From: Clostridiales bacterium
GTDB lineage: Bacteria > Bacillota > Clostridia > Christensenellales > CAG-138
Direction of reading: 5' to 3'
Assembly: GCA_024691085.1 (NCBI GenBank)
Contig: JAILNX010000019.1
Span: forward strand, 46,382-110,381
DNA: 64,000 nucleotides
The notes below the pieces were generated by a model, which had not been told where the DNA came from, did not search any database, and saw only the letters and a program-made list of their open reading frames with translations. A program made the translations under genes and the position numbers. Positions 1-64,000 of this stretch are shown here, piece by piece. Within the stretch, counting starts at the first letter, position 1. Every line of letters starts with the position of its first letter.

Positions 1-1508
1 GCGCCGGATACCGCGGGAGCCGCGGTATCGAAGATGAGCCACTCCATGAACGTCTGGAGCCACTTGCCGACCGTTCCGAAAGTGAGCAGGAATATGATCG
101 CCATTATCCCGAGGAAGATCGGTATGGCGAAGAACTTGTTCGTGAGGACGCGGTCGATCTTATCGGAAAGACCGGGCCTGTCCGACTTGTCCTTTTTGAA
201 ATAGCACGAAGCGGCGAGGCCGTCGATATAGCGGTAGCGGCTGTCCGCGAGGAGCGCGATGTTGTCCGTAAAGGGACTTCCCGAAGCGGTCGCGTATTCC
301 GTGACGACCTTGTCGACCTCGGCGGTGACGTCCGCGGGGAGCTTTAAGCGTTCCTTTACCGGCACGTCGCCCTCCAAAAGCTTCATCGCCGCCCAGTGCG
401 TGGGAAGGCCGGCTTGATCTGCGTGCTCCTCGATAAGCGAATCGAGCTTGTGGTGGATGGAGTGCGTGAAGTCGTCGTAGAGATGGTCGGGCTCGAGCAG
501 GAAGCCCTCGTGGAACTGCGTATGCACCGCGGTGATGAGCCTCTGCGCCTGCGAGACCAGCTCCTTTACGCCCTGCCCCGTCCTTGCGGAGATGGGGATA
601 ACGGGTATGCCGAGCTCGAACGAGAGGCGTTTCACGTCGATGGTGTCGCCCTTTTTCTCCACCTCGTCCATCATGTTGAGCGCGATTATCATGGGGCGCT
701 CGAGCTCCAGAAGCTGAACGGTGAGGTAGAGATTGCGCTCTAAGTTCGTCGCGTCGATTATGTTGATTATGGCGTCGGGCTTCTCGTCCACGATGAACCG
801 TCTCGCGACGATCTCCTCCATCGTGTAGGGCGAAAGCGAATAGATGCCGGGAAGGTCGACGAGCGTCATCTCGTGGCCCATCGTGCAGAGCCCGTCCTTA
901 TTGGACGAGGTCTTTACCCTGCCCTCCTTCTTTTCGACGGTGACGCCGGGGAAATTGCCCACGTATTCGCGCGCGCCGGTCATGGCGTTGAAGAGCGTCG
1001 TCTTGCCGCAGTTGGGGTTCCCCGCGAGCGCGAGCTTGACGGGCTTGTCCGTGAAGCCCTCCTTTTTGCATTCGCAGTCCTTACCCTTTTTGCCGCACAC
1101 GGCGCAGCCGCTGTCGGCTTTCAGCATGAGCTCTGTCAGCTTCGCCGCCCTCGCGTGAGCGCCGGAGTCCTCGAGGTCGGTATCCTCCTCCGCCTCGAGT
1201 AAGCTCCTGCCCTCCTTCATGAACTTATCGACCGCCTCGGCCTTCCTTTTAAGGGACGAGGCCGCCTCTTCCTCGGTCATCAGCTCGATCCTCGCCGCGT
1301 CCTCAAGGCGCAGAGACAGTGAATACCCGCGGAGCGAAAGCTCGAGGGGATCGCCCATCGGCGCGCGCTTTTTTACCGTTATCGCCGTGCCGGGCGTGAT
1401 GCCCATGTCGAAAAGCCTGCGGCGGAGCGCGGGCTCGTCGGCGGTCAGCCTGCGTACGTACGCCGTGCCGCCTATTTCAAGATCTGCCAAAGTTCTGTTT
1501 TTTTCCAT
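1..1508 (-). CDS. feoB: FeoA-FeoB fusion, ferrous iron transporter (partial, cut by window edge)
   Basis: Membrane importer of Fe(II) in which FeoA is fused to the front of FeoB. My translation shows a FeoA/SH3-like domain at about residues 5-75, a charged linker with four cysteines (C135, C138, C145, C147), then the FeoB G domain with G1 GNPNCGKT (163-170), G3 DLPG and G4 NMMD. A helical segment leads to the first membrane helices from about residue 455. The gene leaves the window after 502 codons, so most of the permease is not visible. The ATG starts the FeoA domain; its only Shine-Dalgarno candidate is an AGGG inside the upstream inverted repeat. Family knowledge: FeoB GTPase activity gates iron uptake under anoxia. 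The cysteine linker is unusual and could bind metal (inference). Confidence 0.95.
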   Translation of the reverse strand, partial: MEKNRTLADLEIGGTAYVRRLTADEPALRRRLFDMGITPGTAITVKKRAPMGDPLELSLRGYSLSLRLEDAARIELMTEEEAASSLKRKAEAVDKFMKEGRSLLEAEEDTDLEDSGAHARAAKLTELMLKADSGCAVCGKKGKDCECKKEGFTDKPVKLALAGNPNCGKTTLFNAMTGAREYVGNFPGVTVEKKEGRVKTSSNKDGLCTMGHEMTLVDLPGIYSLSPYTMEEIVARRFIVDEKPDAIINIIDATNLERNLYLTVQLLELERPMIIALNMMDEVEKKGDTIDVKRLSFELGIPVIPISARTGQGVKELVSQAQRLITAVHTQFHEGFLLEPDHLYDDFTHSIHHKLDSLIEEHADQAGLPTHWAAMKLLEGDVPVKERLKLPADVTAEVDKVVTEYATASGSPFTDNIALLADSRYRYIDGLAASCYFKKDKSDRPGLSDKIDRVLTNKFFAIPIFLGIMAIIFLLTFGTVGKWLQTFMEWLIFDTAAPAVSG

Positions 1509-1518
1509 AATCAAAAAA

Positions 1519-1543
1519 CCCTGTAAAGCACTTTTTTACAGGG
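1519..1543 (-). promoter_or_regulatory. 9-bp inverted repeat at the feoAB transcription start (operator or terminator)
   Basis: CCCTGTAAA and TTTACAGGG form a perfect 9-bp inverted repeat around 7 bases. On the minus strand it is followed by TTTTTTG, so it can terminate transcripts from the upstream lipoprotein gene. It also covers the predicted +1 of the feoAB promoter and contains the only SD-like AGGG. A metal-responsive operator is possible, but no consensus was recognised. Confidence 0.6.
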
Positions 1544-1545
1544 TA

Positions 1546-1574
1546 ATTATACGCTTTATATCATCTTAAGTCAA
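1546..1574 (-). promoter_or_regulatory. Promoter of feoAB
   Basis: TTGACT (1569-1574), 17-base spacer, TATAAT (1546-1551), reading toward the feoAB start 38 bases below. Confidence 0.75.
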
Positions 1575-1612
1575 ACGGCGAAGGCGTATTTTGGCCTGAT
1601 ACCGCGATTATA

Positions 1613-2794
1613 TTATTCGCTTATCCTGCGCGCGACCTCACAGCCGTTTTTGTCGAGGAGCACCGCGAAGTCCTCCTTGTTCTCCGCGAAGGCCTTCTTC
1701 TCGTCCCAGATATAGTCCGCGGCGACGGAGCTCTTTTTGCAGGCGACGGTCAGCGTGCCGCCGGCCTTCAGCACCGCGCCATCCGGGAACGTGAAGACCT
1801 CGTACCCGCGCGTCGAGTAAACGACCCAGCCGGAGACGTCGATGTCGACGCCCGCCGTGTTGGATACGGTGAAGAACTGATCCCGCTTCGACGCCGCGGT
1901 GATCTCCGCGCCCTGCGCGGGCTTCGGGAGCGTCGGGTAGGAGAGATAGATGACGCCGTTCTTCCCGACCGAAACGAGTATGCCGAGGGGATGATCCTGC
2001 GTAAGGAGCTTTTCCGCCGATGCGAGCTTCCTTAAAACAAGCTCGTTCGCGGAGTCCGTATCGACGGCGGTATCCGTCGAGATGACGGCGATGAGCGGGT
2101 TCGCGGCCTTAGCGAACGCCTCGGAGAGCGCGTCGGGATTGCCGTGATTGGGGACCTTCAATACGTCGCAGGAAACGTCCGCGCCGGATGCGAGGATACG
2201 CCCGTCCTCATTGAACTGCATATCTCCCGTGAAGAGGAAGCTCCTGCCGTTGACCGCGAGCTTTATAACGAGCGAGTTGTCGTTGTCGTCGTCCGCATCC
2301 TGCGCCGTGGGCCCTAAAACGTCGAAAAAGACGCCGTCCGCGATCTCTATCCTGTCGCCCGCCCTTGCGTATTCGCCCGCGAGCCCGAGCGAAAGCACCT
2401 CGTTTTCGACCTTGACGCGGTCGTTAAGAAGCGACGGGAACAGCACCCTTTTTACGGTGAACGCCTCGGAGATCGGCTTAAGACCGCCCATGTGATCGGA
2501 ATGTCCGTGCGTGAGTATCACGCCGTCGATCACGTCCGCGGCCATCGTCTTAAGCGCGCCGAAGAGCTGCGGGAAGCTCTCCTTCGTCCCCGTGTCGATA
2601 AGCCATATGTTTCCGTCGACCGCGACGATCGCCGCGTCCGCCTTGCCGGCGTTCACGAACATCACCTGAACGGAATGCGCCTCGCCCTCGAAGCTGACGG
2701 GATCGGACCAGCTCCGTTTGGCGGGATCCTTCACGCAGCCCGGGACTGCCGCGAAAAGCGCCGCGAGAATTAATATGAAAACGCGCTTAAACAA
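1613..2794 (-). CDS. Secreted metallo-beta-lactamase-fold lipoprotein with lamin-tail domain
   Basis: Lipoprotein of 393 aa. The start is TTG at 2794, because AAAGGAG lies 7 bases upstream and the protein then opens with a signal peptide ending at lipobox AVPGC; a longer reading frame upstream lacks a ribosome site. Residues of about 40-300 form a metallo-beta-lactamase fold of the ComEC/Rec2-related type, with the metal motif THGHSDHMGG, a later GDMQ and NHGN. The C-terminal ~100 residues resemble a lamin-tail domain (LTD). The family includes extracellular phosphodiesterases and nucleases, but the substrate is unknown. It is transcribed from its own promoter and precedes feoAB on the same strand. 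Confidence 0.85.
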   Translation of the reverse strand: MFKRVFILILAALFAAVPGCVKDPAKRSWSDPVSFEGEAHSVQVMFVNAGKADAAIVAVDGNIWLIDTGTKESFPQLFGALKTMAADVIDGVILTHGHSDHMGGLKPISEAFTVKRVLFPSLLNDRVKVENEVLSLGLAGEYARAGDRIEIADGVFFDVLGPTAQDADDDNDNSLVIKLAVNGRSFLFTGDMQFNEDGRILASGADVSCDVLKVPNHGNPDALSEAFAKAANPLIAVISTDTAVDTDSANELVLRKLASAEKLLTQDHPLGILVSVGKNGVIYLSYPTLPKPAQGAEITAASKRDQFFTVSNTAGVDIDVSGWVVYSTRGYEVFTFPDGAVLKAGGTLTVACKKSSVAADYIWDEKKAFAENKEDFAVLLDKNGCEVARRISE

Positions 2795-2828
2795 GCCGAA
2801 TCTCCTTTCATACCGAACCTTATCCTGT

Positions 2829-2857
2829 ATTATAGCATATTTTAACCGCATATTCAA
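2829..2857 (-). promoter_or_regulatory. Promoter of the MBL-fold lipoprotein gene
   Basis: TTGAAT (2852-2857), 17 bases, TATAAT (2829-2834), about 35 bases before the TTG start. Confidence 0.7.
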
Positions 2858-2911
2858 TCCGCGCATTCGGTCGGTTTTTGCCGCATTAAGGCGGACGGGC
2901 GGCCGGAGGTC

Positions 2912-2939
2912 TTGCCAAATCTTCTTTTAATGATATAAT
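2912..2939 (+). promoter_or_regulatory. Promoter of the 2980-4487 gene pair
   Basis: TTGCCA (2912-2917), 16 bases, TATAAT (2934-2939), on the plus strand and divergent from the promoter at 2829-2857. Confidence 0.6.
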
Positions 2940-2979
2940 AAGAGCGAAAATACCCGAAAAGGACTTTACGGTACAAAAA

Positions 2980-3615
2980 ATGAAACACCGTTTTATCAAA
3001 GCCATAGCCCTCGCAGCGGCGTGCATCGCGCTTATTTCCGCCGCCGGGTGCAGGGACAATAAAAAGATGGAGATCCCCGATCCCACCGAGGGGACGGGCT
3101 TCAGCGAGCTTAAGACCGACGATCCCGCCTCGAAGAAGGTAAAGCCGGCCGGCATGAAGACCTCCGTCGATATCCGCAGCGCACGGGAGCTTTCACTCCG
3201 CGGTCTTCCCATAACCCTCGATCTCGCGAGCCTTAATGGCGACGGTTACTTCCTGTTCATATGCAGGGAGAACACGGAGATCGTCCCCGGATTCTATGCT
3301 TCCGATCCCGCCTCGCAGGATCCTGCGGAGACCTCCGTGCCCATCCCGGGCAAGGGCTCCTCTCCCGACGCGACGGATAAGTCCGGCAGAGGGTTCTCCC
3401 CCCTGTTCGGTCTCGGCTGGAACTTCTTCGTATTTGAAAAGAAGTATGACGGCGCAGACGTCTACGAGCGCGAGATCGGCATGCCGTTAAAGCTCAGCGA
3501 AGGCGAAGCGATAACGGTGAAGGCCGGTCAGTACCTGCTCATAATGCGCACTATGGGAAAGGGCGTCGACGATAACGTGAACCCCTTCATAGTGCTTAAG
3601 GGAAAAGACGAATGA
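2980..3615 (+). CDS. Putative lipoprotein, function unknown
   Basis: A 211-aa exported protein with a signal peptide and lipobox SAAGC near residue 24. The mature part is mixed alpha/beta-like and has no motif I recognise. The ribosome site is poor: AAAGGA lies about 17 bases upstream. Its stop overlaps the next start by 4 bases (ATGA), so the two genes are probably coupled; the partner is a membrane-anchored HExxH protein, and the pair may act together at the cell surface. Confidence 0.7.
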   Translation: MKHRFIKAIALAAACIALISAAGCRDNKKMEIPDPTEGTGFSELKTDDPASKKVKPAGMKTSVDIRSARELSLRGLPITLDLASLNGDGYFLFICRENTEIVPGFYASDPASQDPAETSVPIPGKGSSPDATDKSGRGFSPLFGLGWNFFVFEKKYDGADVYEREIGMPLKLSEGEAITVKAGQYLLIMRTMGKGVDDNVNPFIVLKGKDE

Positions 3616-4487
3616 AGCGTTTTGAAAAGCCGCCCTCGGGCGGCGCAGGCCGGGCGTTCCCCGCTCTGTGCCTCGTGATCTCGATAATACTGATATTCGC
3701 TCTTGCCGGATCATCCGGCAGGAGCGTTTTTATTTCCGCCTTCGACAGTTTTCCTCCTTCCTCCCCTTCCTTCGCGGAGGCGTCCGCCGATCCCGCGGAA
3801 GAAAAAACGCCTCCCGATCCTCTTATGCTTGAGGCAGACAGGCTCCTTAAGCGGTTCGGCGTTAAGGTCGTTTTCGGAGAAAGCGTTATGCGGTCGCTGG
3901 GCGCGTACAGAATAGAGCCGGCAATCGACGGCGAACGGATATCCGCCGCGCTCGCGGAGGTCGGCCGCGTGCTCGCCATGTTCCCGGACGGCTTCTTTTT
4001 AAGGCTCACGGGCGGCGGGATAAGGGGGCTCAGGATCGAGCTTTCGGGCGGCGTCGCTGGCGCTCCCCCGCCTCTGGGGCTTACGGGCACGGACGGGGAC
4101 TTCCGCGTGATCGTGCTTTCGGTGAACGCCGAACCCGCCGTGATCCGCGCGACGCTCGCGCACGAGCTCTGCCACGTGATCGATTTAAGGCTCGACTGTC
4201 TCGCGGCATCCGATCCCTCGCATTGGAACGGCGAGGACTGGCTCGCCCTCTGCCCGCCGGGATTCGCATATGGCGAAGGCTCTCCCGCCTATACCGCGGA
4301 GGAGGCGCGGCCCGGGGACGTCTGGTTCATAAACCGCTCCGCGAAGGCTTCGCCGTATGAGGACCGCGCGGAGATCTTCGAGGCGCTGATGCTCCTCGGC
4401 CCCGACAGCCCGATAATAAAAAGTCCGCATATCGCGGCGAAACTCCGCTACTGTCTCGAAGCCGTGAAGTATTATCTTATAAAATGA
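3612..4487 (+). CDS. Membrane-anchored putative zinc metallopeptidase
   Basis: 291 aa. One hydrophobic segment near residues 15-35 anchors an outward catalytic part. H184-E-L-C-H188 is a zincin HExxH motif, and E254 or E257 in DRAEIFEAL is a plausible third zinc ligand. The layout resembles small lipoprotein-like peptidases rather than a named family. The ATG overlaps the upstream lipoprotein stop, and a shared bidirectional terminator follows. The peptidase role is inferred from the motif alone. Confidence 0.6.
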   Translation: MKRFEKPPSGGAGRAFPALCLVISIILIFALAGSSGRSVFISAFDSFPPSSPSFAEASADPAEEKTPPDPLMLEADRLLKRFGVKVVFGESVMRSLGAYRIEPAIDGERISAALAEVGRVLAMFPDGFFLRLTGGGIRGLRIELSGGVAGAPPPLGLTGTDGDFRVIVLSVNAEPAVIRATLAHELCHVIDLRLDCLAASDPSHWNGEDWLALCPPGFAYGEGSPAYTAEEARPGDVWFINRSAKASPYEDRAEIFEALMLLGPDSPIIKSPHIAAKLRYCLEAVKYYLIK

Positions 4488-4516
4488 AAAGGGATGGCGT
4501 GAAGCCATCCCTTTTT
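4487..4516. terminator. Bidirectional terminator between convergent genes
   Basis: GGGATGGC (4491-4498) pairs with GCCATCCC (4504-4511), flanked by AAAA on the left and TTTTT on the right, so it serves the peptidase gene and gdhA. Confidence 0.85.
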
Positions 4517-4533
4517 CGTTTGTCGGTTTTGAA

Positions 4534-5883
4534 TTACACAATACCCTGAGCCATCATGGCGTCGGCGACCTTCTTGAAGCCGGCGAGGTTGGCGCCCCTG
4601 ACGAGGTCGTAACCGAGGCCCGCCTCAGCGGCAGCCTCCATGGAGGCCTTGTGGATGTTGATCATGATGTTGTGGAGCTTGGTGTCGACTTCCTCGGCGC
4701 TCCAGGCAAGACGCTCGGAGTTCTGGCTCATCTCGAGACCGGAAACCGCAACGCCGCCCGCGTTAACAGCCTTGGAGGGAGCAACGATCATGTTCTTCTG
4801 CTGCATCATGTAGAAGAGAGCGTCGTTGGTGGTGGGCATGTTGGCTACCTCGATGTAGTACTTGACGCCGTTCGCAACGATCTTCTCGGCGGACTCCATA
4901 AGGACGTCGTTCTGCATCGCGCAGGGCATGACGATGTCGACCTTGCGGCCGAAGGGCTTCTCCTTCGGGAAGAACTCAACGCCGAACTTGTCGGAGTAAT
5001 CCTGGACGCGGTTCCTGCGGGAAGCGTTCATCTCGAGCATGTAGTTGATCTTCTCCTCGGTGGTAACTCCGTCGGGATCGTAGATGTAACCGTCGGGACC
5101 GGAGAGGGTGACGACCTTACCGCCGAGCTCGGCGACCTTCTTGGTTACGCCCCAGGCGACGTTGCCGAAGCCGGAAACGGCGACGGTCTTGCCGACGATG
5201 GTGTCGTTCTCGTGCTTGAGGACCTCGCAGAGATAGTAAACAGCGCCGAAACCGGTCGCCTCGGGACGGATCAGAGAACCGCCGAAGGAGAGGCCCTTAC
5301 CGGTGAGAACGCCGTTCTCGTAAGCGTTCCTGATACGCTTATACTGACCGAACATGAAGCCGATCTCACGGCCGCCAACACCCATGTCACCGGCGGGAAC
5401 GTCGACGTTCGGACCGATATGACGCTGGAGCTCGGTCATGAAGCTCTGGCAGAAACGCATGATCTCAGCCTCGGACTTGCCGGTGGGATCGAAGTCGGAA
5501 CCGCCCTTGCCGCCGCCCATGGGGAGGGAGGTGAGGCTGTTCTTGAAGGTCTGCTCGAAGCCAAGGAACTTCATGGTGTCAAGGGAAACGTTCTTGTTGA
5601 AGCGGATGCCTCCCTTGTACGGACCGATAGCGGAGTTGAACTGTACGCGGAAGCCGCGGTTTACCTGGACCTTGCCGTTGTCGTCGACCCAGGGTACGCG
5701 GAACTCGATAACGCGCTCCGGCTCAACCATACGCTCGAGCAGGCTGTTCGCCTGATACTCGGGGTGCTTCTCGACCATGGGCTCGAGGGAGCGGAGAACT
5801 TCCTCAACCGTCTGAATGAACAGAGGCTCATGAGAGTCGCGGGCTTTGACCTTAGCGATGACTTCTTCAATGTAAGCGTTCAT
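4534..5883 (-). CDS. gdhA: NADP-type glutamate dehydrogenase
   Basis: 449 aa, the usual length of hexameric bacterial glutamate dehydrogenase. It interconverts 2-oxoglutarate plus ammonium and glutamate. The N-terminal substrate domain holds PMGGGKGGSD with the catalytic-site lysine and the GDMGVGGREIG segment. The dinucleotide domain carries GFGNVAWG. I start at the second in-frame ATG (5883): GGAGG lies 11 bases upstream, and the first ATG at 5901 has no ribosome site. It has a consensus promoter and is monocistronic, ending at a terminator shared with the opposing gene. NADP rather than NAD use is inferred from overall likeness to GdhA. Confidence 0.96.
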   Translation of the reverse strand: MNAYIEEVIAKVKARDSHEPLFIQTVEEVLRSLEPMVEKHPEYQANSLLERMVEPERVIEFRVPWVDDNGKVQVNRGFRVQFNSAIGPYKGGIRFNKNVSLDTMKFLGFEQTFKNSLTSLPMGGGKGGSDFDPTGKSEAEIMRFCQSFMTELQRHIGPNVDVPAGDMGVGGREIGFMFGQYKRIRNAYENGVLTGKGLSFGGSLIRPEATGFGAVYYLCEVLKHENDTIVGKTVAVSGFGNVAWGVTKKVAELGGKVVTLSGPDGYIYDPDGVTTEEKINYMLEMNASRRNRVQDYSDKFGVEFFPKEKPFGRKVDIVMPCAMQNDVLMESAEKIVANGVKYYIEVANMPTTNDALFYMMQQKNMIVAPSKAVNAGGVAVSGLEMSQNSERLAWSAEEVDTKLHNIMINIHKASMEAAAEAGLGYDLVRGANLAGFKKVADAMMAQGIV

Positions 5884-5942
5884 TGTATAGATATCCTCCA
5901 TAAAAATATAGTTGGATTAATGTGGTTTAACCCATCATTCTT

Positions 5943-5970
5943 ATTATAATGTCCTTAACTTCATTGTCAA
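5943..5970 (-). promoter_or_regulatory. Promoter of gdhA
   Basis: Full-consensus TTGACA (5965-5970), 16 bases, TATAAT (5943-5948). Confidence 0.8.
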
Positions 5971-6008
5971 CAGAATATGGAAAATATACTTAATTTTTTA
6001 AATACCAC

Positions 6009-6037
6009 TTGAAAAAAACACGCTCTGTTGTTAAACT
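6009..6037 (+). promoter_or_regulatory. Probable promoter of the SIMPL gene
   Basis: TTGAAA (6009-6014), 17 bases, TAAACT (6032-6037), upstream of GGAGG and the ATG at 6068. Confidence 0.5.
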
Positions 6038-6067
6038 GTAAACGTAAAAAATCACCCGGAGGACAGT

Positions 6068-6718
6068 ATGGACAGGATCATCACGGTTAAAGGTACGGGC
6101 AGGCTCTCGCTCCGCCCGGATCGCGTCACGGTCGAGCTTTCCTTGAACTCGCGCGACAGGGATTATTATAAGGCGATGAAGATCGCGGAGCAGTCCGTTG
6201 AGGCGCTCTCAAATGCGCTCGAGCCTGCGGGCTTCAAGAAGGACGATATCAAGACCGTTCACTTCGGCGTTTCCGCCGAATACGACAACGTCCGCGAGAA
6301 CGGCGTGTTCAAAAACGTCTTCTCCTGCTACGCCGTTTCGCACAGGCTGAGGATCGCCTTCCCCTTCGGCAACGAGCGGCTCTCAAACGTTCTCACCGCC
6401 GCCGCGCGCTCGGTCACGGATCCCGACCTTTTCGTTTCCTTCTCCGTCTCGGACACGAAGGCCGCCGAGGAGGAGCTTATGAAGCTCGCCGCCAAAGACG
6501 CGAGGAAGCGCGCGGAGACGCTCGCGGAGGCGTCCTCGGTTAAGCTCGGCGCGCTTCAATCGATCGATTACGACTCGAACGGGCTCTCGTTCGTGTCCCC
6601 GACGAACTTTTCAAACAGTCCGCGCTTGATGAAGCGCATGGATTCCGTCAGCATGGAGGTCTCTCCCGAGGACGTCTCGCTCGAAAAGAGCGCCGTCTTC
6701 GTGTGGGCGCTGGAATAA
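6068..6718 (+). CDS. SIMPL (DUF541) domain protein, cytosolic
   Basis: 216 aa covering one SIMPL/DUF541 domain from the ITVKGTGRLSLRPDRV start motif onward. Most family members are exported (for example BP26 and YggE); this one has no signal peptide, so it is probably cytosolic. Its biochemical role is unknown. A good GGAGG site fixes the start. The GH3 gene follows 20 bases later and is probably cotranscribed. Confidence 0.8.
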   Translation: MDRIITVKGTGRLSLRPDRVTVELSLNSRDRDYYKAMKIAEQSVEALSNALEPAGFKKDDIKTVHFGVSAEYDNVRENGVFKNVFSCYAVSHRLRIAFPFGNERLSNVLTAAARSVTDPDLFVSFSVSDTKAAEEELMKLAAKDARKRAETLAEASSVKLGALQSIDYDSNGLSFVSPTNFSNSPRLMKRMDSVSMEVSPEDVSLEKSAVFVWALE

Positions 6719-6738
6719 AACGCTTTTTTCAAGGGTAA

Positions 6739-9126
6739 ATGGGCATTTTTCAAGGCATAAAAAAAGGCGCCGACCGCGTATTGGGGCGCGCGATGGAGCT
6801 TATAACCGGAAGCGGTCTCGACCAGGAGCTCCTCACACTTGAGGACGGCGAGATCAAGGACGGCGCGGTCTGCCGCTCGGAGGAGCTTACGGGGCTTATT
6901 AGGGCTGCCGCGGCGGATTCCTTCGTGCTCCTTAAAAACAACGGCGCGCTGCCCTTAAAAACGACCGATACCGTCGCGGTTTTCGGGCGCTGTCAGTACG
7001 ACTGGTTCCACGTCGGCTACGGCTCGGGCGGGGACGTTCACGCGCCTTACCTCGTGAATCTGATCGACGGCCTGAGGAACGCGGGTGCGAAGATATACGA
7101 GCCGCTCGCGGAGGAATACAGGCGTCTGTGCCGGTCTAAGGAGTTCGCCGCGAGGAAGGGCTTCTGGGGGCACTGGCCCCTCTCCCATCCCGAGGTGCAT
7201 ATCCCGAGCGACGTCTGGAACGAGACCGTTTCAAACTGCAGTGACGCCTGCGCCGTCGTCGTTATCGGGCGCGCTTCGGGCGAGGACCGCGACAGCCTGC
7301 CCAAAAAGGGAAGCTATTACCTTACCGACGACGAACGGGAGCTCCTCGATATCGTCACGGAGCACTTCGGCCGCGTCGTCGTGATACTGAATATAGGCAG
7401 CATAATGGATCTGACGTGGCTCGGGGATTACGGCGATAAGATCTCTGCCGCGCTCATCGCCTGGCTCGGCGGCCAGGAGAGCGGGAACGCCGCCGCGGAC
7501 GTCCTGTACGGCGCGGTGAATCCTTCGGGAAGGCTCCCCGACACCGTCGCGAAGGCGCTTTCGGACTATCCCTCGACCGAGGGCTTCGGCGCAAAGAACC
7601 GCACCGTCTACCGCGAGGGCATATACGTCGGCTACCGCCATTTCGAAAAGTTCGCGAAGGACAGGATACTCTTCCCCTTCGGCTTCGGGCTTTCGTACAC
7701 GGACTTCTCGTTCGAGCCTCACGGCTTCGTCCGCACGAAAACCGGCGTTTTCATATCGGTAAAGGTCAAAAACACGGGCAAGGTCCCCGGAAAGACCGCT
7801 GCGCTCATATTCGTTGCCCCGCCGAAGGATGGCCTCGACAAGCCCGCGCGCGTTCTTGTAGGGTTCAAAAAGACGCGTTCTCTCGCGCCGGGCGAGGAGC
7901 AGGTGCTGACCGTCGTCGCGGACAACAGGGCGCTCGCATCATTCTCCGTGGAGGAACACGCGTTCGTGATGGACGCGGGCGAATACGCCTTCGAGGCGGA
8001 GGGCGTGCATCTCGGCGGATTCACACTGACGGAGCGGATCACGGTCGAGTCCGTGCACAGCCTCACCCCGACAAGGGAGGAGCTTAAGGCCCGCATCGAG
8101 GCGGCGATACCCGATGAGCCCCTCGCGCCGGAGAGCGTGGATTTCAGCCTCGCGTCCGTGCTCGAAAACAGGATAACGCTCGACGAGTTCGTCGCGGATC
8201 TCTCAAAGCCCGAGCTCGAGGCGCTCACGCGCGGGCACGGCATGATGAATTCGCCGCTCGGCCCCAAGGGAAACGCCGGCGTTTTCGGCGGCGTGATAAA
8301 GCCGCTTCAGGATCGCGGAGTTCCCGCGGTATCCTGCTGCGACGGCCCCGCGGGGCTCAGAATGGCGGCGTACTGTGCGCTTATCCCCTGCGGGACGGCG
8401 CTCGCCGCGACTTTCGACACCGAGCTCGTAGAGGCGCTCCACACGCTTCTTGCGCACGAGATGGAGTTTCACGGCGCGGACGTGCGTCTTGCCCCCGGCA
8501 TGAACCTGCACAGAAACCCCCTTTGCGGCAGGAACTTCGAGTATTTCTCGGAGGATCCGGTGCTCTCGGGACGCATGGCAGCCGCCTGCGTGCGAGGCGT
8601 AAAGGCGGGCGGAAGAGCCGCCTGCCCCAAGCATTTCGCCTGCAACAACCAGGAGGCGTTCAGAAATCTAAACGATTCCGTCGTGTCCGAAAGGGCGCTC
8701 CGCGAGCTGTATTTGAGGAACTTCGAGATCTGCGTGAAGGAGGGCATGCCCGACCTCATAATGACCTCGTACAACAAGATAAACGGCGTCTATTCCCACT
8801 ATAATTTCGACCTCGTCACGACCGTGCTCCGGGACGAATGGGGCTTCGACGGCGCGGTTATGACCGACTGGTGGATGCAGTACAGAAGGAGTCCCGAGTA
8901 CCCGAAGCTCTTCGGCAGCGCCTACCGCGTCCGCTCGCAGGTCGACCTTCTGATGCCCGGCGCGAGAGGGCACCTCGCAAAGCGCTATTCGTCGGACGGC
9001 ACGCTTTTAAGGACGATCGGAAAGAAGGGCGGCATAACGAAGGCCGAGATCCAGAGGAGCGCGAAGAACGTTCTCAATGTGATAATCAAGCTTAAAAGAG
9101 AAGAGATAGAAAAAACCGAAAACTGA
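6739..9126 (+). CDS. GH3 glycoside hydrolase with permuted domain order
   Basis: 795-aa cytoplasmic beta-glycosidase, probably beta-glucosidase-like, without a signal peptide. Domain order is reversed compared with most GH3 enzymes. The alpha/beta sandwich domain comes first (residues ~50-330, with GRASGEDRD and PFGFGLSYTDF), then an Fn3-like domain (~330-430), then the (beta/alpha)8 barrel (~480-780). The barrel holds KHFACNNQE and the nucleophile aspartate in VMTDWW. The same permutation is known in beta-glucosidases of rumen clostridia. The start is uncertain: AAGGG is only 3 bases from the ATG at 6739, and an ATG at 6793 is an alternative. Substrate cannot be read from sequence. Confidence 0.92.
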   Translation: MGIFQGIKKGADRVLGRAMELITGSGLDQELLTLEDGEIKDGAVCRSEELTGLIRAAAADSFVLLKNNGALPLKTTDTVAVFGRCQYDWFHVGYGSGGDVHAPYLVNLIDGLRNAGAKIYEPLAEEYRRLCRSKEFAARKGFWGHWPLSHPEVHIPSDVWNETVSNCSDACAVVVIGRASGEDRDSLPKKGSYYLTDDERELLDIVTEHFGRVVVILNIGSIMDLTWLGDYGDKISAALIAWLGGQESGNAAADVLYGAVNPSGRLPDTVAKALSDYPSTEGFGAKNRTVYREGIYVGYRHFEKFAKDRILFPFGFGLSYTDFSFEPHGFVRTKTGVFISVKVKNTGKVPGKTAALIFVAPPKDGLDKPARVLVGFKKTRSLAPGEEQVLTVVADNRALASFSVEEHAFVMDAGEYAFEAEGVHLGGFTLTERITVESVHSLTPTREELKARIEAAIPDEPLAPESVDFSLASVLENRITLDEFVADLSKPELEALTRGHGMMNSPLGPKGNAGVFGGVIKPLQDRGVPAVSCCDGPAGLRMAAYCALIPCGTALAATFDTELVEALHTLLAHEMEFHGADVRLAPGMNLHRNPLCGRNFEYFSEDPVLSGRMAAACVRGVKAGGRAACPKHFACNNQEAFRNLNDSVVSERALRELYLRNFEICVKEGMPDLIMTSYNKINGVYSHYNFDLVTTVLRDEWGFDGAVMTDWWMQYRRSPEYPKLFGSAYRVRSQVDLLMPGARGHLAKRYSSDGTLLRTIGKKGGITKAEIQRSAKNVLNVIIKLKREEIEKTEN

Positions 9127-9153
9127 AAACTTAAGAATAAAGAATAAAGAAAA
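9124..9153 (+). repeat. Degenerate 7-bp tandem repeat
   Basis: AACTTAA, GAATAAA, GAATAAA, GAAAAAC follow each other at a 7-base period right after the GH3 stop region. Confidence 0.5.
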
Positions 9154-9177
9154 ACTCAGCTGAAAGCTGAGTTTTTT
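9154..9177. terminator. Bidirectional terminator
   Basis: ACTCAGCT-GAA-AGCTGAGT stem followed by TTTTTT and preceded by AAAA, between the convergent GH3 and methyltransferase genes. Confidence 0.85.
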
Positions 9178-9191
9178 CCATAACTCCCAAC

Positions 9192-10397
9192 TCATTCCGC
9201 GATCTCGGGCACGAAATAATACTCATTAAAGCTCTCGTCGACGAGGTGGACGCACTTTCCGGCCTCCGTCTTTATGCCGTCGCCGAACACGGGATCGAGG
9301 CAGTAGGCGGTCGCCGTGAATATGCCGTCTTCGACGGTTCCCGCCGAGAGCATGAACGGCCTCGCCCCCGCGGGGAGACGCTTGAGCGCAAACGTGACAC
9401 GCCCGTTTTTCTCGGTGATATCGAAGTATTTGTTAAGGTCGGGAAGCTCCCCGGCTTCGACCTTTCCGCGCTCGGTGACGAGGGGGCGGTTCGCGTCGTA
9501 GAGGCGCATCTTAAGGCACCTTTCAAGAAGGCGCTTCTTCGTGACAGCGGACGCGACCGCGCCGGAATCGACTGAGACGAAGCTCCTTCCGAGCTTCGCG
9601 GCGGCAGCTGCGGTGGTGCCGCTTCCCCCGAAGAGGTCGACGACGGTGTCGCCCTCCTCCGAGCAGGAGAGTATGATCCTCTTGAGAAGGGCTTCGGGCT
9701 TCTGGGTGATGAAGCCGGTGCGCTCGGGATCGCGCTGGTTAAGATGCTCCACGTCGTCCCACACGTCGGAGGGATAGACGGGATCGTCCTCGTAATAGCG
9801 GTACTCCCTGCCGCCCGTCCTTATGGAGTAATAGACGCGTCCGGTTTCGTCGACGCACCTTTTCATGTGGTTCCGGCGCTTAGGTCCCCTTGCGGCGCCG
9901 ACCGCGCCGATGTTGAAATAGGAGTCCGGGCTCATGCGGTACATGAGTATCACGTCGTGCTTGTTCGAGAAATTGCGTTTGGACCTGCCGCCGGACTTAT
10001 ACGCCCACACGATCTCGTTAGTGAAGGCGTCCCTGCCGAAGACCTCGTCGAGCATCACACGGCAGTAGGCCGCGACCGCGCAGTCTATATGCAGAAACAG
10101 CGTGCCGTCGGGCGCGAGGAGCTTCTTCGAAAGCTCCGCGGCGGAACGGATGAGGGAAAGATGCTCCTCCCACGGGACGGAGTCGCGGTAGGCGAGCTGC
10201 GTCTTGCCCCTTCTGAACTCGAAAGCGCCGCCGGTGTTGAAGGGCGGATCGAGATAGACGACGCGCGCGGAGCCCGCAAAGCGGGAGACAAGCTCGTCCC
10301 AAACGTCTCTGAAATCGGCGTGAATGACGGTGCCCTCGCCGCCGATCAGGTGAAGCTCGCCCGTGACGGGAACGGGCGTGAAGGTCAGCTTTGACAT
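9192..10397 (-). CDS. Orphan DNA methyltransferase, beta-class amino-methyltransferase
   Basis: 401 aa. Catalytic motif IV DPPFNTGGAFEF comes before the AdoMet motif FGGSGTT, the order of beta-class N6-adenine/N4-cytosine methyltransferases. The region between them (~100-220) would carry target recognition. No restriction endonuclease gene lies beside it, so a regulatory or housekeeping role is as likely as restriction-modification. The start ATG has AGAGGAAG upstream and lies inside the end of the DUF368 gene (13-base overlap), so the two are translationally coupled. The target sequence cannot be predicted here. Confidence 0.9.
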   Translation of the reverse strand: MSKLTFTPVPVTGELHLIGGEGTVIHADFRDVWDELVSRFAGSARVVYLDPPFNTGGAFEFRRGKTQLAYRDSVPWEEHLSLIRSAAELSKKLLAPDGTLFLHIDCAVAAYCRVMLDEVFGRDAFTNEIVWAYKSGGRSKRNFSNKHDVILMYRMSPDSYFNIGAVGAARGPKRRNHMKRCVDETGRVYYSIRTGGREYRYYEDDPVYPSDVWDDVEHLNQRDPERTGFITQKPEALLKRIILSCSEEGDTVVDLFGGSGTTAAAAAKLGRSFVSVDSGAVASAVTKKRLLERCLKMRLYDANRPLVTERGKVEAGELPDLNKYFDITEKNGRVTFALKRLPAGARPFMLSAGTVEDGIFTATAYCLDPVFGDGIKTEAGKCVHLVDESFNEYYFVPEIAE

Positions 10398-11323
10398 GTT
10401 TCTTCCTCTTCCGTTTCCTTATAGCGCATGAACTTTTCGGTGGAAAGGCTCAAACCCGCGCCGACCGCGATGAGTACGACGCAGAGCACGGGCTTCCACC
10501 ATTTGAATACGAACGTCGGGTCGGCGGAAAGTGCGAAGATCTCCTGCACCACGCAGCCGATGGTCGTCGCGATGACTATGCCGAATATGAGGTAATACGC
10601 CGGGCCGTGGAACCTGTCGATGACCTTTTTGACGAGGAGCAGCACGGGGACGGCAATGATTATGAAGCCCAGAGCGCCCCAGAGCATCAGCGGCAGACCG
10701 TTCGTTATATTCGAGAAGGCCGTGCCGAAGGTCTCCCCCGCCTTTAAAGACGCGATGAAGAGCTTGACCGGGTTCGTGAAGACGTGCATGAAGTTCTCGT
10801 ACACGCCGAGATTCAACAGTATGAACGAGATGGAGATGCCGGGAAGCAGCACGCCGCTCATGATTATCGCGCCCGATATCACCGCGAGGAGGGGCGTGAT
10901 CTCCCTCGGTGCGCCGGCGTTCGTGATAAGGCCGAGGGTTATGAGCCCGCCGGCAATTATGAAGCCGACGACCGACCAGACGGGATAGCTCTTTTTGAAG
11001 CCCTTCTCGTTGCACTCGCGTAAGAGCGACGGCATGGAGCCGAGGACGAGCCCGACGAACACAGCTATGACGTAGGTTCGGCAGCTTGCGAAGAGCCTGT
11101 CGATGAGGAACAGGAATATGACGAACCCGAGCGCGCCGCCGAGCGCGAGCGGCAGAAGGAACTTAAAGTTCTTCTTGGGCGCCTTGAAGAAGCCCGCGAA
11201 CGCGTCGATGGTCGGCTTGTAAAGCCCCATCGAGACCGCGAGTATGCCGCCCGAAAAGCCGGGGATTATCGCGCCTATGCCGATGACGATGCCTGCGATG
11301 AATCTTTTGAAGAACGAATCCAT
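10385..11323 (-). CDS. DUF368 membrane protein, PopT-type undecaprenyl phosphate translocase
   Basis: 312-aa polytopic membrane protein with about eight helices and two similar halves: IGIGAIIPGFSGG near the N-terminus and GAIIMSGVLLPGIS near residue 155, the duplicated signature of DUF368. The family has been linked to recycling of undecaprenyl phosphate across the membrane for wall polymer synthesis (PopT). GGGAGAT precedes the ATG. It is first in a two-gene unit with the overlapping methyltransferase. Confidence 0.88.
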   Translation of the reverse strand: MDSFFKRFIAGIVIGIGAIIPGFSGGILAVSMGLYKPTIDAFAGFFKAPKKNFKFLLPLALGGALGFVIFLFLIDRLFASCRTYVIAVFVGLVLGSMPSLLRECNEKGFKKSYPVWSVVGFIIAGGLITLGLITNAGAPREITPLLAVISGAIIMSGVLLPGISISFILLNLGVYENFMHVFTNPVKLFIASLKAGETFGTAFSNITNGLPLMLWGALGFIIIAVPVLLLVKKVIDRFHGPAYYLIFGIVIATTIGCVVQEIFALSADPTFVFKWWKPVLCVVLIAVGAGLSLSTEKFMRYKETEEEETCQS

Positions 11324-11394
11324 AGTATCTCCCGTAGAAAGATGTGTCGATTTCGCCTGAGCGCCCCGTCCGGGCGCATGATTTTCCTTTTATT

Positions 11395-11423
11395 ATAATA
11401 CACTTTCGTTCCGCGGTTGTCAA
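11395..11423 (-). promoter_or_regulatory. Promoter of the DUF368-methyltransferase operon
   Basis: TTGACA (11418-11423), 17 bases, TATTAT (11395-11400). Confidence 0.7.
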
Positions 11424-11500
11424 TAACCGCCTCGCGTGTGATGCAAAAACTCCCGAAATATGTTATAATGACAAGACACGCAAAAGGAGTCCGACTTAAT

Positions 11501-12772
11501 ATGAAAAAAACGCCCGGCGAGATTCTCGCGTCATACGTTCCGGAGCTCCCCGATCCATTCTGCGCGAAGCTGTTCCGCCTGATCCTTCGGTGCGACGCAT
11601 TCGGAAAAAGGGCGAAGTTCGTCTATAATTTCGATAAGAAGGCCATGAAGGGGCGGCAGGTCCTGATACTTGCCGACCACGCCTCGACCGACAGCTACAT
11701 CTGGGCGGTGCTCGGGTATCCGTTCGTCGAGCCCAACGTGGTCATGGGGTATCAGAACATACTTCAGAAGGGCATTTTCCGCCTTCTATTAAAGGTCGGC
11801 GTGATACCGAAAAAGCTGTTCATTCCCGATGTTTCGACCGTCCGCTCGATTTTGAGGCTCAAAAAGCAGGGCGCGTCGTTCCTGCTGTTCCCCGAGGGCA
11901 TACAGTCGATGGACGGCTCGACCATGCCGACGAACCCCGCGACGATGCAGCTGGTGAAGAAGCTCGGGCTCGACGTGGTTCTGGTCACGAGCTTCGGCGC
12001 GTATCTCAACCGTCCGCGATTCGATTCCTCCTACCGTCACGGGCCGATGGAGTATCGTTTCGATATCCTTTTTACAAAGGAAGACCTTGAGAAAATGACC
12101 GCGGACGAGCTTTACGAAAGCTATCTTGCTCGCTTTAGATACAACGATTTTCTTGAAAACTCGCGGCGCGGATGCGTCTATAAGGGCAGGCACAAGAACG
12201 CTTACGGGCTCGACAGGATACTGTTCGTCTGCCCGAAGTGCGGAAAGGAGTTTTCGCTTTCGGTCGGGGACGACTCCGTCGTCTGCGCCTGCGGGAGCAG
12301 GGTGCGCGTCGGCGGGGATTACGCGCTTCATCCGTCCGAACCCGGTTTCCCGTTCAAAAGGATCGACGAATGGTTCCGTTACGAAAGGGAGCTTATCCGC
12401 TGCGAGGTATCGAAGGACGGCTTTTCGTTCAGCTATCCCGCGGAGTACTTAACGCTCGACTACGAAGTTTTGGGGAACGACCGGTGCGTGAAGCTCGGCG
12501 AGGGCACGGTCACGATAGACCGCGGGAGCTTCCGCTACGACGGAACGAAGAACGGCGAGACCGTTTCGATATCCGTTCCGATATCCGAAATGCCCTCCGC
12601 CCCGTTCGTTTCGGGAAGGGCGAACGAGTTCTTCTGGGGCGAGGAATACTATAGGTTCGTGCCGAAGGAGGAAAAGAAGCTTTCGGTAAAGATACTCCTC
12701 ATCGTCGAGGAGCTTCACAAGCTGACCGATCCCGTGTGGAAAGAATACTCGGACGACGTTTATTCCCGCTGA
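11501..12772 (+). CDS. PlsC-like acyltransferase with zinc-ribbon and C-terminal domain
   Basis: 423 aa, starting at the ATG that follows AAAGGAGT; in-frame codons further upstream have no ribosome site. Residues ~50-240 form a glycerolphosphate-acyltransferase-like domain with FPEGIQSMDG as the substrate-binding motif. The catalytic block reads DHASTDSY, an HX3D spacing instead of the usual HX4D. A four-cysteine zinc ribbon (CPKCGKEF and CACGSRV) at ~245-270 leads into a beta-rich tail of unknown role. It may acylate lysophospholipid or another small acceptor, but the altered motif leaves this open. A TATAAT at 11464 is the likely -10. Confidence 0.75.
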   Translation: MKKTPGEILASYVPELPDPFCAKLFRLILRCDAFGKRAKFVYNFDKKAMKGRQVLILADHASTDSYIWAVLGYPFVEPNVVMGYQNILQKGIFRLLLKVGVIPKKLFIPDVSTVRSILRLKKQGASFLLFPEGIQSMDGSTMPTNPATMQLVKKLGLDVVLVTSFGAYLNRPRFDSSYRHGPMEYRFDILFTKEDLEKMTADELYESYLARFRYNDFLENSRRGCVYKGRHKNAYGLDRILFVCPKCGKEFSLSVGDDSVVCACGSRVRVGGDYALHPSEPGFPFKRIDEWFRYERELIRCEVSKDGFSFSYPAEYLTLDYEVLGNDRCVKLGEGTVTIDRGSFRYDGTKNGETVSISVPISEMPSAPFVSGRANEFFWGEEYYRFVPKEEKKLSVKILLIVEELHKLTDPVWKEYSDDVYSR

Positions 12773-12779
12773 TTTCCTC

Positions 12780-12808
12780 TTTTCACGCGATCGTTTCGGG
12801 TGTATAAT
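12780..12808 (+). promoter_or_regulatory. Probable promoter of the CotH/LTD lipoprotein
   Basis: TTTTCA (12780-12785), 17 bases, TATAAT (12803-12808). Confidence 0.5.
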
Positions 12809-12871
12809 TATTTGTCGAAAAAAGCCGTTCGGCTGAATACCCACAGAATACTCAACGAGGTCTTTTATATT

Positions 12872-15800
12872 ATGAAGAAGCCTATTATCAATACGATATC
12901 CTTCCTGCTTGCCGCGCTCTTTGTTTTTTCCGCGGCGGGCTGCGAGATCTTCAGCGGAGAGGTCGGCCCGGCGAATACTGCCCAGGCGGTAGTTATCAAC
13001 GAGGTCGTCTCCGCGAACAAGCTCTGCCGCGTCGATCCCGTCCTCGGGAGCGTCGACTGGGTCGAGCTCAAGAACACGGGCAAGTCCGAGGCGGACGTCT
13101 CGGGCTGGAAGCTGGGCGACAGTCCCTCCTTCTCCCGCGCGATAACGTTCCCCGAGGGGACGAAGCTCGCCCCCGGCGGGTTCCTCGCCGTCTACTGCAT
13201 ACCCGATCTCTCCCCCACCGCTCCCGCCGCGGAGGGCAAGCTCGTCGCGCCCTTCGGCATTTCGAGGGCGGGCGAAAAGCTCTATCTCGCGTCGAAGGAC
13301 AATAAGACCTCTTTAGTCGACGTTCCCTATCTCACGACCGACGTATCTTACGCGCGCCGCCCCGACGGCACTTACGGCTATTCGGGAACTCCGACCTTCG
13401 GCGCGGAGAACACTAACGTGAAGGACGACCTCGAGAGCGCGTCGTTCGTTGAGATCCCCGCGGACGAGCTTCTGATTACCGAGCTCGTGACCGGAAGCGC
13501 GGGCTGGGTAGAGATACATAATATTACGCAAGGCGACGTGGACCTTTCGTGCTACTCCCTCTCCGACCGCGAGGACGATCCCGCGAAGTGGGTGTTCCCC
13601 GAGGTGATCCTCCCCGCCGGCGGCTATATCGCCGTAGAGCTGAACGCGCTCGATCCCGATGCGCCGCTCGCCGCGAGCTTCAAGGTGAGCCATGCCGAGA
13701 GCGCGATCTATCTTTTCAACGTCCATAAGGAGCTTGCCGACTCGATGAAGGTCGATCCCAATATGCCCGACGGCGTTTCGGCGGTCAAGTCGGAAGGCGT
13801 GGTCGCGTACACCTCGCATATTACGAAGGGCGCGGAGAACTCTGAAGACACCTTCCCCGAGATAAAGTGGACCCAAATGGAGGTCCCCGGTCCCGACGCG
13901 AAGCTCGTTTTAAACGAGGTCTGCCCCGACAACAAGTACGGCACCGCGGACGTTTACGGCGACCGCAGCGATTGGGTGGAGCTTCTGAACGTAACGGATA
14001 TTCCCATTGACTTAAGCAATTACTATATCTCGGACGATCCCAACGATCTTACGAAATACCGTCTGCCGAAGGTCTCGCTCATGCCCCACGCCTACGTCGT
14101 GATATTCCTTTCCGGCCGCGAGGGCACGGACGCGGAGATCCACGCCCCGTTCAAGCTCTCAAGTGAGGACGGCGGCATATTCCTTGCGACGCTCGACGGC
14201 ATGCTGTATGATTTCCTGCCGATCCCCGAGGGGCTTCTGCCCAACGCAAGCGTCGGCCGCGACGGATCGTGGAACGTAAAGTACTACTCCGCGCCGACTC
14301 CGGGGGCGCCGAACAGCACGTTCTCGTTCGGCGACGTCTCCGCGATGGCGCCCTTCGATCCCAACTCAGTCTATATCAGCGAGGTGCTCGCGGTCTCCGC
14401 GCCGAGAACGGGCGGGAACGACTGGATCGAGCTCGTCAACTGCTCGCAGAACCGCATAGACCTTACGGGTTGGAGCCTGACCGACGATTTTTCAGAGCCG
14501 AAGAAGTTCGCGCTCGACGGGCTTTCGATCTCGGCGGGCGGCTATCTCGTCATCAACTGCGACAAGGATTCGAAGAGTTCATCCTTCGCGCATTTTTCCA
14601 TATCTAACGGCGGCGAAACGCTCTTCCTTTTAGACCCCAACGGCCGCATAATGGATCTGTTTCAGACGGGCATGACGACGCTCGGCGTTACGAGCGGGCG
14701 CGCCGACCGCACGCAGACGGGAGAGCGCTGTTTTTTTACGACTGCCACGAAGGGCAGGGCTAACGGGACGCCTCTTTCGGGCATCGTAAGGGAGCCCGTT
14801 TTCTCAAAGAGCGGCCTTTATTCGTCGGGCGGCGAGACGGTCTCGATCACGACGGCGACCGCGGGCGCCGAGATCCGCTATACGCTCGACGGCTCTACCC
14901 CGACCAGGAGCTCGCACCTCTATACAGGCCCCATCGCCCTTAGCGGAAATACCGTCATAAAGGCGCGCGCGTTCATGGATGGGCTCGTCAACAGCCCCGT
15001 CGCCACGCACACCTATATCGTGGGCGAGAGCTATTCCCTGCCCGTCGTAAGCATATCGCTCCCGCGATCCGACTACGACGTGATGTACACCGCCGAGATA
15101 AACGAGCGCGGAGGCGTTAAACACGGCCCGCAGGTGGGCTGCTTCATGGAGTATTACGTTGACGGCAGGCTCGCCGTCTCGTCGGGAGCGGGCGTCCGCG
15201 TAAGCGGCGCTTCGACCTCCGTATATCCCCAGAAGTCCCTATGCCTCTATTTCCGCGCGGGCTACGGCAGATCCAGCCTCGACTTTCCGCTGTTCGACGG
15301 GTGTGAAGTGACGAGCTTCCGTTCGATCGTCCTTCGAAACTCCGGCCAGGACGCGCACGCGGGGCGCATAAGGGACGCGTTCATAAGCGAGATCTGCATG
15401 GGCATGGACTTAGACGTCGCATACTCGCGCCCGGTCATCGTCTTCGTGAACGGCAACTACCGCGGCATTTACGACATGAAGGAGAACCTCAACGAGGACT
15501 TCGTCGCCGCGCACTATTCCGTCCCGCGGAGCAGCGTGAACATAATAAAAAGGAACGGCAAGGCGCTCGCAGGCACGAATACCGACTGGTACTCCCTCCG
15601 CGCCTTCTGCAGGAGCTACGATTTCTCGAAGGATTCCAATTACGAAAAGCTCGCCTCGATGGTAGACGTGGTCTCCATCATGGATTACCTGATCGCAAGG
15701 ACTTACTTCTACGATTCGGATATGTTCAATCAGAAGTACTGGCGCACGACCGAGGGCACTATGAAATGGCGCGCGGTGCTTTACGACTCGGACTACGCCC

Positions 15801-16225
15801 TTTACGGCAACAACCCGGGCGGCAGCGTGCTGTCCTCCTACTTCAATCCCGCGGGCGTCGCCGCCGCGCACGGCTCCATAACCAATATGGACATATTCTG
15901 CGCCGTCAATCAGAACAAGGCGTGGCGCGACGAGTTCATAACAAGATACATCTATTACGTGAAATACGTCTTCAACGCCGAGCACGCCCAGAGCGTATTC
16001 GACGCGCTCGCCGCCCAATACCGCCCCGAGATGCCGAGGCATATCGCAAGGTGGAACACGCCGAAGAGCATGAGCTCCTGGGAGCACGAGATCGCGGCGC
16101 TTAGGAACTGCCTCGGAAACCGCCCCAAGTCCGCCCTCCGCATACTCAAAAGCTACTACGGCCTTACCGACTCCCAGTTCGCCGAGTACGAAAGGAAAGC
16201 GGACGAGATGAGGAACGGAAACTGA
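12872..16225 (+). CDS. Giant lipoprotein: four lamin-tail domains, CHB_HEX-type domain and CotH kinase domain
   Basis: 1117 aa. The ATG begins a signal peptide ending in lipobox SAAGC. Four lamin-tail domains follow, each opening with an INEV/ITELV/LNEV/ISEV-type strand and a WVELxN turn (about residues 35-170, 200-320, 345-480 and 490-600). Next is a chitobiase C-terminal-like module (~625-710, IRYTLDGSTPT). The last 400 residues are a CotH domain, with NGNYRGIYDMKEN and WRAVLYDSDYALYG. CotH proteins are secreted protein kinases, first known from spore coats. Surface anchoring suggests modification or binding of extracellular partners. It is monocistronic with its own promoter and terminator. 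Confidence 0.9.
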   Translation: MKKPIINTISFLLAALFVFSAAGCEIFSGEVGPANTAQAVVINEVVSANKLCRVDPVLGSVDWVELKNTGKSEADVSGWKLGDSPSFSRAITFPEGTKLAPGGFLAVYCIPDLSPTAPAAEGKLVAPFGISRAGEKLYLASKDNKTSLVDVPYLTTDVSYARRPDGTYGYSGTPTFGAENTNVKDDLESASFVEIPADELLITELVTGSAGWVEIHNITQGDVDLSCYSLSDREDDPAKWVFPEVILPAGGYIAVELNALDPDAPLAASFKVSHAESAIYLFNVHKELADSMKVDPNMPDGVSAVKSEGVVAYTSHITKGAENSEDTFPEIKWTQMEVPGPDAKLVLNEVCPDNKYGTADVYGDRSDWVELLNVTDIPIDLSNYYISDDPNDLTKYRLPKVSLMPHAYVVIFLSGREGTDAEIHAPFKLSSEDGGIFLATLDGMLYDFLPIPEGLLPNASVGRDGSWNVKYYSAPTPGAPNSTFSFGDVSAMAPFDPNSVYISEVLAVSAPRTGGNDWIELVNCSQNRIDLTGWSLTDDFSEPKKFALDGLSISAGGYLVINCDKDSKSSSFAHFSISNGGETLFLLDPNGRIMDLFQTGMTTLGVTSGRADRTQTGERCFFTTATKGRANGTPLSGIVREPVFSKSGLYSSGGETVSITTATAGAEIRYTLDGSTPTRSSHLYTGPIALSGNTVIKARAFMDGLVNSPVATHTYIVGESYSLPVVSISLPRSDYDVMYTAEINERGGVKHGPQVGCFMEYYVDGRLAVSSGAGVRVSGASTSVYPQKSLCLYFRAGYGRSSLDFPLFDGCEVTSFRSIVLRNSGQDAHAGRIRDAFISEICMGMDLDVAYSRPVIVFVNGNYRGIYDMKENLNEDFVAAHYSVPRSSVNIIKRNGKALAGTNTDWYSLRAFCRSYDFSKDSNYEKLASMVDVVSIMDYLIARTYFYDSDMFNQKYWRTTEGTMKWRAVLYDSDYALYGNNPGGSVLSSYFNPAGVAAAHGSITNMDIFCAVNQNKAWRDEFITRYIYYVKYVFNAEHAQSVFDALAAQYRPEMPRHIARWNTPKSMSSWEHEIAALRNCLGNRPKSALRILKSYYGLTDSQFAEYERKADEMRNGN

Positions 16226-16245
16226 TATACATTGCTACCGTTTCA

Positions 16246-16270
16246 GGAAAGCTGATGCTTTCCTTTTTTT
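16246..16270 (+). terminator. Terminator after the CotH/LTD gene
   Basis: GGAAAGC-TGAT-GCTTTCC followed by seven T. Confidence 0.85.
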
Positions 16271-16344
16271 ATGCCCGTAATTTGATCGCAAGGAAGGTTT
16301 TTGATACAAAATAAAAAATATTATAGATTTTTTGTAAAATATAC

Positions 16345-16373
16345 TTGACAGCAATGATATGATGATGTATAAT
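16345..16373 (+). promoter_or_regulatory. Promoter of the membrane protein/HTH pair
   Basis: Full-consensus TTGACA (16345-16350), 17 bases, TATAAT (16368-16373). Such strength suggests repression by the encoded HTH protein. Confidence 0.85.
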
Positions 16374-16405
16374 GGCGTCATCAAACGAAAGTGAGGTGTT
16401 CAAAT

Positions 16406-16963
16406 ATGAAAGGTTACGGTTGGTTCGGGGATATCTGGTTCTGGCTGATCCTTGTCGAGTGCACCGCCATGGTGATCATCTTCTCTTTGATAAAACGCAA
16501 AAGGGAGCCTAAAGAGTATGATGAAAGGCAGCTTCTTTCCCGACTAAAGGGATCGCGGCTTGCACTGCTGGTAATGGCCTCTATTGCGGTTGTCTATATG
16601 ATTGCTGCGGCGTGGCATGAAAGCGGTCTGCTCACTGAAAAGTATGAGCGTGTTTTCTCATATCAGGCGTTCTTTATGGGCTTGCTCCTTACCGTCGGGA
16701 TAGGCATTTATACGCTGTATGCGATAATCAACGACGCTTATTCCACAACGAATCAAAAGCCCGGAAAAGCCATACTGGAAGAAGCCCTTATCGGCGCGCT
16801 GAATCTCTCCTTCGGTCTTTCCGAGTTGATCACCAAAAAGATGACGCTGTCGCAGCTTTTGCATTCGCCGAGGATCCTTAATCTGTTCATTGCAGTTCTG
16901 TTTCTGTTGGCAATAATCGCTAATATCGTCAAGTCGATCCGCAGCCGCAGGGAGATGGAATGA
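16406..16963 (+). CDS. Integral membrane protein, partner of HTH regulator
   Basis: 185 aa from an ATG preceded by GTGAGGTG. About four hydrophobic segments (residues ~12-30, 55-72, 90-112 and 155-175) are separated by a charged loop with KRKREPKEYDERQ. No enzymatic motif is seen and I do not recognise the family by name. Its stop lies next to the start of a small HTH regulator, an arrangement common in Firmicutes in which the regulator controls the membrane protein gene. Base composition is less GC-rich than the neighbours. Confidence 0.7.
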   Translation: MKGYGWFGDIWFWLILVECTAMVIIFSLIKRKREPKEYDERQLLSRLKGSRLALLVMASIAVVYMIAAAWHESGLLTEKYERVFSYQAFFMGLLLTVGIGIYTLYAIINDAYSTTNQKPGKAILEEALIGALNLSFGLSELITKKMTLSQLLHSPRILNLFIAVLFLLAIIANIVKSIRSRREME

Positions 16964-16964
16964 C

Positions 16965-17156
16965 ATGAAGAACCTTAAGCTGAAAGCGGCGCGCGCAGCG
17001 CTTGATATGTCGCAACAGGCGCTTGCTGATGCGATCGGCGTATCGCGTCAGACTATAAACGCGATCGAAAAGGGCGATTACAATCCGACGATCCGCCTAT
17101 GCATAGCGATCTGCAAGGTGCTCGGCAAGTCCCTTGACGAGTTGTTCTGGGAATAA
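16965..17156 (+). CDS. Small XRE-family HTH transcriptional regulator
   Basis: 63 aa, essentially one Cro/C1-type helix-turn-helix: LDMSQQALADAIGVSRQTIN forms the two DNA-reading helices, and KSLDELF closes the fold. It resembles stand-alone YozG/YgzD-type regulators. The ATG sits one base after the stop of the membrane protein gene, so the two are translationally coupled. It is probably an autorepressor acting at the strong promoter upstream (inference). Confidence 0.88.
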   Translation: MKNLKLKAARAALDMSQQALADAIGVSRQTINAIEKGDYNPTIRLCIAICKVLGKSLDELFWE

Positions 17157-17189
17157 CACCGCCTTCTCCCGTCCTGATCCAATAAAAAT

Positions 17190-17219
17190 ATTCGGCGCAG
17201 TCAACTGACTGCGCCGAAT
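17190..17219. terminator. 14-bp hairpin terminator between convergent genes
   Basis: ATTCGGCGCAGTCA pairs perfectly with TGACTGCGCCGAAT over a minimal loop. The T-rich side (ATTTTTATT) lies on the minus strand, so it mainly ends the BMP lipoprotein transcript. Confidence 0.8.
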
Positions 17220-17238
17220 CATTAGCTTTCGCCGTTAA

Positions 17239-18339
17239 TTACTTAACGGTGACCTTTACATGGGCGCCCTCGTAGGTGGCCATGTCGGTGGGATAGTCGG
17301 GGCTTACGACGACTTCGCCGGACTTGATCTTCTCGAAGAGAGCCTTGTACTCGTCAACGGTCCAGCCGGTGAGGGACCAGGTCTCGGTGGGGAGACCGAC
17401 GGCGTTGTCGTTAGCGCCGAGGCTGGTGTTCTTGCCGCCGATGTCGGCCCAGTTGCCGTCATAGAACTTGGAGATAGCCCATACAACGGAAGCGGAGAGG
17501 CCCTTCATAGCGGAGGTGACAACGGTGGTGGACTGGGAGCTCTGGTCAACGTCGACGCCGACGACCTTCGCATCGTTCGCGGAAGCAGCCGCGGTGATGG
17601 AGGCGAACATGGAGCCGCCGCAGGCGAAGATGATCTCGGTGCCCTCATTGTACCAGCCGGCAGCCATGGTCTGGAGCTCGGGAGAAGCGGAGAAGTTCTC
17701 GCCGTACTGCCAGGAGTAGTTGATCTCTACGTCAACGCCCTTGACGGCAGCAGCCGCCTCGGCGCCCTGAACGTAACCGTAGCCGTAACGGCAGCAGGCA
17801 GGATTGGTGCCGCCGCCGCCGCCGCAGAAGCCGAGCTTGGTGTAGCCGTCCATAACAACGGCGTAACCGGCGAGATAACCCGCCTGCTCCTCCTGATAGG
17901 CGATACCGGCAACGTTCTCGAGAACGTTCTTGTTCTCATCGGTGAGCGCCCAACCGTCGATGAAGACGAACTTCACGTCGGGGTTCTTCGCAGCGACCGT
18001 GGCAAGAGCGCCGGCCTGCATGAAGCCCGCGGCTACGACGATCTTCGCGCCGGCGGTAACGGCAGCCTCCATAGCGGCAACACGGTCCGCGTCGGTGGCG
18101 TCAGCGCCGTTGGCAGGCTGGAAGTACTTGACGGTCTTGTTGTTGGCCTGAGCGTACTGCTGGCAGCCTTCCCAGGTGCCCTGGTTGAAGGACTTGTCCA
18201 TGAGCTGACCTACGTCGGTGACGAAGGCGATCTCAACGGAACCGTCCGAGGGGTTGTCGGGATCGACGGGCTTTTTGCAGCCGGCAAAGACGGCGGCGCA
18301 AAGAACCAGTACGAGCGCGAGTGCTAAAAACTTTTTCAT
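17239..18339 (-). CDS. BMP/PnrA-family substrate-binding lipoprotein
   Basis: 366 aa. Signal peptide with lipobox VFAGC, then a periplasmic-binding-protein fold of the BMP (PnrA, Med, TmpC) family, with TDVGQLMDKSFNQGTWEG at the start of the mature part and a glycine-rich CGGGGG segment mid-protein. Family members deliver purine nucleosides to an ABC importer. No permease or ATPase gene lies nearby, so it probably works with components encoded elsewhere. The start has CAGGAGGAAAG. Its leader contains the 12-bp palindrome TGCGCATGCGCA (18358-18369), a possible operator. Confidence 0.9.
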   Translation of the reverse strand: MKKFLALALVLVLCAAVFAGCKKPVDPDNPSDGSVEIAFVTDVGQLMDKSFNQGTWEGCQQYAQANNKTVKYFQPANGADATDADRVAAMEAAVTAGAKIVVAAGFMQAGALATVAAKNPDVKFVFIDGWALTDENKNVLENVAGIAYQEEQAGYLAGYAVVMDGYTKLGFCGGGGGTNPACCRYGYGYVQGAEAAAAVKGVDVEINYSWQYGENFSASPELQTMAAGWYNEGTEIIFACGGSMFASITAAASANDAKVVGVDVDQSSQSTTVVTSAMKGLSASVVWAISKFYDGNWADIGGKNTSLGANDNAVGLPTETWSLTGWTVDEYKALFEKIKSGEVVVSPDYPTDMATYEGAHVKVTVK

Positions 18340-18396
18340 ACTTTCCTCCTGAAAAAATGCGCATGCGCAAAATGCACATACTTAGGTAGTGTACAC

Positions 18397-18425
18397 ATTA
18401 TAACAGATGTCCGTGCATAAATAAA
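18397..18425 (-). promoter_or_regulatory. Probable promoter of the BMP lipoprotein gene
   Basis: TATAAT at 18397-18402 with a weak TTTATT -35 at 18420-18425, 17 bases apart. Confidence 0.45.
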
Positions 18426-18506
18426 GCTTTTTTTGAAAAATATACCTCCCGCGCGGCAAAAAAAACCGCGTTTTCTCCCCGCCGGGCACTTTTTTCACGC
18501 TTACGG

Positions 18507-18535
18507 TTGAAAACGTGCCGGGTTTTTATTATAAT
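18507..18535 (+). promoter_or_regulatory. Promoter of the DUF5685-dnaJ operon
   Basis: TTGAAA (18507-18512), 17 bases, TATAAT (18530-18535). Confidence 0.75.
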
Positions 18536-18565
18536 AAAGTTTAACTTTGAAAGGGGAAAACGCAT

Positions 18566-19426
18566 TTGTTCGGCTATATCTCACCGTTCATACCGGAACT
18601 GAAGGTCAAGGACCGCGATCTTTACAACGCGTATTACTGCGGAGTCTGCCGCTCGCTCAAGAATTACGGGGCGGGCTCGAGGCTGACTCTGAGCTACGAC
18701 GCGTCGTTCGCGGCGGTACTCATCGCGGGCATCGCGGGGATGGAGCCGAACCTCGAGCTGCGCTCCTGCGCCGTTCATCCTGCAAGGGGAAAGACCGCCG
18801 TCGTCGTAAACGATGAGGCGACGGACTTTGCCGCGGCGCTCTCCGTGCTTCTCGCCCGGTACAAGCTGATCGACGACGCGAGGGACGGAAGGCCCTTAAG
18901 GAAGGGGCTCCTGCCCGCGTTCCGCCGCGGCGTGAAGAAGGCCGAGGCGAAATACCCCGAAACCGTAAGGATACTCGCGGAAGGTCTCGACGCCCTCGGC
19001 GCGATCGAGGCGGCTCCGGAGCTCGATCCCGACGCCGCTCCGAACTCATTCGGCGATACTCTGGGGAAGCTCCTCGCCTCCTGCCCCGCCGTTCCGAACG
19101 AGGATAAGCTCCTCCTTAACGAGGTCGGAAGGAAGCTCGGCGGGTTCATATACGTTCTCGACGCCCTCGACGACATGAGGGAGGATCTAAAGCGCGGGAA
19201 CTACAACATATTCGTAAGATCCGGCATGGAGGATCCCGCCGGCGCGGGCGAGGCGATACTAGATATGTACATCAACGCGGCGGTGCTCGCGTACGATCTT
19301 ATCGACATAAAGGTCAACAAGCCCCTCCTCGACAACATAATGTACATAGGGCTCGGGGCAAAGGCGGCAGAGATAATCGACAGGATCGGAAAAGAGAACG
19401 CGAAAAGCGGGGAGGAAGCCGAATGA
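18566..19426 (+). CDS. DUF5685 family protein
   Basis: 286 aa, starting with TTG behind AAGGGG; the start gives the family-typical opening MFGYISPFIPELKVKD. Conserved features are YYCGVCRSLKNYG near residue 30 and helical segments rich in acidic pairs (DALDDMREDLKRGNYN). DUF5685 proteins often sit beside a DnaJ-domain gene, as here with a 4-base overlap. The function is unknown. The CxxC-bearing N-terminus could bind metal. Confidence 0.85.
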   Translation: MFGYISPFIPELKVKDRDLYNAYYCGVCRSLKNYGAGSRLTLSYDASFAAVLIAGIAGMEPNLELRSCAVHPARGKTAVVVNDEATDFAAALSVLLARYKLIDDARDGRPLRKGLLPAFRRGVKKAEAKYPETVRILAEGLDALGAIEAAPELDPDAAPNSFGDTLGKLLASCPAVPNEDKLLLNEVGRKLGGFIYVLDALDDMREDLKRGNYNIFVRSGMEDPAGAGEAILDMYINAAVLAYDLIDIKVNKPLLDNIMYIGLGAKAAEIIDRIGKENAKSGEEAE

Positions 19427-20061
19427 ACCCGTATGAAGTGCTGGGCGTGTCCCCCTCCGCCTCGAATGAAGAGATCCGCGAGGCGTATTTAAAGCTCGTG
19501 AAGAAATATCATCCCGACCGCTATCAGGATTCCGACCTCAAGGAGCAGGCCGAGGAGAAGATGAAGAAGATAAACGCCGCCTACGATATGCTGACGAAGC
19601 AGAAGAAGGATCCCGGCGCGTCCTACTCTCAGGGCTCCTACGGCGGACAGAGCTACGGCGGTTACGGTCAGAGCTACGGCGGTCAGAGCTACGGCGGCGC
19701 GCAGTACCGCGGCGATCACGCGCAGGAGTTCCAGGCCGTGCGCCGCATGATAAACGGCGGCGACGTCGCGGGCGCGATGCGCCTTTTAAACTCCATACCC
19801 GTAAGAAATGCCGAGTGGAACTTCCTTTACGGGATGTGCTTCTACCGCGCCGGGCAGTACACGCGCGCGTACGAATACGTTTCCCGCGCGTGCAGCATGG
19901 ATCCCAATAACGCGGAGTACGCGCAGGCGCTCAACAATATGCGCGGCGGCTCCGAAACGCGCACGTCGTGGACGGCGAACGGCAGGACGGCGGCGGGCTG
20001 CATGGGCCTTGCCGCGGCGAGCCTCCTTATAAGCTGCATGTCGCGCTGCTGCTGCTACTGA
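19423..20061 (+). CDS. DnaJ-domain protein with SYGQ-rich linker and cysteine tail
   Basis: 212 aa. Residues 1-65 are a J domain with the HPD motif (KKYHPDRY), which stimulates Hsp70 ATPase. Residues ~70-98 form a low-complexity tract of Ser, Tyr, Gly and Gln. Residues ~103-175 look like a small helical repeat (TPR-like, YRAGQYTRAYEYVSRACSMD). The protein ends in a hydrophobic stretch and MSRCCCY, which suggests membrane attachment or palmitoyl-like modification. It overlaps the DUF5685 stop by ATGA. A role as co-chaperone for DUF5685 or the next membrane protein is inference. Confidence 0.85.
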   Translation: MNPYEVLGVSPSASNEEIREAYLKLVKKYHPDRYQDSDLKEQAEEKMKKINAAYDMLTKQKKDPGASYSQGSYGGQSYGGYGQSYGGQSYGGAQYRGDHAQEFQAVRRMINGGDVAGAMRLLNSIPVRNAEWNFLYGMCFYRAGQYTRAYEYVSRACSMDPNNAEYAQALNNMRGGSETRTSWTANGRTAAGCMGLAAASLLISCMSRCCCY

Positions 20062-20092
20062 AAAGGTTTCATTATAAGAAAGGAGCAAAGAA

Positions 20093-20635
20093 ATGCGGAA
20101 GATCTCGACGGGTCTTTTGGCGGCGGGCACGGGCATGAGCCTCGCCATTACTTTGCTCATGCTCTTTTTGGCGAGCGTGGTCAAGTCGGCGTTCGTGCAG
20201 GCGCTCTGCCTGTTCGCGGCTTCGCTCATGACCTGGATACCTCTTCGCGAGGAGCGGGGCTATCTTTTCGCGCTCGTCGAGTTCGTGCTGGCCTCGGCGA
20301 TAGGGCTCCTCATCGCCCGCGGGACGGCGACGTATCTTTACGTTCTTTTGTTCGGGCATTACGCGATCGTCCGCTTTTTCCTGCGGACGCACATGACGGA
20401 CAGGCTGCTGACGATACTTTTAAGGCTCCTCATTTTGAACGCGCTCGCCGCGATCGGGCTCGCGCTCGCGGAATACGCCTTCGGCATGAGCGTCCAGGCG
20501 CTGCTTCCCGAGATCTCGGTATTCTGGCTGATCGCGATACTCGAGGCGGTCTTCGCGGTATTCATGATACTGTTCAAGGTGTTCTCGCTCCTGTTCGACT
20601 CGGCGTTAAGAAATTTCCTCATGCCGCGCAGATAA
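20093..20635 (+). CDS. Polytopic membrane protein, unknown
   Basis: 180 aa with about five membrane helices filling almost the whole chain and short basic loops (RRKISTG start, FFLRTHMTDR middle, RNFLMPRR end). AGAAAGGAG precedes the ATG. It is the third gene of the DUF5685-dnaJ unit, 31 bases after dnaJ. No transport signature is recognised. Confidence 0.65.
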   Translation: MRKISTGLLAAGTGMSLAITLLMLFLASVVKSAFVQALCLFAASLMTWIPLREERGYLFALVEFVLASAIGLLIARGTATYLYVLLFGHYAIVRFFLRTHMTDRLLTILLRLLILNALAAIGLALAEYAFGMSVQALLPEISVFWLIAILEAVFAVFMILFKVFSLLFDSALRNFLMPRR

Positions 20636-20650
20636 AAAACGCTCCGCTTT

Positions 20651-20677
20651 CAAAAAACGCATGACCTGCGTTTTTTG
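20651..20677 (+). terminator. Hairpin terminator after the DUF5685 operon
   Basis: CAAAAAACGCA pairs with TGCGTTTTTTG around TGACC; the T run lies in the right arm. Confidence 0.6.
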
Positions 20678-20887
20678 AGGAATACATTTTTGAACTGCGC
20701 ATTACATGCGCGGCCGTTCAAAAATAAAGGAACCAAATCCTTCGGCTTTGTTTCGCTCGCACCGCGCATGTCGCTGCGAGCGATCATAGTCGGCAGGGGT
20801 TTCACCCCCGCGCCCCCATTTACAATGCTGAATCGGCCGCCCTCACTCCTAACTCCTCGCTCCTGACTCCTAACTTTTTTGAAATAA
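20678..20887. repeat. Gene-free spacer: nested hairpin and 7-bp repeats
   Basis: No gene is seen. TTTTTGAAC (20687-20695) pairs with GTTCAAAAA (20716-20724) outside an inner GCGCAT/ATGCGC stem. Positions 20843-20878 hold the 7-base-period run CACTCCT, AACTCCT, CGCTCCT, GACTCCT, AACTTTT. Confidence 0.55.
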
Positions 20888-20917
20888 AAAACAGCGCCGT
20901 GCATTGGGCGCTGTTTT
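20888..20917 (-). terminator. Terminator of the LRR lipoprotein gene
   Basis: AAAACAGCGCC pairs with GGCGCTGTTTT around 8 bases, with a T run on the minus-strand side. Confidence 0.85.
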
Positions 20918-20934
20918 GATTTAAGAGGAATCAA

Positions 20935-21468
20935 TTATTTGGTATACGGGTCCACGCAGTACTCGACCTCGGCGTTCACGATGGTGTAGTTATCCGTCCA
21001 GGGAACGGCGCCGATGTTGATCGCGTCCCACGCGGAGGTGGTTCCGGCGTAGAGCACGGTCTTGAACTTCGGGCAGTCGGAGATGACGTTCTTGCCCATA
21101 GACTTTACCGATACGGGAACGTAGATCGCGGTGAGATCCGCGCAGCCGACGAAGAGGCGCGCGGGAAGATATGTGACCGTTTCGGGAAGATAGACCATTT
21201 TGAGGCCAACGCAGTTCTCAAAAGTCTTGCTGCCGAAGCCGACGATCCTTCTGCCCTCGTACTCGTCGGGGAGCCTTAATATCTCGTCCGTGCCGGTGTA
21301 CGCGATTATGGCGGCGGTATTGTCGTCATAAAGGGTATAGCAGAAGCTGCCGTCCCATTTGGTGCCGGTGGCGATATGCCTCGCCTTGATGCAGCCGGTC
21401 ATGGGAAGGAGCAGGAGCGCCGCGAGAACGGCGGTAACGATCCTTAAAAACGATTTCCTCATATCCAT
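20935..21468 (-). CDS. Small lipoprotein with BspA-like leucine-rich repeat
   Basis: 177 aa. Signal peptide and lipobox PMTGC, then a CYTLYDDNTAAIIAYTG cap and one to two BspA-type LRR_5 repeats (KTFENCVGLKMVYLPETV and the following unit). Such surface proteins often bind host or partner proteins. The -10 box TATAAA ends 7 bases before this ATG, so the transcript probably begins at or beside the start codon; there is no Shine-Dalgarno sequence. An ATG two codons later (21462) is an alternative. A longer frame opening with GTG at 21483 lies within the promoter and is rejected. Confidence 0.75.
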   Translation of the reverse strand: MDMRKSFLRIVTAVLAALLLLPMTGCIKARHIATGTKWDGSFCYTLYDDNTAAIIAYTGTDEILRLPDEYEGRRIVGFGSKTFENCVGLKMVYLPETVTYLPARLFVGCADLTAIYVPVSVKSMGKNVISDCPKFKTVLYAGTTSAWDAINIGAVPWTDNYTIVNAEVEYCVDPYTK

Positions 21469-21474
21469 ACTGAT

Positions 21475-21503
21475 TTTATACACCCTTTTTCTTTCGATGT
21501 CAA
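21475..21503 (-). promoter_or_regulatory. Promoter giving a probably leaderless LRR lipoprotein mRNA
   Basis: TTGACA (21498-21503), 17 bases, TATAAA (21475-21480); the gene's ATG follows 6 bases below. Confidence 0.7.
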
Positions 21504-21542
21504 GTGCGAACCCCGGTCAAAAAAGAAATTGCCCCGGATCTA

Positions 21543-21571
21543 TTGCAATCGGGGGGTTTTTATGTTATATT
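21543..21571 (+). promoter_or_regulatory. Promoter of the metK operon
   Basis: TTGCAA (21543-21548), 17 bases, TATATT (21566-21571) with an extended TGT before the -10. Confidence 0.65.
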
Positions 21572-21589
21572 GAATCAAGTTGAACACGA

Positions 21590-21735
21590 CTTATCAAGAG
21601 TGGCTGAGGGAACGGCCCTGCGATGCCACGGCAACCTGGCGGAAGCCCGTCAAGGTGCCAATTCCGGCGGAGAACATCCGCGAAGATGAGCGTTAATTCG
21701 GGGAGAAGCGCTCTTGAGATAAGCCGCCTCTCCCC
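21590..21735 (+). ncRNA. SAM-I (S-box) riboswitch with terminator-like platform
   Basis: The leader has S-box hallmarks: P1 5' strand CTTATCAAGAG, the core GAGGGAACGGCCC, GGCAACC, the P3 arm, and GGTGCCAATTCC leading into P4 with GAAGATGAG. The P1 3' strand CTCTTGAGATAAG is at 21711-21723. GGGGAGAAGCG (21700-21710) and CGCCTCTCCCC (21725-21735) can form an 11-bp stem with one mismatch, followed by a weak TTTAATTT. The P1 3' strand lies inside its loop. By family logic, SAM binding lowers metK expression. Confidence 0.92.
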
Positions 21736-21772
21736 TTTAATTTATGAATAATTCTCCATGGAGGTAATCTGT

Positions 21773-22942
21773 ATGGACAGGACGAAGCGCCTCTTCACCT
21801 CGGAATCCGTTACCGAGGGACATCCCGACAAGGTTTGCGACAACATCGCCGACGCGGTGCTCGACGCGATGCTCACTAACGACCCCTCCTCGCGCGTTGC
21901 GTGCGAGGTCGCCGCGACGACCGGCATGGTCGTCGTAATGGGCGAGGTCACGACCGACTGCTACGTCGACATTCCGAAGCTCGTCCGCGACGTCGTTCTG
22001 GATATAGGCTACGACAAGCCCGAATACGGCTTTGACGGACGCTCGCTCGCAGTCATCTGCGCCATCAACAGCCAGTCCGCCGACATCGCGCTCGGCGTGG
22101 ACAAGAGCTTTGAGGCGAAGCACGGCGAGGCCGATCCCCTCGACATCGGCGCGGGCGACCAGGGCATGATGTTCGGCTATGCCTGCGACGAGACGAAGGA
22201 GCTGATGCCCATGCCTATCTCCCTCGCGCACAAGCTGACGCGCCGGCTCACCGAGGTCAGAAAGACCGGGCTTCTTAACTATCTCCGTCCCGACGGAAAG
22301 AGCCAGGTGACGGTCGAGTACGACGGAACCACGCCCGTGCGCGTCGATACGGTGGTCATTTCCACCCAGCACGATCCCGACGCCGACATGGAAAAGCTCG
22401 CGCGGGATATAAAAGAGAACGTGATAAACGCGGTCATACCCGCTTATCTCATGGATAAGGACACGAAGATCTACGTCAACCCGACCGGCCGCTTCGTGAT
22501 CGGCGGCCCGCACGGGGACTCCGGTCTCACCGGCCGCAAGATAATCGTCGACACCTACGGCGGCTACGGCCGTCACGGCGGAGGCAGCTTCTCGGGCAAG
22601 GATCCGACCAAGGTCGACCGCTCCGCCGCCTACGCCTGCCGCTACGTCGCGAAGAACCTTGTTAAGCACGGCTTCTGCCGCCGCTGCGAGATACAGGTCG
22701 CGTACGCGATCGGCGTGGCGAGGCCGGTATCCTTAAGGATCGACACCTTCGGAACGGGGACTCTTCCCGACGCGGAGCTCGAGGCGATGGTTATGAGCTC
22801 CTTCGATTTCCGTCCCGCGGCGATAATCGAGAGGTTCGGCTTAAGGCGTCCCATCTACCGGAGGACCGCCGCCTACGGTCATTTCGGGCGCGAGGACCTC
22901 GATCTTCCGTGGGAAAAGACGGATCTTGAGTTCAAAAAATGA
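21773..22942 (+). CDS. metK: S-adenosylmethionine synthetase
   Basis: 389 aa, normal length. Makes AdoMet from methionine and ATP. Visible motifs: [16 protein letters not shown] (ATP/methionine site), [12 protein letters not shown] (adenine loop) and the P-loop-like [20 protein letters not shown]. The ATG at 21773 has GGAGG nine bases upstream, so the frame before it is leader. The SD lies in the small palindrome CTCCATGGAG. The S-box riboswitch is directly upstream, and the DUF523 gene overlaps the stop by ATGA. Confidence 0.98.
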
Positions 22943-23376
22943 TCGTCGTCTCGAAATGCCTCACGGGATGCCCGTGCCGATATGACGGAAAGTCGAAGCC
23001 CGACCCCGCGATCGCGGCGCTCGTTCTTCGCGGCGAAGCCATAGCCGTGTGTCCCGAGCAGCTCGGCGGTCTCCCCACGCCCCGCGTGAGCGCGGAGCTT
23101 ACGGGTACGGGCGGGGACGTATTGGACGGAAAGGCGCGGGCGGTCACGCGCGACGGACGCGACGTGACGGAGGCGTTCGTAAAGGGGGCGTACGAGGCGC
23201 TTCGGATCGCGAAGAAAACCGGCGCCGAAAGAGCTATACTGAAATCAAAAAGCCCGTCCTGCGGCTGCGGGGCGGTGTACGACGGCAGCTTTACGGGATC
23301 GATAGTACCGGGGGACGGAGTTGCGGCAGCGCTTTTCAAAAGAAACGGAATAATCGTGGAGGTCTCCGATGGATAA
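22939..23376 (+). CDS. DUF523 family protein
   Basis: 145 aa, one full DUF523 domain. Conserved cysteine motifs are [12 protein letters not shown] at the start, a [12 protein letters not shown] block and [15 protein letters not shown] near residue 110. Cysteine pattern and family context suggest metal or sulfur chemistry, but no activity is established. It overlaps metK by 4 bases and the response regulator by 8, placing it in the SAM-riboswitch operon. Confidence 0.88.
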
Positions 23377-24067
23377 CGCCGAACAGAAATTAAAGGTACT
23401 CGTCGTCGACGACGACAACCGCATACTGCAGATACTGAAGCTCTACCTTCTCAAGGAGGGCTACGACGTCCTGACCTGCGAGCGGGGCGATACCGCGCTC
23501 GACATGGCGCTCAAGTGCTCGCCGAATATCGTGATACTCGACGTCATGCTCCCCGGCATGGACGGCTGGGAGGTGCTCTCGAACCTGAGAAGGACGAGCG
23601 GCGTGCCGGTCATAATGCTTACCGCGAAGGGCGACATCACCGACCGCATACAGGGGCTGGAGTTCGGCGCGGACGACTACATAGTAAAGCCCTTCGAGCC
23701 GAAGGAGCTCCTCGCGAGGGTCAAGGCGGTGCTTCGCCGCTCCTCGCCCGCCGAACAGCCGGAGGTCAGAAGCGTTACGATAGGCTCGCTTTCGGTATCG
23801 ATCGAGAACTATACCGTCCTGCTTGACGGAAAAAAGCTCGAGATGCCGCCCAAGGAGATCGAGCTTATACACTTCTTCACCACGCATCCGAACCGCGTCT
23901 ACACCCGCGACCAGATACTCGATTTCGTATGGGGCGTCGGCTATTTCGGCGACAGCCGCACCGTCGACGTGCACATAAAGCGCCTGCGCGACCGCCTGGG
24001 CGAGAGCGCCGACTGGGAGATCGAGACCATCTGGGGCGTCGGGTACAGGTTCAATATAAAGAAATGA
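23369..24067 (+). CDS. OmpR/PhoB-family response regulator
   Basis: 232 aa. Receiver domain (~8-122) with acidic pair VDDD, phospho-acceptor aspartate in IVILDVMLPGMDGW, and the conserved threonine and lysine in MLTAKG and VKPFEP. Winged-helix DNA-binding domain (~135-230) ends with RTVDVHIKRLRDRLG and WGVGYRF. SD GGAGG sits just before the ATG, inside the DUF523 end. The cognate kinase is next. Targets are unknown; OmpR-type proteins bind direct repeats such as those near 36.85 and 39.31 kb, but no link is shown. Confidence 0.95.
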   Translation: MDNAEQKLKVLVVDDDNRILQILKLYLLKEGYDVLTCERGDTALDMALKCSPNIVILDVMLPGMDGWEVLSNLRRTSGVPVIMLTAKGDITDRIQGLEFGADDYIVKPFEPKELLARVKAVLRRSSPAEQPEVRSVTIGSLSVSIENYTVLLDGKKLEMPPKEIELIHFFTTHPNRVYTRDQILDFVWGVGYFGDSRTVDVHIKRLRDRLGESADWEIETIWGVGYRFNIKK

Positions 24068-24158
24068 AGACTGAAGACTTAAAAAGTGTTTTTCCGCAGG
24101 AAAAACTTCCTTCATTTTTAAGTTTTAAGTATTCATTTTTAAGTTTTAAGTTTTGCTT
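24062..24158 (+). repeat. 7-bp repeat and hairpin spacer inside the two-component operon
   Basis: After the regulator stop come TGAAGAC, TGAAGAC, TTAAAAA, a GTTTTTCC/GGAAAAAC hairpin (24088-24106), then 7-base-period units such as TTTTTAA, GTTTTAA, GTATTCA up to the kinase ATG. No gene and no SD are seen in it. Confidence 0.65.
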
Positions 24159-25640
24159 ATGTTCAAGACCGTCTACTCCCGAATTCTTACAATAGTCCTT
24201 GCGATAGTGCTGGGACTTTTGGTCGTGTTCGGAGTGGTGGTGTCGCTTTCGTTCCGCGAGTTCTACCTCGAAGACCTCGAGAACAGGCTCACGAGAGAGC
24301 TTGACGGCATCAACGAGATAGTCGTCGAAAAGTACGTCGACGTGGACAAGCGCGAGAAGGCGCGCGACGAGTTAAGGGTCATCGTCAGGCTCTACGACGC
24401 CTACCTTCAGCTCATTTTCGATTCCGAGGAGCTCGGCAGGTACAACGTCTATAACGGCGATTCCGGCAGCCGCTGGGCCGTCGCGGAGGAGTCGGACCTT
24501 TCCGCCTATGCCGAAAAGGTCAAGTCGGGCGTCTGCGACAGGGCGGCATACGACCTCCTCGAAAACTACGTGAGCTTCAAGACGATGACCGCGATGCGCC
24601 CGATAACCACGGCAGACGGCGAGACGTTGGGCGTAATATTCTTCCACTACGACATGACGGGCGTCAACCGCTCGATAAACGACACGACGAAGAGCGTCGC
24701 CCTGTTCTCCGCCATCGCGATCGCCCTCGCGATACCGCTCGTGATGCTGTTCGTCAGAAGCGTCACGCACCCCATCTACGACATGACCGAGGTCGTCAAG
24801 GATTATTCCAAGGGCAACTTCTCCCGCCGCGCGAACGAACGCGGCAAGGATGAGCTTGCGAACCTCGCCCGCACCTTCAACTCCATGGCGGACGAGCTCG
24901 CGACCCTCGAGGACGCGAGGCGCAGCTTCGTCGCGAACGTCTCGCACGAGCTCCGCTCCCCGCTCACCTCCATGCGCGGCTTCCTCGAGGCGATGAGCGA
25001 CGGCACGATACCGCTCGAGGACCGCGACGCGTACATCGACATAGTCCTTGACGAGAACCGCCGCATGACGGTGATGGTCAACGACCTGTTGGACCTCGCG
25101 AGGATCGAGTCCGGCCAGTACAAGCTGTCGATGAGCGTGTTCGACGTGAACGAGCTGATACGCCGCACGGTCATAACATTCATGGCGAGGATCGAGGCGA
25201 AGGGGCTCTCCGTTCAGGCCGAGCTTCCCGACGCGCCCGTATACGTCGAGGCGGACGAAACGAGGATCACGCAGGTCATACACAACCTCGTCGACAACGC
25301 CGTCAAGTATTCGCCCGACGGCGACAGCCTTAAAATAGAAGAGACCGTCCTCCGGCACAGGGTTTCCGTATCGATAATCAACGGCGGGCCCGGGATATCC
25401 GAGGCGGATCTCGCCCACGTTTTCGACCGCTTCTACAAGGGCGAGAAGGCGCACACCCCCTCCGGCACTTCCGGCACGGGGCTGGGGCTTTCGATAGCGA
25501 AGCTAATTATGGATCAGCACGAACAGGAGATAACGGCGGAATCGAAGAACGGCGAGACGCGATTCACGTTCACGCTGAAGCGCACCGCAAAGCCGAAGGA
25601 GCCGAGACCGCAGGAGAAATACGATGCTTTCGATCAATGA
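24159..25640 (+). CDS. HAMP-domain sensor histidine kinase
   Basis: 493 aa. N-terminal membrane helix (~10-33), an extracytoplasmic sensor region (~35-165), a second helix (~170-192), HAMP (~195-250) and HisKA with SHELRSPLTSMRG around residue 265. The ATPase domain has N-box HNLVDNAVKYSP, G1 region FDRFYKG and G2 GTGLGLSIAKL. It phosphorylates the regulator encoded upstream. The start ATG lacks a Shine-Dalgarno sequence and is separated from the regulator by a repeat-filled spacer of 91 bases. Confidence 0.94.
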   Translation: MFKTVYSRILTIVLAIVLGLLVVFGVVVSLSFREFYLEDLENRLTRELDGINEIVVEKYVDVDKREKARDELRVIVRLYDAYLQLIFDSEELGRYNVYNGDSGSRWAVAEESDLSAYAEKVKSGVCDRAAYDLLENYVSFKTMTAMRPITTADGETLGVIFFHYDMTGVNRSINDTTKSVALFSAIAIALAIPLVMLFVRSVTHPIYDMTEVVKDYSKGNFSRRANERGKDELANLARTFNSMADELATLEDARRSFVANVSHELRSPLTSMRGFLEAMSDGTIPLEDRDAYIDIVLDENRRMTVMVNDLLDLARIESGQYKLSMSVFDVNELIRRTVITFMARIEAKGLSVQAELPDAPVYVEADETRITQVIHNLVDNAVKYSPDGDSLKIEETVLRHRVSVSIINGGPGISEADLAHVFDRFYKGEKAHTPSGTSGTGLGLSIAKLIMDQHEQEITAESKNGETRFTFTLKRTAKPKEPRPQEKYDAFDQ

Positions 25641-26187
25641 CGTTAATACGGTAACCCCCGTGCCGTGCGCGGTCGCCCTCGGCACGTTCGACGGCGTGCA
25701 CGCGGGACACCGGGCGGTGATAAGGGCGGCGGTCGCCGCGGCGCGTTCAGAGGGCCTCGCGAGCGCGGTGTTCACTTTCGCCTCGCTTCCGAAGAACGCC
25801 TTCCTTCCCCCCGAAAAGCGGATAGAGCCGCTGATCGCGCCCGACGAAAAGGCGCGCCTCATCGAGTCCCTCGGCGTCGACATACTCGTGATGCTTAAGT
25901 TCACCCGCGATATAGCGGACATCCCCGCCGAAAGGTTCATAAGGGACGTCGTTATCGGGCGCATGGGCGCAAGGCGGATCGTCTGCGGCTTCGATCACCG
26001 CTTCGGCAGGGGCGGCGAGGGCGGCGCGGACCTTCTCATCTCCGTCTGCCGCGAGGAGGGCGTGGGCGTAACGATAATCCCGCCCGTCACGCTTAATGGC
26101 GAAAAGATCTCCTCGACGCTCATCCGAGAGTTAATAAAAAACGGCCGGCGTGAAGAGGCCGACCTGATGCTGGGGAGAAATGAATGA
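25624..26187 (+). CDS. FAD synthetase domain protein, RibF lacking riboflavin kinase
   Basis: 187 aa matching only the N-terminal FMN adenylyltransferase half of RibF: ALGTFDGVHAGH (HxGH nucleotidyltransferase motif), the VCGFDHRFGRG block and ISSTLIRELI near residue 165. Full bifunctional RibF has about 310 residues; this one stops at LMLGRNE, exactly where the LGRxY linker to the kinase would begin. It overlaps the histidine kinase end by 17 bases. It may be a natural single-domain adenylyltransferase or a truncated gene; repeat DNA begins at the break. Confidence 0.82.
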   Translation: MLSINDVNTVTPVPCAVALGTFDGVHAGHRAVIRAAVAAARSEGLASAVFTFASLPKNAFLPPEKRIEPLIAPDEKARLIESLGVDILVMLKFTRDIADIPAERFIRDVVIGRMGARRIVCGFDHRFGRGGEGGADLLISVCREEGVGVTIIPPVTLNGEKISSTLIRELIKNGRREEADLMLGRNE

Positions 26188-26292
26188 ATTGCGGCTTTAA
26201 GCGCATTTACGACATTTTTTCGCGAAGGCGAAAAACTTCCTTCATGTCAGCCCTCGGCTGACAATTCACTCGCCGAAGGCGAAATCCATCCT
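26188..26292. repeat. Hairpin-rich repeat spacer
   Basis: Three small hairpins in 100 bases: TTTTTTCGC/GCGAAAAA, TGTCAGCC/GGCTGACA and TCGCC/GGCGA, with words like those in the arrays at 34.8 and 38.7 kb (TTCACTCGCC, GCGAAATCC). It also separates the convergent ribF-like and ylmH genes. Confidence 0.6.
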
Positions 26293-27015
26293 TCAATACA
26301 CCTTCACCCTCACCCGCATCTTTCCCTTTTTCGTTTCCCTTTCAAGACCCAGATAAACGAATCTGCCCTTTCCGCGGACGGATACGACGGAGCCTTCCGG
26401 TATCACGGCTCCGCCTTTTTGCGCGAGCCTTGCGTTCACGAACACGAGCCCCTTTTCGGAAAGCGCCTTCGCCTCCTCGCGCGGGAGATCATAGACCGCC
26501 GCGATAAGCGCGTCGAGGCGCTCCGAGGCGACGACGAGGCTCTTTTCCTCGCCGCCCGACACGATCTCGTCGGGAACGGACGAATAGGCGCAATTGACGC
26601 TCGTCCGCTTTACTTCTTTAAGGTTCTCGATCACGAACGGGGCGATCGATTCAAGGCAGATAAGATACCCCTCGCCGTCCTTGATCACTATGTCGCCGAG
26701 CACCTCGCGGTTTATGCCGAGCGCCATCAGCGAGCCTAAAAAATCCCTGTGCGTAAGATCGTCGGCGAATTTCCTGGACGCGGGCGCGATCCTCAGAACG
26801 GCGATCCCGGGCTTAAACCCCTCGTCCGCGCCGAAGACGGCTATGCGCCTCTCCGCGCCGTCATACCCTCCGAAGAGCGCGGCGTCAAGGCCGAGCGATA
26901 AAAGCTCCGACTGCTCCGCCATATTCAGAAACTTCGTCTCCTGCGGTATCCCCGTCCGCTCCGCGCGCGACGCGAGCTCGCTGAACCGCTTCCTTAACTG
27001 TTCCCTGTCGTCCAT
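26293..27015 (-). CDS. ylmH: YlmH-like S4-domain RNA-binding protein
   Basis: 240 aa. N-terminal two-thirds match the YlmH fold (FLNMAEQSELLSLG, FGGYDGAERRIAVFG). The C-terminal S4 domain (~175-235) has ERLDALIAAVYDLPREEA and GLVFVNARLAQKGG. YlmH proteins bind 50S-peptidyl-tRNA and can act in ribosome-associated quality control alongside RqcH and RqcP. AAGGAAAG precedes the ATG, and the stop of the GTPase-nuclease gene is only 10 bases upstream, so the two are coupled. Confidence 0.92.
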   Translation of the reverse strand: MDDREQLRKRFSELASRAERTGIPQETKFLNMAEQSELLSLGLDAALFGGYDGAERRIAVFGADEGFKPGIAVLRIAPASRKFADDLTHRDFLGSLMALGINREVLGDIVIKDGEGYLICLESIAPFVIENLKEVKRTSVNCAYSSVPDEIVSGGEEKSLVVASERLDALIAAVYDLPREEAKALSEKGLVFVNARLAQKGGAVIPEGSVVSVRGKGRFVYLGLERETKKGKMRVRVKVY

Positions 27016-27025
27016 ACTCTTTCCT

Positions 27026-29620
27026 TCACTCCCCGCTTTCCGCGGGAATGCTTATCCTTGCGTACGTTTTCGCTTCTCGGTTTATGCGCCGTATCGCCTC
27101 GTCCATGCTGTCGAGGGCGAGCGCGACCTCCTTGTAAAATGCGGACGACGGCACCCTTACCGCGCCCCTGCCCATTACGATGAGCTGCTCCATGCCGTCG
27201 GAGGTGACCACGCGCACGCTTCGCTTTCCGTTCGAAAGCCCTCTTACGGCGCGCTCGATGAACACGTCCGCGAGCTCGGATTCGCGCGTGTAGACGACGT
27301 ATACGCCGCCCTCCCTGTCCACGCGGCCGACGCCGCCCGTGACCTTGTACGCGTCGAAGACGAGTATGGTCGTTCCCTTTCTTCCCGCGGAGAAGTTGAT
27401 CATCATGCGGATGAGCGTCTCCCTGGCAAGATCCAGTGAATCCCGCGCGATCGCGGCGAGCTCGTCCCACGCGAATATCACGTTGTAGCCGTCGATGAGG
27501 AGGTATTCGTCCGTCCGCTCCGCCGTCTCCTCTTTGGGTTCCTCCCGCTTTTCCTTCTTATCAAAAAGCCGCGCGGAGGGATCGCTCCTCCCGTAGGTGC
27601 GCTCGAAAATTTCGCGGAGCTCCTCGTCCTCGTTTTTGAAGACCGGCTTCTTCGAGGGCATTTTGCCGTTCGGCGCGGAGGAGTACTTCTTCATATAGGC
27701 TTCGACGGAGTGCCACTTTACGGTGAACCCCGCGCCGCCCGCGCAGAAAACGGAATCGGGCGTGTTCTTAAGATCCGCCTCGGGATCGTAGCCCGATCCG
27801 GCCTCGACCTCCGCGGCGTTGTGGCAGGGGCGCATGCCCGCGGGCTTTAACGATAAGGTCCCCCTGCCCTTGGTATATGCGGCGAGCGTCTTCGCGTAGT
27901 CGCGCATGCAGGCGACGGGAGCCTCGCCGGTTACCGCGGAAACGTCCCCGTCCGAGCCCTCCAATGTGAATTCGGCGCTCATCGCCTTAAGATCCGTCAT
28001 GGCGCGTCCGACGCAGTCGTTCGGCGCCTCGAGGCGGAATTCGTAATACGGCTCGAGAAGCACGCTGTCCGCGCGCATCAGCGCGTTTCTTACCGCGCGC
28101 GACGCCGCGTTATAAAAGTCTCCGCCCTCGGTGTGCTTAAGGTGCGCCATGCCGTAAAGCAGGGTTATCCTAACGTCGGTGAGCGGCGACCCGGTCAGCA
28201 CGCCCCTGTGGCGTTTGGCGGCGAGGCAGGAAAGTATCACCCTCTGCCAGCTGGGCGAAAGCTCCCTCGGGTCCGCCTCGGAAGCGAAGCTGATCCCCGA
28301 GCCCCTCTCCGCGGGCTCTATCAAGACCTCGACGTGCGCGAAATGCCTTAGCGGCTCGAAGTGGCCTATGCCCTTCGCTGCTCCCGCGACGGTCTCCTTA
28401 TACATTACCTTGGCGGGGCCGAAGCCCATCGTAAGCCCGAAGCGGTCGCGGACGAGCCGGGAGAGCACCTCGCACTGCACTTCGCCCATGAGGAGCGCGG
28501 TGATCTCGCCGCGGTTCTCATCGTAATTTAGGTCGAGCTCGGGATCCTCCTCCGCGAGCGACAATAGCTTTCTGTACGCGTCGAAAAGATTCGTCCCGTC
28601 GGGGAAAACGAGCGAGTACGAGAGCATTGGCGCGAGCTTCAATCCCCTTCCGCCCGCGTCTCGGCCGAGGCCCTCCCCCGCCTTCGTCCTCGTAAGTCCC
28701 GTCACGGCGGCGACCGTGCCGGCGGGAGCCTCCCTGACCGCTGAGTACTTCGCGCCGGAATAGACGAGTATCCTGTCCGCCTTCTCCTCCCAGACCTCGT
28801 CCTCGGGAACGGAGGCGGCGCGGTTGGTGAGCGTCTGCTTCGAAACGAGCCTGCCGCCCGTGATCTTCATGAGCGTGAGCCGCTGGCCGTCCGCGTGCGT
28901 GATCTTGAACACCCTCGCCGCGAACTCGTCGGGATAGTCGGGCGTCCGCGTGAACCGCACGAGCCCGTCCGAAAGGGCGCCGACGCCCGTCATCTTAAGC
29001 GCCGAGCCGAAATACACGGGGAATATCTGCCGCTTTTTCACGGCGGAAGCGATGCTTTCGTCCGAAAGGCGGCCGGATGAAAGATATTCCTCCATCAGCT
29101 CCTCGGAGAAGCCCGCGGCGTTCTCGCCGCGCACGGGAGCTTCCGCGGTAAAGTCCACGAACCCGTCGCCGAGACGGGAGGAAAGCTCCGCTATCATCGC
29201 CGCCTTTGAGGGCGATGGAAGATCCGTCTTGTTAACGAACACGAACGCGGGCACGCGCGAAGCCTTCAGAAGCTCCCACAGGGTAAGGGTATGCGCCTTG
29301 ACGCCCTCGGGCGCGCTTATCACGAGCACGGCGTGATCCAGTATCCCGACCGTGCGCTCCGCCTCGGACGCGAAGTCCGCGTGCCCCGGGGTGTCGATGA
29401 GCGTGAAATGCCTTCCGGAAATGTCGAGCTCCGCCTGCTTTAAAAATATCGTGATCCCGCGCTCCTTTTCGAGGGCGTGCGTATCGAGAAAGGCGTCCCT
29501 GTGATCGACCCTTCCCTGCTTTCTAATCGCGCCCGCGCCGAATAAAAGCGCCTCGGAAAGAGTGGTCTTTCCGGCGTCGACGTGTGCGAGCAGACCTATT
29601 ACCGTGCGTCCCGTATCCAT
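27026..29620 (-). CDS. TetM/EF-G-like translational GTPase fused to a YacP/Rae1-type NYN nuclease domain
   Basis: 864 aa. The GTPase half follows Tet(M): G1 AHVDAGKTT (12-20), EKERGITI, DTPGH, NKTD, then domains II-V. The domain IV tip, near residue 490, reads AHLKHTEGGDF instead of the YSPVST-type loop with which Tet(M) removes tetracycline. After a charged linker, residues ~703-864 form an NYN/PIN-like domain (YLLIDGYNVIFAW, LVFDAYK, VVTSDG, then a YacP-type helical end). YacP/Rae1 is a ribosome A-site mRNA endonuclease in Bacillus. The ATG at 29620 lies 8 bases below TATAAT, so the mRNA is probably leaderless; GTG at 29626 is an alternative. The combined role in ribosome rescue is inference. 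Confidence 0.9.
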   Translation of the reverse strand: MDTGRTVIGLLAHVDAGKTTLSEALLFGAGAIRKQGRVDHRDAFLDTHALEKERGITIFLKQAELDISGRHFTLIDTPGHADFASEAERTVGILDHAVLVISAPEGVKAHTLTLWELLKASRVPAFVFVNKTDLPSPSKAAMIAELSSRLGDGFVDFTAEAPVRGENAAGFSEELMEEYLSSGRLSDESIASAVKKRQIFPVYFGSALKMTGVGALSDGLVRFTRTPDYPDEFAARVFKITHADGQRLTLMKITGGRLVSKQTLTNRAASVPEDEVWEEKADRILVYSGAKYSAVREAPAGTVAAVTGLTRTKAGEGLGRDAGGRGLKLAPMLSYSLVFPDGTNLFDAYRKLLSLAEEDPELDLNYDENRGEITALLMGEVQCEVLSRLVRDRFGLTMGFGPAKVMYKETVAGAAKGIGHFEPLRHFAHVEVLIEPAERGSGISFASEADPRELSPSWQRVILSCLAAKRHRGVLTGSPLTDVRITLLYGMAHLKHTEGGDFYNAASRAVRNALMRADSVLLEPYYEFRLEAPNDCVGRAMTDLKAMSAEFTLEGSDGDVSAVTGEAPVACMRDYAKTLAAYTKGRGTLSLKPAGMRPCHNAAEVEAGSGYDPEADLKNTPDSVFCAGGAGFTVKWHSVEAYMKKYSSAPNGKMPSKKPVFKNEDEELREIFERTYGRSDPSARLFDKKEKREEPKEETAERTDEYLLIDGYNVIFAWDELAAIARDSLDLARETLIRMMINFSAGRKGTTILVFDAYKVTGGVGRVDREGGVYVVYTRESELADVFIERAVRGLSNGKRSVRVVTSDGMEQLIVMGRGAVRVPSSAFYKEVALALDSMDEAIRRINREAKTYARISIPAESGE

Positions 29621-29628
29621 ACGCACTC

Positions 29629-29657
29629 ATTATACCATCGCCGCCGCCTTCGGGCAA
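29629..29657 (-). promoter_or_regulatory. Promoter of the GTPase-nuclease/ylmH operon, leaderless
   Basis: TTGCCC (29652-29657), 17 bases, TATAAT (29629-29634). The predicted +1 falls 0-2 bases before the ATG. Confidence 0.72.
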
Positions 29658-29718
29658 CAGGCTTGATCCCCGCCTGCCGCGATAATAAATATTTCAATTT
29701 TATATTTTTAAAATACTG

Positions 29719-29747
29719 TTGACAATTGTTTGTATTGCATTTATAAT
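29719..29747 (+). promoter_or_regulatory. Promoter of the RiPP-like cluster
   Basis: Full-consensus TTGACA (29719-29724), 17 bases, TATAAT (29742-29747), divergent from the GTPase promoter about 60 bases away. Confidence 0.85.
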
Positions 29748-29785
29748 TATCTGGTAAAACTATGTTTAATCTTTTAGGAGGACAT

Positions 29786-29911
29786 ATGAAAAAGTATTCT
29801 AAACCCGAGCTTGACGTTATCGAGATCAATAACGACATTCTCACCGAGAGCAACACCAAGTGCTGCGCCGGTTGGGGCGACACGATCGAGACTCCCGAGG
29901 AAGAAGACTAA
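29786..29911 (+). CDS. RiPP-like precursor peptide 1
   Basis: 41-aa peptide behind TTAGGAGGACAT. It opens MKKYSKPELDVIEIN and continues NDILTES, then carries a short core with adjacent C26-C27, a GWGD motif at 29-32 and an acidic end (EEED). Its leader matches that of the second small gene of the cluster at M1, K2, Y4, K6, P7, D17, L19, S22 and T24. Size, leader likeness, cysteines and the neighbouring radical SAM and PqqD genes mark it as a substrate for modification. Cleavage is probably near residues 20-24 (inference). Confidence 0.8.
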   Translation: MKKYSKPELDVIEINNDILTESNTKCCAGWGDTIETPEEED

Positions 29912-29972
29912 TTCGGTGAATTGACTTAAACGGCAGCCGCCGTTTGGCTTCTCATCGGACAGGGAGGAAACC

Positions 29973-30725
29973 ATGCTGATCGAGATCGCCTCCGTACCCT
30001 TTGAAGCGGTGCTCAGGTACCCGCATACGGAACTGTTCTTCCGCGGGTACGAGACCGACAAGCCGCCTCTTTTTACCGTCGAGCCGACCGAAGCGGACCT
30101 TGTTAAGGTCCAGGCCGACATCGACGCGGCGGCGGTCAGAGGCGGAGAGAAGCCCGTTCGCCGTACTCCCTCTTCGCTGGAGTTCCATGCCGTGCACGCG
30201 CTTCTTGCCCGGAAGCTTATCTCGTACAACGTGCTTCTGATGCACGGCTCAGCCCTTGCGATCGACGGCGAGGCGATCGTCTTCACCGCTAAAAGCGGCA
30301 CAGGCAAGAGCACTCACGCACGCCTGTGGCGGGAAGCGTTTCCCGACCGCGTGCGGATGATCAACGACGACAAGCCCCTCATCCGGATCGAGGACGGGCG
30401 GGCTCTCGTTTACGGCAGTCCGTGGAACGGGAAGCACCATCTGGGCATGAACGCCTGCGCTCCCCTTAAGGCCGTCGTTTTCCTCTCCCGCGGGGAGAAG
30501 AACGCGATCACGCCCGTGAGCAGGGCGGACGCGTTCCCTGCCCTTGTGAAGCAGTGCCTGAGCTCCGTCGATCCCATGACCGCAGGGAAAATACTGGAAC
30601 TTGAAATGAAGCTTCTGAACGAAGCCGCTTTTTTCGGGTTACAGTGCAGCATGTCTCCCGAGGCGGCCCTCGTCGCTTACGAGGGGATAATGAACGAACC
30701 CACGGCCCGTCCGTGCGACAAATGA
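29973..30725 (+). CDS. HprK-like kinase (PEP carboxykinase-like fold) of the RiPP-like cluster
   Basis: 250 aa. Walker A motif AKSGTGKST (106-114) within LLMHGSALAIDGEAIVF, then an acidic NDDKPLI segment and GSPWNGKHH, all typical of HPr kinase-related proteins attached to peptide-modification clusters. Relatives in lasso peptide clusters phosphorylate a serine of the precursor. Here it lies between two precursor genes, both with Ser/Thr near the leader end, so peptide phosphorylation is a reasonable hypothesis. GGGAGGAAACC precedes the ATG. It is too short and lacks the HPr-binding part of true HprK. Confidence 0.82.
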   Translation: MLIEIASVPFEAVLRYPHTELFFRGYETDKPPLFTVEPTEADLVKVQADIDAAAVRGGEKPVRRTPSSLEFHAVHALLARKLISYNVLLMHGSALAIDGEAIVFTAKSGTGKSTHARLWREAFPDRVRMINDDKPLIRIEDGRALVYGSPWNGKHHLGMNACAPLKAVVFLSRGEKNAITPVSRADAFPALVKQCLSSVDPMTAGKILELEMKLLNEAAFFGLQCSMSPEAALVAYEGIMNEPTARPCDK

Positions 30726-30748
30726 ATTGAGAACACGGAGGTACTGTA

Positions 30749-30928
30749 ATGAAAGCTTATGAAAAGCCTTTAATGGAGATCATTCATTTAGAGGGCGACG
30801 TCCTTGCCGATTCGTCGACTCCCGCCTGTAATACTCCCTCTCCCTACGTGACTGCCCCGCCCTGCGACACGCAGACTCCCCCCGTCTGCGTCTGGGGATA
30901 CGACCCGAACCCGATAGTCACCGAGTAA
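30749..30928 (+). CDS. RiPP-like precursor peptide 2
   Basis: 59 aa behind ACGGAGGTACTGTA. The leader MKAYEKPLMEIIHLEGDVLA is like that of precursor 1. The core is rich in Pro and Thr and has three cysteines (C27, C39, C47) with spacings of 12 and 8, then VWGYDPNP. Both precursors share a W-G pair after the last cysteine region, but the cores otherwise differ. It lies directly before the radical SAM enzyme, separated by a strong hairpin. Thioether formation or another radical modification at Cys, Thr or Pro is possible. Confidence 0.82.
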   Translation: MKAYEKPLMEIIHLEGDVLADSSTPACNTPSPYVTAPPCDTQTPPVCVWGYDPNPIVTE

Positions 30929-30979
30929 AAACCGGGGCGGGCTTTACCCTTCAGCCGTACCCACCCAATCAGCTTTCCC

Positions 30980-31015
30980 ATGCGGCTGCGCCGATCCGCG
31001 GCCGCATTTTGTTTT
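30980..31015 (+). terminator. Attenuator between precursor 2 and the maturase
   Basis: ATGCGGCTGCG pairs with CGCGGCCGCAT (one G-T wobble) around CCGATC, followed by TTTTGTTTT. It should end most transcripts after the precursor and let a minority continue, giving excess precursor over enzyme. Confidence 0.75.
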
Positions 31016-31023
31016 CCCCGATC

Positions 31024-32349
31024 ATGAAAGAGATACATCCTGCCGATCCGCTGTTATCGAAACTGCTTCCGAAGGCGAAACCCCTCCCCGGGGTCGTCTG
31101 CGTTCCTTCCCTTTACGCCTACGCCTTCGAGTGCGACGGCGAGAAGTACGTTTTCAACACGCTGACGAAGCAGTGTTTTAAAACGGTGCTGCCCGAGAAA
31201 GCTTCGGCGGGCGAGGGCTTCGACGATCTCATCGGGAACTATTTCCTCGTTCCCGAAGGAAAGGACGAGTGCGCCTTCTACGAATCGATCTCCGCGATGA
31301 TGCGGCTTTACACGAAAAGGAAGGAGCCCCTCGGGTACGTCATACTGCCCACCTTACGCTGCAACGCCCGGTGCGTTTACTGCTACGAGGAGGGCCGTCC
31401 CCAGGACAATATGTCGCGCGAGACCGCGGAAGCTGTGCTCAGATTCATTCTTGACAACCGCGGCAATAAGAAAGTCGGTCTCAACTGGTTCGGAGGCGAG
31501 CCGCTTCTGAGGCAGGATATCATCGACTTCATAAGCACGGGGCTTAAGGACAAAGGCGTCGAGTATTCGTCCGTGATCGTCTCGAACGGCAGCCTCATCA
31601 CCCCCGCGGTCATCGAAAAGATGCTGGGGCTCTGGAGAACGGCAAGGATACAGATCTCCATGGACGGCGCCGAGGCGGACTATATCGCGCGGAAGCGTTA
31701 TTATACCGACGCCGATCAGTACCATACCGTGATAAGGAACATAAGCCTCCTGTCCGAGGCGGGCATTACCGTCTCCTTAAGGATCAACGTGGACGAGGAG
31801 AACTGGCCGCGGGTCCCCGAATACCTCGACGATCTAACGCGTCTGGTCGCTCATAAGGAGAACGTGCTCGTCTATTTCAGCCCGCTTATGGCCGTGCGCG
31901 CGGGCGAGAATGACCTCGATTTCTGGAAGAAGGTCATTTCAGCCGCGCACCTCATCGACGAAGCCGGATTCAGGCCGCTCGCCTACACGGAAGCGGGAAT
32001 GCGGTTCAGAGTCACCCGCTGCATGGCGGACAGCGGCGCCGTGGTCATCACGCCCGACGGCGGCCTTTATCCCTGCGAGCACTGCCCCGAGGGAAGCCGC
32101 TTCGGAGACGTATTTAACGGCGTGACCGACGAAGCCGCAAGGAGAGAGTTCTGCCGTACCGACCGCACGAGGGAGATGTGCAGAAACTGTCCGATGCTCC
32201 CCGACTGCACGAGCCTTGCCTCCTGCCCCTGGGTCGACGCCCACTGCCGCGAGGCGCACGAGATGCTCGCGCTGAACACCTTGAAGCGCATGGTGCGAAG
32301 GGTCGGAAAAGAAGACGAAGCGCCGGACGCGAACGACTATATGTGTTAA
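31024..32349 (+). CDS. Radical SAM/SPASM peptide maturase
   Basis: 441 aa. The N-terminal ~100 residues may be a precursor-recognition region. The radical SAM barrel has C113-x3-C117-x2-C120 (CNARCVYCYE), FGGEPLL and SMDG. The C-terminal SPASM region has GGLYPCEHCPEGSRFGDV and CRNCPMLPDCTSLASCPW, enough cysteines for two auxiliary [4Fe-4S] clusters. Such enzymes form thioether or C-C links in peptides. The ATG chosen has no clear SD; a TTG at 31009 falls in the attenuator tail. Translation may be weak, in line with low enzyme need. PqqD follows after 12 bases. Confidence 0.93.
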   Translation: MKEIHPADPLLSKLLPKAKPLPGVVCVPSLYAYAFECDGEKYVFNTLTKQCFKTVLPEKASAGEGFDDLIGNYFLVPEGKDECAFYESISAMMRLYTKRKEPLGYVILPTLRCNARCVYCYEEGRPQDNMSRETAEAVLRFILDNRGNKKVGLNWFGGEPLLRQDIIDFISTGLKDKGVEYSSVIVSNGSLITPAVIEKMLGLWRTARIQISMDGAEADYIARKRYYTDADQYHTVIRNISLLSEAGITVSLRINVDEENWPRVPEYLDDLTRLVAHKENVLVYFSPLMAVRAGENDLDFWKKVISAAHLIDEAGFRPLAYTEAGMRFRVTRCMADSGAVVITPDGGLYPCEHCPEGSRFGDVFNGVTDEAARREFCRTDRTREMCRNCPMLPDCTSLASCPWVDAHCREAHEMLALNTLKRMVRRVGKEDEAPDANDYMC

Positions 32350-32361
32350 GGAGATTATAAA

Positions 32362-32622
32362 ATGAAGCTGAGATCCGATTTCGTTATTCAGGACGTCGAC
32401 GGCACCGGTTTTCTGGTACCCCTCGGCGGGGAATCGTTCCACGGCATTGTCCGCAGCAATGAGACCGCCGGGTTCATTGTGAACTGCCTTAAGGAGGAGA
32501 CCACCGAGGAGCGGATCGTGGACGCCATGTGCGCCGAGTACGACGCTCCGCGCGAGGTCATCGCGAAGGACGTCAATGAGATACTGAATACCCTCCGCGG
32601 GATAAACGCGCTGGAGGAGTGA
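32362..32622 (+). CDS. PqqD-like RiPP recognition protein
   Basis: 86 aa, a stand-alone RiPP recognition element of the PqqD family: a beta-rich first half (FVIQDVDGTGFLVPLG) and a helical second half (NETAGFIVNCLKEETTEERIVDAM). Such proteins bind the leader peptide and present it to the radical SAM enzyme. TTAAGGAG precedes the ATG. It is the last gene of the cluster before a terminator; no exporter or leader peptidase gene follows. Confidence 0.9.
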   Translation: MKLRSDFVIQDVDGTGFLVPLGGESFHGIVRSNETAGFIVNCLKEETTEERIVDAMCAEYDAPREVIAKDVNEILNTLRGINALEE

Positions 32623-32659
32623 CCGCGTCCGGGGTTCCCCGAACGGAATTATGCATATC

Positions 32660-32687
32660 AAAGCAGAGGAAATACCTCTGCTTTTTT
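32660..32687 (+). terminator. Terminator of the RiPP-like cluster
   Basis: AAAGCAGAGG-AAATA-CCTCTGCTTT followed by T residues. Confidence 0.9.
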
Positions 32688-32702
32688 GAACGCCCGCGGC
32701 GA

Positions 32703-32731
32703 TTGACCGATCGGGTAAAATAATGTATAAT
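32703..32731 (+). promoter_or_regulatory. Promoter of yhbY-like gene
   Basis: TTGACC (32703-32708), 17 bases, TATAAT (32726-32731). Confidence 0.8.
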
Positions 32732-32774
32732 TATATCAAACGGAAATAATCGATTTTTTACAGGAGGAACCGCC

Positions 32775-33044
32775 ATGACAGGAAAGGAACGCGCCGCGCT
32801 CCGCGCGCAGGCGAACGGTCTCGACGCAATATTCCAGATAGGCAAGGAGGGCGTCACGGACGCTCTTAAGGACGGCGTCGACTCGGCGCTAAAAAAGCGC
32901 GAGCTCATAAAGCTCAGCGTGCTGGAAACGAGCGGCATGACCGCAAGGGAGGCCGCGGACGAACTCTCCCGCGCGACCGGATCCGACGTGATCCAGGTCA
33001 TCGGCCGCAGGTTCGTACTGTACAGGAAGAAAGAGGAAGATTGA
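32775..33044 (+). CDS. yhbY: YhbY/CRM-domain RNA-binding protein
   Basis: 89 aa, the whole chain being one CRM domain: RAALRAQANGLDAIFQIGKE at the start, the GxxG-type turn in QIGKEG, and GSDVIQVIGRRFVLYRK at the end. YhbY binds pre-50S ribosomal particles in bacteria. CAGGAGG precedes the ATG. It has its own promoter; the next gene follows a repeat spacer. Confidence 0.93.
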   Translation: MTGKERAALRAQANGLDAIFQIGKEGVTDALKDGVDSALKKRELIKLSVLETSGMTAREAADELSRATGSDVIQVIGRRFVLYRKKEED

Positions 33045-33048
33045 ACCA

Positions 33049-33118
33049 GGGAGCAGGTATTAGGGATCAGCAATCAGCAATCAGCAATTAGCAATTGGCA
33101 ATTGGCAATTGGGGATGG
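33049..33118 (+). repeat. 7-bp degenerate tandem repeat, about ten units
   Basis: Units at exact 7-base period: GGGAGCA, GGTATTA, GGGATCA, GCAATCA, GCAATCA, GCAATTA, GCAATTG, GCAATTG, GCAATTG, GGGATGG. It fills the gap between yhbY and the first metallopeptidase paralog. Confidence 0.8.
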
Positions 33119-33156
33119 TGAAACTGACTCCTAACTCTCAAAACGGAGGAACGATC

Positions 33157-34821
33157 ATGAACAGACTGCGCTTAACGGCACTCGTACTCTTAATAGCTCT
33201 CCTCTTTTCGGGGAACGGCTGCAAAACTTCCTACAAGCAGCCCGTCACGACTCCGGCGCCGACGGAAGCGATCGCGCTGCCGGACGGGGTCACATTCGGC
33301 GAGCACAGCCGCGAGCCCGGGTATTCCGTGTACTTCAAGACCTGCGTTTATGATTCAGAACTCGTCACCGTCGCCGTCGATCTCGATATTTACTCGGAGG
33401 AGGCTTTGTTCAGTCTTGCCGGAGCGATCTCCCGTGACGTCGCGGCGGCCGCGGAACGCCTCGGCGCGGGATCCGCGCATCCAACCATCTATATCGTGGA
33501 CAAGGTCATAACGGGACAACCCCTTGCTGTTGAGAATCACGTGTTCTGCACCGCGCCGGATGTCGAAAGCGGCGAATACCGCGCTGCGCTTATGGGGGCA
33601 TATTACGGTATCCCGATCCCGTGGAAGCAGTACGGCCTCTTCTCATACGTTTTCGGCGAACCGGACGACATAGGGCTTCAATTCTATTATATGAACAGCG
33701 GCAACACGCTGACGAGCTCGTGCGCGGCCCTGTTCCTGTCGCCGCTCTCGGCAGACGCAAAGACGGTCGAGATGGGAAGAAAGACCGCGGCTTCGATCAC
33801 CGCTTTCGTAATGGAAAGAGGCGGGCTGGACGCTCTGCGCGCAATAAAGAGCACGCAGGAGGTGCTGCCCGAGTGGCAGGAGACCATCGGCGTGAAGATG
33901 CCTCTCACCCTTCCGGACGACGACGCGGAGGCCGCCTGCATGACGGTCGAGCGCGATCCCAACGGGCTGTACGCCGTACGCATCGGAAGCACGCTGATCT
34001 GCGTCAAGAAGGACGGCTTCATAAGTTTGCCCGATGAGCTTTACACATTTATCCTTTATTACCTCCGCGGCGTGAAGCTCGTTTTCACGGTGATCCGTCG
34101 GGACGCCCCCGAGTTTTCGGAGCTGGCGGAGACCCGCTTCAACGACAGGATCACGATCAATATCCAGTCGAACAACTCGAGCTTTATGTCGGGCAATACG
34201 ATCCGCCTTACCGATGAGTTCGATATCTGGCACGAGCTCGTGCACGTTCTTCTTGAGCCCGATCGGGAAACAAGATCGTTCAGCTGGCTTTGCGAAGCCA
34301 TAGCTCAGCATTTTTCGCTTTATGCGGAAAGCATCGTCAGCGGGGAGTACGAAAGATCTTGCTTCTCCGATTACGCATCTTGGGCAAGATGGTACGCGCG
34401 GGAAAACGGGATCTCAGGTCAAGCGGCTGAACAGCACATTAAGTTTTTCAGAGGCATTTACGATCTGCTCCGCGCGTCGGATGAGGAAACTCCCGAAGGG
34501 ATCGTCAACTTTCACCTGTTCGACCGCGCATACGGTATCTCGTCCCTGCTCCTGCCCGACGACCCGTTCTTCGACAGGACAAGCGTCGGAGAGGTCAATT
34601 CCGTCGTATTTCGTCCGAAGCACGTCGACGGCAACGGCCTTACCTATGAAGAGGCGCTTGCGATGTTTGACTACCTTATGGACGCCTACGGCGCGGATAA
34701 GGTCATGCAAGGCTATATGAACGCCCGTCCCCTGACCGAGACGTTCGGCAAGGATTACGAGGAGCTTTACGCGGATTTCATGAAGTATCTGAACGATACC
34801 TACGGAGAGTTTCTTAAGTAA
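33157..34821 (+). CDS. HExxH lipoprotein, paralog 1 of 3
   Basis: 554 aa, started at the ATG behind CGGAGG. Signal peptide ALVLLIALLFSGNGC ends in the lipobox; a short Pro/Thr spacer follows. The single recognisable site is H359-ELV-H363 with E380 in CEAIAQHF as likely third ligand, giving HExxH-x16-E. The flanking IWHELVHVL and EAIAQHFSL suggest a gluzincin-like surface peptidase. The C-terminal ~60 residues (GNGLTYEEALAMFDYLMDAYGADKV) are conserved in all three paralogs. Substrate unknown. Confidence 0.75.
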   Translation: MNRLRLTALVLLIALLFSGNGCKTSYKQPVTTPAPTEAIALPDGVTFGEHSREPGYSVYFKTCVYDSELVTVAVDLDIYSEEALFSLAGAISRDVAAAAERLGAGSAHPTIYIVDKVITGQPLAVENHVFCTAPDVESGEYRAALMGAYYGIPIPWKQYGLFSYVFGEPDDIGLQFYYMNSGNTLTSSCAALFLSPLSADAKTVEMGRKTAASITAFVMERGGLDALRAIKSTQEVLPEWQETIGVKMPLTLPDDDAEAACMTVERDPNGLYAVRIGSTLICVKKDGFISLPDELYTFILYYLRGVKLVFTVIRRDAPEFSELAETRFNDRITINIQSNNSSFMSGNTIRLTDEFDIWHELVHVLLEPDRETRSFSWLCEAIAQHFSLYAESIVSGEYERSCFSDYASWARWYARENGISGQAAEQHIKFFRGIYDLLRASDEETPEGIVNFHLFDRAYGISSLLLPDDPFFDRTSVGEVNSVVFRPKHVDGNGLTYEEALAMFDYLMDAYGADKVMQGYMNARPLTETFGKDYEELYADFMKYLNDTYGEFLK

Positions 34822-35060
34822 TGCGCCTCCCGCGAGGCGATCTCACCGCCGAAGGCGATCTCACCTGCGGGCAGATTTCACCGCGAAGCGATTTCACTTT
34901 CGGGTATTAGTGAAATCCATCCTGCGGATGGGTGAAATCCGCCCCTTCGGGATGGGTGAAATCCTCCCGTTGGTCGGGTGAAATCCGTCCTGCGGACGGG
35001 TGAGATCAAAGGCTTCGCCTTTGGTTAACTTCTCACTCCTGACTCCTAACTCTATAAAGG
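34822..35060. repeat. Inverting hairpin-word array, GATTTCAC / GTGAAATC type, then 7-bp repeats
   Basis: Four GATYTCAC words (34839, 34857, 34874, 34890) are followed by five GTGARATC words (34910, 34932, 34956, 34978, 35000), the second being the reverse complement of the first. Between them are different mini-hairpins, for example CATCC-TGC-GGATG and CGTCC-TGC-GGACG. A 7-base-period CACTCCT/GACTCCT/AACTCTA run ends it at about 35055. Confidence 0.85.
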
Positions 35061-35068
35061 AGGAACAA

Positions 35069-36781
35069 ATGAAAAGATTTCGCGTTCTTGCACTCGTACT
35101 CTTAATAGCTCTCCTCTTTTCGGGGAACGGCTGCGGGATAATACCCGCGCTCATAAAGCCGACCGCGGCTCCGACAGAGACCGCGGCGCCGACGCCGGCT
35201 CCCACGGCTAAGCCCGCCCCGACGCCCGAACCCACCGAGGCGCCGGAGATCACCTCGGGCGTGCACAAGGGCGAGCGCGATTACTTTACCTATTTCGTGA
35301 CCCGCGTGATCGAGAAGGAGCGCTGCTCCGTCCAGATGGATTACAAGATCTTCTCGGCCGAGGCGCTGATAAGCCTTGCGGATACCGTCGACCGGGACAT
35401 GGCGGCAATTGCGGAACGGGCGGGCGAACCCGACCGGCGCGTAACGGTCTACATCGTGGACAAGCTCGAGTCCGGCGCGTCGCCCGTGTCCGGCGATCAC
35501 ATGTTCTGCACGCCTGAAGAGGTGGAAAGCGGCGAATACCGCACGGCGCTCATGGACGCCTGTTTCGGGCTTACGATCCCGTGGAAGCAGTACGGCCTTT
35601 ATGAGTTCGTATTCGGCGATCACGACTATTCGGGACTGCAGCGCTATTATCTGGACAAGCGCAACATGTATACCGCGTCCTGCGCGGCGGTTTATATTTC
35701 TCCGCTCTCGGCAGACGCAAAGACGCTCGAGATGGGGCGGAAGACCGCGGCGTCGATCACCGCTTACGTCCTTAATAACGGCGGCCTCGAAAGGCTCCGG
35801 GAGATCAGGAGCACGAAGGAGGTCATCTCCGACTGGATGAAGACCGAGGACGTGTTCTCATCGTTCATACTGCCCGAAGAGGATGAGGAGGTCGCCGGCA
35901 TGACGGTGCTGAAAGATGCGGGCTGCCTTTTTGCCGTGCGCCTTGACAACCTCGTGTTCCGCATAACCGAAAGCTCGTTCATGAAGACCCCCGCGGAGCT
36001 TTACACCTTCCTCGTAATGTACGTCCGCGGCATGAAGGCCGTCTGGAAGACGATAGAGGACGAGGCTCCCGCGTTCGTACCCTATGCCGAAACGCGCGCC
36101 GGGGCGACGATCACCATCACCGTCACCACCGCCGACGAAAGCTACACCTACGGCAACAACATCGTACTCGGCTTCGAGGAGTCCATATGGCACGAGCTGA
36201 CGCACGTTCTGATGAACGAGAGCGAGTACGACCCCGTATTCTGGTGGCAGTGCGAGGCGATCGCCGAGCATTTCTCGCTTCCGTCCTGGGACGCGGTCTG
36301 GCGCGTAAGCGAGGAGGAATACATTTCGGGCTTCGCGGCTTTGATCAGATCGTACGCGTTGGGATCCGCCATAAGCTCCGAAGAGGCCGAAAAGTGCATA
36401 TCGCTCTTCACGGCGGTCTACTATTCGCTCCGAGCGGAGCACGGTTCGGCTCCCGAGGGGTATCTCGATCACAGGCTGACAGAGCGCGCCCTGGGCATCT
36501 GCGCCCTGCTTCTGCCCGACAGCGACATTTTCGACCGCAGATCGGTCGCGTCTACGCGCGGCTCCGAGTCCGGCCCCATAGAGACCGACGGCAACGCTCT
36601 GACGTACAACGAATCGATGGCCTTCTTCGAGTACCTGATGGATACCTACGGCGCCGAGACGGTGCTCCGCGGATATATGTACGCCAAGCCCATTGAGGAG
36701 ACCTGCGGGAAGACCTACGATAAGCTGTTCGCGGACTTCATGAGGCATCTTAAAAATATGTACGGCTCCTATCTAAGGTAA
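35069..36781 (+). CDS. HExxH lipoprotein, paralog 2 of 3
   Basis: 570 aa, ATG behind AAAGGAGGAAC. The signal peptide is nearly identical to that of paralog 1, with lipobox GNGC, followed by GIIPALIKPT and a longer APTP-rich linker (to about residue 60). Zinc motif H375-ELT-H379 with E396 (CEAIAEHFS) at the same spacing as its paralogs. The sequences between the signal and the zinc site align in order with paralog 1 (FCT-EVESGEYR-ALM and IPWKQYGLY), so this is a tandem duplication. Activity is inferred only from the motif. Confidence 0.75.
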   Translation: MKRFRVLALVLLIALLFSGNGCGIIPALIKPTAAPTETAAPTPAPTAKPAPTPEPTEAPEITSGVHKGERDYFTYFVTRVIEKERCSVQMDYKIFSAEALISLADTVDRDMAAIAERAGEPDRRVTVYIVDKLESGASPVSGDHMFCTPEEVESGEYRTALMDACFGLTIPWKQYGLYEFVFGDHDYSGLQRYYLDKRNMYTASCAAVYISPLSADAKTLEMGRKTAASITAYVLNNGGLERLREIRSTKEVISDWMKTEDVFSSFILPEEDEEVAGMTVLKDAGCLFAVRLDNLVFRITESSFMKTPAELYTFLVMYVRGMKAVWKTIEDEAPAFVPYAETRAGATITITVTTADESYTYGNNIVLGFEESIWHELTHVLMNESEYDPVFWWQCEAIAEHFSLPSWDAVWRVSEEEYISGFAALIRSYALGSAISSEEAEKCISLFTAVYYSLRAEHGSAPEGYLDHRLTERALGICALLLPDSDIFDRRSVASTRGSESGPIETDGNALTYNESMAFFEYLMDTYGAETVLRGYMYAKPIEETCGKTYDKLFADFMRHLKNMYGSYLR

Positions 36782-36787
36782 CGCTTC

Positions 36788-36816
36788 TGCCTAATCCCTA
36801 ATACCTAATCCCTAAA
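36788..36816 (+). repeat. 7-bp degenerate tandem repeat
   Basis: CTAATCC, CTAATAC, CTAATCC, CTAAAGG at a 7-base period, the reverse-complement form of the TTAGG-type units at 33.05 kb. Confidence 0.7.
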
Positions 36817-36817
36817 G

Positions 36818-36839
36818 GCCCTCCGCTGAGGGCTTTTTT
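36818..36839 (+). terminator. Terminator after paralog 2
   Basis: GCCCTC-CGCT-GAGGGC followed by TTTTTT. Confidence 0.8.
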
Positions 36840-36842
36840 CAC

Positions 36843-36908
36843 TTTACAAAACCTTTACACGATCCTTACCCGCTCTTGATTGACCGGGGCGGGAGTTCAT
36901 AGTATAAT
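36843..36908 (+). promoter_or_regulatory. Promoter with Pho-box-like 11-bp direct repeats (paralog 3)
   Basis: TTTACA at 36843 and 36854, CTTACC at 36865 and TTGATT at 36876 lie exactly 11 bases apart, then TTGACC (36880-36885), 17 bases, TATAAT (36903-36908). Bacillus PhoP binds TT(A/T/C)ACA repeats spaced this way. The leader has a CGCTC-AGGA-GAGCG hairpin. A close copy lies before the SPFH gene. Confidence 0.75.
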
Positions 36909-36969
36909 CTTGCCGCGCTCAGGAGAGCGAACGAGCCATCCACCCACAAGGACAAAAGGAGAAACGACC

Positions 36970-38682
36970 ATGAAAAGACTGCGCTTAACGGCGCTCGTAC
37001 TCTTAATAGTTTTCCTCTTTTCGGGGAACGGCTGCGGGATAATACCCGCGCTCATAAAGCCGACCGCGGCGCCCACCGAGACCGCGGCGGCCACTCCCGC
37101 GCCGACGGAGACGCCCGCTCCCACGCCGGAACCCACCGAGGCGCCGGAGATCACCTCGGGCGAGCACAAGCGCGAGTCCGGATACTACGCGTTTTTCAAG
37201 ACCCGCGAGCTTGTTTCCGATCGGTTTACTGCCGCCATGGAGGACGGCATATTCAAGGCCGAGGACATATTCCGTATCGCCTCCGCGATCGGCACGGATA
37301 TTGACAGGATCGTCGAGACCTTTCAAGAGCCCGTCGGACACGTAACGGTCTACGTTGTAAAGACCCTGCGTTCGGGCGGGCCGATTTCCGTTGAGGACCG
37401 CGTGTTCTGCACCATGGCGGACGTTGAGAGCGGCGATTACCGCGCGGCGCTTATCGGCGCTTGCCTCGGTGTGACTCACCCGTGGAAGCAGTACGGCCTG
37501 TCCGTTATGGCGTTCGGCTCTCTCGACGAGTCCGGGCTCAAGTCCTACTACGGCTGGAAAACCAACATGCTCACCGCTTCCTTGGCTCCGGTGTTCCTGT
37601 CCCCTCTGTCTTCCAAAGGCAGAACGCTTGAAATGGCAAGGAATACCGCGGCCTCGATCACGGCTTTCGTAATGGAAAGAGGCGGCCTTGCAAAGCTCCG
37701 CGCGATCGAAAGCACCAAGGAAGTGCTGCCCGAATGGCAGGAGCATCTCGGTATCTCCTCCGTCATCGAGCTTCCCGAGAAGGACATCGAAGCTGCAAAG
37801 ATGGGTATCGAGGCGGATCTTAACGCGCTCTTCATCGTCACTTTGGGCAACATAAAGGTCACCGTGGCCGAGAACGCCTACATCTCCTCCCCCGCCGAGA
37901 TATACGAGTTCGTCTGTCAGTTTTACCTCGGCATGGAAAAGGTGCTGGAGACCATCCTCATCGACGATCCCGCGCATTACGACAGGGCCAATACCAAATT
38001 CACCGAGGAGAAGATCGATATCAAGCTCATCGCCGTTACCGCGGGCAAGAGCACGGCCTCAAGCACGAACCACATAGTGCTCTGCGTGACGAGCTCCGTC
38101 TGGCACGAGATGACGCACATACTGTACAAACACGTGACCTTCAAGCAAAACTCAGCGTGGGTCGACGAAGCCATAGCCCAGCACTTCTCGATGTCGGCCA
38201 ATGACGCCGTCTCGCCCTACGATGAGGAGAGCACATTAGAGGAGCATAGGCAGTGGATGCTCGCGACATACGGCTCATCGTTCCCGGAGGTCCTGACTTT
38301 CCTTGATCTTTTCGAGGCCGTGTATCGGGATCTGCGTCCCGCCGACCGCGTTACTCCCGAGGGCAAGATAAGCGAGCGCACATGGAGAAAGACGAATGCG
38401 ATCGCCTCGCTGCTTCTTCCCGACGCGCCGTTCCTTTCGGCTTATGTATCCGTTGCAGAAGTCCGCGGCGTGTCCGCAGGGCACAAGTCCAAGGACGGCA
38501 ACGGGCTTTCATACGAAGAGGCGCTGGCTTTCTTCGATTATCTTATCGATACCTACGGCGCCGAGACCGTCATGAACGGGTACGACCGGCCCATAGCCGA
38601 CGTCTGCGGCAAGCCCTACGAGGAGCTTTACCGCGAGTTCGTCGGTTATCTTAAGAACAGGTACGCGGAGTATCTCCACTGA
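36970..38682 (+). CDS. HExxH lipoprotein, paralog 3 of 3
   Basis: 570 aa, ATG behind AAAAGGAG. Same signal peptide and GIIPALIKPT start as paralog 2, with a threonine/proline linker. Zinc motif H379-EMT-H383 and E400 in DEAIAQHFS. Unlike its sisters it has its own strong promoter with Pho-box-like repeats, so it may be expressed under different conditions. The C-terminal block GNGLSYEEALAFFDYLIDTYGA is shared by all three. Function unknown. Confidence 0.75.
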   Translation: MKRLRLTALVLLIVFLFSGNGCGIIPALIKPTAAPTETAAATPAPTETPAPTPEPTEAPEITSGEHKRESGYYAFFKTRELVSDRFTAAMEDGIFKAEDIFRIASAIGTDIDRIVETFQEPVGHVTVYVVKTLRSGGPISVEDRVFCTMADVESGDYRAALIGACLGVTHPWKQYGLSVMAFGSLDESGLKSYYGWKTNMLTASLAPVFLSPLSSKGRTLEMARNTAASITAFVMERGGLAKLRAIESTKEVLPEWQEHLGISSVIELPEKDIEAAKMGIEADLNALFIVTLGNIKVTVAENAYISSPAEIYEFVCQFYLGMEKVLETILIDDPAHYDRANTKFTEEKIDIKLIAVTAGKSTASSTNHIVLCVTSSVWHEMTHILYKHVTFKQNSAWVDEAIAQHFSMSANDAVSPYDEESTLEEHRQWMLATYGSSFPEVLTFLDLFEAVYRDLRPADRVTPEGKISERTWRKTNAIASLLLPDAPFLSAYVSVAEVRGVSAGHKSKDGNGLSYEEALAFFDYLIDTYGAETVMNGYDRPIADVCGKPYEELYREFVGYLKNRYAEYLH

Positions 38683-38689
38683 TCCTCTT

Positions 38690-38780
38690 GTTTTCACCGC
38701 GCAAGCGATCTCACTTTGGGGTTTTAAGTGAAATCCTCCCGTTGGTCGGGTGAGATCCTTCCCTGCGGAAGGGTGAAATC
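38690..38780. repeat. Second inverting hairpin-word array (GATCTCAC / GTGAAATC)
   Basis: Words GTTTTCAC (38690) and GATCTCAC (38707), then after a centre TTTGGGGTTTTAA the inverse words GTGAAATC (38728), GTGAGATC (38750) and GTGAAATC (38773), separated by hairpins such as CTTCC-CTGC-GGAAG. One hairpin, CTCCCGTTGGTCGGG, is identical to one in the array at 34.9 kb. Confidence 0.82.
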
Positions 38781-38974
38781 AAAGGCTTCCCTTGGGGGAA
38801 GCTGTCACCGAAGGTGACTGATGAGGGACGCGTCCGGGCTGCTGCCTCTTCACAAACAAAGTGGCGCGAACGCAAACGGCGGCTTCACCTGACCGATCCG
38901 GAAGCCGCAGTTTCTTTTGCCTTATCCCTCATCCGTCGGCTCACGCCGACACCTTCCCCCAAGGGAAGGCTTTT
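38781..38974. mobile_element. MITE-like element with ~47-bp terminal inverted repeats
   Basis: The left end (38781-38827) and right end (38926-38974) are inverted copies: CTTCCCTTGGGGGAAG against CTTCCCCCAAGGGAAG, and GATGAGGG against CCCTCATC. Between these matches each end carries its own small hairpin (GTCACCTTCGGTGAC type and GTCGGCTCACGCCGAC). The ~98-base middle has a GCGGCTTC/GAAGCCGC stem and no credible gene. No transposase is present. Confidence 0.6.
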
Positions 38975-39018
38975 GGTTGGATGAAGTCCTCACTCCTCCC
39001 GTGCGGGTGCTCTCCCGC

Positions 39019-39174
39019 ATCTCGTGTTTGCACAGGCAAACATATCGTTCTGCGTCAGCAGAATATCGTTATTTCTGCGTTTATTGCACAGACGACGAGA
39101 TGCCCTTGCGGGCACGATATCCCTTCGGGACGATATGCCTCACGGCACGATATTCGGCTTGCGCCGAACGATAA
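39019..39174. repeat. Third inverting hairpin-word array (ATATCGT / ACGATAT type)
   Basis: Forward words ATCTCGT (39019), ATATCGT (39042), ATATCGT (39063), then inverse words ACGAGAT (39095), ACGATAT (39114, 39130, 39147) and ACGATAA (39168). Interposed hairpins include GTTTGC-ACAG-GCAAAC, TCTGC-GTCA-GCAGA, GCCC-TTGC-GGGC and TCGGC-TTGC-GCCGA. Same design as the other two arrays but a different constant word. Confidence 0.82.
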
Positions 39175-39196
39175 CTCCTCCCGTCGGTCGGATAGA

Positions 39197-39312
39197 TGAA
39201 GACTTAAGACTTAAGACTTAAAACTTAAGAATGACGGTTAGAACTCCGCTCCGGCGGAGTTCTTTCATTCATTATTCATTATTCATTTTTCAGTCTTCAG
39301 TTTTCAGTTTTA
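39197..39312. repeat. 7-bp repeats flanking a 9-bp hairpin
   Basis: GACTTAA, GACTTAA, GACTTAA, AACTTAA at 39200-39230; hairpin GAACTCCGC-TCCG-GCGGAGTTC at 39241-39262; then ATTATTC, ATTATTC, ATTTTTC, AGTCTTC, AGTTTTC at the same 7-base period. Confidence 0.75.
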
Positions 39313-39374
39313 CATATCCTTTACACGATCCTTACCCGCTCTTGATTGACCGGGGCAGGCGTTCATAATATAAT
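39309..39374 (+). promoter_or_regulatory. Promoter with Pho-box-like 11-bp direct repeats (SPFH gene)
   Basis: TTTACA at 39309 and 39320, CTTACC at 39331, TTGATT at 39342, then TTGACC (39346-39351), 17 bases, TATAAT (39369-39374). Leader hairpin CGCTC-GAAA-GAGCG and a CACAAGGACAAAAGGAG ribosome region match the block at 36.84-36.97 kb. Confidence 0.75.
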
Positions 39375-39431
39375 CATACCACGCTCGAAAGAGCGGTCGG
39401 AACTATCACACAAGGACAAAAGGAGAAGAAA

Positions 39432-40301
39432 ATGAAAGTCGGAAAAATCTTACTGATCGTCGGCGGCGTCATTCTCGTCGTCGTGCTTGCGCTCTGCTGC
39501 CTCACCACGGTGCCCACCGGCTACACCGGTATCGTCACCACCTTCGGCCGCGTGGAGCCCTACACCTACGAGGCGGGCTTCCACATCAAGAGCCCCTTCC
39601 AGAAGGTCATAAAGATGGATAACCGCACCCAGAAAGCGGTCGAGACGCTTCAGGCCTTCTCTTCGGATATCCAGCAGGTCGACATCTCCATCGCCGTGAA
39701 CTACTCCATCGACCAGGCGACCGCCGAGAGGCTCTACAAGACCGTCGGCCAGGAGTATTATTCCAAGATCCTCTATCCCCGCCTGCTCGAGAACACCAAG
39801 TCGGTCTTCTCGAAGTACACCGCCGAGATGCTGATCGCCTGCCGTGAGCAGCTCTCGAGCGAGATCACCGCCCTCGTCGTCGAGGACGTCAATGAGTACG
39901 GTATCACCGTAAGCTCCATCAGCGTGCAGGACATCGACTTCACCGACGCCTTCACCAACGCGGTCGAGGCGAAGCAGGTCGCCCAGCAGAACAAGCTGAC
40001 CGCCGAGACCGAGCAGTCTCAGCTCACGATGCAGGCCGAGCAGGAGGCCGCGCGCCTCATAATCAAGGCCAACGCCGACGCGGAGCAGGCGAAGATCGCC
40101 GCCCAGGCAGAGCTTGAGGTCACCAAGATCCAGGCGGACGCCGCCGAGTACGCGGGTCTCAAGGAGGCCGCGAAGAACAAGGCCGTATCCGAAAGCCTAA
40201 CCCCCGAGCTCATCAAGTACTACTACATCCTCCAGTGGAACGGCCAGCTGCCCACCACCGTGCTGTCGGACGGCACCGAGTTCCTCTTCGGACTGAACTG
40301 A
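39432..40301 (+). CDS. SPFH/Band 7 (prohibitin-like) membrane protein
   Basis: 289 aa. One N-terminal membrane helix (~6-28), an SPFH domain (~30-200) beginning with VPTGYTGIVTTFGRVEPYTYEAGFHIKSP, then a long alanine/glutamate-rich coiled coil (~185-255, EQEAARLIIKANADAEQAKI). Prohibitin-like proteins form membrane rings and often steer membrane proteases or lipid domains. AAAAGGAGAAG precedes the ATG. It is monocistronic under a promoter copied in front of metallopeptidase paralog 3, so the two may be co-regulated. Confidence 0.93.
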   Translation: MKVGKILLIVGGVILVVVLALCCLTTVPTGYTGIVTTFGRVEPYTYEAGFHIKSPFQKVIKMDNRTQKAVETLQAFSSDIQQVDISIAVNYSIDQATAERLYKTVGQEYYSKILYPRLLENTKSVFSKYTAEMLIACREQLSSEITALVVEDVNEYGITVSSISVQDIDFTDAFTNAVEAKQVAQQNKLTAETEQSQLTMQAEQEAARLIIKANADAEQAKIAAQAELEVTKIQADAAEYAGLKEAAKNKAVSESLTPELIKYYYILQWNGQLPTTVLSDGTEFLFGLN

Positions 40302-40324
40302 CGGTTCAGTCTCCCCCTCCTCAC

Positions 40325-40353
40325 ACGCCCTCCTGCCCGGAGGGCGTTTTTTT
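40325..40353 (+). terminator. Terminator of the SPFH gene
   Basis: ACGCCCTCC-TGCCC-GGAGGGCGT followed by seven T. Confidence 0.9.
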
Positions 40354-40360
40354 CACCGAA

Positions 40361-40424
40361 GGGATTATGGATCAGGTGTTAGGGAGCAGAGAGCGCAGCA
40401 ATTGCTAATTGCTAATTGCTAACT
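40361..40424. repeat. 7-bp repeats running into the end of the HTH gene
   Basis: GGATCAG, GTGTTAG, GGAGCAG, then AATTGCT repeated three times. The last units contain the stop codon of the minus-strand HTH gene, so the repeat supplies its C-terminal boundary. Confidence 0.65.
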
Positions 40425-41023
40425 TTCCCGCACGCCTCCTCGAGCTTACTTAAGGGTACCTTCGTTATGTCCCCGTACTCATCCATGAGGGCGATTATGC
40501 GCTCCCTTTTTTCTTTTTCCGTGACGCCGGCGGAACCGTTCGTCTTTTCTCCGGACGGGTCTTCGGGAGAGGTTTCCTCCTGCCCGCCTATATTTATACA
40601 GTCTATAGATTTTTCATCTATTGTTTCTTCTATTTTTCTTTCTATAGATGAATCAATAGATGAATCAATAGTATTCTTTTCTATTTTTTCTTCTATAGAT
40701 GGATCTATAGAAGGGTTTATACTATCATATTTATAACCGTATGCTTCGTTCGTTCCCCCTAAACACGCGGACTTATAAACCGGGTGACCGTATGAGTTGA
40801 CCGAATGGACTACGAGCCCCTTCCCGACAAGCGAATCGAGCACGCTGCGCGCCTTTTCCCCGTCCGTTCCCAGCCACGTCGAAAGCCACGCGATCTCGCC
40901 GCTGAATGCGCCCCGAAAGCCGGTGTATGAGGAAACGATGGCAAAAACGATCATCTCCGCCGCCGTGAGCCCGAGCTCCCTCATCCATGATTGGATCTTT
41001 ATAAATTGATTGCTTTTTTGCAT
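40412..41023 (-). CDS. Winged-helix protein with variable Ser-Ile-Asp repeat linker
   Basis: 203 aa from the ATG behind AAAGGAAAG; the longer upstream frame is leader DNA. Residues ~1-85 look like a helix-turn-helix domain (LGLTAAEMIVFAIVSSYTG, LGTDGEKARSVLDSLVGKGLV) as in replication-initiator or DnaD-like proteins. Residues ~105-145 are a low-complexity run of SID and SIE units, coded by AT-rich DNA with repeated TCTATAGA and ATAGATGAATCA words, unlike the GC-rich neighbours. The C-terminal ~30 residues are helical. It may come from a mobile element. Confidence 0.65.
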   Translation of the reverse strand: MQKSNQFIKIQSWMRELGLTAAEMIVFAIVSSYTGFRGAFSGEIAWLSTWLGTDGEKARSVLDSLVGKGLVVHSVNSYGHPVYKSACLGGTNEAYGYKYDSINPSIDPSIEEKIEKNTIDSSIDSSIERKIEETIDEKSIDCINIGGQEETSPEDPSGEKTNGSAGVTEKEKRERIIALMDEYGDITKVPLSKLEEACGKVSN

Positions 41024-41068
41024 TTTATTCTTTCCTTTCTTTCGGGCGGTCTCTCCGCCCCTATTAAT

Positions 41069-41097
41069 ATTATAGCACATTTGTTCGGTAGTGTCAA
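41069..41097 (-). promoter_or_regulatory. Promoter of the winged-helix gene
   Basis: Full-consensus TTGACA (41092-41097), 17 bases, TATAAT (41069-41074). A GGGCGG/CCGCCC hairpin follows in the leader at about 41044-41061. Confidence 0.82.
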
Positions 41098-41100
41098 TTG

Positions 41101-41160
41101 TTTTAGGGATCAGGAAGCAGAGAACACAACAATTGCTAATTGCTAATTGCTCACTCCTCA
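41101..41160. repeat. 7-bp repeats upstream of the winged-helix gene
   Basis: AGGGATC, AGGAAGC, then CAATTGCT-AATTGCT-AATTGCT and CACTCCT-CACTG; similar words to the run at the gene's other end. Confidence 0.6.
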
Positions 41161-41165
41161 CTGAA

Positions 41166-41199
41166 AAAAGCCCCCAAAGAAAATCTTTGGGAGCTTTTG
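41166..41199. terminator. Hairpin with T tracts on both strands
   Basis: AAAAGCCCCCAAAGA pairs with TCTTTGGGAGCTTTT (one mismatch) around AAA; T runs follow on both strands. Confidence 0.7.
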
Positions 41200-41207
41200 T
41201 TTTTATA

Positions 41208-41276
41208 AGGTTCCCTGTTCAGCCGAGCCGAACAGGCGTTCAATAGGTTCCCTGTTCAGCACAGCTGAACAGGCGT
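41208..41276. repeat. Two tandem 37-bp palindromic repeats
   Basis: AGGTTCCCTGTTCAGC recurs at 41208 and 41245. Each copy closes with GAACAGGCGT, forming CCTGTTCAGC/GC(C/T)GAACAGG hairpins with compensating differences at the tip. They lie between two terminators. Confidence 0.8.
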
Positions 41277-41282
41277 AAAACT

Positions 41283-41309
41283 AAAAACGCCCCACCGGGG
41301 CGTTTTTTT
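41283..41309 (-). terminator. Terminator of the aminotransferase operon
   Basis: AAAAACGCCCC-ACC-GGGGCGTTTTT, with TTTTTAGTTTT on the minus-strand side after the ilvE stop. Confidence 0.85.
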
Positions 41310-41315
41310 AACGTT

Positions 41316-42395
41316 TTACGCTTTGCAGACTTCCTTTACCCAGCCGTGGGTGTCGGGAATGCGGCCCCACTGGATGCCGGTCAGGGTGTTGTAGAAGTCC
41401 ATGGTGAGCTTGCCGATCTCGCCGCCGCCGATGACCATGTGCTTGTCACGGTAGCAGAGCTCGCCGACGGGGGATACGACTGCGGCGGTGCCGGTGCCGA
41501 AGGCCTCCTGGAGCTCGCCGGACTCCGCATAAGCGATGAGCTCGTCGATGGAGATGTCGCGCTCCTCGACCTCGAGGCCCTTCTCACGGGCGAGGGCGAG
41601 AATGGAACGGCGGGTGACGCCGGGCAGGACGGTGTCCTTAAGATCGGCGGTGAGGAGCTTGCCGTTGACGATGAACATCATGTTCATTGCGCCGACCTCC
41701 TGGACGTACTTGAGGTGCTCGCCGTCAAGCCAGAGTACCTGCGCGAAGCCTTCCTTCGCGGCGATGTCGCCCGCGAGGATGGAGCAGGCATAGTTGCCGC
41801 CGGTCTTTGCGAAGCCGGTGCCGCCGCGGACGGCGCGGACGTACTTATCCTCGACGCGGATGCGGATGGGCTTCAGGCCCTCCTTGTAATAGGCGCCGGA
41901 CGGGGAGCAGATGACGAAGTAGACGTAGTTCTTCGCGGCGTGTACGCCGAGAGCCTCGTCGTTCGCGAACATGGTCGGCCTTAAGTAGAGGCTGGTGCCG
42001 TCGGAATGGGGTACCCAATCCTTCTCGATCTCAACGAGCTTGCGCATGGCCTCGACGTTGAAATCGACGTCGATGGTGGGCATGCACATACGCTTCGCGG
42101 AGTTGTTGAGGCGCTCCGAGTTCGCGTCGGGACGGAACATGACGATCCTGCCGTCGCCGGTGCGGTAGGCCTTAAGGCCCTCGAAGATCTCCTGCGCGTA
42201 GTGGAGTACGGAGCTCGACGGATCGATGGAGAGGCGGTGATACGGCTCGATGCGGGGGTTATGCCACTCGCCGTCGTACCACTCCATAATGAACATATGG
42301 TCGCTGAAGCGCTTGCCGAAGCCGAGGCTGCCCTCTTCTTCGATGGTGGGCTTCTTTTTAAGATCGGTGCTTAACGTTACGGGAATGTTGACCAT
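41316..42395 (-). CDS. ilvE: Branched-chain amino acid aminotransferase
   Basis: 359 aa, the usual length of long-form (type II) BCAT. It transfers the amino group between glutamate and the keto acids of Val, Leu and Ile. Visible family blocks: LHYAQEIFEGLKAYR, LYLRPTMFA, the PLP lysine in GFAKTGGNYA, and PGVTRRSIL with EAFGTGTAAVVSPV. SD GGAGGT precedes the ATG. It is last in a minus-strand unit with a YigZ-like gene and another aminotransferase. Confidence 0.97.
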   Translation of the reverse strand: MVNIPVTLSTDLKKKPTIEEEGSLGFGKRFSDHMFIMEWYDGEWHNPRIEPYHRLSIDPSSSVLHYAQEIFEGLKAYRTGDGRIVMFRPDANSERLNNSAKRMCMPTIDVDFNVEAMRKLVEIEKDWVPHSDGTSLYLRPTMFANDEALGVHAAKNYVYFVICSPSGAYYKEGLKPIRIRVEDKYVRAVRGGTGFAKTGGNYACSILAGDIAAKEGFAQVLWLDGEHLKYVQEVGAMNMMFIVNGKLLTADLKDTVLPGVTRRSILALAREKGLEVEERDISIDELIAYAESGELQEAFGTGTAAVVSPVGELCYRDKHMVIGGGEIGKLTMDFYNTLTGIQWGRIPDTHGWVKEVCKA

Positions 42396-42433
42396 GATTT
42401 AAGACCTCCAAGAAATTATTTAATGTGATATTT

Positions 42434-43063
42434 TTATTCCTTTAAAGGAACAGGTACGAATGTTTCGCCGACAACTGCGGGGACCGTTTTTCCGTCGGTC
42501 TTATCCGAAAGCGTCCTGATAAACCCGTCGAGCTTTTCGTTTGGAACGGTCACGCGGAAGCGGACGTTTTCCTGAAACTCGATGCTGTCGACGATGCTCT
42601 CCGACTTCACGAAGCCCTCGATCTGGCCGAAGCGGGGATAGTCCGCGCTGAAGGCGATCACCGTGCAGGGAGCCATGAGCCCCTCGCCGCTTAACGAGAG
42701 CGCGTCGGACGCGGATCTTGAGTACGCCCTCACGAGTCCGCCGGAGCCTAAGAGTATGCCGCCGAAGTACCTCGTCACCACGATGAGCGCGTCCGTTATG
42801 TCACGCTTGATCAGCGTGTCCATTATGGGCATGCCCGCGGTGCCGCCGGGCTCCCCGTCGTCGGAGAAGCGTTTTTCGCCCGATGAGAGGGAGTACGCCC
42901 AGCAGTTGTGCGTCGCGTCGGAGTGCATTTTCCGCACCTCCGCGAGCCTCGCCATGGCCTCCTCCGCGCTGTTCACGCGGAAGCAGCGGCCGATGAAGCG
43001 GGACTTTTTCTCCGTGAACTCGGTCACGGAATCGCGGAGTACGGTTTTATAGGCTTTAAGCAC
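42434..43063 (-). CDS. YigZ/IMPACT family protein
   Basis: 209 aa starting at GTG, three bases after the aminotransferase stop. The N-terminal UPF0029/Impact domain has ATHNCWAYSL and SDDGEPGGTAGMPI, followed by VVTRYFGGILLGSGGLVRAYS. A ferredoxin-like C-terminal domain (~135-205) follows. Homologues are linked to translation regulation, but the biochemical role is unsettled. SD is weak; translation is probably coupled to the upstream gene. Confidence 0.93.
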   Translation of the reverse strand: MLKAYKTVLRDSVTEFTEKKSRFIGRCFRVNSAEEAMARLAEVRKMHSDATHNCWAYSLSSGEKRFSDDGEPGGTAGMPIMDTLIKRDITDALIVVTRYFGGILLGSGGLVRAYSRSASDALSLSGEGLMAPCTVIAFSADYPRFGQIEGFVKSESIVDSIEFQENVRFRVTVPNEKLDGFIRTLSDKTDGKTVPAVVGETFVPVPLKE

Positions 43064-43066
43064 TTC

Positions 43067-44251
43067 TTATTTCATTTCCTTCAGAAGGTCGCCCAGACGG
43101 TGGATACCGTCGACGATCCTCTCTTCGGGCTCGGCGGAGAAGTTGAGCCTGAAGGTATTGTCGCCGATACCGGGCTTTGTGAAGAACGGAGCGCCGGGAA
43201 CGTAGGCGACGAGCTTTTCCTTAACGGAGCGCTGATAGATCTCGGAAGCGTCCATTCCCTCGGGAAGCGTTACCCATACGAACAGGCCGCCCTCGGGCAT
43301 CTCGAACTTCGCCCAGTCGGGGAAGTACTTCCTCATGGCGTCGACCATGATCTTCGCGGACTTCGAGTAGACGGAGTTGATGAACTCGAGATGCCCGGGC
43401 ATCCTGCCCTGATCGATGAACTCGGCGACGAGCGCCTGGTTGAGGTTCGGGGAGTGGGTGTCGGAGCCCTGCTTCGCGATGACCATCTTCCTAACGAGCT
43501 CCTCGTTGCCGCAGCAGCAGGCGACGCGCAGACCCGGAGAGATCGTCTTGGAATAGCTGGTGAGCAGGATCACGTTGTCGGAGGTGTCGAACGTCTTGAT
43601 GAGGGGCATGACCTCGCCGGAGAAGCGGAGCGCGGCGTACGGATCGTCCTCGACGACGAGCATATCGTACTCGGCGGCAAGACGCGCGGTCGTCTTCCTG
43701 GCCTCGATATTCATGACCTTGGAGGTCGGGTTCTGGAAGGTCGGGATCGTGTAGAACATCACGGGGCGGGTCTCCTTCACGATCGCCTCGAGCTCGTCGG
43801 CGTGTACGCCGTCCTCATGCATGGGAACGGAAACGATGTTCGCCTGCGCGAGTTTGAATATCTGGATCGCGCCGAGGAACGTCGGCTCCTCGACCAGGAT
43901 GGTGGAGCCCGGGTTCAGCATGACCTTCGCGAGAAGGTCGAGACCCTGCATGGAGCCGGTCATGGTGATGACGTTGTCGATCGTTGCGTCCGTGATGCCG
44001 AGAGGCGGAAGCACCTTCTCAAGGTAAGCCTTCCTCAGGGGCATATAGCCCTCGGTGGGACCGTACTGGAGAAGCACGTCGCCCTTTTCGGCGATGAGAT
44101 CGCGCGCGGTGTTCGCCGCCCACTCCTTCGGGAAGCATTCCTTCGCGGGATTGCCGCCGCCGAAGCTGATTATAGCGGGGTTTCCGAGCACCTTGAAGAG
44201 CTCGCGGATGGCGCTGCCTTTAACGCCTTTGATTCTTTCCGAAAACTGCAT
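43067..44251 (-). CDS. PLP-dependent class I/II aminotransferase (2-aminoadipate/aromatic type)
   Basis: 394 aa. Fold-type I aminotransferase with ISFGGGNPAKECFP at the start, YGPTEGYMPLR, FYTIPTFQNPTSKVM, VVEDDPYAALRF and the PLP lysine in LTSYSKTISPGLR; arginine FRLNFS near the end binds the carboxylate. It looks like the catalytic half of MocR regulators or LysN-type enzymes, without an HTH. Substrate probably includes bulky or branched amino acids, given the BCAT two genes down. GGAGGTC precedes the ATG; a TATAAT at 44271 is a possible -10 without a good -35. Confidence 0.92.
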   Translation of the reverse strand: MQFSERIKGVKGSAIRELFKVLGNPAIISFGGGNPAKECFPKEWAANTARDLIAEKGDVLLQYGPTEGYMPLRKAYLEKVLPPLGITDATIDNVITMTGSMQGLDLLAKVMLNPGSTILVEEPTFLGAIQIFKLAQANIVSVPMHEDGVHADELEAIVKETRPVMFYTIPTFQNPTSKVMNIEARKTTARLAAEYDMLVVEDDPYAALRFSGEVMPLIKTFDTSDNVILLTSYSKTISPGLRVACCCGNEELVRKMVIAKQGSDTHSPNLNQALVAEFIDQGRMPGHLEFINSVYSKSAKIMVDAMRKYFPDWAKFEMPEGGLFVWVTLPEGMDASEIYQRSVKEKLVAYVPGAPFFTKPGIGDNTFRLNFSAEPEERIVDGIHRLGDLLKEMK

Positions 44252-44330
44252 AAAAGTGACCTCCGGTTAGATTATAGTTTTCCAAAGATATTTTACTATG
44301 ATTTGGTTGGGATTTCAAATATATTTTCAA

Positions 44331-44350
44331 GGTATTAGGTATTAGGATGA
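44331..44350 (+). repeat. Short 7-bp repeat
   Basis: GGTATTA, GGTATTA, GGATGA just before the dockerin operon promoter. Confidence 0.45.
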
Positions 44351-44355
44351 TAAAC

Positions 44356-44384
44356 TTGAATACGGGGGCGGGGTATGGTATAAT
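44356..44384 (+). promoter_or_regulatory. Promoter of the dockerin operon
   Basis: TTGAAT (44356-44361), 17 bases, TATAAT (44379-44384). Confidence 0.78.
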
Positions 44385-44420
44385 AGACAGGTAATATATC
44401 AAATCACGGAGGGACAGAAC

Positions 44421-46121
44421 ATGAAGGCCTTAAAGACGCTCCTTTCCCTGCTTACCGTATGCGCGCTTCTTTTCGCCGCCGTTCCCGGCAATGCGAAAAC
44501 AGCCGCCGAAAGCGGGCGCGGGCTCCACTCCGCGGTCGCGATCGACGACGATCCCGAAGGCGGCTATACCGGCGATTACGTTGTGATCTGCAATCCTTCG
44601 GAGAACGTCTATGACGGCCTTTCCACCGGCTCGCTCGCCGGAAGGATCAACACCCAGGTCGAGGGCTCGAGCTCCGTTATCCCCGTGCTCGATGAAACGC
44701 GGAAGGTGCTCATCGACGTCGACGGCGAGCTTATGGAGGAAACGAGAAGGATCTACGGTAAAAAAGAGCTCGTTCATAATCCCGTTAAGGCGGATTACCC
44801 CGTGGGCTCGACGAAGGATTTCTACATCGGCTACCGGAATCCCGACGGCAGCGCGGGCGACATCACGTTCAAGGTGCTGTATGTCGGCGCCAACTGCCGC
44901 ATCTGGACGCCCGTGGGAACCGGCTCGAACGGCAATTATTACCCCCTTGACGGCATCGACGAATCCTACGCGAAGAGCGCCGCGGACGCCTTTGATTCGA
45001 AGTTCGATCTCATGATCGAATCGTACGGCGGTTTCTTCGACATGAACGACGACGGCAAGATCAACCTCATGTTCTACAACGTCGAGGACGGCTGGTCCCC
45101 CTCGACGGGCGGAGGATACGTCGGCGGCTATTTCAGCGCGAACGATTTTTACAACGCGAACAAGCTGCCCATGATCCACATCGACACCTATCCCGGCGTC
45201 TTCAACGGGGAGACGAGCAGCATCACCGACTGCTATTCGACCACCGTTCACGAGTTCCAGCATCTTATCAACTTCTCGAACACCTACGGCTGGATGGCGA
45301 CCTGGCTGAACGAGTCGCTCTCCGGCTCTGCCGAGGAGCTCTGCTTCCCGGGCGACGCGCTGGTGCTCCGCATCGTGAGCTGGCATAATTACTACTACAT
45401 CTCCCGCTCCCGCACGGAGTACGAGTACTCTCCTTCGGTCGATCTGCACACGGGCGCTTCGCTTACCGACTGGTCCGGCTCGCTCGCGCAGTACGGCGAG
45501 GTGCTTCTGTTCTCGCAGTACCTTTACACGCGGTTCGGATCGACGGAGATATTCAAAAAGATAATCCAGAACGGCTACAACACCTCGGACCAGTACTCCT
45601 TCGAGGCGCTGAAGGCAGCGACCGGCCTCAGCATGGATACGCTTTGGCGCGATTTCTTCACGAGCATGATCGCTAACTGCCGCGAGTACAACCTCGGCTT
45701 CAACCTGAACGAGGGCTATACGCCCGAGGGACATTACGATCTTGAGGATCCTTATTCCCTGCTCTGCCCCGTCGTCTATACGGGCTCCGGTCCCGTCATT
45801 ATCTACGGCGGCGGCTTCATAACGGTCAAGACCCTGGACGGAGTGTTCGTACCGCCCGAGAATGCGGATCCGAACCTTAAGTACATCGGCGTGGATCTCG
45901 ATCCCGAGAATCCCCCGCCTCCCCCTCCCGCAGGACTTCTCGGCGACGCTGACGGCAACGGCGCGGTCGAGGCGGCCGACGCGCTCCTCATACTCCGCTA
46001 TTCGATGGGGATCATAGGCGACGAGGGGATACATCTTGAAAACTGCGACTATGACGGAAGCGGCAGGATCGACGCGACCGACGCGCTTCTCGTATTGAGA
46101 AAATCCATGGGGATCATCTGA
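44421..46121 (+). CDS. Secreted M30-like zinc metallopeptidase with C-terminal dockerin
   Basis: 566 aa. Signal peptide cut near VPGNA; no lipobox. The catalytic domain resembles hyicolysin (M30): H277-EFQH-LINFSN with NESLSGSAEE downstream supplying a third ligand. Asp-rich DMNDDGKINLMFYNV may bind calcium. A PPPPPP linker leads to a type I dockerin (last ~65 residues) with two calcium loops, DADGNGAVEAAD and DYDGSGRIDATD, each followed by LLxLRxSMGII. The dockerin should dock the enzyme on a cohesin scaffold at the surface. CGGAGGGAC precedes the ATG. First gene of a three-gene operon. Confidence 0.9.
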   Translation: MKALKTLLSLLTVCALLFAAVPGNAKTAAESGRGLHSAVAIDDDPEGGYTGDYVVICNPSENVYDGLSTGSLAGRINTQVEGSSSVIPVLDETRKVLIDVDGELMEETRRIYGKKELVHNPVKADYPVGSTKDFYIGYRNPDGSAGDITFKVLYVGANCRIWTPVGTGSNGNYYPLDGIDESYAKSAADAFDSKFDLMIESYGGFFDMNDDGKINLMFYNVEDGWSPSTGGGYVGGYFSANDFYNANKLPMIHIDTYPGVFNGETSSITDCYSTTVHEFQHLINFSNTYGWMATWLNESLSGSAEELCFPGDALVLRIVSWHNYYYISRSRTEYEYSPSVDLHTGASLTDWSGSLAQYGEVLLFSQYLYTRFGSTEIFKKIIQNGYNTSDQYSFEALKAATGLSMDTLWRDFFTSMIANCREYNLGFNLNEGYTPEGHYDLEDPYSLLCPVVYTGSGPVIIYGGGFITVKTLDGVFVPPENADPNLKYIGVDLDPENPPPPPPAGLLGDADGNGAVEAADALLILRYSMGIIGDEGIHLENCDYDGSGRIDATDALLVLRKSMGII

Positions 46122-46148
46122 TCCCCCCTTCTTTATCCGGAGGAAAAA

Positions 46149-49100
46149 ATGAGAAAGGCCGAAAAACTTCTGGCGATCCTGCTCGCCGCACTGCTTGCCC
46201 TCTCCGCCCTCCCCGCGGGTGCGGACGCGCTGATCTCCGCCGCCATTACAAGGGAGTACACGGAGGGTGATTTCACATATACCGTCTCGGGCTCTTCCGC
46301 GGTCGTAACGGGATATACGGGCGGCGACGAGGTCGTTTCCGTCCCGTCGACGCTCGGCGGATATCCGGTGAGGAGAGTCGCGGAAAACGCCTTCGGATAC
46401 GACTGCACCGCAAAGAAGATCGTGTTCGGCGAGGGCATAAAGCGGTTCGACGCCAGGTGCCTCCTGTCATGCCCCGATCTTGCCGAGATAGTGCTGCCGT
46501 CCACCGCCGAGGGTATTCCGTTCGATTATGAGAACATCATGTGGGGCATGGCGGGCGACAGCTTCGTAAAGAGCTGCCACGCGCTTCTTCGCATCACGGT
46601 GTCCGATGACAATCCCGAAATAATGTCGGTCGACGGCGTCCTGTACAGCAGAGACGGCACTCAGCTTATAAAGTACCCCGCCGGAAGGACCGACCGCGTA
46701 TACTGCATCGAGGACGGCACGGTCTATATCAACGAGCAAGCGTTCGAGAACAACGACTATATCGAAGAGGCGATCCTTCCCGATACCGTCCACACCGTCA
46801 ATTACTGGGCGTTCAACGGCTGCACGCGCCTTAAGAAGATCAATATCCCCGAGGGCTGCTGCCGCATCGGTCAGTACGCCCTGCAGAACACCGCGATCGA
46901 GGAGCTTCATCTTCCCGCGAGCCTGAGGACGATCGTCATGGGTTTTCCGGGTATGCATAGCCTAAGGAGCATCACCGTCGATCCCGATAATCCGAATTAT
47001 TTCAGCGAGGACGGGATCCTCTACGCCGATTGGAGCGACACGGACGGCGGCACCGCCCTCATCTGCTATCCCTCAGAAAAAGAGGGCGATTCCTTCACTC
47101 CGGACGACGACGTAATAAGCTACTCATGGTATGCCTTTACACATTCGAAACACCTTAAGCGCGTGATACTCCCGGAGGGTACGAAGAGTATCGCAAAGTC
47201 GATGTTTTACGGAAGCGAAAAGCTTTCGTACGTTTACATCCCCGACAGCGTCGAAACGATAGAGCACAGCGCGTTCTTCGACTGTTCAAGTCTTACCTCC
47301 GTCACGCTCCCCGCAGGACTTACGACGGTCGGGGATTATATCTTCGCGAACGTACAGCTTGCGGACGTATACTTTAAAGGCACGGAGGAACAGTGGAACG
47401 AGGTGTCCGTCGACGGCAATAACGAAAATCTTTTCGGCGCCGTGTTCCATTACGCGATAGAGGATACCTCCGTGTTCTGGGGCTTTGACGGCGGAAGGCT
47501 TATCATTGACGGAAGCGGCGAAATACCCGACGTGACCCGGGCGGGAGCTCCGTGGGAAGGCTTCGCCTCCGGCGTAAATGAGATCGTCATCGCAGACGGC
47601 GTCACCCGTGTCGGCAGCGGCGCGTTTTCCGGATGTACGGAATGCACCTCGCTCCGCATATCCGCTTCCGTAACTTCGATCGGAAGCGGGGCCTTCTCCG
47701 ACTGCGCAAAGCTTTCCGACGTCTGTTACGGCGGCACCGCCGAGGATTGGGCGGATATTTCAATAGGCGATGACAACGCTCCCCTCGACGCGGCCGAATT
47801 CCATTACGGCGAAGCCGGCCTTGCCTCCGGCGCCTTATCGGACGGCATACGGTGGGAGCTCGGCTTTGACGGCACTCTGACCGTAAACGGCGCGGGCGAT
47901 ATGCCCGACCTTGCATACGATCAGCCTGCCCCGTGGGAGGATCATAAAGGCAGGATAAAGCGCGTCGTGATCGGAGACGGAGTGGGAAGGATCGGAGAAT
48001 ATTCGTTCCAAGGCTCCCCCGCCTTAACGGAGGCCGTCATCGCGGGAAGCGTCGTATCGATCGGCAGATCGGCATTCGCAAGCTGTTCGGTGCTCTCGGG
48101 CGTCGTTCTTTCCGAGGGCGTCGAAACGATCGGAAGCTACGCGTTTTCGAACTGCGACTTTATTGCCGAGATCGATATACCCGCAAGCGTCACGAGCATC
48201 GCGTCAGATGCGTTTTACAGCTGCTCCGGGCTTTCCGCGATCCGCGTCGCGGAGGGGAACCGTTCGTACCGCAGCGAAGGCGGCGTGCTTTATTCGTTCG
48301 ATATGTCAACGATACTTCTTTTCCCCGCCGGGATCGCGGGTTCGTTCACCGTTCCCGACTCCGTGACCTCGGTCGGAGACAACTGCTTCGCTTACTGTTA
48401 CGGTCTCGAAAACGTCGACCTTAACAGCGTGACGTCCATCGGTTCAAGCTGCTTCTTAAACTGCGGGATCCGGAGCGTTACGATCCCGTATGGCGTTTCC
48501 CGCATACCGGGCAACGCGTTTTCCGGCTGTATGTCGCTCACGGAGGTCGTTTTCCCCGAGAGCTTGGAGGAGATCCGCTATTACGCTTTCAACGGATGCG
48601 AGTCGCTTACCGAGATCGTTCTCCCCGAGAGCCTGAAGACCGTAGGCTGGGGAGCGTTCGCATGGTGCCGTAAGCTTAAGAGCGTGACTCTCCCCGCGGG
48701 GCTCGAAAGCATCGACGATCTCGCTTTCAGTTACTGCTTCAGCCTTGAAAGCGTGTACTATCACGGCACGGAGAATATGCGTTCCCTGATCGCGATCGGT
48801 TCGGACAACGACCGTCTCCTTGACGCCGAGTGGCATTACAATACCGTTTCGGGCATCTCGATGCAGACGCTCCCCGACGTGCTTGAGTATAAAATCGGCG
48901 ACGAATTCGACCCGACCGGCGGCGAGGTGCTCGTATCTCTCGGCGGCGGGATCGAGCTTGTTCTTCCCCTTACGGCGGATATGGTATCGGGCTTCGACAG
49001 CTCGGCTTCCGGCGCCCTCACCCTGACCGTCACGTTCGAGGGCTTTACCGCCTCGTTCGACGTCGTGATAATCGATCCTCTCATTCCCGGCGACGCGGAC

Positions 49101-49268
49101 GGGAACGGCGCTGTCGAGCCTTCGGACGCGCTCCTCATACTCCGCTACTCTATGGGCATCATCGACGGCGAGGGGCTGAATCTTGACAACTGCGACTATG
49201 ACGGCAGCGGCAAGGTCGACGCGGTCGACGCGCTGCTCGCTTTAAGAAAAGCCATGGGGATCATCTGA
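46149..49268 (+). CDS. Large secreted BspA-like leucine-rich repeat protein with dockerin
   Basis: 1039 aa. Signal peptide ending near GADA. Then ~18-20 LRR_5 (BspA/TpLRR) units, for example AFFDCSSLTSVTLPAGLTTVG, broken by two capping modules of the WEDHKGRIKRVVIGDGV kind at ~435-490 and ~555-620. An Ig-like Big_3-type domain (~895-970, YKIGDEFDPTGGEVLV) precedes a type I dockerin (DADGNGAVEPSD, DYDGSGKVDAVD). Such repeats bind proteins or glycans. GGAGGAAAAA precedes the ATG, 27 bases after the peptidase stop. It likely joins the same scaffold as its two neighbours. Confidence 0.92.
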   Translation: MRKAEKLLAILLAALLALSALPAGADALISAAITREYTEGDFTYTVSGSSAVVTGYTGGDEVVSVPSTLGGYPVRRVAENAFGYDCTAKKIVFGEGIKRFDARCLLSCPDLAEIVLPSTAEGIPFDYENIMWGMAGDSFVKSCHALLRITVSDDNPEIMSVDGVLYSRDGTQLIKYPAGRTDRVYCIEDGTVYINEQAFENNDYIEEAILPDTVHTVNYWAFNGCTRLKKINIPEGCCRIGQYALQNTAIEELHLPASLRTIVMGFPGMHSLRSITVDPDNPNYFSEDGILYADWSDTDGGTALICYPSEKEGDSFTPDDDVISYSWYAFTHSKHLKRVILPEGTKSIAKSMFYGSEKLSYVYIPDSVETIEHSAFFDCSSLTSVTLPAGLTTVGDYIFANVQLADVYFKGTEEQWNEVSVDGNNENLFGAVFHYAIEDTSVFWGFDGGRLIIDGSGEIPDVTRAGAPWEGFASGVNEIVIADGVTRVGSGAFSGCTECTSLRISASVTSIGSGAFSDCAKLSDVCYGGTAEDWADISIGDDNAPLDAAEFHYGEAGLASGALSDGIRWELGFDGTLTVNGAGDMPDLAYDQPAPWEDHKGRIKRVVIGDGVGRIGEYSFQGSPALTEAVIAGSVVSIGRSAFASCSVLSGVVLSEGVETIGSYAFSNCDFIAEIDIPASVTSIASDAFYSCSGLSAIRVAEGNRSYRSEGGVLYSFDMSTILLFPAGIAGSFTVPDSVTSVGDNCFAYCYGLENVDLNSVTSIGSSCFLNCGIRSVTIPYGVSRIPGNAFSGCMSLTEVVFPESLEEIRYYAFNGCESLTEIVLPESLKTVGWGAFAWCRKLKSVTLPAGLESIDDLAFSYCFSLESVYYHGTENMRSLIAIGSDNDRLLDAEWHYNTVSGISMQTLPDVLEYKIGDEFDPTGGEVLVSLGGGIELVLPLTADMVSGFDSSASGALTLTVTFEGFTASFDVVIIDPLIPGDADGNGAVEPSDALLILRYSMGIIDGEGLNLDNCDYDGSGKVDAVDALLALRKAMGII

Positions 49269-49296
49269 TCCCATTCTCTGACAGGAGGAAGAAGAA

Positions 49297-50940
49297 ATGA
49301 AAACGGCAAGAAAGTATCTTGCGATCGCGCTCGCGTTCCTGCTTTCGGTTTTGTCCGTTCCCGCTAACGCGAACGAGAGTGCCGTCCCGACCCGCCTCGT
49401 CCGCGACGAGGTCGTTATCGACGACGATCCGGAAGGCGGCTACGAGGGGGATTACGTCGTGATCTATAATCCCGGCGACAGCGCATTCCTTTCGACCGGT
49501 ACTCTGGCGGACAAGATCATTCACAGCGTCAATACGTATACACCCGCCAATTGCTGTGAGCCCGAGCTGCCCGGTATCACGGAATGCTGCGCGACGGATT
49601 CGTTCGTGACCGAGGAGGACCGCGAGTTCTTCGAAAAGGGGCTCCTCAACGCCGAGCCCGCGAGGACCGACTATCCGGTCGGCAGTACGAAGACCTGGAT
49701 CATGGGGAACCACAACCCCGACGGCAACGGCGCGGATATCGAGTTCAAGGTGCTTTACATAGGCGAACACTGCCGCATTTGGACGCCAGTGGACGGCGGC
49801 CCGAACGACAACTATTATCCCCTCGACGAGATCGACGGTTCGTATGCGGAGCTTATCGCCGCCTCGTTCGACTTAAAATACGATCTGATGACGTCGCGGT
49901 TCGGGAACTTTTCCGATCTGAACGGAGACGGAAAGGTCAATCTCCTTTTCCATAAGATCAAGGACAACAGCATTGCAGGTTATTTCTCCGGGTCGGATCT
50001 TACAAAAAACAAGCTCCCCGCCGTCCATATCGACACATGGAAGAACTTTTTGGCTTCGGGAGCTCCGGGAATGGGTTTTGTTTACACGGTAACGGAGCAC
50101 GAGTTTCAGCATCTTATCAGTTATTCCAACACGGGCGGTATGATCCCCTGGCTCGACGAGTCGCTTGCGAACGCCGCCGAGGCGATCTGCTCCTCCAAAC
50201 GCATCGCTTCCAGGATCTATGAATGGACCGGATATTATTACGAGGGCGGGAACATGCCCGAGGCAGAGTATAATCAGTATTCAAGTCAGCACAACGGAAA
50301 GAGCATCGTTTACTGGCAGACCGAGAACCAGTGCTACGCCCTTGGGATGCTGTTTGCACAGTTCCTCTATACCCGATCGGGCTCGGTCGATATCTACAAG
50401 ACGCTGATCGAAAACTACAACACCTCCGGCGACAGCTCCGGCGCCAAGTTCGTCGCGTCCAAGCTGGGGCTTTCCGCTTATGAGATGTGGACGGAATTCA
50501 TCAAGTGCGTGACCGTGAACTCTCCCTCCGCGGGGTACGGATTCGCCGTGCCCGACTACTACGATCCCGCCGAAAACAACGGAGTCGAGGATCCCTTCTC
50601 CCGTCTCTGTCCCGTCGTTTACACCGGCCGCAGCGCCAAGACCATATCCAGCTACGGCGGGTTCATCACGGTCAAGCCCGTGGGCGGCGTATACGTTCCG
50701 CCGTCCGACGCTTCCGCCTCGCTCAAGTACTTCGGGATAAAGATCGTCTTCCCCGAGCCCGACGGCGACGCGGACGGGAACGGCACGGTCGAAGCGGCCG
50801 ACGCGCTGCTCATATTGCGGTATTACATGAGCCTTCTGGACAACGGTGTCAACGTTGAGGCGTGCGACGTTAACGGCGACGGCAAGGTCGACGCGATCGA
50901 CGCGCTGATCGTTTTGAGAAAAGCGATGGGGATCACATAA
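49297..50940 (+). CDS. Second secreted M30-like metallopeptidase with dockerin
   Basis: 547 aa, a paralog of the first gene of the operon. Signal peptide ending near VPANA, the shared DDDPEGGYEGDYVV block, H268-EFQH-LISYSNTG with DESLANAAEA downstream, a GDGKVNLLFHK calcium-type loop, and a dockerin with DADGNGTVEAAD and DVNGDGKVDAID. It differs from the first by a unique cysteine-bearing insert (~85-115) after the shared block. CAGGAGGAAG precedes the ATG; a terminator follows. Role: extracellular proteolysis on a cohesin scaffold (inference). Confidence 0.9.
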   Translation: MKTARKYLAIALAFLLSVLSVPANANESAVPTRLVRDEVVIDDDPEGGYEGDYVVIYNPGDSAFLSTGTLADKIIHSVNTYTPANCCEPELPGITECCATDSFVTEEDREFFEKGLLNAEPARTDYPVGSTKTWIMGNHNPDGNGADIEFKVLYIGEHCRIWTPVDGGPNDNYYPLDEIDGSYAELIAASFDLKYDLMTSRFGNFSDLNGDGKVNLLFHKIKDNSIAGYFSGSDLTKNKLPAVHIDTWKNFLASGAPGMGFVYTVTEHEFQHLISYSNTGGMIPWLDESLANAAEAICSSKRIASRIYEWTGYYYEGGNMPEAEYNQYSSQHNGKSIVYWQTENQCYALGMLFAQFLYTRSGSVDIYKTLIENYNTSGDSSGAKFVASKLGLSAYEMWTEFIKCVTVNSPSAGYGFAVPDYYDPAENNGVEDPFSRLCPVVYTGRSAKTISSYGGFITVKPVGGVYVPPSDASASLKYFGIKIVFPEPDGDADGNGTVEAADALLILRYYMSLLDNGVNVEACDVNGDGKVDAIDALIVLRKAMGIT

Positions 50941-50950
50941 CGAAGGTAAT

Positions 50951-50980
50951 AAAAAAGAGCCGTTTCCGGCTCTTTTTTTA
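50951..50980. terminator. Bidirectional terminator after the dockerin operon
   Basis: AAAGAGCCG-TTTC-CGGCTCTTT flanked by A and T runs, between convergent operons. Confidence 0.88.
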
Positions 50981-50991
50981 CGTATCTTTCA

Positions 50992-52137
50992 TCATTCGCC
51001 GCGCCCGTTGATGAGTGCGCCGAGGACGAGTGTCCTGAACCGGCTTTCGGGAACGCCTTCGGGGGTGTCGTCGATGATCGCCCACGCGCGCATGACGTCG
51101 GTCGCGACGACGTATTCGACGGTCAGGAAGTACGTTCCGTCGGTGCCGTAAAGAAGTATGCGGCTGTTGGCGGAAGAGTCCTCCGCATGGACCGCCGCGG
51201 CGTAGCAGTCGAAGCCGTCGATGGTGAAGTGCACGAAATAGCCCTTCGAGACCGACCACTGCGTCGGATCGTTGATGAGCTTTTCAAGCGGATCCTCGTT
51301 CGATTCGGTCACAGTGAAGCTGACCGATACGACGTCCGAGTCGGTGTTCGTCAGAATGAACTGGAACTCGTTGTTGACGGCGACGGTGAAGCCCTCGGGC
51401 AGTACGACCGAGAAATTGCCGCCCTCGCTTGTGACGCGCCCCGCGTCATGGAAGCCGGGAGCCGGAGTCTCGGCGGGACCCGGATCGGCGTCGGTCGAGA
51501 GCTTCTGATTTACGCCCTCCGCGCTTATCGCGGGGAGCTTTGCCTTATCGCCGCCCATTATCGTGACGAGATCGCCGAAGCCGTGCGCCTGTGTGAATGC
51601 GTACCCCGCGGGAGCGTCGTCGTCCGTCCACTCTTCGCCGCAGTGCATGAGCTTCATCTCGACGCGCATATAGTCGGAGCCCTCGCCGAAAAGCTCGCTC
51701 ATGACGAGCTTTTTGCCCATAAGATCGAGCTTCCACTCGATGTTCCTGCCGAATACCGCGCCGGTCAGGACTACGGAGTCCTTCCCCACCTTCGCGGAAA
51801 CGCTGTCAAAGAGCTCGCCCACGCCGTTCACGACGGCGTATGCCGTGCCGGAGCCCGTTTCGTCCGCAGAAACGCGCATGACGCAGTCGTTCCTGACGCC
51901 CGCGTTCGGCTTATACTTTCCGTCCGCGTCCGAAATGAAGAACACGCCGTACCAGTCGCCGAGGAGCTCCGCGTTGACCTCGGGGTTCGGGGGTTGGGTG
52001 GCGGGATCTTCCGTGGGAGTGTCCGGCGCAGTGGATTCGCTCGGGTTCAGGATGCTGCTTATCAGTTTGCAGCCCGAGAAGGGGATAACGAACAGGAGCG
52101 CAAGGAGGATCGCAGTTAACTTAAAATGCTTTTTCAT
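50992..52137 (-). CDS. Putative lipoprotein, unknown
   Basis: 381 aa. Signal peptide with lipobox PFSGC, then a Pro/Thr/Glu spacer (~30-55). The first half of the mature part (LLGDWYGVFFISDADG) looks like a small beta-barrel of the kind in DUF5640/lipocalin-like lipoproteins; the second half (GNFSVVLPEGFTVAVNNEF) resembles PsbP-like domains of Firmicutes lipoproteins. Second gene of a two-gene unit, 13 bases after a secreted Ig-like protein. No enzyme motif. Confidence 0.65.
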   Translation of the reverse strand: MKKHFKLTAILLALLFVIPFSGCKLISSILNPSESTAPDTPTEDPATQPPNPEVNAELLGDWYGVFFISDADGKYKPNAGVRNDCVMRVSADETGSGTAYAVVNGVGELFDSVSAKVGKDSVVLTGAVFGRNIEWKLDLMGKKLVMSELFGEGSDYMRVEMKLMHCGEEWTDDDAPAGYAFTQAHGFGDLVTIMGGDKAKLPAISAEGVNQKLSTDADPGPAETPAPGFHDAGRVTSEGGNFSVVLPEGFTVAVNNEFQFILTNTDSDVVSVSFTVTESNEDPLEKLINDPTQWSVSKGYFVHFTIDGFDCYAAAVHAEDSSANSRILLYGTDGTYFLTVEYVVATDVMRAWAIIDDTPEGVPESRFRTLVLGALINGRGE

Positions 52138-52150
52138 GTCCGTACCTCCT

Positions 52151-52873
52151 TTACTTGACTATCGGAGTGCCGGCGGGATAAGTATCCGCTCCGCCGCCGG
52201 GCTTCGGTATGAAGTAATAGTTGATAAAGACCTTCGTCCCGTCGGTCTCGAGCTCTACGGCGATCCCGAGCCAGCCGAGCGGATCGACGAACTCGTTGTT
52301 CTCGATATCCTCACGGGTGATGACTCCGCGGAGCCGGACCTCGTTTCTGACCGTATCGTTCACGAACGAGACTCCCGAGGGAAGGGGCGACAGGTTGCCT
52401 GCGGTCGTTCCGATGCCGAGATCCTTTAAAAGCAGTATGTCAAAGGGCTCGCCCGGAACGTAATACGAAGTGTAATCCGCGATGAACACGCAGTCGGGCC
52501 TCGGGAGCCTCTGCCTTTCCGATATCTTTATCGTGAACGTGCCGTACGTCTCCTCGCTGCCGTCGGACGTCTCGGCGTAGACGTAGAAGGTGAACTTCCC
52601 CGCCTTGGTGGGAACGCCGGTGACTTCGCCGTTGTCCTTGAGCTTAAGGCCGACGCCGCTTAAATACACGGTCTGGCCGGGATTGAACCACTCGCTGAAT
52701 ATGACCGTGCCGTCGGGCTTGTTGGTCTTGAGCTTCGCGGAGTAGCTCTCTCCGACGAAGGCTTCGGGGAGCGAAGTCGTCGTGACCGTAAGATCCTCGC
52801 CGGAGCCCGCCGTACCGGACAGCGGCACCGCCATGAAGATAACGATCAGCAGCATGCAAAATACTTTTTTCAT
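52151..52873 (-). CDS. Secreted protein with putative Ig domain
   Basis: 240 aa. Signal peptide, then one He_PIG-type Ig-like domain (~28-118: LPEAFVGESYSAKL, GLKLKDNGEVTGVPTKAGKF), typical of secreted adhesive or carbohydrate-related proteins. The C-terminal ~120 residues are beta-rich without a known motif and end at GTPIVK. AAAGGAG precedes the ATG. It is cotranscribed with the following lipoprotein, which may hold it at the surface. Confidence 0.7.
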   Translation of the reverse strand: MKKVFCMLLIVIFMAVPLSGTAGSGEDLTVTTTSLPEAFVGESYSAKLKTNKPDGTVIFSEWFNPGQTVYLSGVGLKLKDNGEVTGVPTKAGKFTFYVYAETSDGSEETYGTFTIKISERQRLPRPDCVFIADYTSYYVPGEPFDILLLKDLGIGTTAGNLSPLPSGVSFVNDTVRNEVRLRGVITREDIENNEFVDPLGWLGIAVELETDGTKVFINYYFIPKPGGGADTYPAGTPIVK

Positions 52874-52898
52874 AACGTCACACTCCTTTCACGGAACT

Positions 52899-52927
52899 AT
52901 TATATACTATTTCATTTCGGTATGCAA
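52899..52927 (-). promoter_or_regulatory. Promoter of the Ig protein/lipoprotein pair
   Basis: TTGCAT (52922-52927), 17 bases, TATAAT (52899-52904). Confidence 0.68.
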
Positions 52928-52934
52928 CGGGTAT

Positions 52935-54068
52935 TCAAAAACAGCTTTCGGTGATAAGCCCGAGCGCGATCCCGAGCCCCGCTTCGAGCGAATCCAAGTC
53001 AAGCCACTCCTCGCGAGTATGCGCTCCGCCGCCCGAGAAGAGCCCGAGGGTGACCGCGGGCACGCCCAGAGAGAGCGGGATATTCGCGTCGGTCGAGGCG
53101 GAAGAGCGGCCGAAAGTCCTTCCGGTCACGGCCTTTATCACGCTTTCGCACCTTTTTATGAGCGCCTCGTGCCTTTCCCCGTCGACGCCGCATCCGCAGG
53201 GACGCTCGCCGATGAGCTCAGTTTCGATCATGGATCCGTCCGATCTGGCCCCAGCGATAAGCTTATTGAAGCTCTCTCGCATAAAGGAAAGCGCCTCGTG
53301 GCTGTCGGAGCGGTACTCATAGAGCATTTCAGCGTTCTGAGCGATGGTGTTCACCGAGGTGCCGCCTTTTATCACGCCCACGTTGTAGGTCGCGCGCGCG
53401 TTTTTAATATCGGGAAGCTCCTGTTCGTAGAGCCTTGAAACGAGCTTCGAAAGGATATGTATGGCGTTCGGCTTTCCGAACGCAGAGTAGGAATGTCCTC
53501 CCTCCGTCCTTGCGGTGACGCGCCATCTTTCGGAGCCGACCGCCCTTGTGACGACGCCGCCTTTTATGTCGCAGTCGAAGGAGATGAGCTCCTTTATCCT
53601 CCCGCCGTGATCCGAAAAGAGCCGCTTCGTGCCCTTAAGGTTCCCGAGGCCCTCCTCGCAGCTGTTCAGTACGAACATGACGGGGCTTTTCGGAAACCTA
53701 AGCATATCCCTTTCGTTGAGGATATCGAGAACGGTCAGTATCGCCGCGACGTTCGCCGTGTCGTCGCCCACGCCGGGAGCAAGGAGCTTTCCGTCCTTTT
53801 CTAACACGGGGAGCGGAGTAAGATCGGGGAACACGACGTCGGTATGCGCCGAAAACACGGTGATACCGCCTTCGTTTTCCGTGCCGACGGGGACGATCAC
53901 GTTCTTCGCCCCGTCAGCGTACGCGCCAATGCCGCGTTCGTGAAGATAGTTAAGAATGAAGCTGACGCGCATTTCCTCCTGCCCCGAGGGAGCGGGGACG
54001 GCGGCGAGCCTTTTAATAAGATCGAGCATCTTTATAAGATGCTCGTTTGTGACAGTATGCGTATTCAT
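52935..54068 (-). CDS. M20-family metallopeptidase (tripeptidase-like)
   Basis: 377 aa. Dinuclear zinc peptidase of clan MH: FSAHTDVVFP (first ligand), GVGDDTANVA (bridging Asp), SCEEGLGNLKGT (catalytic Glu and ligand), a dimerisation domain at ~175-290, and GGAHTREEW for the last ligand. It is close to PepT-like enzymes that trim tri- or dipeptides in the cytosol. The ATG shares one base with the plsX stop (TGATG), so translation is coupled. A perfect 10-bp hairpin lies in codons 8-15. Confidence 0.9.
   Translation of the reverse strand: MNTHTVTNEHLIKMLDLIKRLAAVPAPSGQEEMRVSFILNYLHERGIGAYADGAKNVIVPVGTENEGGITVFSAHTDVVFPDLTPLPVLEKDGKLLAPGVGDDTANVAAILTVLDILNERDMLRFPKSPVMFVLNSCEEGLGNLKGTKRLFSDHGGRIKELISFDCDIKGGVVTRAVGSERWRVTARTEGGHSYSAFGKPNAIHILSKLVSRLYEQELPDIKNARATYNVGVIKGGTSVNTIAQNAEMLYEYRSDSHEALSFMRESFNKLIAGARSDGSMIETELIGERPCGCGVDGERHEALIKRCESVIKAVTGRTFGRSSASTDANIPLSLGVPAVTLGLFSGGGAHTREEWLDLDSLEAGLGIALGLITESCF
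54023..54045 (-). other. 10-bp perfect hairpin in the first codons of the M20 gene
   Basis: CGAGCATCTT and AAGATGCTCG around TAT. It includes an in-frame ATG (MLDLIKR) that could be an alternative start, so it may limit translation of the peptidase relative to plsX. Confidence 0.55.
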
Positions 54069-55099
54069 CAGTTGGGAAGCTCCTCGTGAAGCTCATTGAA
54101 CGCGCCGATCTCCCGGCTCGTCCTTTCGGTGAGGTCGGCGGTCTGCATGCGGTAGGCCTGCTCGATGCATTTTTCGACCGCGACGTCGTTCGACGAGCCG
54201 TGGCCCTTGACGACGATCTTCTTTAAGCCGAGGAGCACGCTGCCGCCGTAGTTACGATAGTCCATAAAGCGCTTTTCCTCGTCGAACATCTTCTTCATGA
54301 GGAGCGCGCCTATCTTGTTTATCGTGCGGGAATAGATGTCGCGCTTGAGCTTTTTGAGCATTTCGAGGCAGGCGCCCTCGGTGGACTTGACCAGGACGTT
54401 CCCCGAAAAGCCGTCGCAGACGACGAGGTCGTAATCGCCGGAAAGAAGCTCGCGCGCCTCCATATTGCCGGCGAAATTGATGTTATCCATGCCCTTCATG
54501 ACGGGGTACGCGCTCTTTCGAAGCTCGTCGCCCTTCGTTTCCTCGACGCCGATATTGAGGAGCGCCGCCCTCGGCGACTCCATGCCGCAGGCGCATTTTA
54601 AGTAAAGGCTGCCCATTATCGCGAACTGGCAGAGCATGCGGACGGAGATATCAACGTTTGCGCCGCTGTCGCAGATGCCGACGATGCCGCCCTTCATGGT
54701 GGGCAAAATCGGGCAGAACGCAGGCCTTTTTACGCCGGGGATCCTGCCCACGCGGAGCGTCGCCGCGGCGACGAGCGCGCCCGTCGAGCCGGTCGTGACG
54801 ACGCCGTGAACGGTCTCGTCGCTCCTTACCAGCTCTATCGCCTTCATGAGCGAGCTTTCCTTCTTTTGCTTTATGGCGGCGGTCGGCGTTTCGTCGCATG
54901 AGATGACCTCCGGCGCGTGGACTATGCTTAAGCGCTTTCCGTCGAAGCTCTTTCCGTCAAGCTCCTTTTTGATGAGCTCTTCGTCGCCCGTTAAGACGAG
55001 CTCGAGGTCGGGAAGAGCGTCAAGCGCCATGAGCGCTCCCGATACGTTCGCCGCGGGGCTGTGGTCGCCGCCGAAGCAGTCGATGCAGAGTTTGATCAT
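54068..55099 (-). CDS. plsX: Phosphate acyltransferase PlsX
   Basis: 343 aa, normal length. Converts acyl-ACP and inorganic phosphate to acyl-phosphate, the donor for PlsY. Family marks: IDCFGGDHSP at the N-terminus, STGALVAAATLRVGRIPGVKRPA, and VCDGFSGNVLVKSTEG. GGAAGGGATAAA precedes the ATG. Its place behind fakA and fakB makes sense: PlsX links ACP-bound and FakB-bound acyl-phosphate pools. Confidence 0.97.
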   Translation of the reverse strand: MIKLCIDCFGGDHSPAANVSGALMALDALPDLELVLTGDEELIKKELDGKSFDGKRLSIVHAPEVISCDETPTAAIKQKKESSLMKAIELVRSDETVHGVVTTGSTGALVAAATLRVGRIPGVKRPAFCPILPTMKGGIVGICDSGANVDISVRMLCQFAIMGSLYLKCACGMESPRAALLNIGVEETKGDELRKSAYPVMKGMDNINFAGNMEARELLSGDYDLVVCDGFSGNVLVKSTEGACLEMLKKLKRDIYSRTINKIGALLMKKMFDEEKRFMDYRNYGGSVLLGLKKIVVKGHGSSNDVAVEKCIEQAYRMQTADLTERTSREIGAFNELHEELPN

Positions 55100-55115
55100 T
55101 TTATCCCTTCCGTAT

Positions 55116-56234
55116 TCAGAGTTCCTTTACGAAAGCGCGCCTGCGCTTGTGCTGGACGGCGACGAAGCGCTTCCACTGGTTCTGTATGAGATGGTTGTCC
55201 TCGAGGTTCAGATTGGTCTCGGCGTGGTCGACGCCCGGCTTGCGGAGCATTCTCTCGAGCGCCGCCGAAACGGCGACGGATACGCCGTGATTCGCCCACA
55301 CGGGATCGATGCCGACGAGCCCCAGGTCGATGACCTTCGGGTGCTTTATCGCGCGGAGGATCCTTACAAGCGCCGCGGGGGTGAGACGCCCCTTCGACTT
55401 CTGAACCGCCTCGGCGATGGACGGGAAGCACACGCCTATGCAGACGATGTTGTCGTCCTTGTCGAGCACCACGCCGACGTGCTCGAGATCGATAATCAGC
55501 CTGAAATTGTCGATCATGAGCTTCTTCATGCCCTTCGTGAACGGAACTGTGCCGTAAAGATGCTCGTAGGATTTATCGAGGAGCTCGAACATGCCGTCCG
55601 CGTAGCGGTCAATAAAATCGTTCACGTTCTTCGCCTCGCCGACGCGCATGCCGTAGCGCTTTAACAGCTTGTCCGAGATCCTCTGGAGCGCGCCGTCGTC
55701 CTTTTCGGGCGGATAGATCTTCGATTCGGTCCAGTCGACCTCCTTGACGTAGCCGCAGTTCTCGATGAGCTTCCGATAATACTCGTAATTATACTGCTCC
55801 TCGAACGTGGAGAGCTGGTCGAAGCCCTCGACCAGAAGCCCCTCCCTTTCAAGATCGGAGAAGCCGAGGGGCCCGCAGACGGTGTCCATGCCGCGCTCCC
55901 TCGCCCAGTCCTCGACCGCCTTGAAAAGCGCGTCCGCGACGGGCTGGGAATCGATCGCGTCGAACCTTGTGAACCTTACGCGCTTCTCGCCGTTCTTTTC
56001 GTTCGCGGCCTTCTGGATGATGCCCTGTATGCGCCCGACCATAACGCCTTCGTCGTAGGCGTTGAAGCAGACGATCTCGCAGGTGTCGTTATAGACGAAG
56101 CCCTTTTTGAACATCTTCTTCTCGTCGGAATAGAGCGGCGGCACGAAATAGGGACAGCCGTCGTACAGCTTTAAGGGGTAGTCGATGAACTCCTTCTGTT
56201 CCTTCTTTGAAGTGACTCTTCTGACCGATATCAT
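55116..56234 (-). CDS. GNAT-fold acyltransferase-like protein (YghO-like)
   Basis: 372 aa. An N-terminal GNAT-like half (KKEQKEFIDYPLKLYDGCPYFVPPL, VVCFNAYDEGVMVGRIQGI, then CGPLGFSDLEREGLLVEGFD) and a second related half ending DHAETNLNLEDNHLIQNQW. The family is common in bacterial genomes but not characterised. GGAGGG precedes the ATG. Position between fakB and plsX hints at a role with acyl groups or lipids (inference from context only). Confidence 0.75.
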   Translation of the reverse strand: MISVRRVTSKKEQKEFIDYPLKLYDGCPYFVPPLYSDEKKMFKKGFVYNDTCEIVCFNAYDEGVMVGRIQGIIQKAANEKNGEKRVRFTRFDAIDSQPVADALFKAVEDWARERGMDTVCGPLGFSDLEREGLLVEGFDQLSTFEEQYNYEYYRKLIENCGYVKEVDWTESKIYPPEKDDGALQRISDKLLKRYGMRVGEAKNVNDFIDRYADGMFELLDKSYEHLYGTVPFTKGMKKLMIDNFRLIIDLEHVGVVLDKDDNIVCIGVCFPSIAEAVQKSKGRLTPAALVRILRAIKHPKVIDLGLVGIDPVWANHGVSVAVSAALERMLRKPGVDHAETNLNLEDNHLIQNQWKRFVAVQHKRRRAFVKEL

Positions 56235-56259
56235 ATCGATCCCTCCGTAAATGAATGGA

Positions 56260-57126
56260 TTACCTGTGTTTCGCGTGGAAGCAGACGCCTACGGTGTTGG
56301 GGCCGCAGTGACTGCCGGCCGTGGGGTTGACGGAGATCCTCTCGATAGTGAGGCCTTCGTATTTTGCCCTGAGCCTCGCCTCGATCTCGTCGGCGATCTC
56401 CTCCGCGTCGGCGTTGCCGATAATTACGCGGTGATCCTTAAGATCCTCGCCGAGCTCGTCGACGTAGGCTAAAAGGCGATCGATCGCCTTCGCCCTGCCG
56501 CGCTCCTTGCCGACGGAGACCATCTTGCCCTCTTCGTTCATGCAGATGATGGGACGGACGCCGAGGAGCGTGCCCATCGTCGCGGCGAGACCGGAAACGC
56601 GTCCGGAATGCTTGAAGAACTTAAGATCGTCCGCGAAGAAATAGGTCGCGAACTTGTCGACCTCGGTCTCGGCCCACTTTAAGATCTCTTCGACGGTCTT
56701 CCCCGCCTTGACCATATCGCCCACCTCGCGGACGATGTTGTAGCTTACGATGGTGATGCCCTTCGTGTCGATCTCATAGAACTTCGCCGCGGGATACTTT
56801 TCGGAAAGGTCCGCGATCGCCTGGTCCATGGCGTCGAAGGTCGCCGTCATCGCGCGGGAGAAATGGACGTAGAGTATCTCGTCGCCGTTAACAAAGTACG
56901 GCTCGAAGATCTCGTAATACTTCTCGCGGCTGATCGCGCTGGTGTTCGGCAGCACGCCGCCCCTTAACTGATCGTAGAACGCCTTGGGATCGAACTCGAG
57001 GAAGTCCTCATAGGGGAAAACGGTCTTGCCGTCGATCGCGTAGGGCATGCTGATGAGCGAATAGCCGTATTCGGCCGCCACTTTCGGGGTGACGTCGCAG
57101 TCGGTGTCGGTGAAAAGCTTTAACAT
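56260..57126 (-). CDS. DegV-family fatty-acid-binding protein (FakB)
   Basis: 288 aa, one complete DegV fold. TDTDCDV at the start and SREKYYEIF, FSRAMTATFDA, then FFKHSGRVSG are DegV family blocks that line the fatty-acid pocket. FakB carries a fatty acid while FakA phosphorylates its carboxylate. TTAAGAGG precedes the ATG. It lies directly after fakA, 47 bases apart. Confidence 0.94.
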   Translation of the reverse strand: MLKLFTDTDCDVTPKVAAEYGYSLISMPYAIDGKTVFPYEDFLEFDPKAFYDQLRGGVLPNTSAISREKYYEIFEPYFVNGDEILYVHFSRAMTATFDAMDQAIADLSEKYPAAKFYEIDTKGITIVSYNIVREVGDMVKAGKTVEEILKWAETEVDKFATYFFADDLKFFKHSGRVSGLAATMGTLLGVRPIICMNEEGKMVSVGKERGRAKAIDRLLAYVDELGEDLKDHRVIIGNADAEEIADEIEARLRAKYEGLTIERISVNPTAGSHCGPNTVGVCFHAKHR

Positions 57127-57173
57127 TTTTATTACCTCTTAAAAAATTATGATTTCGTTAAAAATTGGTTCGA

Positions 57174-58847
57174 TCATTCCAGTATCATTATGTATTCGTA
57201 GATGGGCTGTCCGCCGTCTAACAGTATTACCTCGGTCATCCTGTGCGCCTTCTCGAGGGCTTCCTTGATCATTTGCGCCTCGTCGGGCTTCGAGTCCTTG
57301 CCGCAGACGAGCATCAGTATGCCGAAATCGTCCGCCGAGAGCGCGTCCGCAAGTCCGAGCGCCGCCTCCTCCGCCGAGGCCGAATCCGAGTAGATCGTGC
57401 CGCCCGAGAAGCCGATGTAGTCGCCCTCCTTGACCATAACGCCGTCGCGTTCGGTGTTGCGGCAGGCCTTCGAGACCGTGCCCGTAACGACGGACTGCAT
57501 GATCTCGATCGACGAAGCCTCGATCTCGTCGATGTCGCCCGAGGAGGTGTCGAGGAGCGAAAGCGCCGCGTAGCACTCGCCGATGGACTTCGAGGGTATC
57601 ACGCGCACGCAGGCGTTCTCGCAGAGCTTCGCGGCCTGGTTTGCGGTAAGTATGATGTTCGAATTGTTGGGATAGACGAGTATGTTCTCGGCGTTTATCT
57701 CGCTGAACGCCTCGAGGAAGCTCTCGGCGGAGGGATTCATGCTCTGCCCGCCGTCGACTACCGCGTCCGCTCCGAGCTCGAGGAAGGTCTGCCTTATGCC
57801 GTCGCCCGCAGCGACCGCGACGATGCCGAACTTCTTGCGCGGCTTTATGGTTTTTCCGGGCTTTGCGGCGGAAACGTAGTTGTTCCTGACCGTGGTCTCG
57901 TTATGCTGGAGCATCATGTTTTCGATCTTCAGCGTAAGGAATTCGCCGTACTCGTGGCAGTGCGCGAGTATCTTTTCGGGAGTCATGGTGTGGACGTGCG
58001 CCTTTAAGATGCTTCCGTCGCGGAACGCCACGACCGAGTCGCCGTTCGCGATGAGCCAGTCGATGAGAGGCTTTTCGTCAAAGGCGGAAAGCTCGCCGAC
58101 CTTTAATGTCTGGAGCCTTAACAAAAACTCGGTGCAGTAGCCGAACTCCATGACCGAATCCTCGGTAAAGGAGTTTAAGTTCGTCCTGTCGTCCTTTTTT
58201 TCGGCGCCCGCGGCTTTCGGCGCAAAGTCCGCGCCGTTCAAAGCGTCCTGCATGCCCTCGGCGATATAGACGAGCCCCGCTCCGCCCGAATCGACGACGC
58301 CCGCCTCTTTCAATACGGCGAGCAGCGTCGGCGTGCGGTCGAGAGACGCGCGCAGCTCGTCGAGCAGATCCTCGAAATACGCCTGGAAATCCGTGCCCTC
58401 GTGTACGCGGGAATTGGCGTAGCGCACGGCGTCGGAGTAGACGGTGAGGATGGTGCCCTCGACCGGGGTCTGCACTGCGGAGTAGGACTCGGCGATGCCC
58501 CTCTCCATCGCTTTGGCGAAGGTTTTGACGTCGGCGACCTCAACGCCCTCGAAGCCCTGGGATATGCCGGCGAATATCCTTGACAGGATTACGCCGGAAT
58601 TGCCCCTCGCGCCGAGCAGCATACCCCTTGCTATCTGCTTGCTCGTAAGGCCGAGAGCGTCGTCGGCCCCGTCCGCAACGGCCGAATAGCCGGAGTCGAT
58701 CGTCATGAACATGTTGTCGCCCGTATCCCCGTCGGGAATGGGGAACACGTTAAGCTCGTTGACGATGACGCGGTTGTTGTTCAGCCTTGCGGCTCCGCCT
58801 TCGACCATATGGGCAAAGAGCGGGCCGTTCAACGTTTTTGTTTCCAT
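57174..58847 (-). CDS. fakA: Fatty acid kinase FakA (DAK2/YloV family)
   Basis: 557 aa, normal length. The N-terminal Dak2-like ATP domain (~1-200) carries VFPIPDGDTGDNMFMT with the metal-binding aspartates, then GARGNSGVILSRI and DSGGAGLV. The C-terminal half (~235-557) is the YloV/FakA middle and C-terminal domains. It phosphorylates fatty acid bound to FakB using ATP. GGAAGGAACG precedes the ATG. A hairpin CGCCGG/CCGGCG (58867-58886) lies in the leader. First gene of fakA-fakB-GNAT-plsX-M20. Confidence 0.96.
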   Translation of the reverse strand: METKTLNGPLFAHMVEGGAARLNNNRVIVNELNVFPIPDGDTGDNMFMTIDSGYSAVADGADDALGLTSKQIARGMLLGARGNSGVILSRIFAGISQGFEGVEVADVKTFAKAMERGIAESYSAVQTPVEGTILTVYSDAVRYANSRVHEGTDFQAYFEDLLDELRASLDRTPTLLAVLKEAGVVDSGGAGLVYIAEGMQDALNGADFAPKAAGAEKKDDRTNLNSFTEDSVMEFGYCTEFLLRLQTLKVGELSAFDEKPLIDWLIANGDSVVAFRDGSILKAHVHTMTPEKILAHCHEYGEFLTLKIENMMLQHNETTVRNNYVSAAKPGKTIKPRKKFGIVAVAAGDGIRQTFLELGADAVVDGGQSMNPSAESFLEAFSEINAENILVYPNNSNIILTANQAAKLCENACVRVIPSKSIGECYAALSLLDTSSGDIDEIEASSIEIMQSVVTGTVSKACRNTERDGVMVKEGDYIGFSGGTIYSDSASAEEAALGLADALSADDFGILMLVCGKDSKPDEAQMIKEALEKAHRMTEVILLDGGQPIYEYIMILE

Positions 58848-58909
58848 ATCGTTCCTTCCGTGTTTCGCCGGAACAAAGCCCGGCGTTTTTCAATAATGCA
58901 TACATAGTC

Positions 58910-58938
58910 ATTATATAAGAAGCAACGATATATTTCAA
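58910..58938 (-). promoter_or_regulatory. Promoter of the fakA operon
   Basis: TTGAAA (58933-58938), 17 bases, TATAAT (58910-58915). Confidence 0.8.
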
Positions 58939-58957
58939 CAGGAAATGACGCCGTTCG

Positions 58958-59692
58958 TCACAAAATTTGTTCGACGAGATACCTTCTTCCGTCCTTCGAA
59001 ACGACGACTCTGCCCTTTAAAAGAACGCCCCTCGTCCTCACGTCGACGGGCACCGCGATGAAGAGCTTCTTTACGCCGTTTGCCTCCTTCTCGCCGAAGA
59101 GCCTGTGGTCGCCCTCCTTCACCCGCCAGACGGATCCCGGGAACGTGCGCGGGAACGGGTTACTGATGGGCATGCCATCCTCCTCCTTATTCTGCGCCGG
59201 AGCGGAATTAACGGCGTTCAATGCCGAAAAGAGCCTTTCCGCCTGCCTGAGTATGCCCTCCGTTACCGCGGCGCCGGGCTTCGGCTGTGCCGCCTTCCGC
59301 GGTTTTTCGGGCGCTTTTCCCCGCGGTTTTTCGGGAGGTTTTTCCGGTTCCATTTCGGGCGGCGCGGTCTCCTCCTCCCCCGCCGCCATTATCCTTATCT
59401 CGGCGAGTATCCTCGTCCTCCTGCTTCCGCACTCGCCCGAAAAGCCCTCGGAGAGCGTCCTTCCGTCCTTTACCACGACGAGCGCGCATATGCCGCTCTC
59501 TTTTAAAGAGACGGCGTTCCCTAAAAGGGGCGTCCTCTTTATACCGCCGTCGCCCGCCGAATACAGGCTCGCTCCCGCGGGAAGTCCGCGGAGCGATAGC
59601 GCGACCGATGACACGCCCCCGATCTGGGAGATGAGCGCGCTCCCCTTCAGCCTGCCCGTGAGCATGATCCTTCTTTTGACGCTTTTTTCCAT
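58958..59692 (-). CDS. Unknown protein with proline/lysine-rich hinge
   Basis: 244 aa from the ATG at 59692, which has no SD and lies 5 bases below TATTAT; an ATG at 59665 with AAGG close by is equally possible. Residues ~8-100 are beta-rich (GRLKGSALISQIGGV, ALVVVKDGRTLSEGFSGECG). A charged hinge of PEKP/PRKA units spans ~112-140, and the C-terminal ~70 residues (PGSVWRVKEGDHRLFGE) form another small domain. I do not recognise the family. It lies upstream of fakA on the same strand and diverges from a TetR gene. Confidence 0.5.
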   Translation of the reverse strand: MEKSVKRRIMLTGRLKGSALISQIGGVSSVALSLRGLPAGASLYSAGDGGIKRTPLLGNAVSLKESGICALVVVKDGRTLSEGFSGECGSRRTRILAEIRIMAAGEEETAPPEMEPEKPPEKPRGKAPEKPRKAAQPKPGAAVTEGILRQAERLFSALNAVNSAPAQNKEEDGMPISNPFPRTFPGSVWRVKEGDHRLFGEKEANGVKKLFIAVPVDVRTRGVLLKGRVVVSKDGRRYLVEQIL

Positions 59693-59714
59693 ATTAGATA
59701 ATATGTCGCGGCTC

Positions 59715-59743
59715 TTTATTTTTGCCGCAGAATCTGTTATACT
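59715..59743 (+). promoter_or_regulatory. Probable promoter of the TetR gene
   Basis: TTTATT (59715-59720), 17 bases, TATACT (59738-59743) with an extended TGT. Confidence 0.5.
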
Positions 59744-59773
59744 TTCATAAAAGAAATGCAAGGAGCAAGCGAT

Positions 59774-60310
59774 ATGAAAGACGCTTCCGAAGATAAGATC
59801 ATCGAATCCGCGATAAAGCTCATTTCAGAGCGCGGAGTGTACGGCATGAGCCTCGGCGAGGTCGCGCTCGCCGCCTCGGTGTCGAAGGGCGCCGTGCAGT
59901 ACAGCTTCAAGACGAAGCAGGCGCTCGTCGAAAAGGCCGCGGAACACTGCCTTAAGTCGATAAGCGACGCCCTGTTCGCCTGGGTCGATTCCGTATCCGC
60001 CTCGTCCCCCGCGCGTGACGCCGTCGGCGCGCTTGCCGACGCGATGCTGGGCGACGGCACGTTCCTTCGGGTATTCATCGCCGCGAACGGCTCGGTCGAG
60101 CCCGAAAGCGATTTCGAGGCAGCTCTCGACGCCTCCATGAGCGAATGGAACGATCTTATCGAGCTCGGCTCAATGAAGCTCAAACCCGAGCTTGCCGCGA
60201 GGATGAAGCGGCTCCTCCCCGCCGTGATACCCTTCCTTTCGGGACTCGCCGCGATGAACGCGGATCCCGATTACGCGAAGGAGGCGTTCACCGCCTTCAT
60301 ACTCGGCTGA
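59774..60310 (+). CDS. TetR-family transcriptional regulator
   Basis: 178 aa. The N-terminal HTH spans ~5-50: IIESAIKLISERGVYGMSLGEVA then AASVSKGAVQYSFKTKQALV, the classic TetR recognition region. The rest is the variable helical ligand domain. AAGGAG lies nine bases before the ATG; a start six codons earlier has no ribosome site. The DUF362 gene begins 6 bases after its stop, so the pair is one unit, and the divergent unknown gene may also be a target. Confidence 0.92.
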   Translation: MKDASEDKIIESAIKLISERGVYGMSLGEVALAASVSKGAVQYSFKTKQALVEKAAEHCLKSISDALFAWVDSVSASSPARDAVGALADAMLGDGTFLRVFIAANGSVEPESDFEAALDASMSEWNDLIELGSMKLKPELAARMKRLLPAVIPFLSGLAAMNADPDYAKEAFTAFILG

Positions 60311-60316
60311 CGGGCT

Positions 60317-61471
60317 ATGGGCGAGGCTAAAAAATACACCTCGGCGGTCGTGCCGTGCAGCGATTACGCAAACGCCGAAAACGCTCTCCGCGCCGCGATA
60401 GAGGCGATCGGAGGGCTTGATTTCGTGCGCCCCGGCATGCGCGTCGCGATAAAGGCGAACCTCGTCGCGGCGATGAAGCCCGAGCAGGCGGCGACGACGC
60501 ATCCCGCGCTCGTCGCGTCGCTCGTGAAGATGCTCGCCGAGCGGGGCGCTCACGCGGTCGTGGGCGACAGTCCCGGAGGTCTTTTCAACGCCGCCGCCCT
60601 CGCCGCCGTCTATCAGGCGACCGGCATGCGCGAGGCCGAGGCCGCGGGCGCGGAACTGAACCGCAATACCGCCTATCACAAGACGGAGATAAACGGTCTT
60701 AAGATGCACGAGCTGACCTACACCGACTACCTCGACGACTGCGACGCCGTGATCGACTTCGCGAAGCTCAAGGCGCACGGCATGATCGGCATGAGCTCCG
60801 CGGTCAAGAACATGTACGGCGTTATCCCCGGACTTTTAAAGCCCGAAACGCATTATCTCTATCCCGACGCGGACGATTTTGCCGATATGCTCGTCGACAT
60901 CAACGAGCATTTCAAGCCCTCTCTCGCACTCGTCGACGCGGTCGTCGGCATGGAGGGCAACGGCCCCACCGCCGGCACGCCCAGGAAGATCGGCGCGGTC
61001 ATCGCCGCTAAGACCACCTACGAGGCGGACGCCGTCGCCGCGGCGCTCATCGGTTTGAAGCCCGAGGACGTCCCCACGCTCATGGCGGCAAGGCGGCGCG
61101 GGCTATGCTCGGGGAACGTTTCGGATCTCGCCCTTTGGGGCGATCCCGCCGCCGCTGCCGTAAAGGACTTCAAGTCCGTCCCCAGAAGGAGCATAATGGC
61201 GCTGAACGGCAGGGAAAAGCCCCTCCTCGGCAGGTTCATCGACAGGACGCTCTCACACAAGCCCGTGCCCTTAAAGAAGAAATGCGTCGCCTGCAGGAAA
61301 TGCATGAACCTCTGCCCCGCGAAGGCCATCACCATGGTCACGCGCGGGAAGTACACCTACCCGAAGATCGACCGCAAGAAGTGCATAAAATGCTTCTGCT
61401 GCCAGGAGTTCTGCCCTCGGGCAGCGATGGTCGTGAAGCGGTCGCTCCTCGTAAGGATACTGCAGAAATGA
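60317..61471 (+). CDS. DUF362 protein with C-terminal 2[4Fe-4S] ferredoxin domain
   Basis: 384 aa. DUF362 domain (~10-290; VAIKANLVAAMKPEQAATTHP, GDSPGG, DFAKLKAHGMIGMSSAVKNM) followed by a bacterial ferredoxin module (~320-375) with CVACRKCMNLCP and CIKCFCCQEFCP binding two [4Fe-4S] clusters. Family members are thought to act in anaerobic redox reactions, but the substrate is unknown. It follows the TetR gene closely. Confidence 0.93.
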   Translation: MGEAKKYTSAVVPCSDYANAENALRAAIEAIGGLDFVRPGMRVAIKANLVAAMKPEQAATTHPALVASLVKMLAERGAHAVVGDSPGGLFNAAALAAVYQATGMREAEAAGAELNRNTAYHKTEINGLKMHELTYTDYLDDCDAVIDFAKLKAHGMIGMSSAVKNMYGVIPGLLKPETHYLYPDADDFADMLVDINEHFKPSLALVDAVVGMEGNGPTAGTPRKIGAVIAAKTTYEADAVAAALIGLKPEDVPTLMAARRRGLCSGNVSDLALWGDPAAAAVKDFKSVPRRSIMALNGREKPLLGRFIDRTLSHKPVPLKKKCVACRKCMNLCPAKAITMVTRGKYTYPKIDRKKCIKCFCCQEFCPRAAMVVKRSLLVRILQK

Positions 61472-61487
61472 CGAAAAAAACCGGTTA

Positions 61488-61516
61488 TTGCCTTAACCTT
61501 ATAAAAGTGGTATAAT
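61488..61516 (+). promoter_or_regulatory. Promoter giving a probably leaderless L,D-transpeptidase mRNA
   Basis: TTGCCT (61488-61493), 17 bases, TATAAT (61511-61516). The ATG follows after 6 bases, at the expected +1. Confidence 0.72.
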
Positions 61517-61522
61517 CCCCGT

Positions 61523-62308
61523 ATGACTTCAAAAGCGAAAAAAACCATACTCATACTGCTGTGCGCGGTCTTCGCGTTCTCCTCGGCTTTCTCGGGCTGC
61601 AGCTTCCTTAACCATACCGCCGTCGTCGATCCGACCGACGCGCCGGTCACCGTGCCCTCGGAGCCTCCGTCCCCGACCGCCGTGCCGACCGAAACGCCCG
61701 ACGTGACTCCCGCTCCGACCGATACGCCGGCGCCCACGGATACTCCCGAGCCCACGGACACTCCCGCTCCCACGGCCGATCCCGCCTTCCCCTATCTCCT
61801 CTACGTCGAGAAGGGGTCGTTCACGCTTACCATTTACGGCATAGGCGAAGACGGGCAGTACTCCGTGATCGTTAAGCAGTACCGCATCTCCCACGGCGGG
61901 AACCGTACCCCCGTAGGCGAGTTCGTTCTCGGAAGCCTCCGCCAGCAGTGGCATCCCTTCGCGAACGGCGATCACGGCTACGCGCAGTACGCGGTGCTCT
62001 ACAACACCGCCGCCAATCCCGACGGCTACTCCGGTCTCTTTATCCACGGCCCCATGTACGGCACCGAGAACCCCAGGAACATGTGGCCCAAATACTACGA
62101 CGGCGAGAAGTACATAGGCGGCGAGAACACCCAGGGGTGCCTCAGAATGGTTGTCGAGGCGGCGAAGTTCATCTATGACAACTGCCCCAAGGGGACGAGG
62201 CTGATCATCGTCAACGGCAGTCCCCGCGGCACGACCTCGCCCGACGTCCCGTCGAGGAACGGATTAAGGCAGGATCCGACCGATCCCGCGGTGAACGGCG
62301 GGAATTAA
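61523..62308 (+). CDS. L,D-transpeptidase lipoprotein 1
   Basis: 261 aa. Signal peptide with lipobox FSGC, then a Pro/Thr-rich stalk (~35-85, PTDTP units), then a YkuD catalytic domain (~90-235). Active-site signature: FIHGPMYG upstream and GENTQGCLRMV, with C206 as nucleophile. These enzymes make 3-3 cross-links in peptidoglycan or attach proteins to it. The lipid anchor and stalk place the domain above the membrane within the wall. No SD is present and the promoter implies a leaderless transcript. Confidence 0.92.
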   Translation: MTSKAKKTILILLCAVFAFSSAFSGCSFLNHTAVVDPTDAPVTVPSEPPSPTAVPTETPDVTPAPTDTPAPTDTPEPTDTPAPTADPAFPYLLYVEKGSFTLTIYGIGEDGQYSVIVKQYRISHGGNRTPVGEFVLGSLRQQWHPFANGDHGYAQYAVLYNTAANPDGYSGLFIHGPMYGTENPRNMWPKYYDGEKYIGGENTQGCLRMVVEAAKFIYDNCPKGTRLIIVNGSPRGTTSPDVPSRNGLRQDPTDPAVNGGN

Positions 62309-62323
62309 AAACACGAATATATG

Positions 62324-62353
62324 ATCCGCACTGTTTCTCCGGTGCGGATTTTT
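62324..62353 (+). terminator. Terminator after L,D-transpeptidase 1
   Basis: ATCCGCAC pairs with GTGCGGAT around 10 bases, followed by TTTTC. Confidence 0.85.
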
Positions 62354-62401
62354 CTTTGCAATTAAAGGGTTTTCGTTCTGTTTTCAATCTGTCGTCCGCT
62401 A

Positions 62402-62430
62402 TTGTGTTTTTTTGTCGAAAATGATATAAT
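62402..62430 (+). promoter_or_regulatory. Promoter of L,D-transpeptidase 2
   Basis: TTGTGT (62402-62407), 17 bases, TATAAT (62425-62430) with an extended TGA before it. Confidence 0.65.
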
Positions 62431-62465
62431 TATCTAGAGGGGACATACTTTTTCGGAGGGACCGG

Positions 62466-63734
62466 ATGAAAAGGGATCTTTTCAAATCTCTCATCTGTTT
62501 ATTGGTCTTGGCTGCGATCTTACTGCCGAATGCCGCCTGCGTGCAAAAGGATTCGGCCGTTTTGGCGTACCTTGCCGGGCAGTCCGCCGCCGATACGGGT
62601 CTGATCACCGAAGAGCCGACCGAAGCTCCCACAGCCGAACCGACCGGGCTGCCGACAGAAGCGCCGACGGAAGTCCCGTCCTTAAAGCCCACGCCTCCTC
62701 CCGCAAGGAACGAGACTCCCGCTCCGACAGATGCTCCGACTGAAGCTCCAACAGAGGCTCCGACCGAGGCTCCCACGGCTGCCCCGAAGGCGACTCCGAA
62801 GCCTACCGCGAAGCCGACCTCAAATCCCAGCCCCACTCCGTCCGCCGATCCCATCGCTTCCTTCCCCGTCCCGAAGGACGGTTATCCCTATTTCCTCTAT
62901 TTTGAAAAGGGCTCCCACACCCTCGTCGTGTTCGGCGTGGGCGAGGACGGCAGGTATTCCAAGGTCGTGAAGACCTTCCTCGCCGCCTGCAACAAGTCCC
63001 TTACTCCCACCGGCGTCTGGACGCTCGGCGCAAAGGAGGACTGGCATAAGTTCGGCAGCACCGGCTACGCCAGATACGGTATCCGCTACGCCTCCGAAAC
63101 GGGCAGCAGGATATACCTCCACGGCCCGCTGTTCAGGGAGAAGGATCCCTTCACGCTGATACGCAAGTATTACGACGGCGAGAAGAGGATCGGCGGCGAC
63201 ACCACCAGCGGATGCCTCCGCATGGTCGTAAGAGCCATCAGATGGATCTACAACAACTGCCCCTCCGGCACGAAGATAAAGGTCGTGAACGGCAGCCCCA
63301 TGGGCTTCACGCCGCCGTCGCTGCCCGCGCTCATATACCCCTATAATTACGACCCGACCGACTCCGAAGCGCTGCACGCGCTCGCGACGCCGACGCCCAC
63401 CGCGGCTCCCACGGCGACGCCTGCGCCTACCCCGACGCCGACCGCCGCCCCCACTGCAACGCCGTCGCCTGCTCCGACCGCAGCCCCGACACCCGCGCCG
63501 ACGGCTGCTCCGACGACAGCGCCGACGACTGCGCCGACGACAGCTCCGACAGTCGTTCCCACGGTTGCTCCGACTACAGCTCCGACAGTTGCTCCGACAG
63601 TCGCTCCGACAGTCGCTCCGACGGTTGCTCCGACTGCCTCGCCGACGGAGCTTCCCGCTTCAGAGCCCGCTCCCAAAGAAGAGCCGCGCTGCGGAAAACA
63701 CGGATCTTCTAAGCTCCGCTTCGAGAGAATATGA
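62466..63734 (+). CDS. L,D-transpeptidase lipoprotein 2 with long PT-rich tail
   Basis: 422 aa, a paralog of the preceding gene. Signal with lipobox-like PNAAC, a stalk of EAPTEAPT units (~45-130), a YkuD domain (~135-280) with YLHGPLF and GDTTSGCLRMV (C250), then a ~100-residue tail of APT, VAPT and TAPT units coded by 12-bp tandem repeats. It ends with a short basic segment containing one cysteine (CGKHGSSKLRF). The tail may span the wall. GGAGGGACC precedes the ATG. Confidence 0.92.
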   Translation: MKRDLFKSLICLLVLAAILLPNAACVQKDSAVLAYLAGQSAADTGLITEEPTEAPTAEPTGLPTEAPTEVPSLKPTPPPARNETPAPTDAPTEAPTEAPTEAPTAAPKATPKPTAKPTSNPSPTPSADPIASFPVPKDGYPYFLYFEKGSHTLVVFGVGEDGRYSKVVKTFLAACNKSLTPTGVWTLGAKEDWHKFGSTGYARYGIRYASETGSRIYLHGPLFREKDPFTLIRKYYDGEKRIGGDTTSGCLRMVVRAIRWIYNNCPSGTKIKVVNGSPMGFTPPSLPALIYPYNYDPTDSEALHALATPTPTAAPTATPAPTPTPTAAPTATPSPAPTAAPTPAPTAAPTTAPTTAPTTAPTVVPTVAPTTAPTVAPTVAPTVAPTVAPTASPTELPASEPAPKEEPRCGKHGSSKLRFERI

Positions 63735-63743
63735 ACGAAGAGC

Positions 63744-63775
63744 TCCCGCGCAAAAACATAAGCGCGGGATTTTTT
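63744..63775 (+). terminator. Terminator after L,D-transpeptidase 2
   Basis: TCCCGCGC pairs with GCGCGGGA around 10 bases, followed by TTTTTT. Confidence 0.88.
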
Positions 63776-63825
63776 ACGTAAAAGCGGAGCAGGAAAAGAA
63801 CCTTATAAATATACTAATTTTTTGC

Positions 63826-63854
63826 TTGACATTTGAAATCGGCTGCTCTATAAT
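63826..63854 (+). promoter_or_regulatory. Promoter of tRNA-Arg
   Basis: Full-consensus TTGACA (63826-63831), 17 bases, TATAAT (63849-63854). Confidence 0.88.
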
Positions 63855-63870
63855 AATCAAGCATTGAAAA

Positions 63871-63947
63871 GCGCCCTTGGCTCAGCTGGATAGAGCGTTT
63901 GGCTACGGACCAGAAGGTCGGGGGTTCGAATCCCTCAGGGCGCGCCA
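63871..63947 (+). tRNA. tRNA-Arg (anticodon ACG)
   Basis: Cloverleaf of 77 nt including an encoded CCA end. Acceptor GCGCCCT/AGGGCGC; D stem GCTC/GAGC; anticodon stem TTTGG/CCAGA with loop CTACGGA (anticodon ACG, read as ICG for CGU/CGC/CGA); T arm GGGGG-TTCGAAT-CCCTC. The discriminator base is G. Confidence 0.96.
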
Positions 63948-63957
63948 AGCACATACG

Positions 63958-63993
63958 GCCTTTCCTTCTTTCTGAAGGAAAGGCTCTTTTTTT
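63958..63993 (+). terminator. Terminator of tRNA-Arg
   Basis: GCCTTTCCTTC pairs with GAAGGAAAGGC, followed by TCTTTTTTT. Confidence 0.92.
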
Positions 63994-64000
63994 ATCCTTT

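Follow-up and report, generated by a model that had tools for sequence, protein, structure and literature searches.

A candidate RiPP cassette joining a radical SAM/SPASM enzyme, an HprK-like kinase, and two unlike precursor peptides in a Clostridiales genome

Organization of the cassette

The source genome is a 1.98-Mb draft in 38 contigs (94.3% complete, 4.4% contamination), and the window, the whole 64,000-nucleotide stretch analysed, corresponds to bases 46382-110381 of contig C32. Within it, a plus-strand cassette is flanked by a minus-strand EF-G-like/NYN gene on one side and by a YhbY gene downstream. Its features are as follows.

29719..29747, plus strand: promoter-like TTGACA-17-TATAAT (12/12 matches, 17-nt spacer)
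29786..29911, plus strand: precursor A, 41 aa, MKKYSKPELDVIEINNDILTESNTKCCAGWGDTIETPEEED; type-A relatives in loci L048, L081, and L082
29973..30725, plus strand: P-loop kinase of HprK/PEPCK fold, 250 aa; weak NCBIfam matches, invariant motifs
30749..30928, plus strand: precursor B, 59 aa, core with ...CDTQTPPVCVWGYDPNPIVTE; type-B relatives in L048, L080, L081, and L082
30980..31007, plus strand: 11-bp hairpin followed by a T-rich stretch, a probable attenuator judging from folding; part of the relatives similar
31024..32349, plus strand: radical SAM/SPASM maturase (rSAM), 441 aa; Pfam matches, conserved cysteines
32362..32622, plus strand: discrete PqqD-like RRE, 86 aa; PF05402 match
32660..32685, plus strand: terminator hairpin at the end of the cassette, from folding

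The original prediction had described two small genes of 41 and 59 aa with a common leader and unlike Cys cores, a Walker A kinase between them, and a radical SAM/SPASM enzyme with a PqqD-like protein, all of which is borne out: both small genes are present and match the leader pattern, the Walker A motif FTAKSGTGKST lies in the gene at 29973..30725, and all three Pfam cut-offs for the enzyme and the PqqD-like protein are exceeded.

The single promoter and single terminator also predicted were both found, but this picture proved too simple in overlooking the additional hairpin at 30980-31007. Promoter-like sites occur at 8 per 8 kb against 2.7 expected in a pattern scan, and the terminator hairpin with its T-run (32660-32684; -14.8 kcal/mol, z -4.57) is absent from the list produced by that scan. 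The additional hairpin (-20.4 kcal/mol, z -3.85) separates precursor B from the rSAM, within an 87-nt gap whose folding z as a whole is only -1.32. Among 25 precursor-rSAM gaps listed, 15 of 55-250 nt were tested (L083 and L085 being near-copies); 13 fold at z < -2, and 10 contain a hairpin of at least 9 pairs. The short gaps, eight of which are ≤51 nt (e.g. L081, L082, and L087), fall outside the folding test and have no long hairpin, so that the attenuator is not universal; a hairpin between precursor and maturase is nonetheless frequent in the relatives. Such a hairpin would hold the precursor in excess. Precursors A and B are each preceded by a GGAGG-type ribosome-binding site; the rSAM start (window 31009-31024), unlike the precursor genes, has no clear Shine-Dalgarno sequence, and several relatives are alike in this respect.

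Precursor peptides and their common leader

In relatives, the gene ahead of the rSAM again opens with M-x-x-Y-x-K-P-x-[ML]-E-[VI]-[VI]. The association was counted over 79 loci (888 kb), comprising the window, the C19 locus of the same genome (L045), and 77 loci from a contig scan (best 80 of 373). Small ORFs with a ribosome-binding-like site number 2513 in these loci; the strict leader is present in 51, of which 45 lie within 2.5 kb of an rSAM gene on the same strand (26% expected from the base share, p 3e-20), three of them (L101, L141, and L148) looking accidental by eye. The small genes therefore do co-occur with the maturase, the reverse of the outcome that the original prediction had named as counting against it. 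When 42 precursors are aligned on the leader Tyr (position 1), Pro occupies position 4 in 40, Met, Leu, Ile, Val, or Phe occupies position 6 in all 42, and Glu or Asp occupies position 7 in 40.

The cores fall into recognizable types. Type A precursors end in I-x-LPE or similar, and type B is defined by C-x-x-x-x-P-x-C-x-[WI]-G. In the window, as in three further genomes (L048, L081, and L082), the unlike A and B precursors neighbour each other, which identifies the two unlike precursors as an inherited arrangement; the remaining loci have a single precursor, a different pair, or three alike (L096). Cores with one Cys or none also occur. Across 44 distinct precursors, Thr is enriched at Cys-3 (22 against 8.0 expected, z 5.4) and Ser at Cys-1 (21 against 10.3, z 3.8), giving a T-x-S-C junction. 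Cys-X2-Asp/Glu, considered as a single rule for thioether formation, is enriched across precursors and was rejected because it is missing from both window cores. At L062:6899-13168, the family is represented by four consecutive rSAM genes, accompanied by three leaders that are almost identical, M[EK]KY[FL]TPE[MI]D[VI]ESLANDVVTAS, and neither kinase nor PqqD was found nearby.

The kinase, the maturase, and the RRE

The kinase motifs H91, T110-T114, and D133 are invariant in 17/17 sequences. No Pfam model is matched over its cut-off (Hpr_kinase_C, 13.4 against 33.3), the NCBIfam matches are weak, and identity with HPr(Ser) kinase was rejected at 13.6 bits against a cut-off of 240. Foldseek ranked HprK/P first (best E 2.7e-6 over 110 columns), a second look at the structure gave PEPCK rows and no HprK/P among the 50 matches listed, and a PDB search with the kinase profile returned weak matches, a designed protein (E 0.0013) and then PEPCK (0.015). 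HprK/P and PEPCK are members of the same superfamily. SynChlorMet cassettes bring together an HprK-related ScmC, a PqqD-like ScmD, and SPASM enzymes, a make-up that resembles the present cassette, yet the kinase reaches 20.8 bits against the ScmC cut-off of 125, and that identity was likewise rejected.

The rSAM scores 59.4 bits with Radical_SAM (cut-off 29.5) and just exceeds the cut-off for SPASM (22.2 against 21.5). It contains C113, C117, and C120 together with C333, C351, C386, C389, C395, C401, and C408, and the CxxxCxxC and SPASM cysteines are invariant in 29/29 sequences, which places it among the SPASM maturases. Its best NCBIfam match, the radical SAM/SPASM RiPP maturase TIGR04463, was set aside as an identity at 144.6 bits against a cut-off of 525, as were SCIFF or PapB ranthipeptide maturases (TIGR03974, 56 against 425; NF047865, 95.6 against 340 bits) and FlmE/OhkG (90.6 against 500). 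The PqqD-like protein matches PF05402 at 57 bits (cut-off 23.4), and a PDB sequence search with it gave one match, TbiB1 of lasso biosynthesis (E 1.8e-4). RRE-Finder had already noted discrete lasso-like RREs in the company of radical SAM enzymes (PMC7470986).

Parts dispersed over several loci

The absence of a transporter and protease from the cassette had suggested that the product might stay inside the cell or leave by unlinked export. The absence holds locally, as neither an SpI-like peptidase nor an exporter was found in the window cassette; the product need not stay inside, however, because the two other kinase loci of the genome (C19 and C16) supply two signal-peptidase-like genes and one ABC exporter. 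The parts are thus split over three loci: kinase, rSAM, and RRE in the window; kinase, precursor, rSAM, RRE, and peptidase at C19; and, at C16 (L046:6811-10088), kinase and RRE with a peptidase and an ABC exporter but no rSAM. No precursor of the strict leader pattern was found at C16, which is possibly a locus like those for linear polyphosphorylated peptides (LPP) or a shared export hub. The peptidase-like proteins carry an SMRPM-type Ser motif, and those scanned (C16, L069, and L071) stay under the cut-offs of the archaeal-type signal peptidase and SipW models.

Kinase loci of other genomes vary in their surroundings. In rSAM-positive genomes, an ABC gene adjoins the kinase in six of seven loci (L066-L072) and a peptidase gene in three; in genomes with a linked kinase, seven further loci (L073-L079) are mixed, with large secreted proteins beside the kinase in L076-L078 and an NTP_transf_5 gene in L076. 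Secreted proteins of 974 to 1665 aa adjoin the kinase at L066, L068, L076, L077, and L078, the one at L066 having Listeria-Bacteroides repeats. The source genome itself has one NTP_transf_5 gene (PF14907, the LppN family; G000:C21:49714-50433, L157), unlinked to the cassette, with no kinase or RRE seen in the surrounding 3.7 kb. Three tandem paralogous lipoprotein-like proteins of 554, 570, and 570 aa are encoded at window 33157-38682, with HExxH motifs (HELVH, HELTH, and HEMTH) and weak Peptidase_MA_2 matches; no member of this family was seen in the other loci compared.

Proposed pathway

The cassette is probably a RiPP cluster in which RRE-guided radical cross-linking of the cores is combined with phosphorylation near the leader-core junction, cleavage and export taking place in trans. 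That one system with an RRE, a SPASM enzyme, and an HprK-like kinase serves two precursors was already the original reading, and it is supported here. The PqqD-like RRE would bind the YxKPx[ML] leader of A and B and present both to the two tailoring enzymes. The SPASM enzyme would form radical cross-links in the unlike cores, with Cys thioethers (-2 Da each) the likeliest, and the kinase would add one or more phosphates, most likely on the junction Ser, for which the candidates are position 19 in A and 19 or 20 in B. The signal-peptidase-like protein (C19, C16) and the ABC exporter (C16) would cleave and export in trans. Of this scheme, the genes and their conservation, the intact active-site motifs, the co-occurrence of the parts, and their division over three loci are observed, and the substrates, type of bond, phosphorylation site, sequence of steps, and export in trans are inferred. 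PapB accepts Cys-Xn-Asp with n of 0-6 (PMC9413430), a tolerance under which precursor A could close C-AGWG-D and precursor B either C-D or C-VWGY-D, though there are cores with one Cys or none.

Placement of the phosphate is guided by the LPP line of Bacilli (2026; PMC13381572), which has a kinase, RRE, peptidase, exporter, and YxxP leaders. There, the RRE LppB presents the precursor, HprK-like LppK transfers phosphates onto core Ser3, SpI-like LppS cleaves after Thr-1, an activity that is poor in the absence of phosphate, and export is by the pump LppD, the phosphates remaining on the released core (PMC13381572). Counted from the leader Tyr, the LPP consensus has its Ser at residue 19, as do A (S19) and B (S19, followed by S20). 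It is from this parallel and the T-x-S-C enrichment that we infer phosphorylation at the junction, with the radical thioether downstream. In a variant of this scheme, which is conceivable and can be advanced only tentatively, the junction phosphate licenses leader removal and the cross-link matters in the product. Poor cleavage of the unphosphorylated LPP precursor (PMC13381572), the frequent grouping of kinase, peptidase, and ABC genes, and the enrichment of Thr and Ser ahead of Cys all point in this direction; retention of the LPP phosphates on the released core (PMC13381572) argues against it.

Distribution of the parts and alternative readings

Relatives sharing the cassette are mostly Clostridia-type MAGs; a cultured strain, Ruminococcus flavefaciens YL228 (L141), also carries the cassette in linked form. 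Their gene content bears on the simpler reading of a plain radical-SAM RiPP cluster, the kinase serving another target, for example a different RiPP encoded by the genome. The rSAM occurs in 23 of 151 relatives (E 1e-40), and the kinase (E 1e-20) in 20 of these 23 against 33 of the other 128 (p 4e-8, genomes taken as independent). Those 20 carriers are exactly the genomes with PqqD beside the rSAM, so that the kinase is present in 20/20 genomes with the rSAM-PqqD pair; it is found in none of the three rSAM genomes without a neighbouring PqqD (G017, G035 on a 3.2-kb contig, and G052). The rSAM tree, with 78 members, places the window in a clade of 43 (support 100/98), in which 21 rows have a linked kinase, 19 have an RRE without one, and 3 have neither. 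The 21 linked rows, the 20/20 association, and the position of the kinase between both precursor genes speak against a separate target. For it speak the 19 rows in which an RRE stands without linked kinase, the occurrence of the kinase in 33 genomes that lack the rSAM (among them 11 of the 12 from the same genus, where the rSAM is found in 0 of 12), and the C16 locus, where the kinase is paired with RRE, peptidase, and ABC in the absence of an rSAM. On balance this reading is unlikely.

Linkage of the kinase changes at least 15 times on the rSAM tree (cut contigs scored as lacking), so the gene moves in and out of the locus frequently, the pattern expected of a part able to act in trans, and six genomes (G013, G059, G069, G076, G080, and G083) have an rSAM locus without kinase and a kinase elsewhere. 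Among 50 loci having 3 kb of flank on either side, and counting within 5 kb on the same strand, 33 have an RRE and 17 a kinase (always with RRE); the cassette often continues into a signal-peptidase-like gene (17 loci) and sometimes into an ABC exporter (5 loci). An empty-site comparison within the genus was dropped because YhbY was matched in 1/13 genomes (E 1e-10). At L075:5920-8383 and L079:4828-7222, an HprK-like kinase, another radical SAM protein (CxxxCxMCYVH region), and PqqD stand in a row; no precursor was recognized there, and these rows form a second association of kinase with radical SAM.

Paeninodin-like lasso clusters resemble the window in their YxxP-type leader, their HprK kinase, and their discrete RRE (PMC13381572; PMC7533575), which would fit a remnant of such a cluster, but an rSAM at that position is the rule in relatives, and the genome, 94% complete, yielded nothing at E 0.001 for the lasso B2 peptidase PF13471 (control matched 2/14), an absence for which this very improbable reading was rejected. 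That the small ORFs are no genes, as so large a pool of candidates (2513) might allow, is next to inconceivable given the 45/51 strict-leader ORFs beside rSAM genes and the recurrence of the A/B pair in other genomes.

Implications and comparison with known systems

Radical cross-linking and phosphorylation are each known, and lines with HprK, RRE, and peptidase already appear in the LPP paper (PMC13381572); a line joining radical enzyme and kinase, complete with precursors that share a leader, did not turn up in the open-access literature searched. We would venture, as a doubtful generalization, that the loci represent a gut-Clostridia RiPP class in which a single precursor receives both a radical cross-link and (poly)phosphate from one RRE-guided line, the junction phosphate licenses cleavage and export, and cross-linking and kinase-peptidase-exporter modules, separable by locus, serve several precursors. 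If so, the phosphate-adding LPP line of Bacilli has a gut counterpart with a SPASM enzyme built in, and a single peptide bears two chemistries whose joint report was likewise not found in that literature. The role of HprK-like kinases in RiPP clusters would become a testable question, because the same kinase family stands beside a different core chemistry near the same junction. The YxKPx[ML] leader beside an rSAM would serve as a marker for precursor genes that annotation tends to miss, and the locus as an example of RiPP clusters whose parts are shared by several loci.

Among thioether/ranthipeptide SPASM maturases, CteB and PapB differ from the window rSAM, which lies far under their NCBIfam cut-offs; the precursors also differ, and the window has a separate RRE and a kinase. 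Phosphorylated lasso peptides of the paeninodin type have an RRE, an HprK-like kinase, and a similar leader in common with the window; in contrast, the window cassette has an rSAM, and the draft genome gave no match to the lasso peptidase family. The original comparison was with lasso-precursor kinases, and lasso clusters are also the subject of the HPr kinase passage in PMC4289311, yet the nearest described kinase-containing system is LPP, ahead of the lasso peptides (PMC13381572). LPP differs in having no radical enzyme (the word "radical" is absent from the main text of PMC13381572) and in having a peptidase, an NTP transferase, and an exporter in its clusters, all three absent from the window cassette; of its leader consensus, YxxPxVLxHQxIxFETxxS, the window matches YxxP and the Tyr-to-Ser spacing, with HQ and FE unmatched. 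Shared between the two are the discrete RRE, the HprK-like kinase, the YxxP leader, and one to three precursors (PMC13381572), a likeness to which the relatives and the other loci of the genome add a signal-peptidase-like protein and an ABC exporter.
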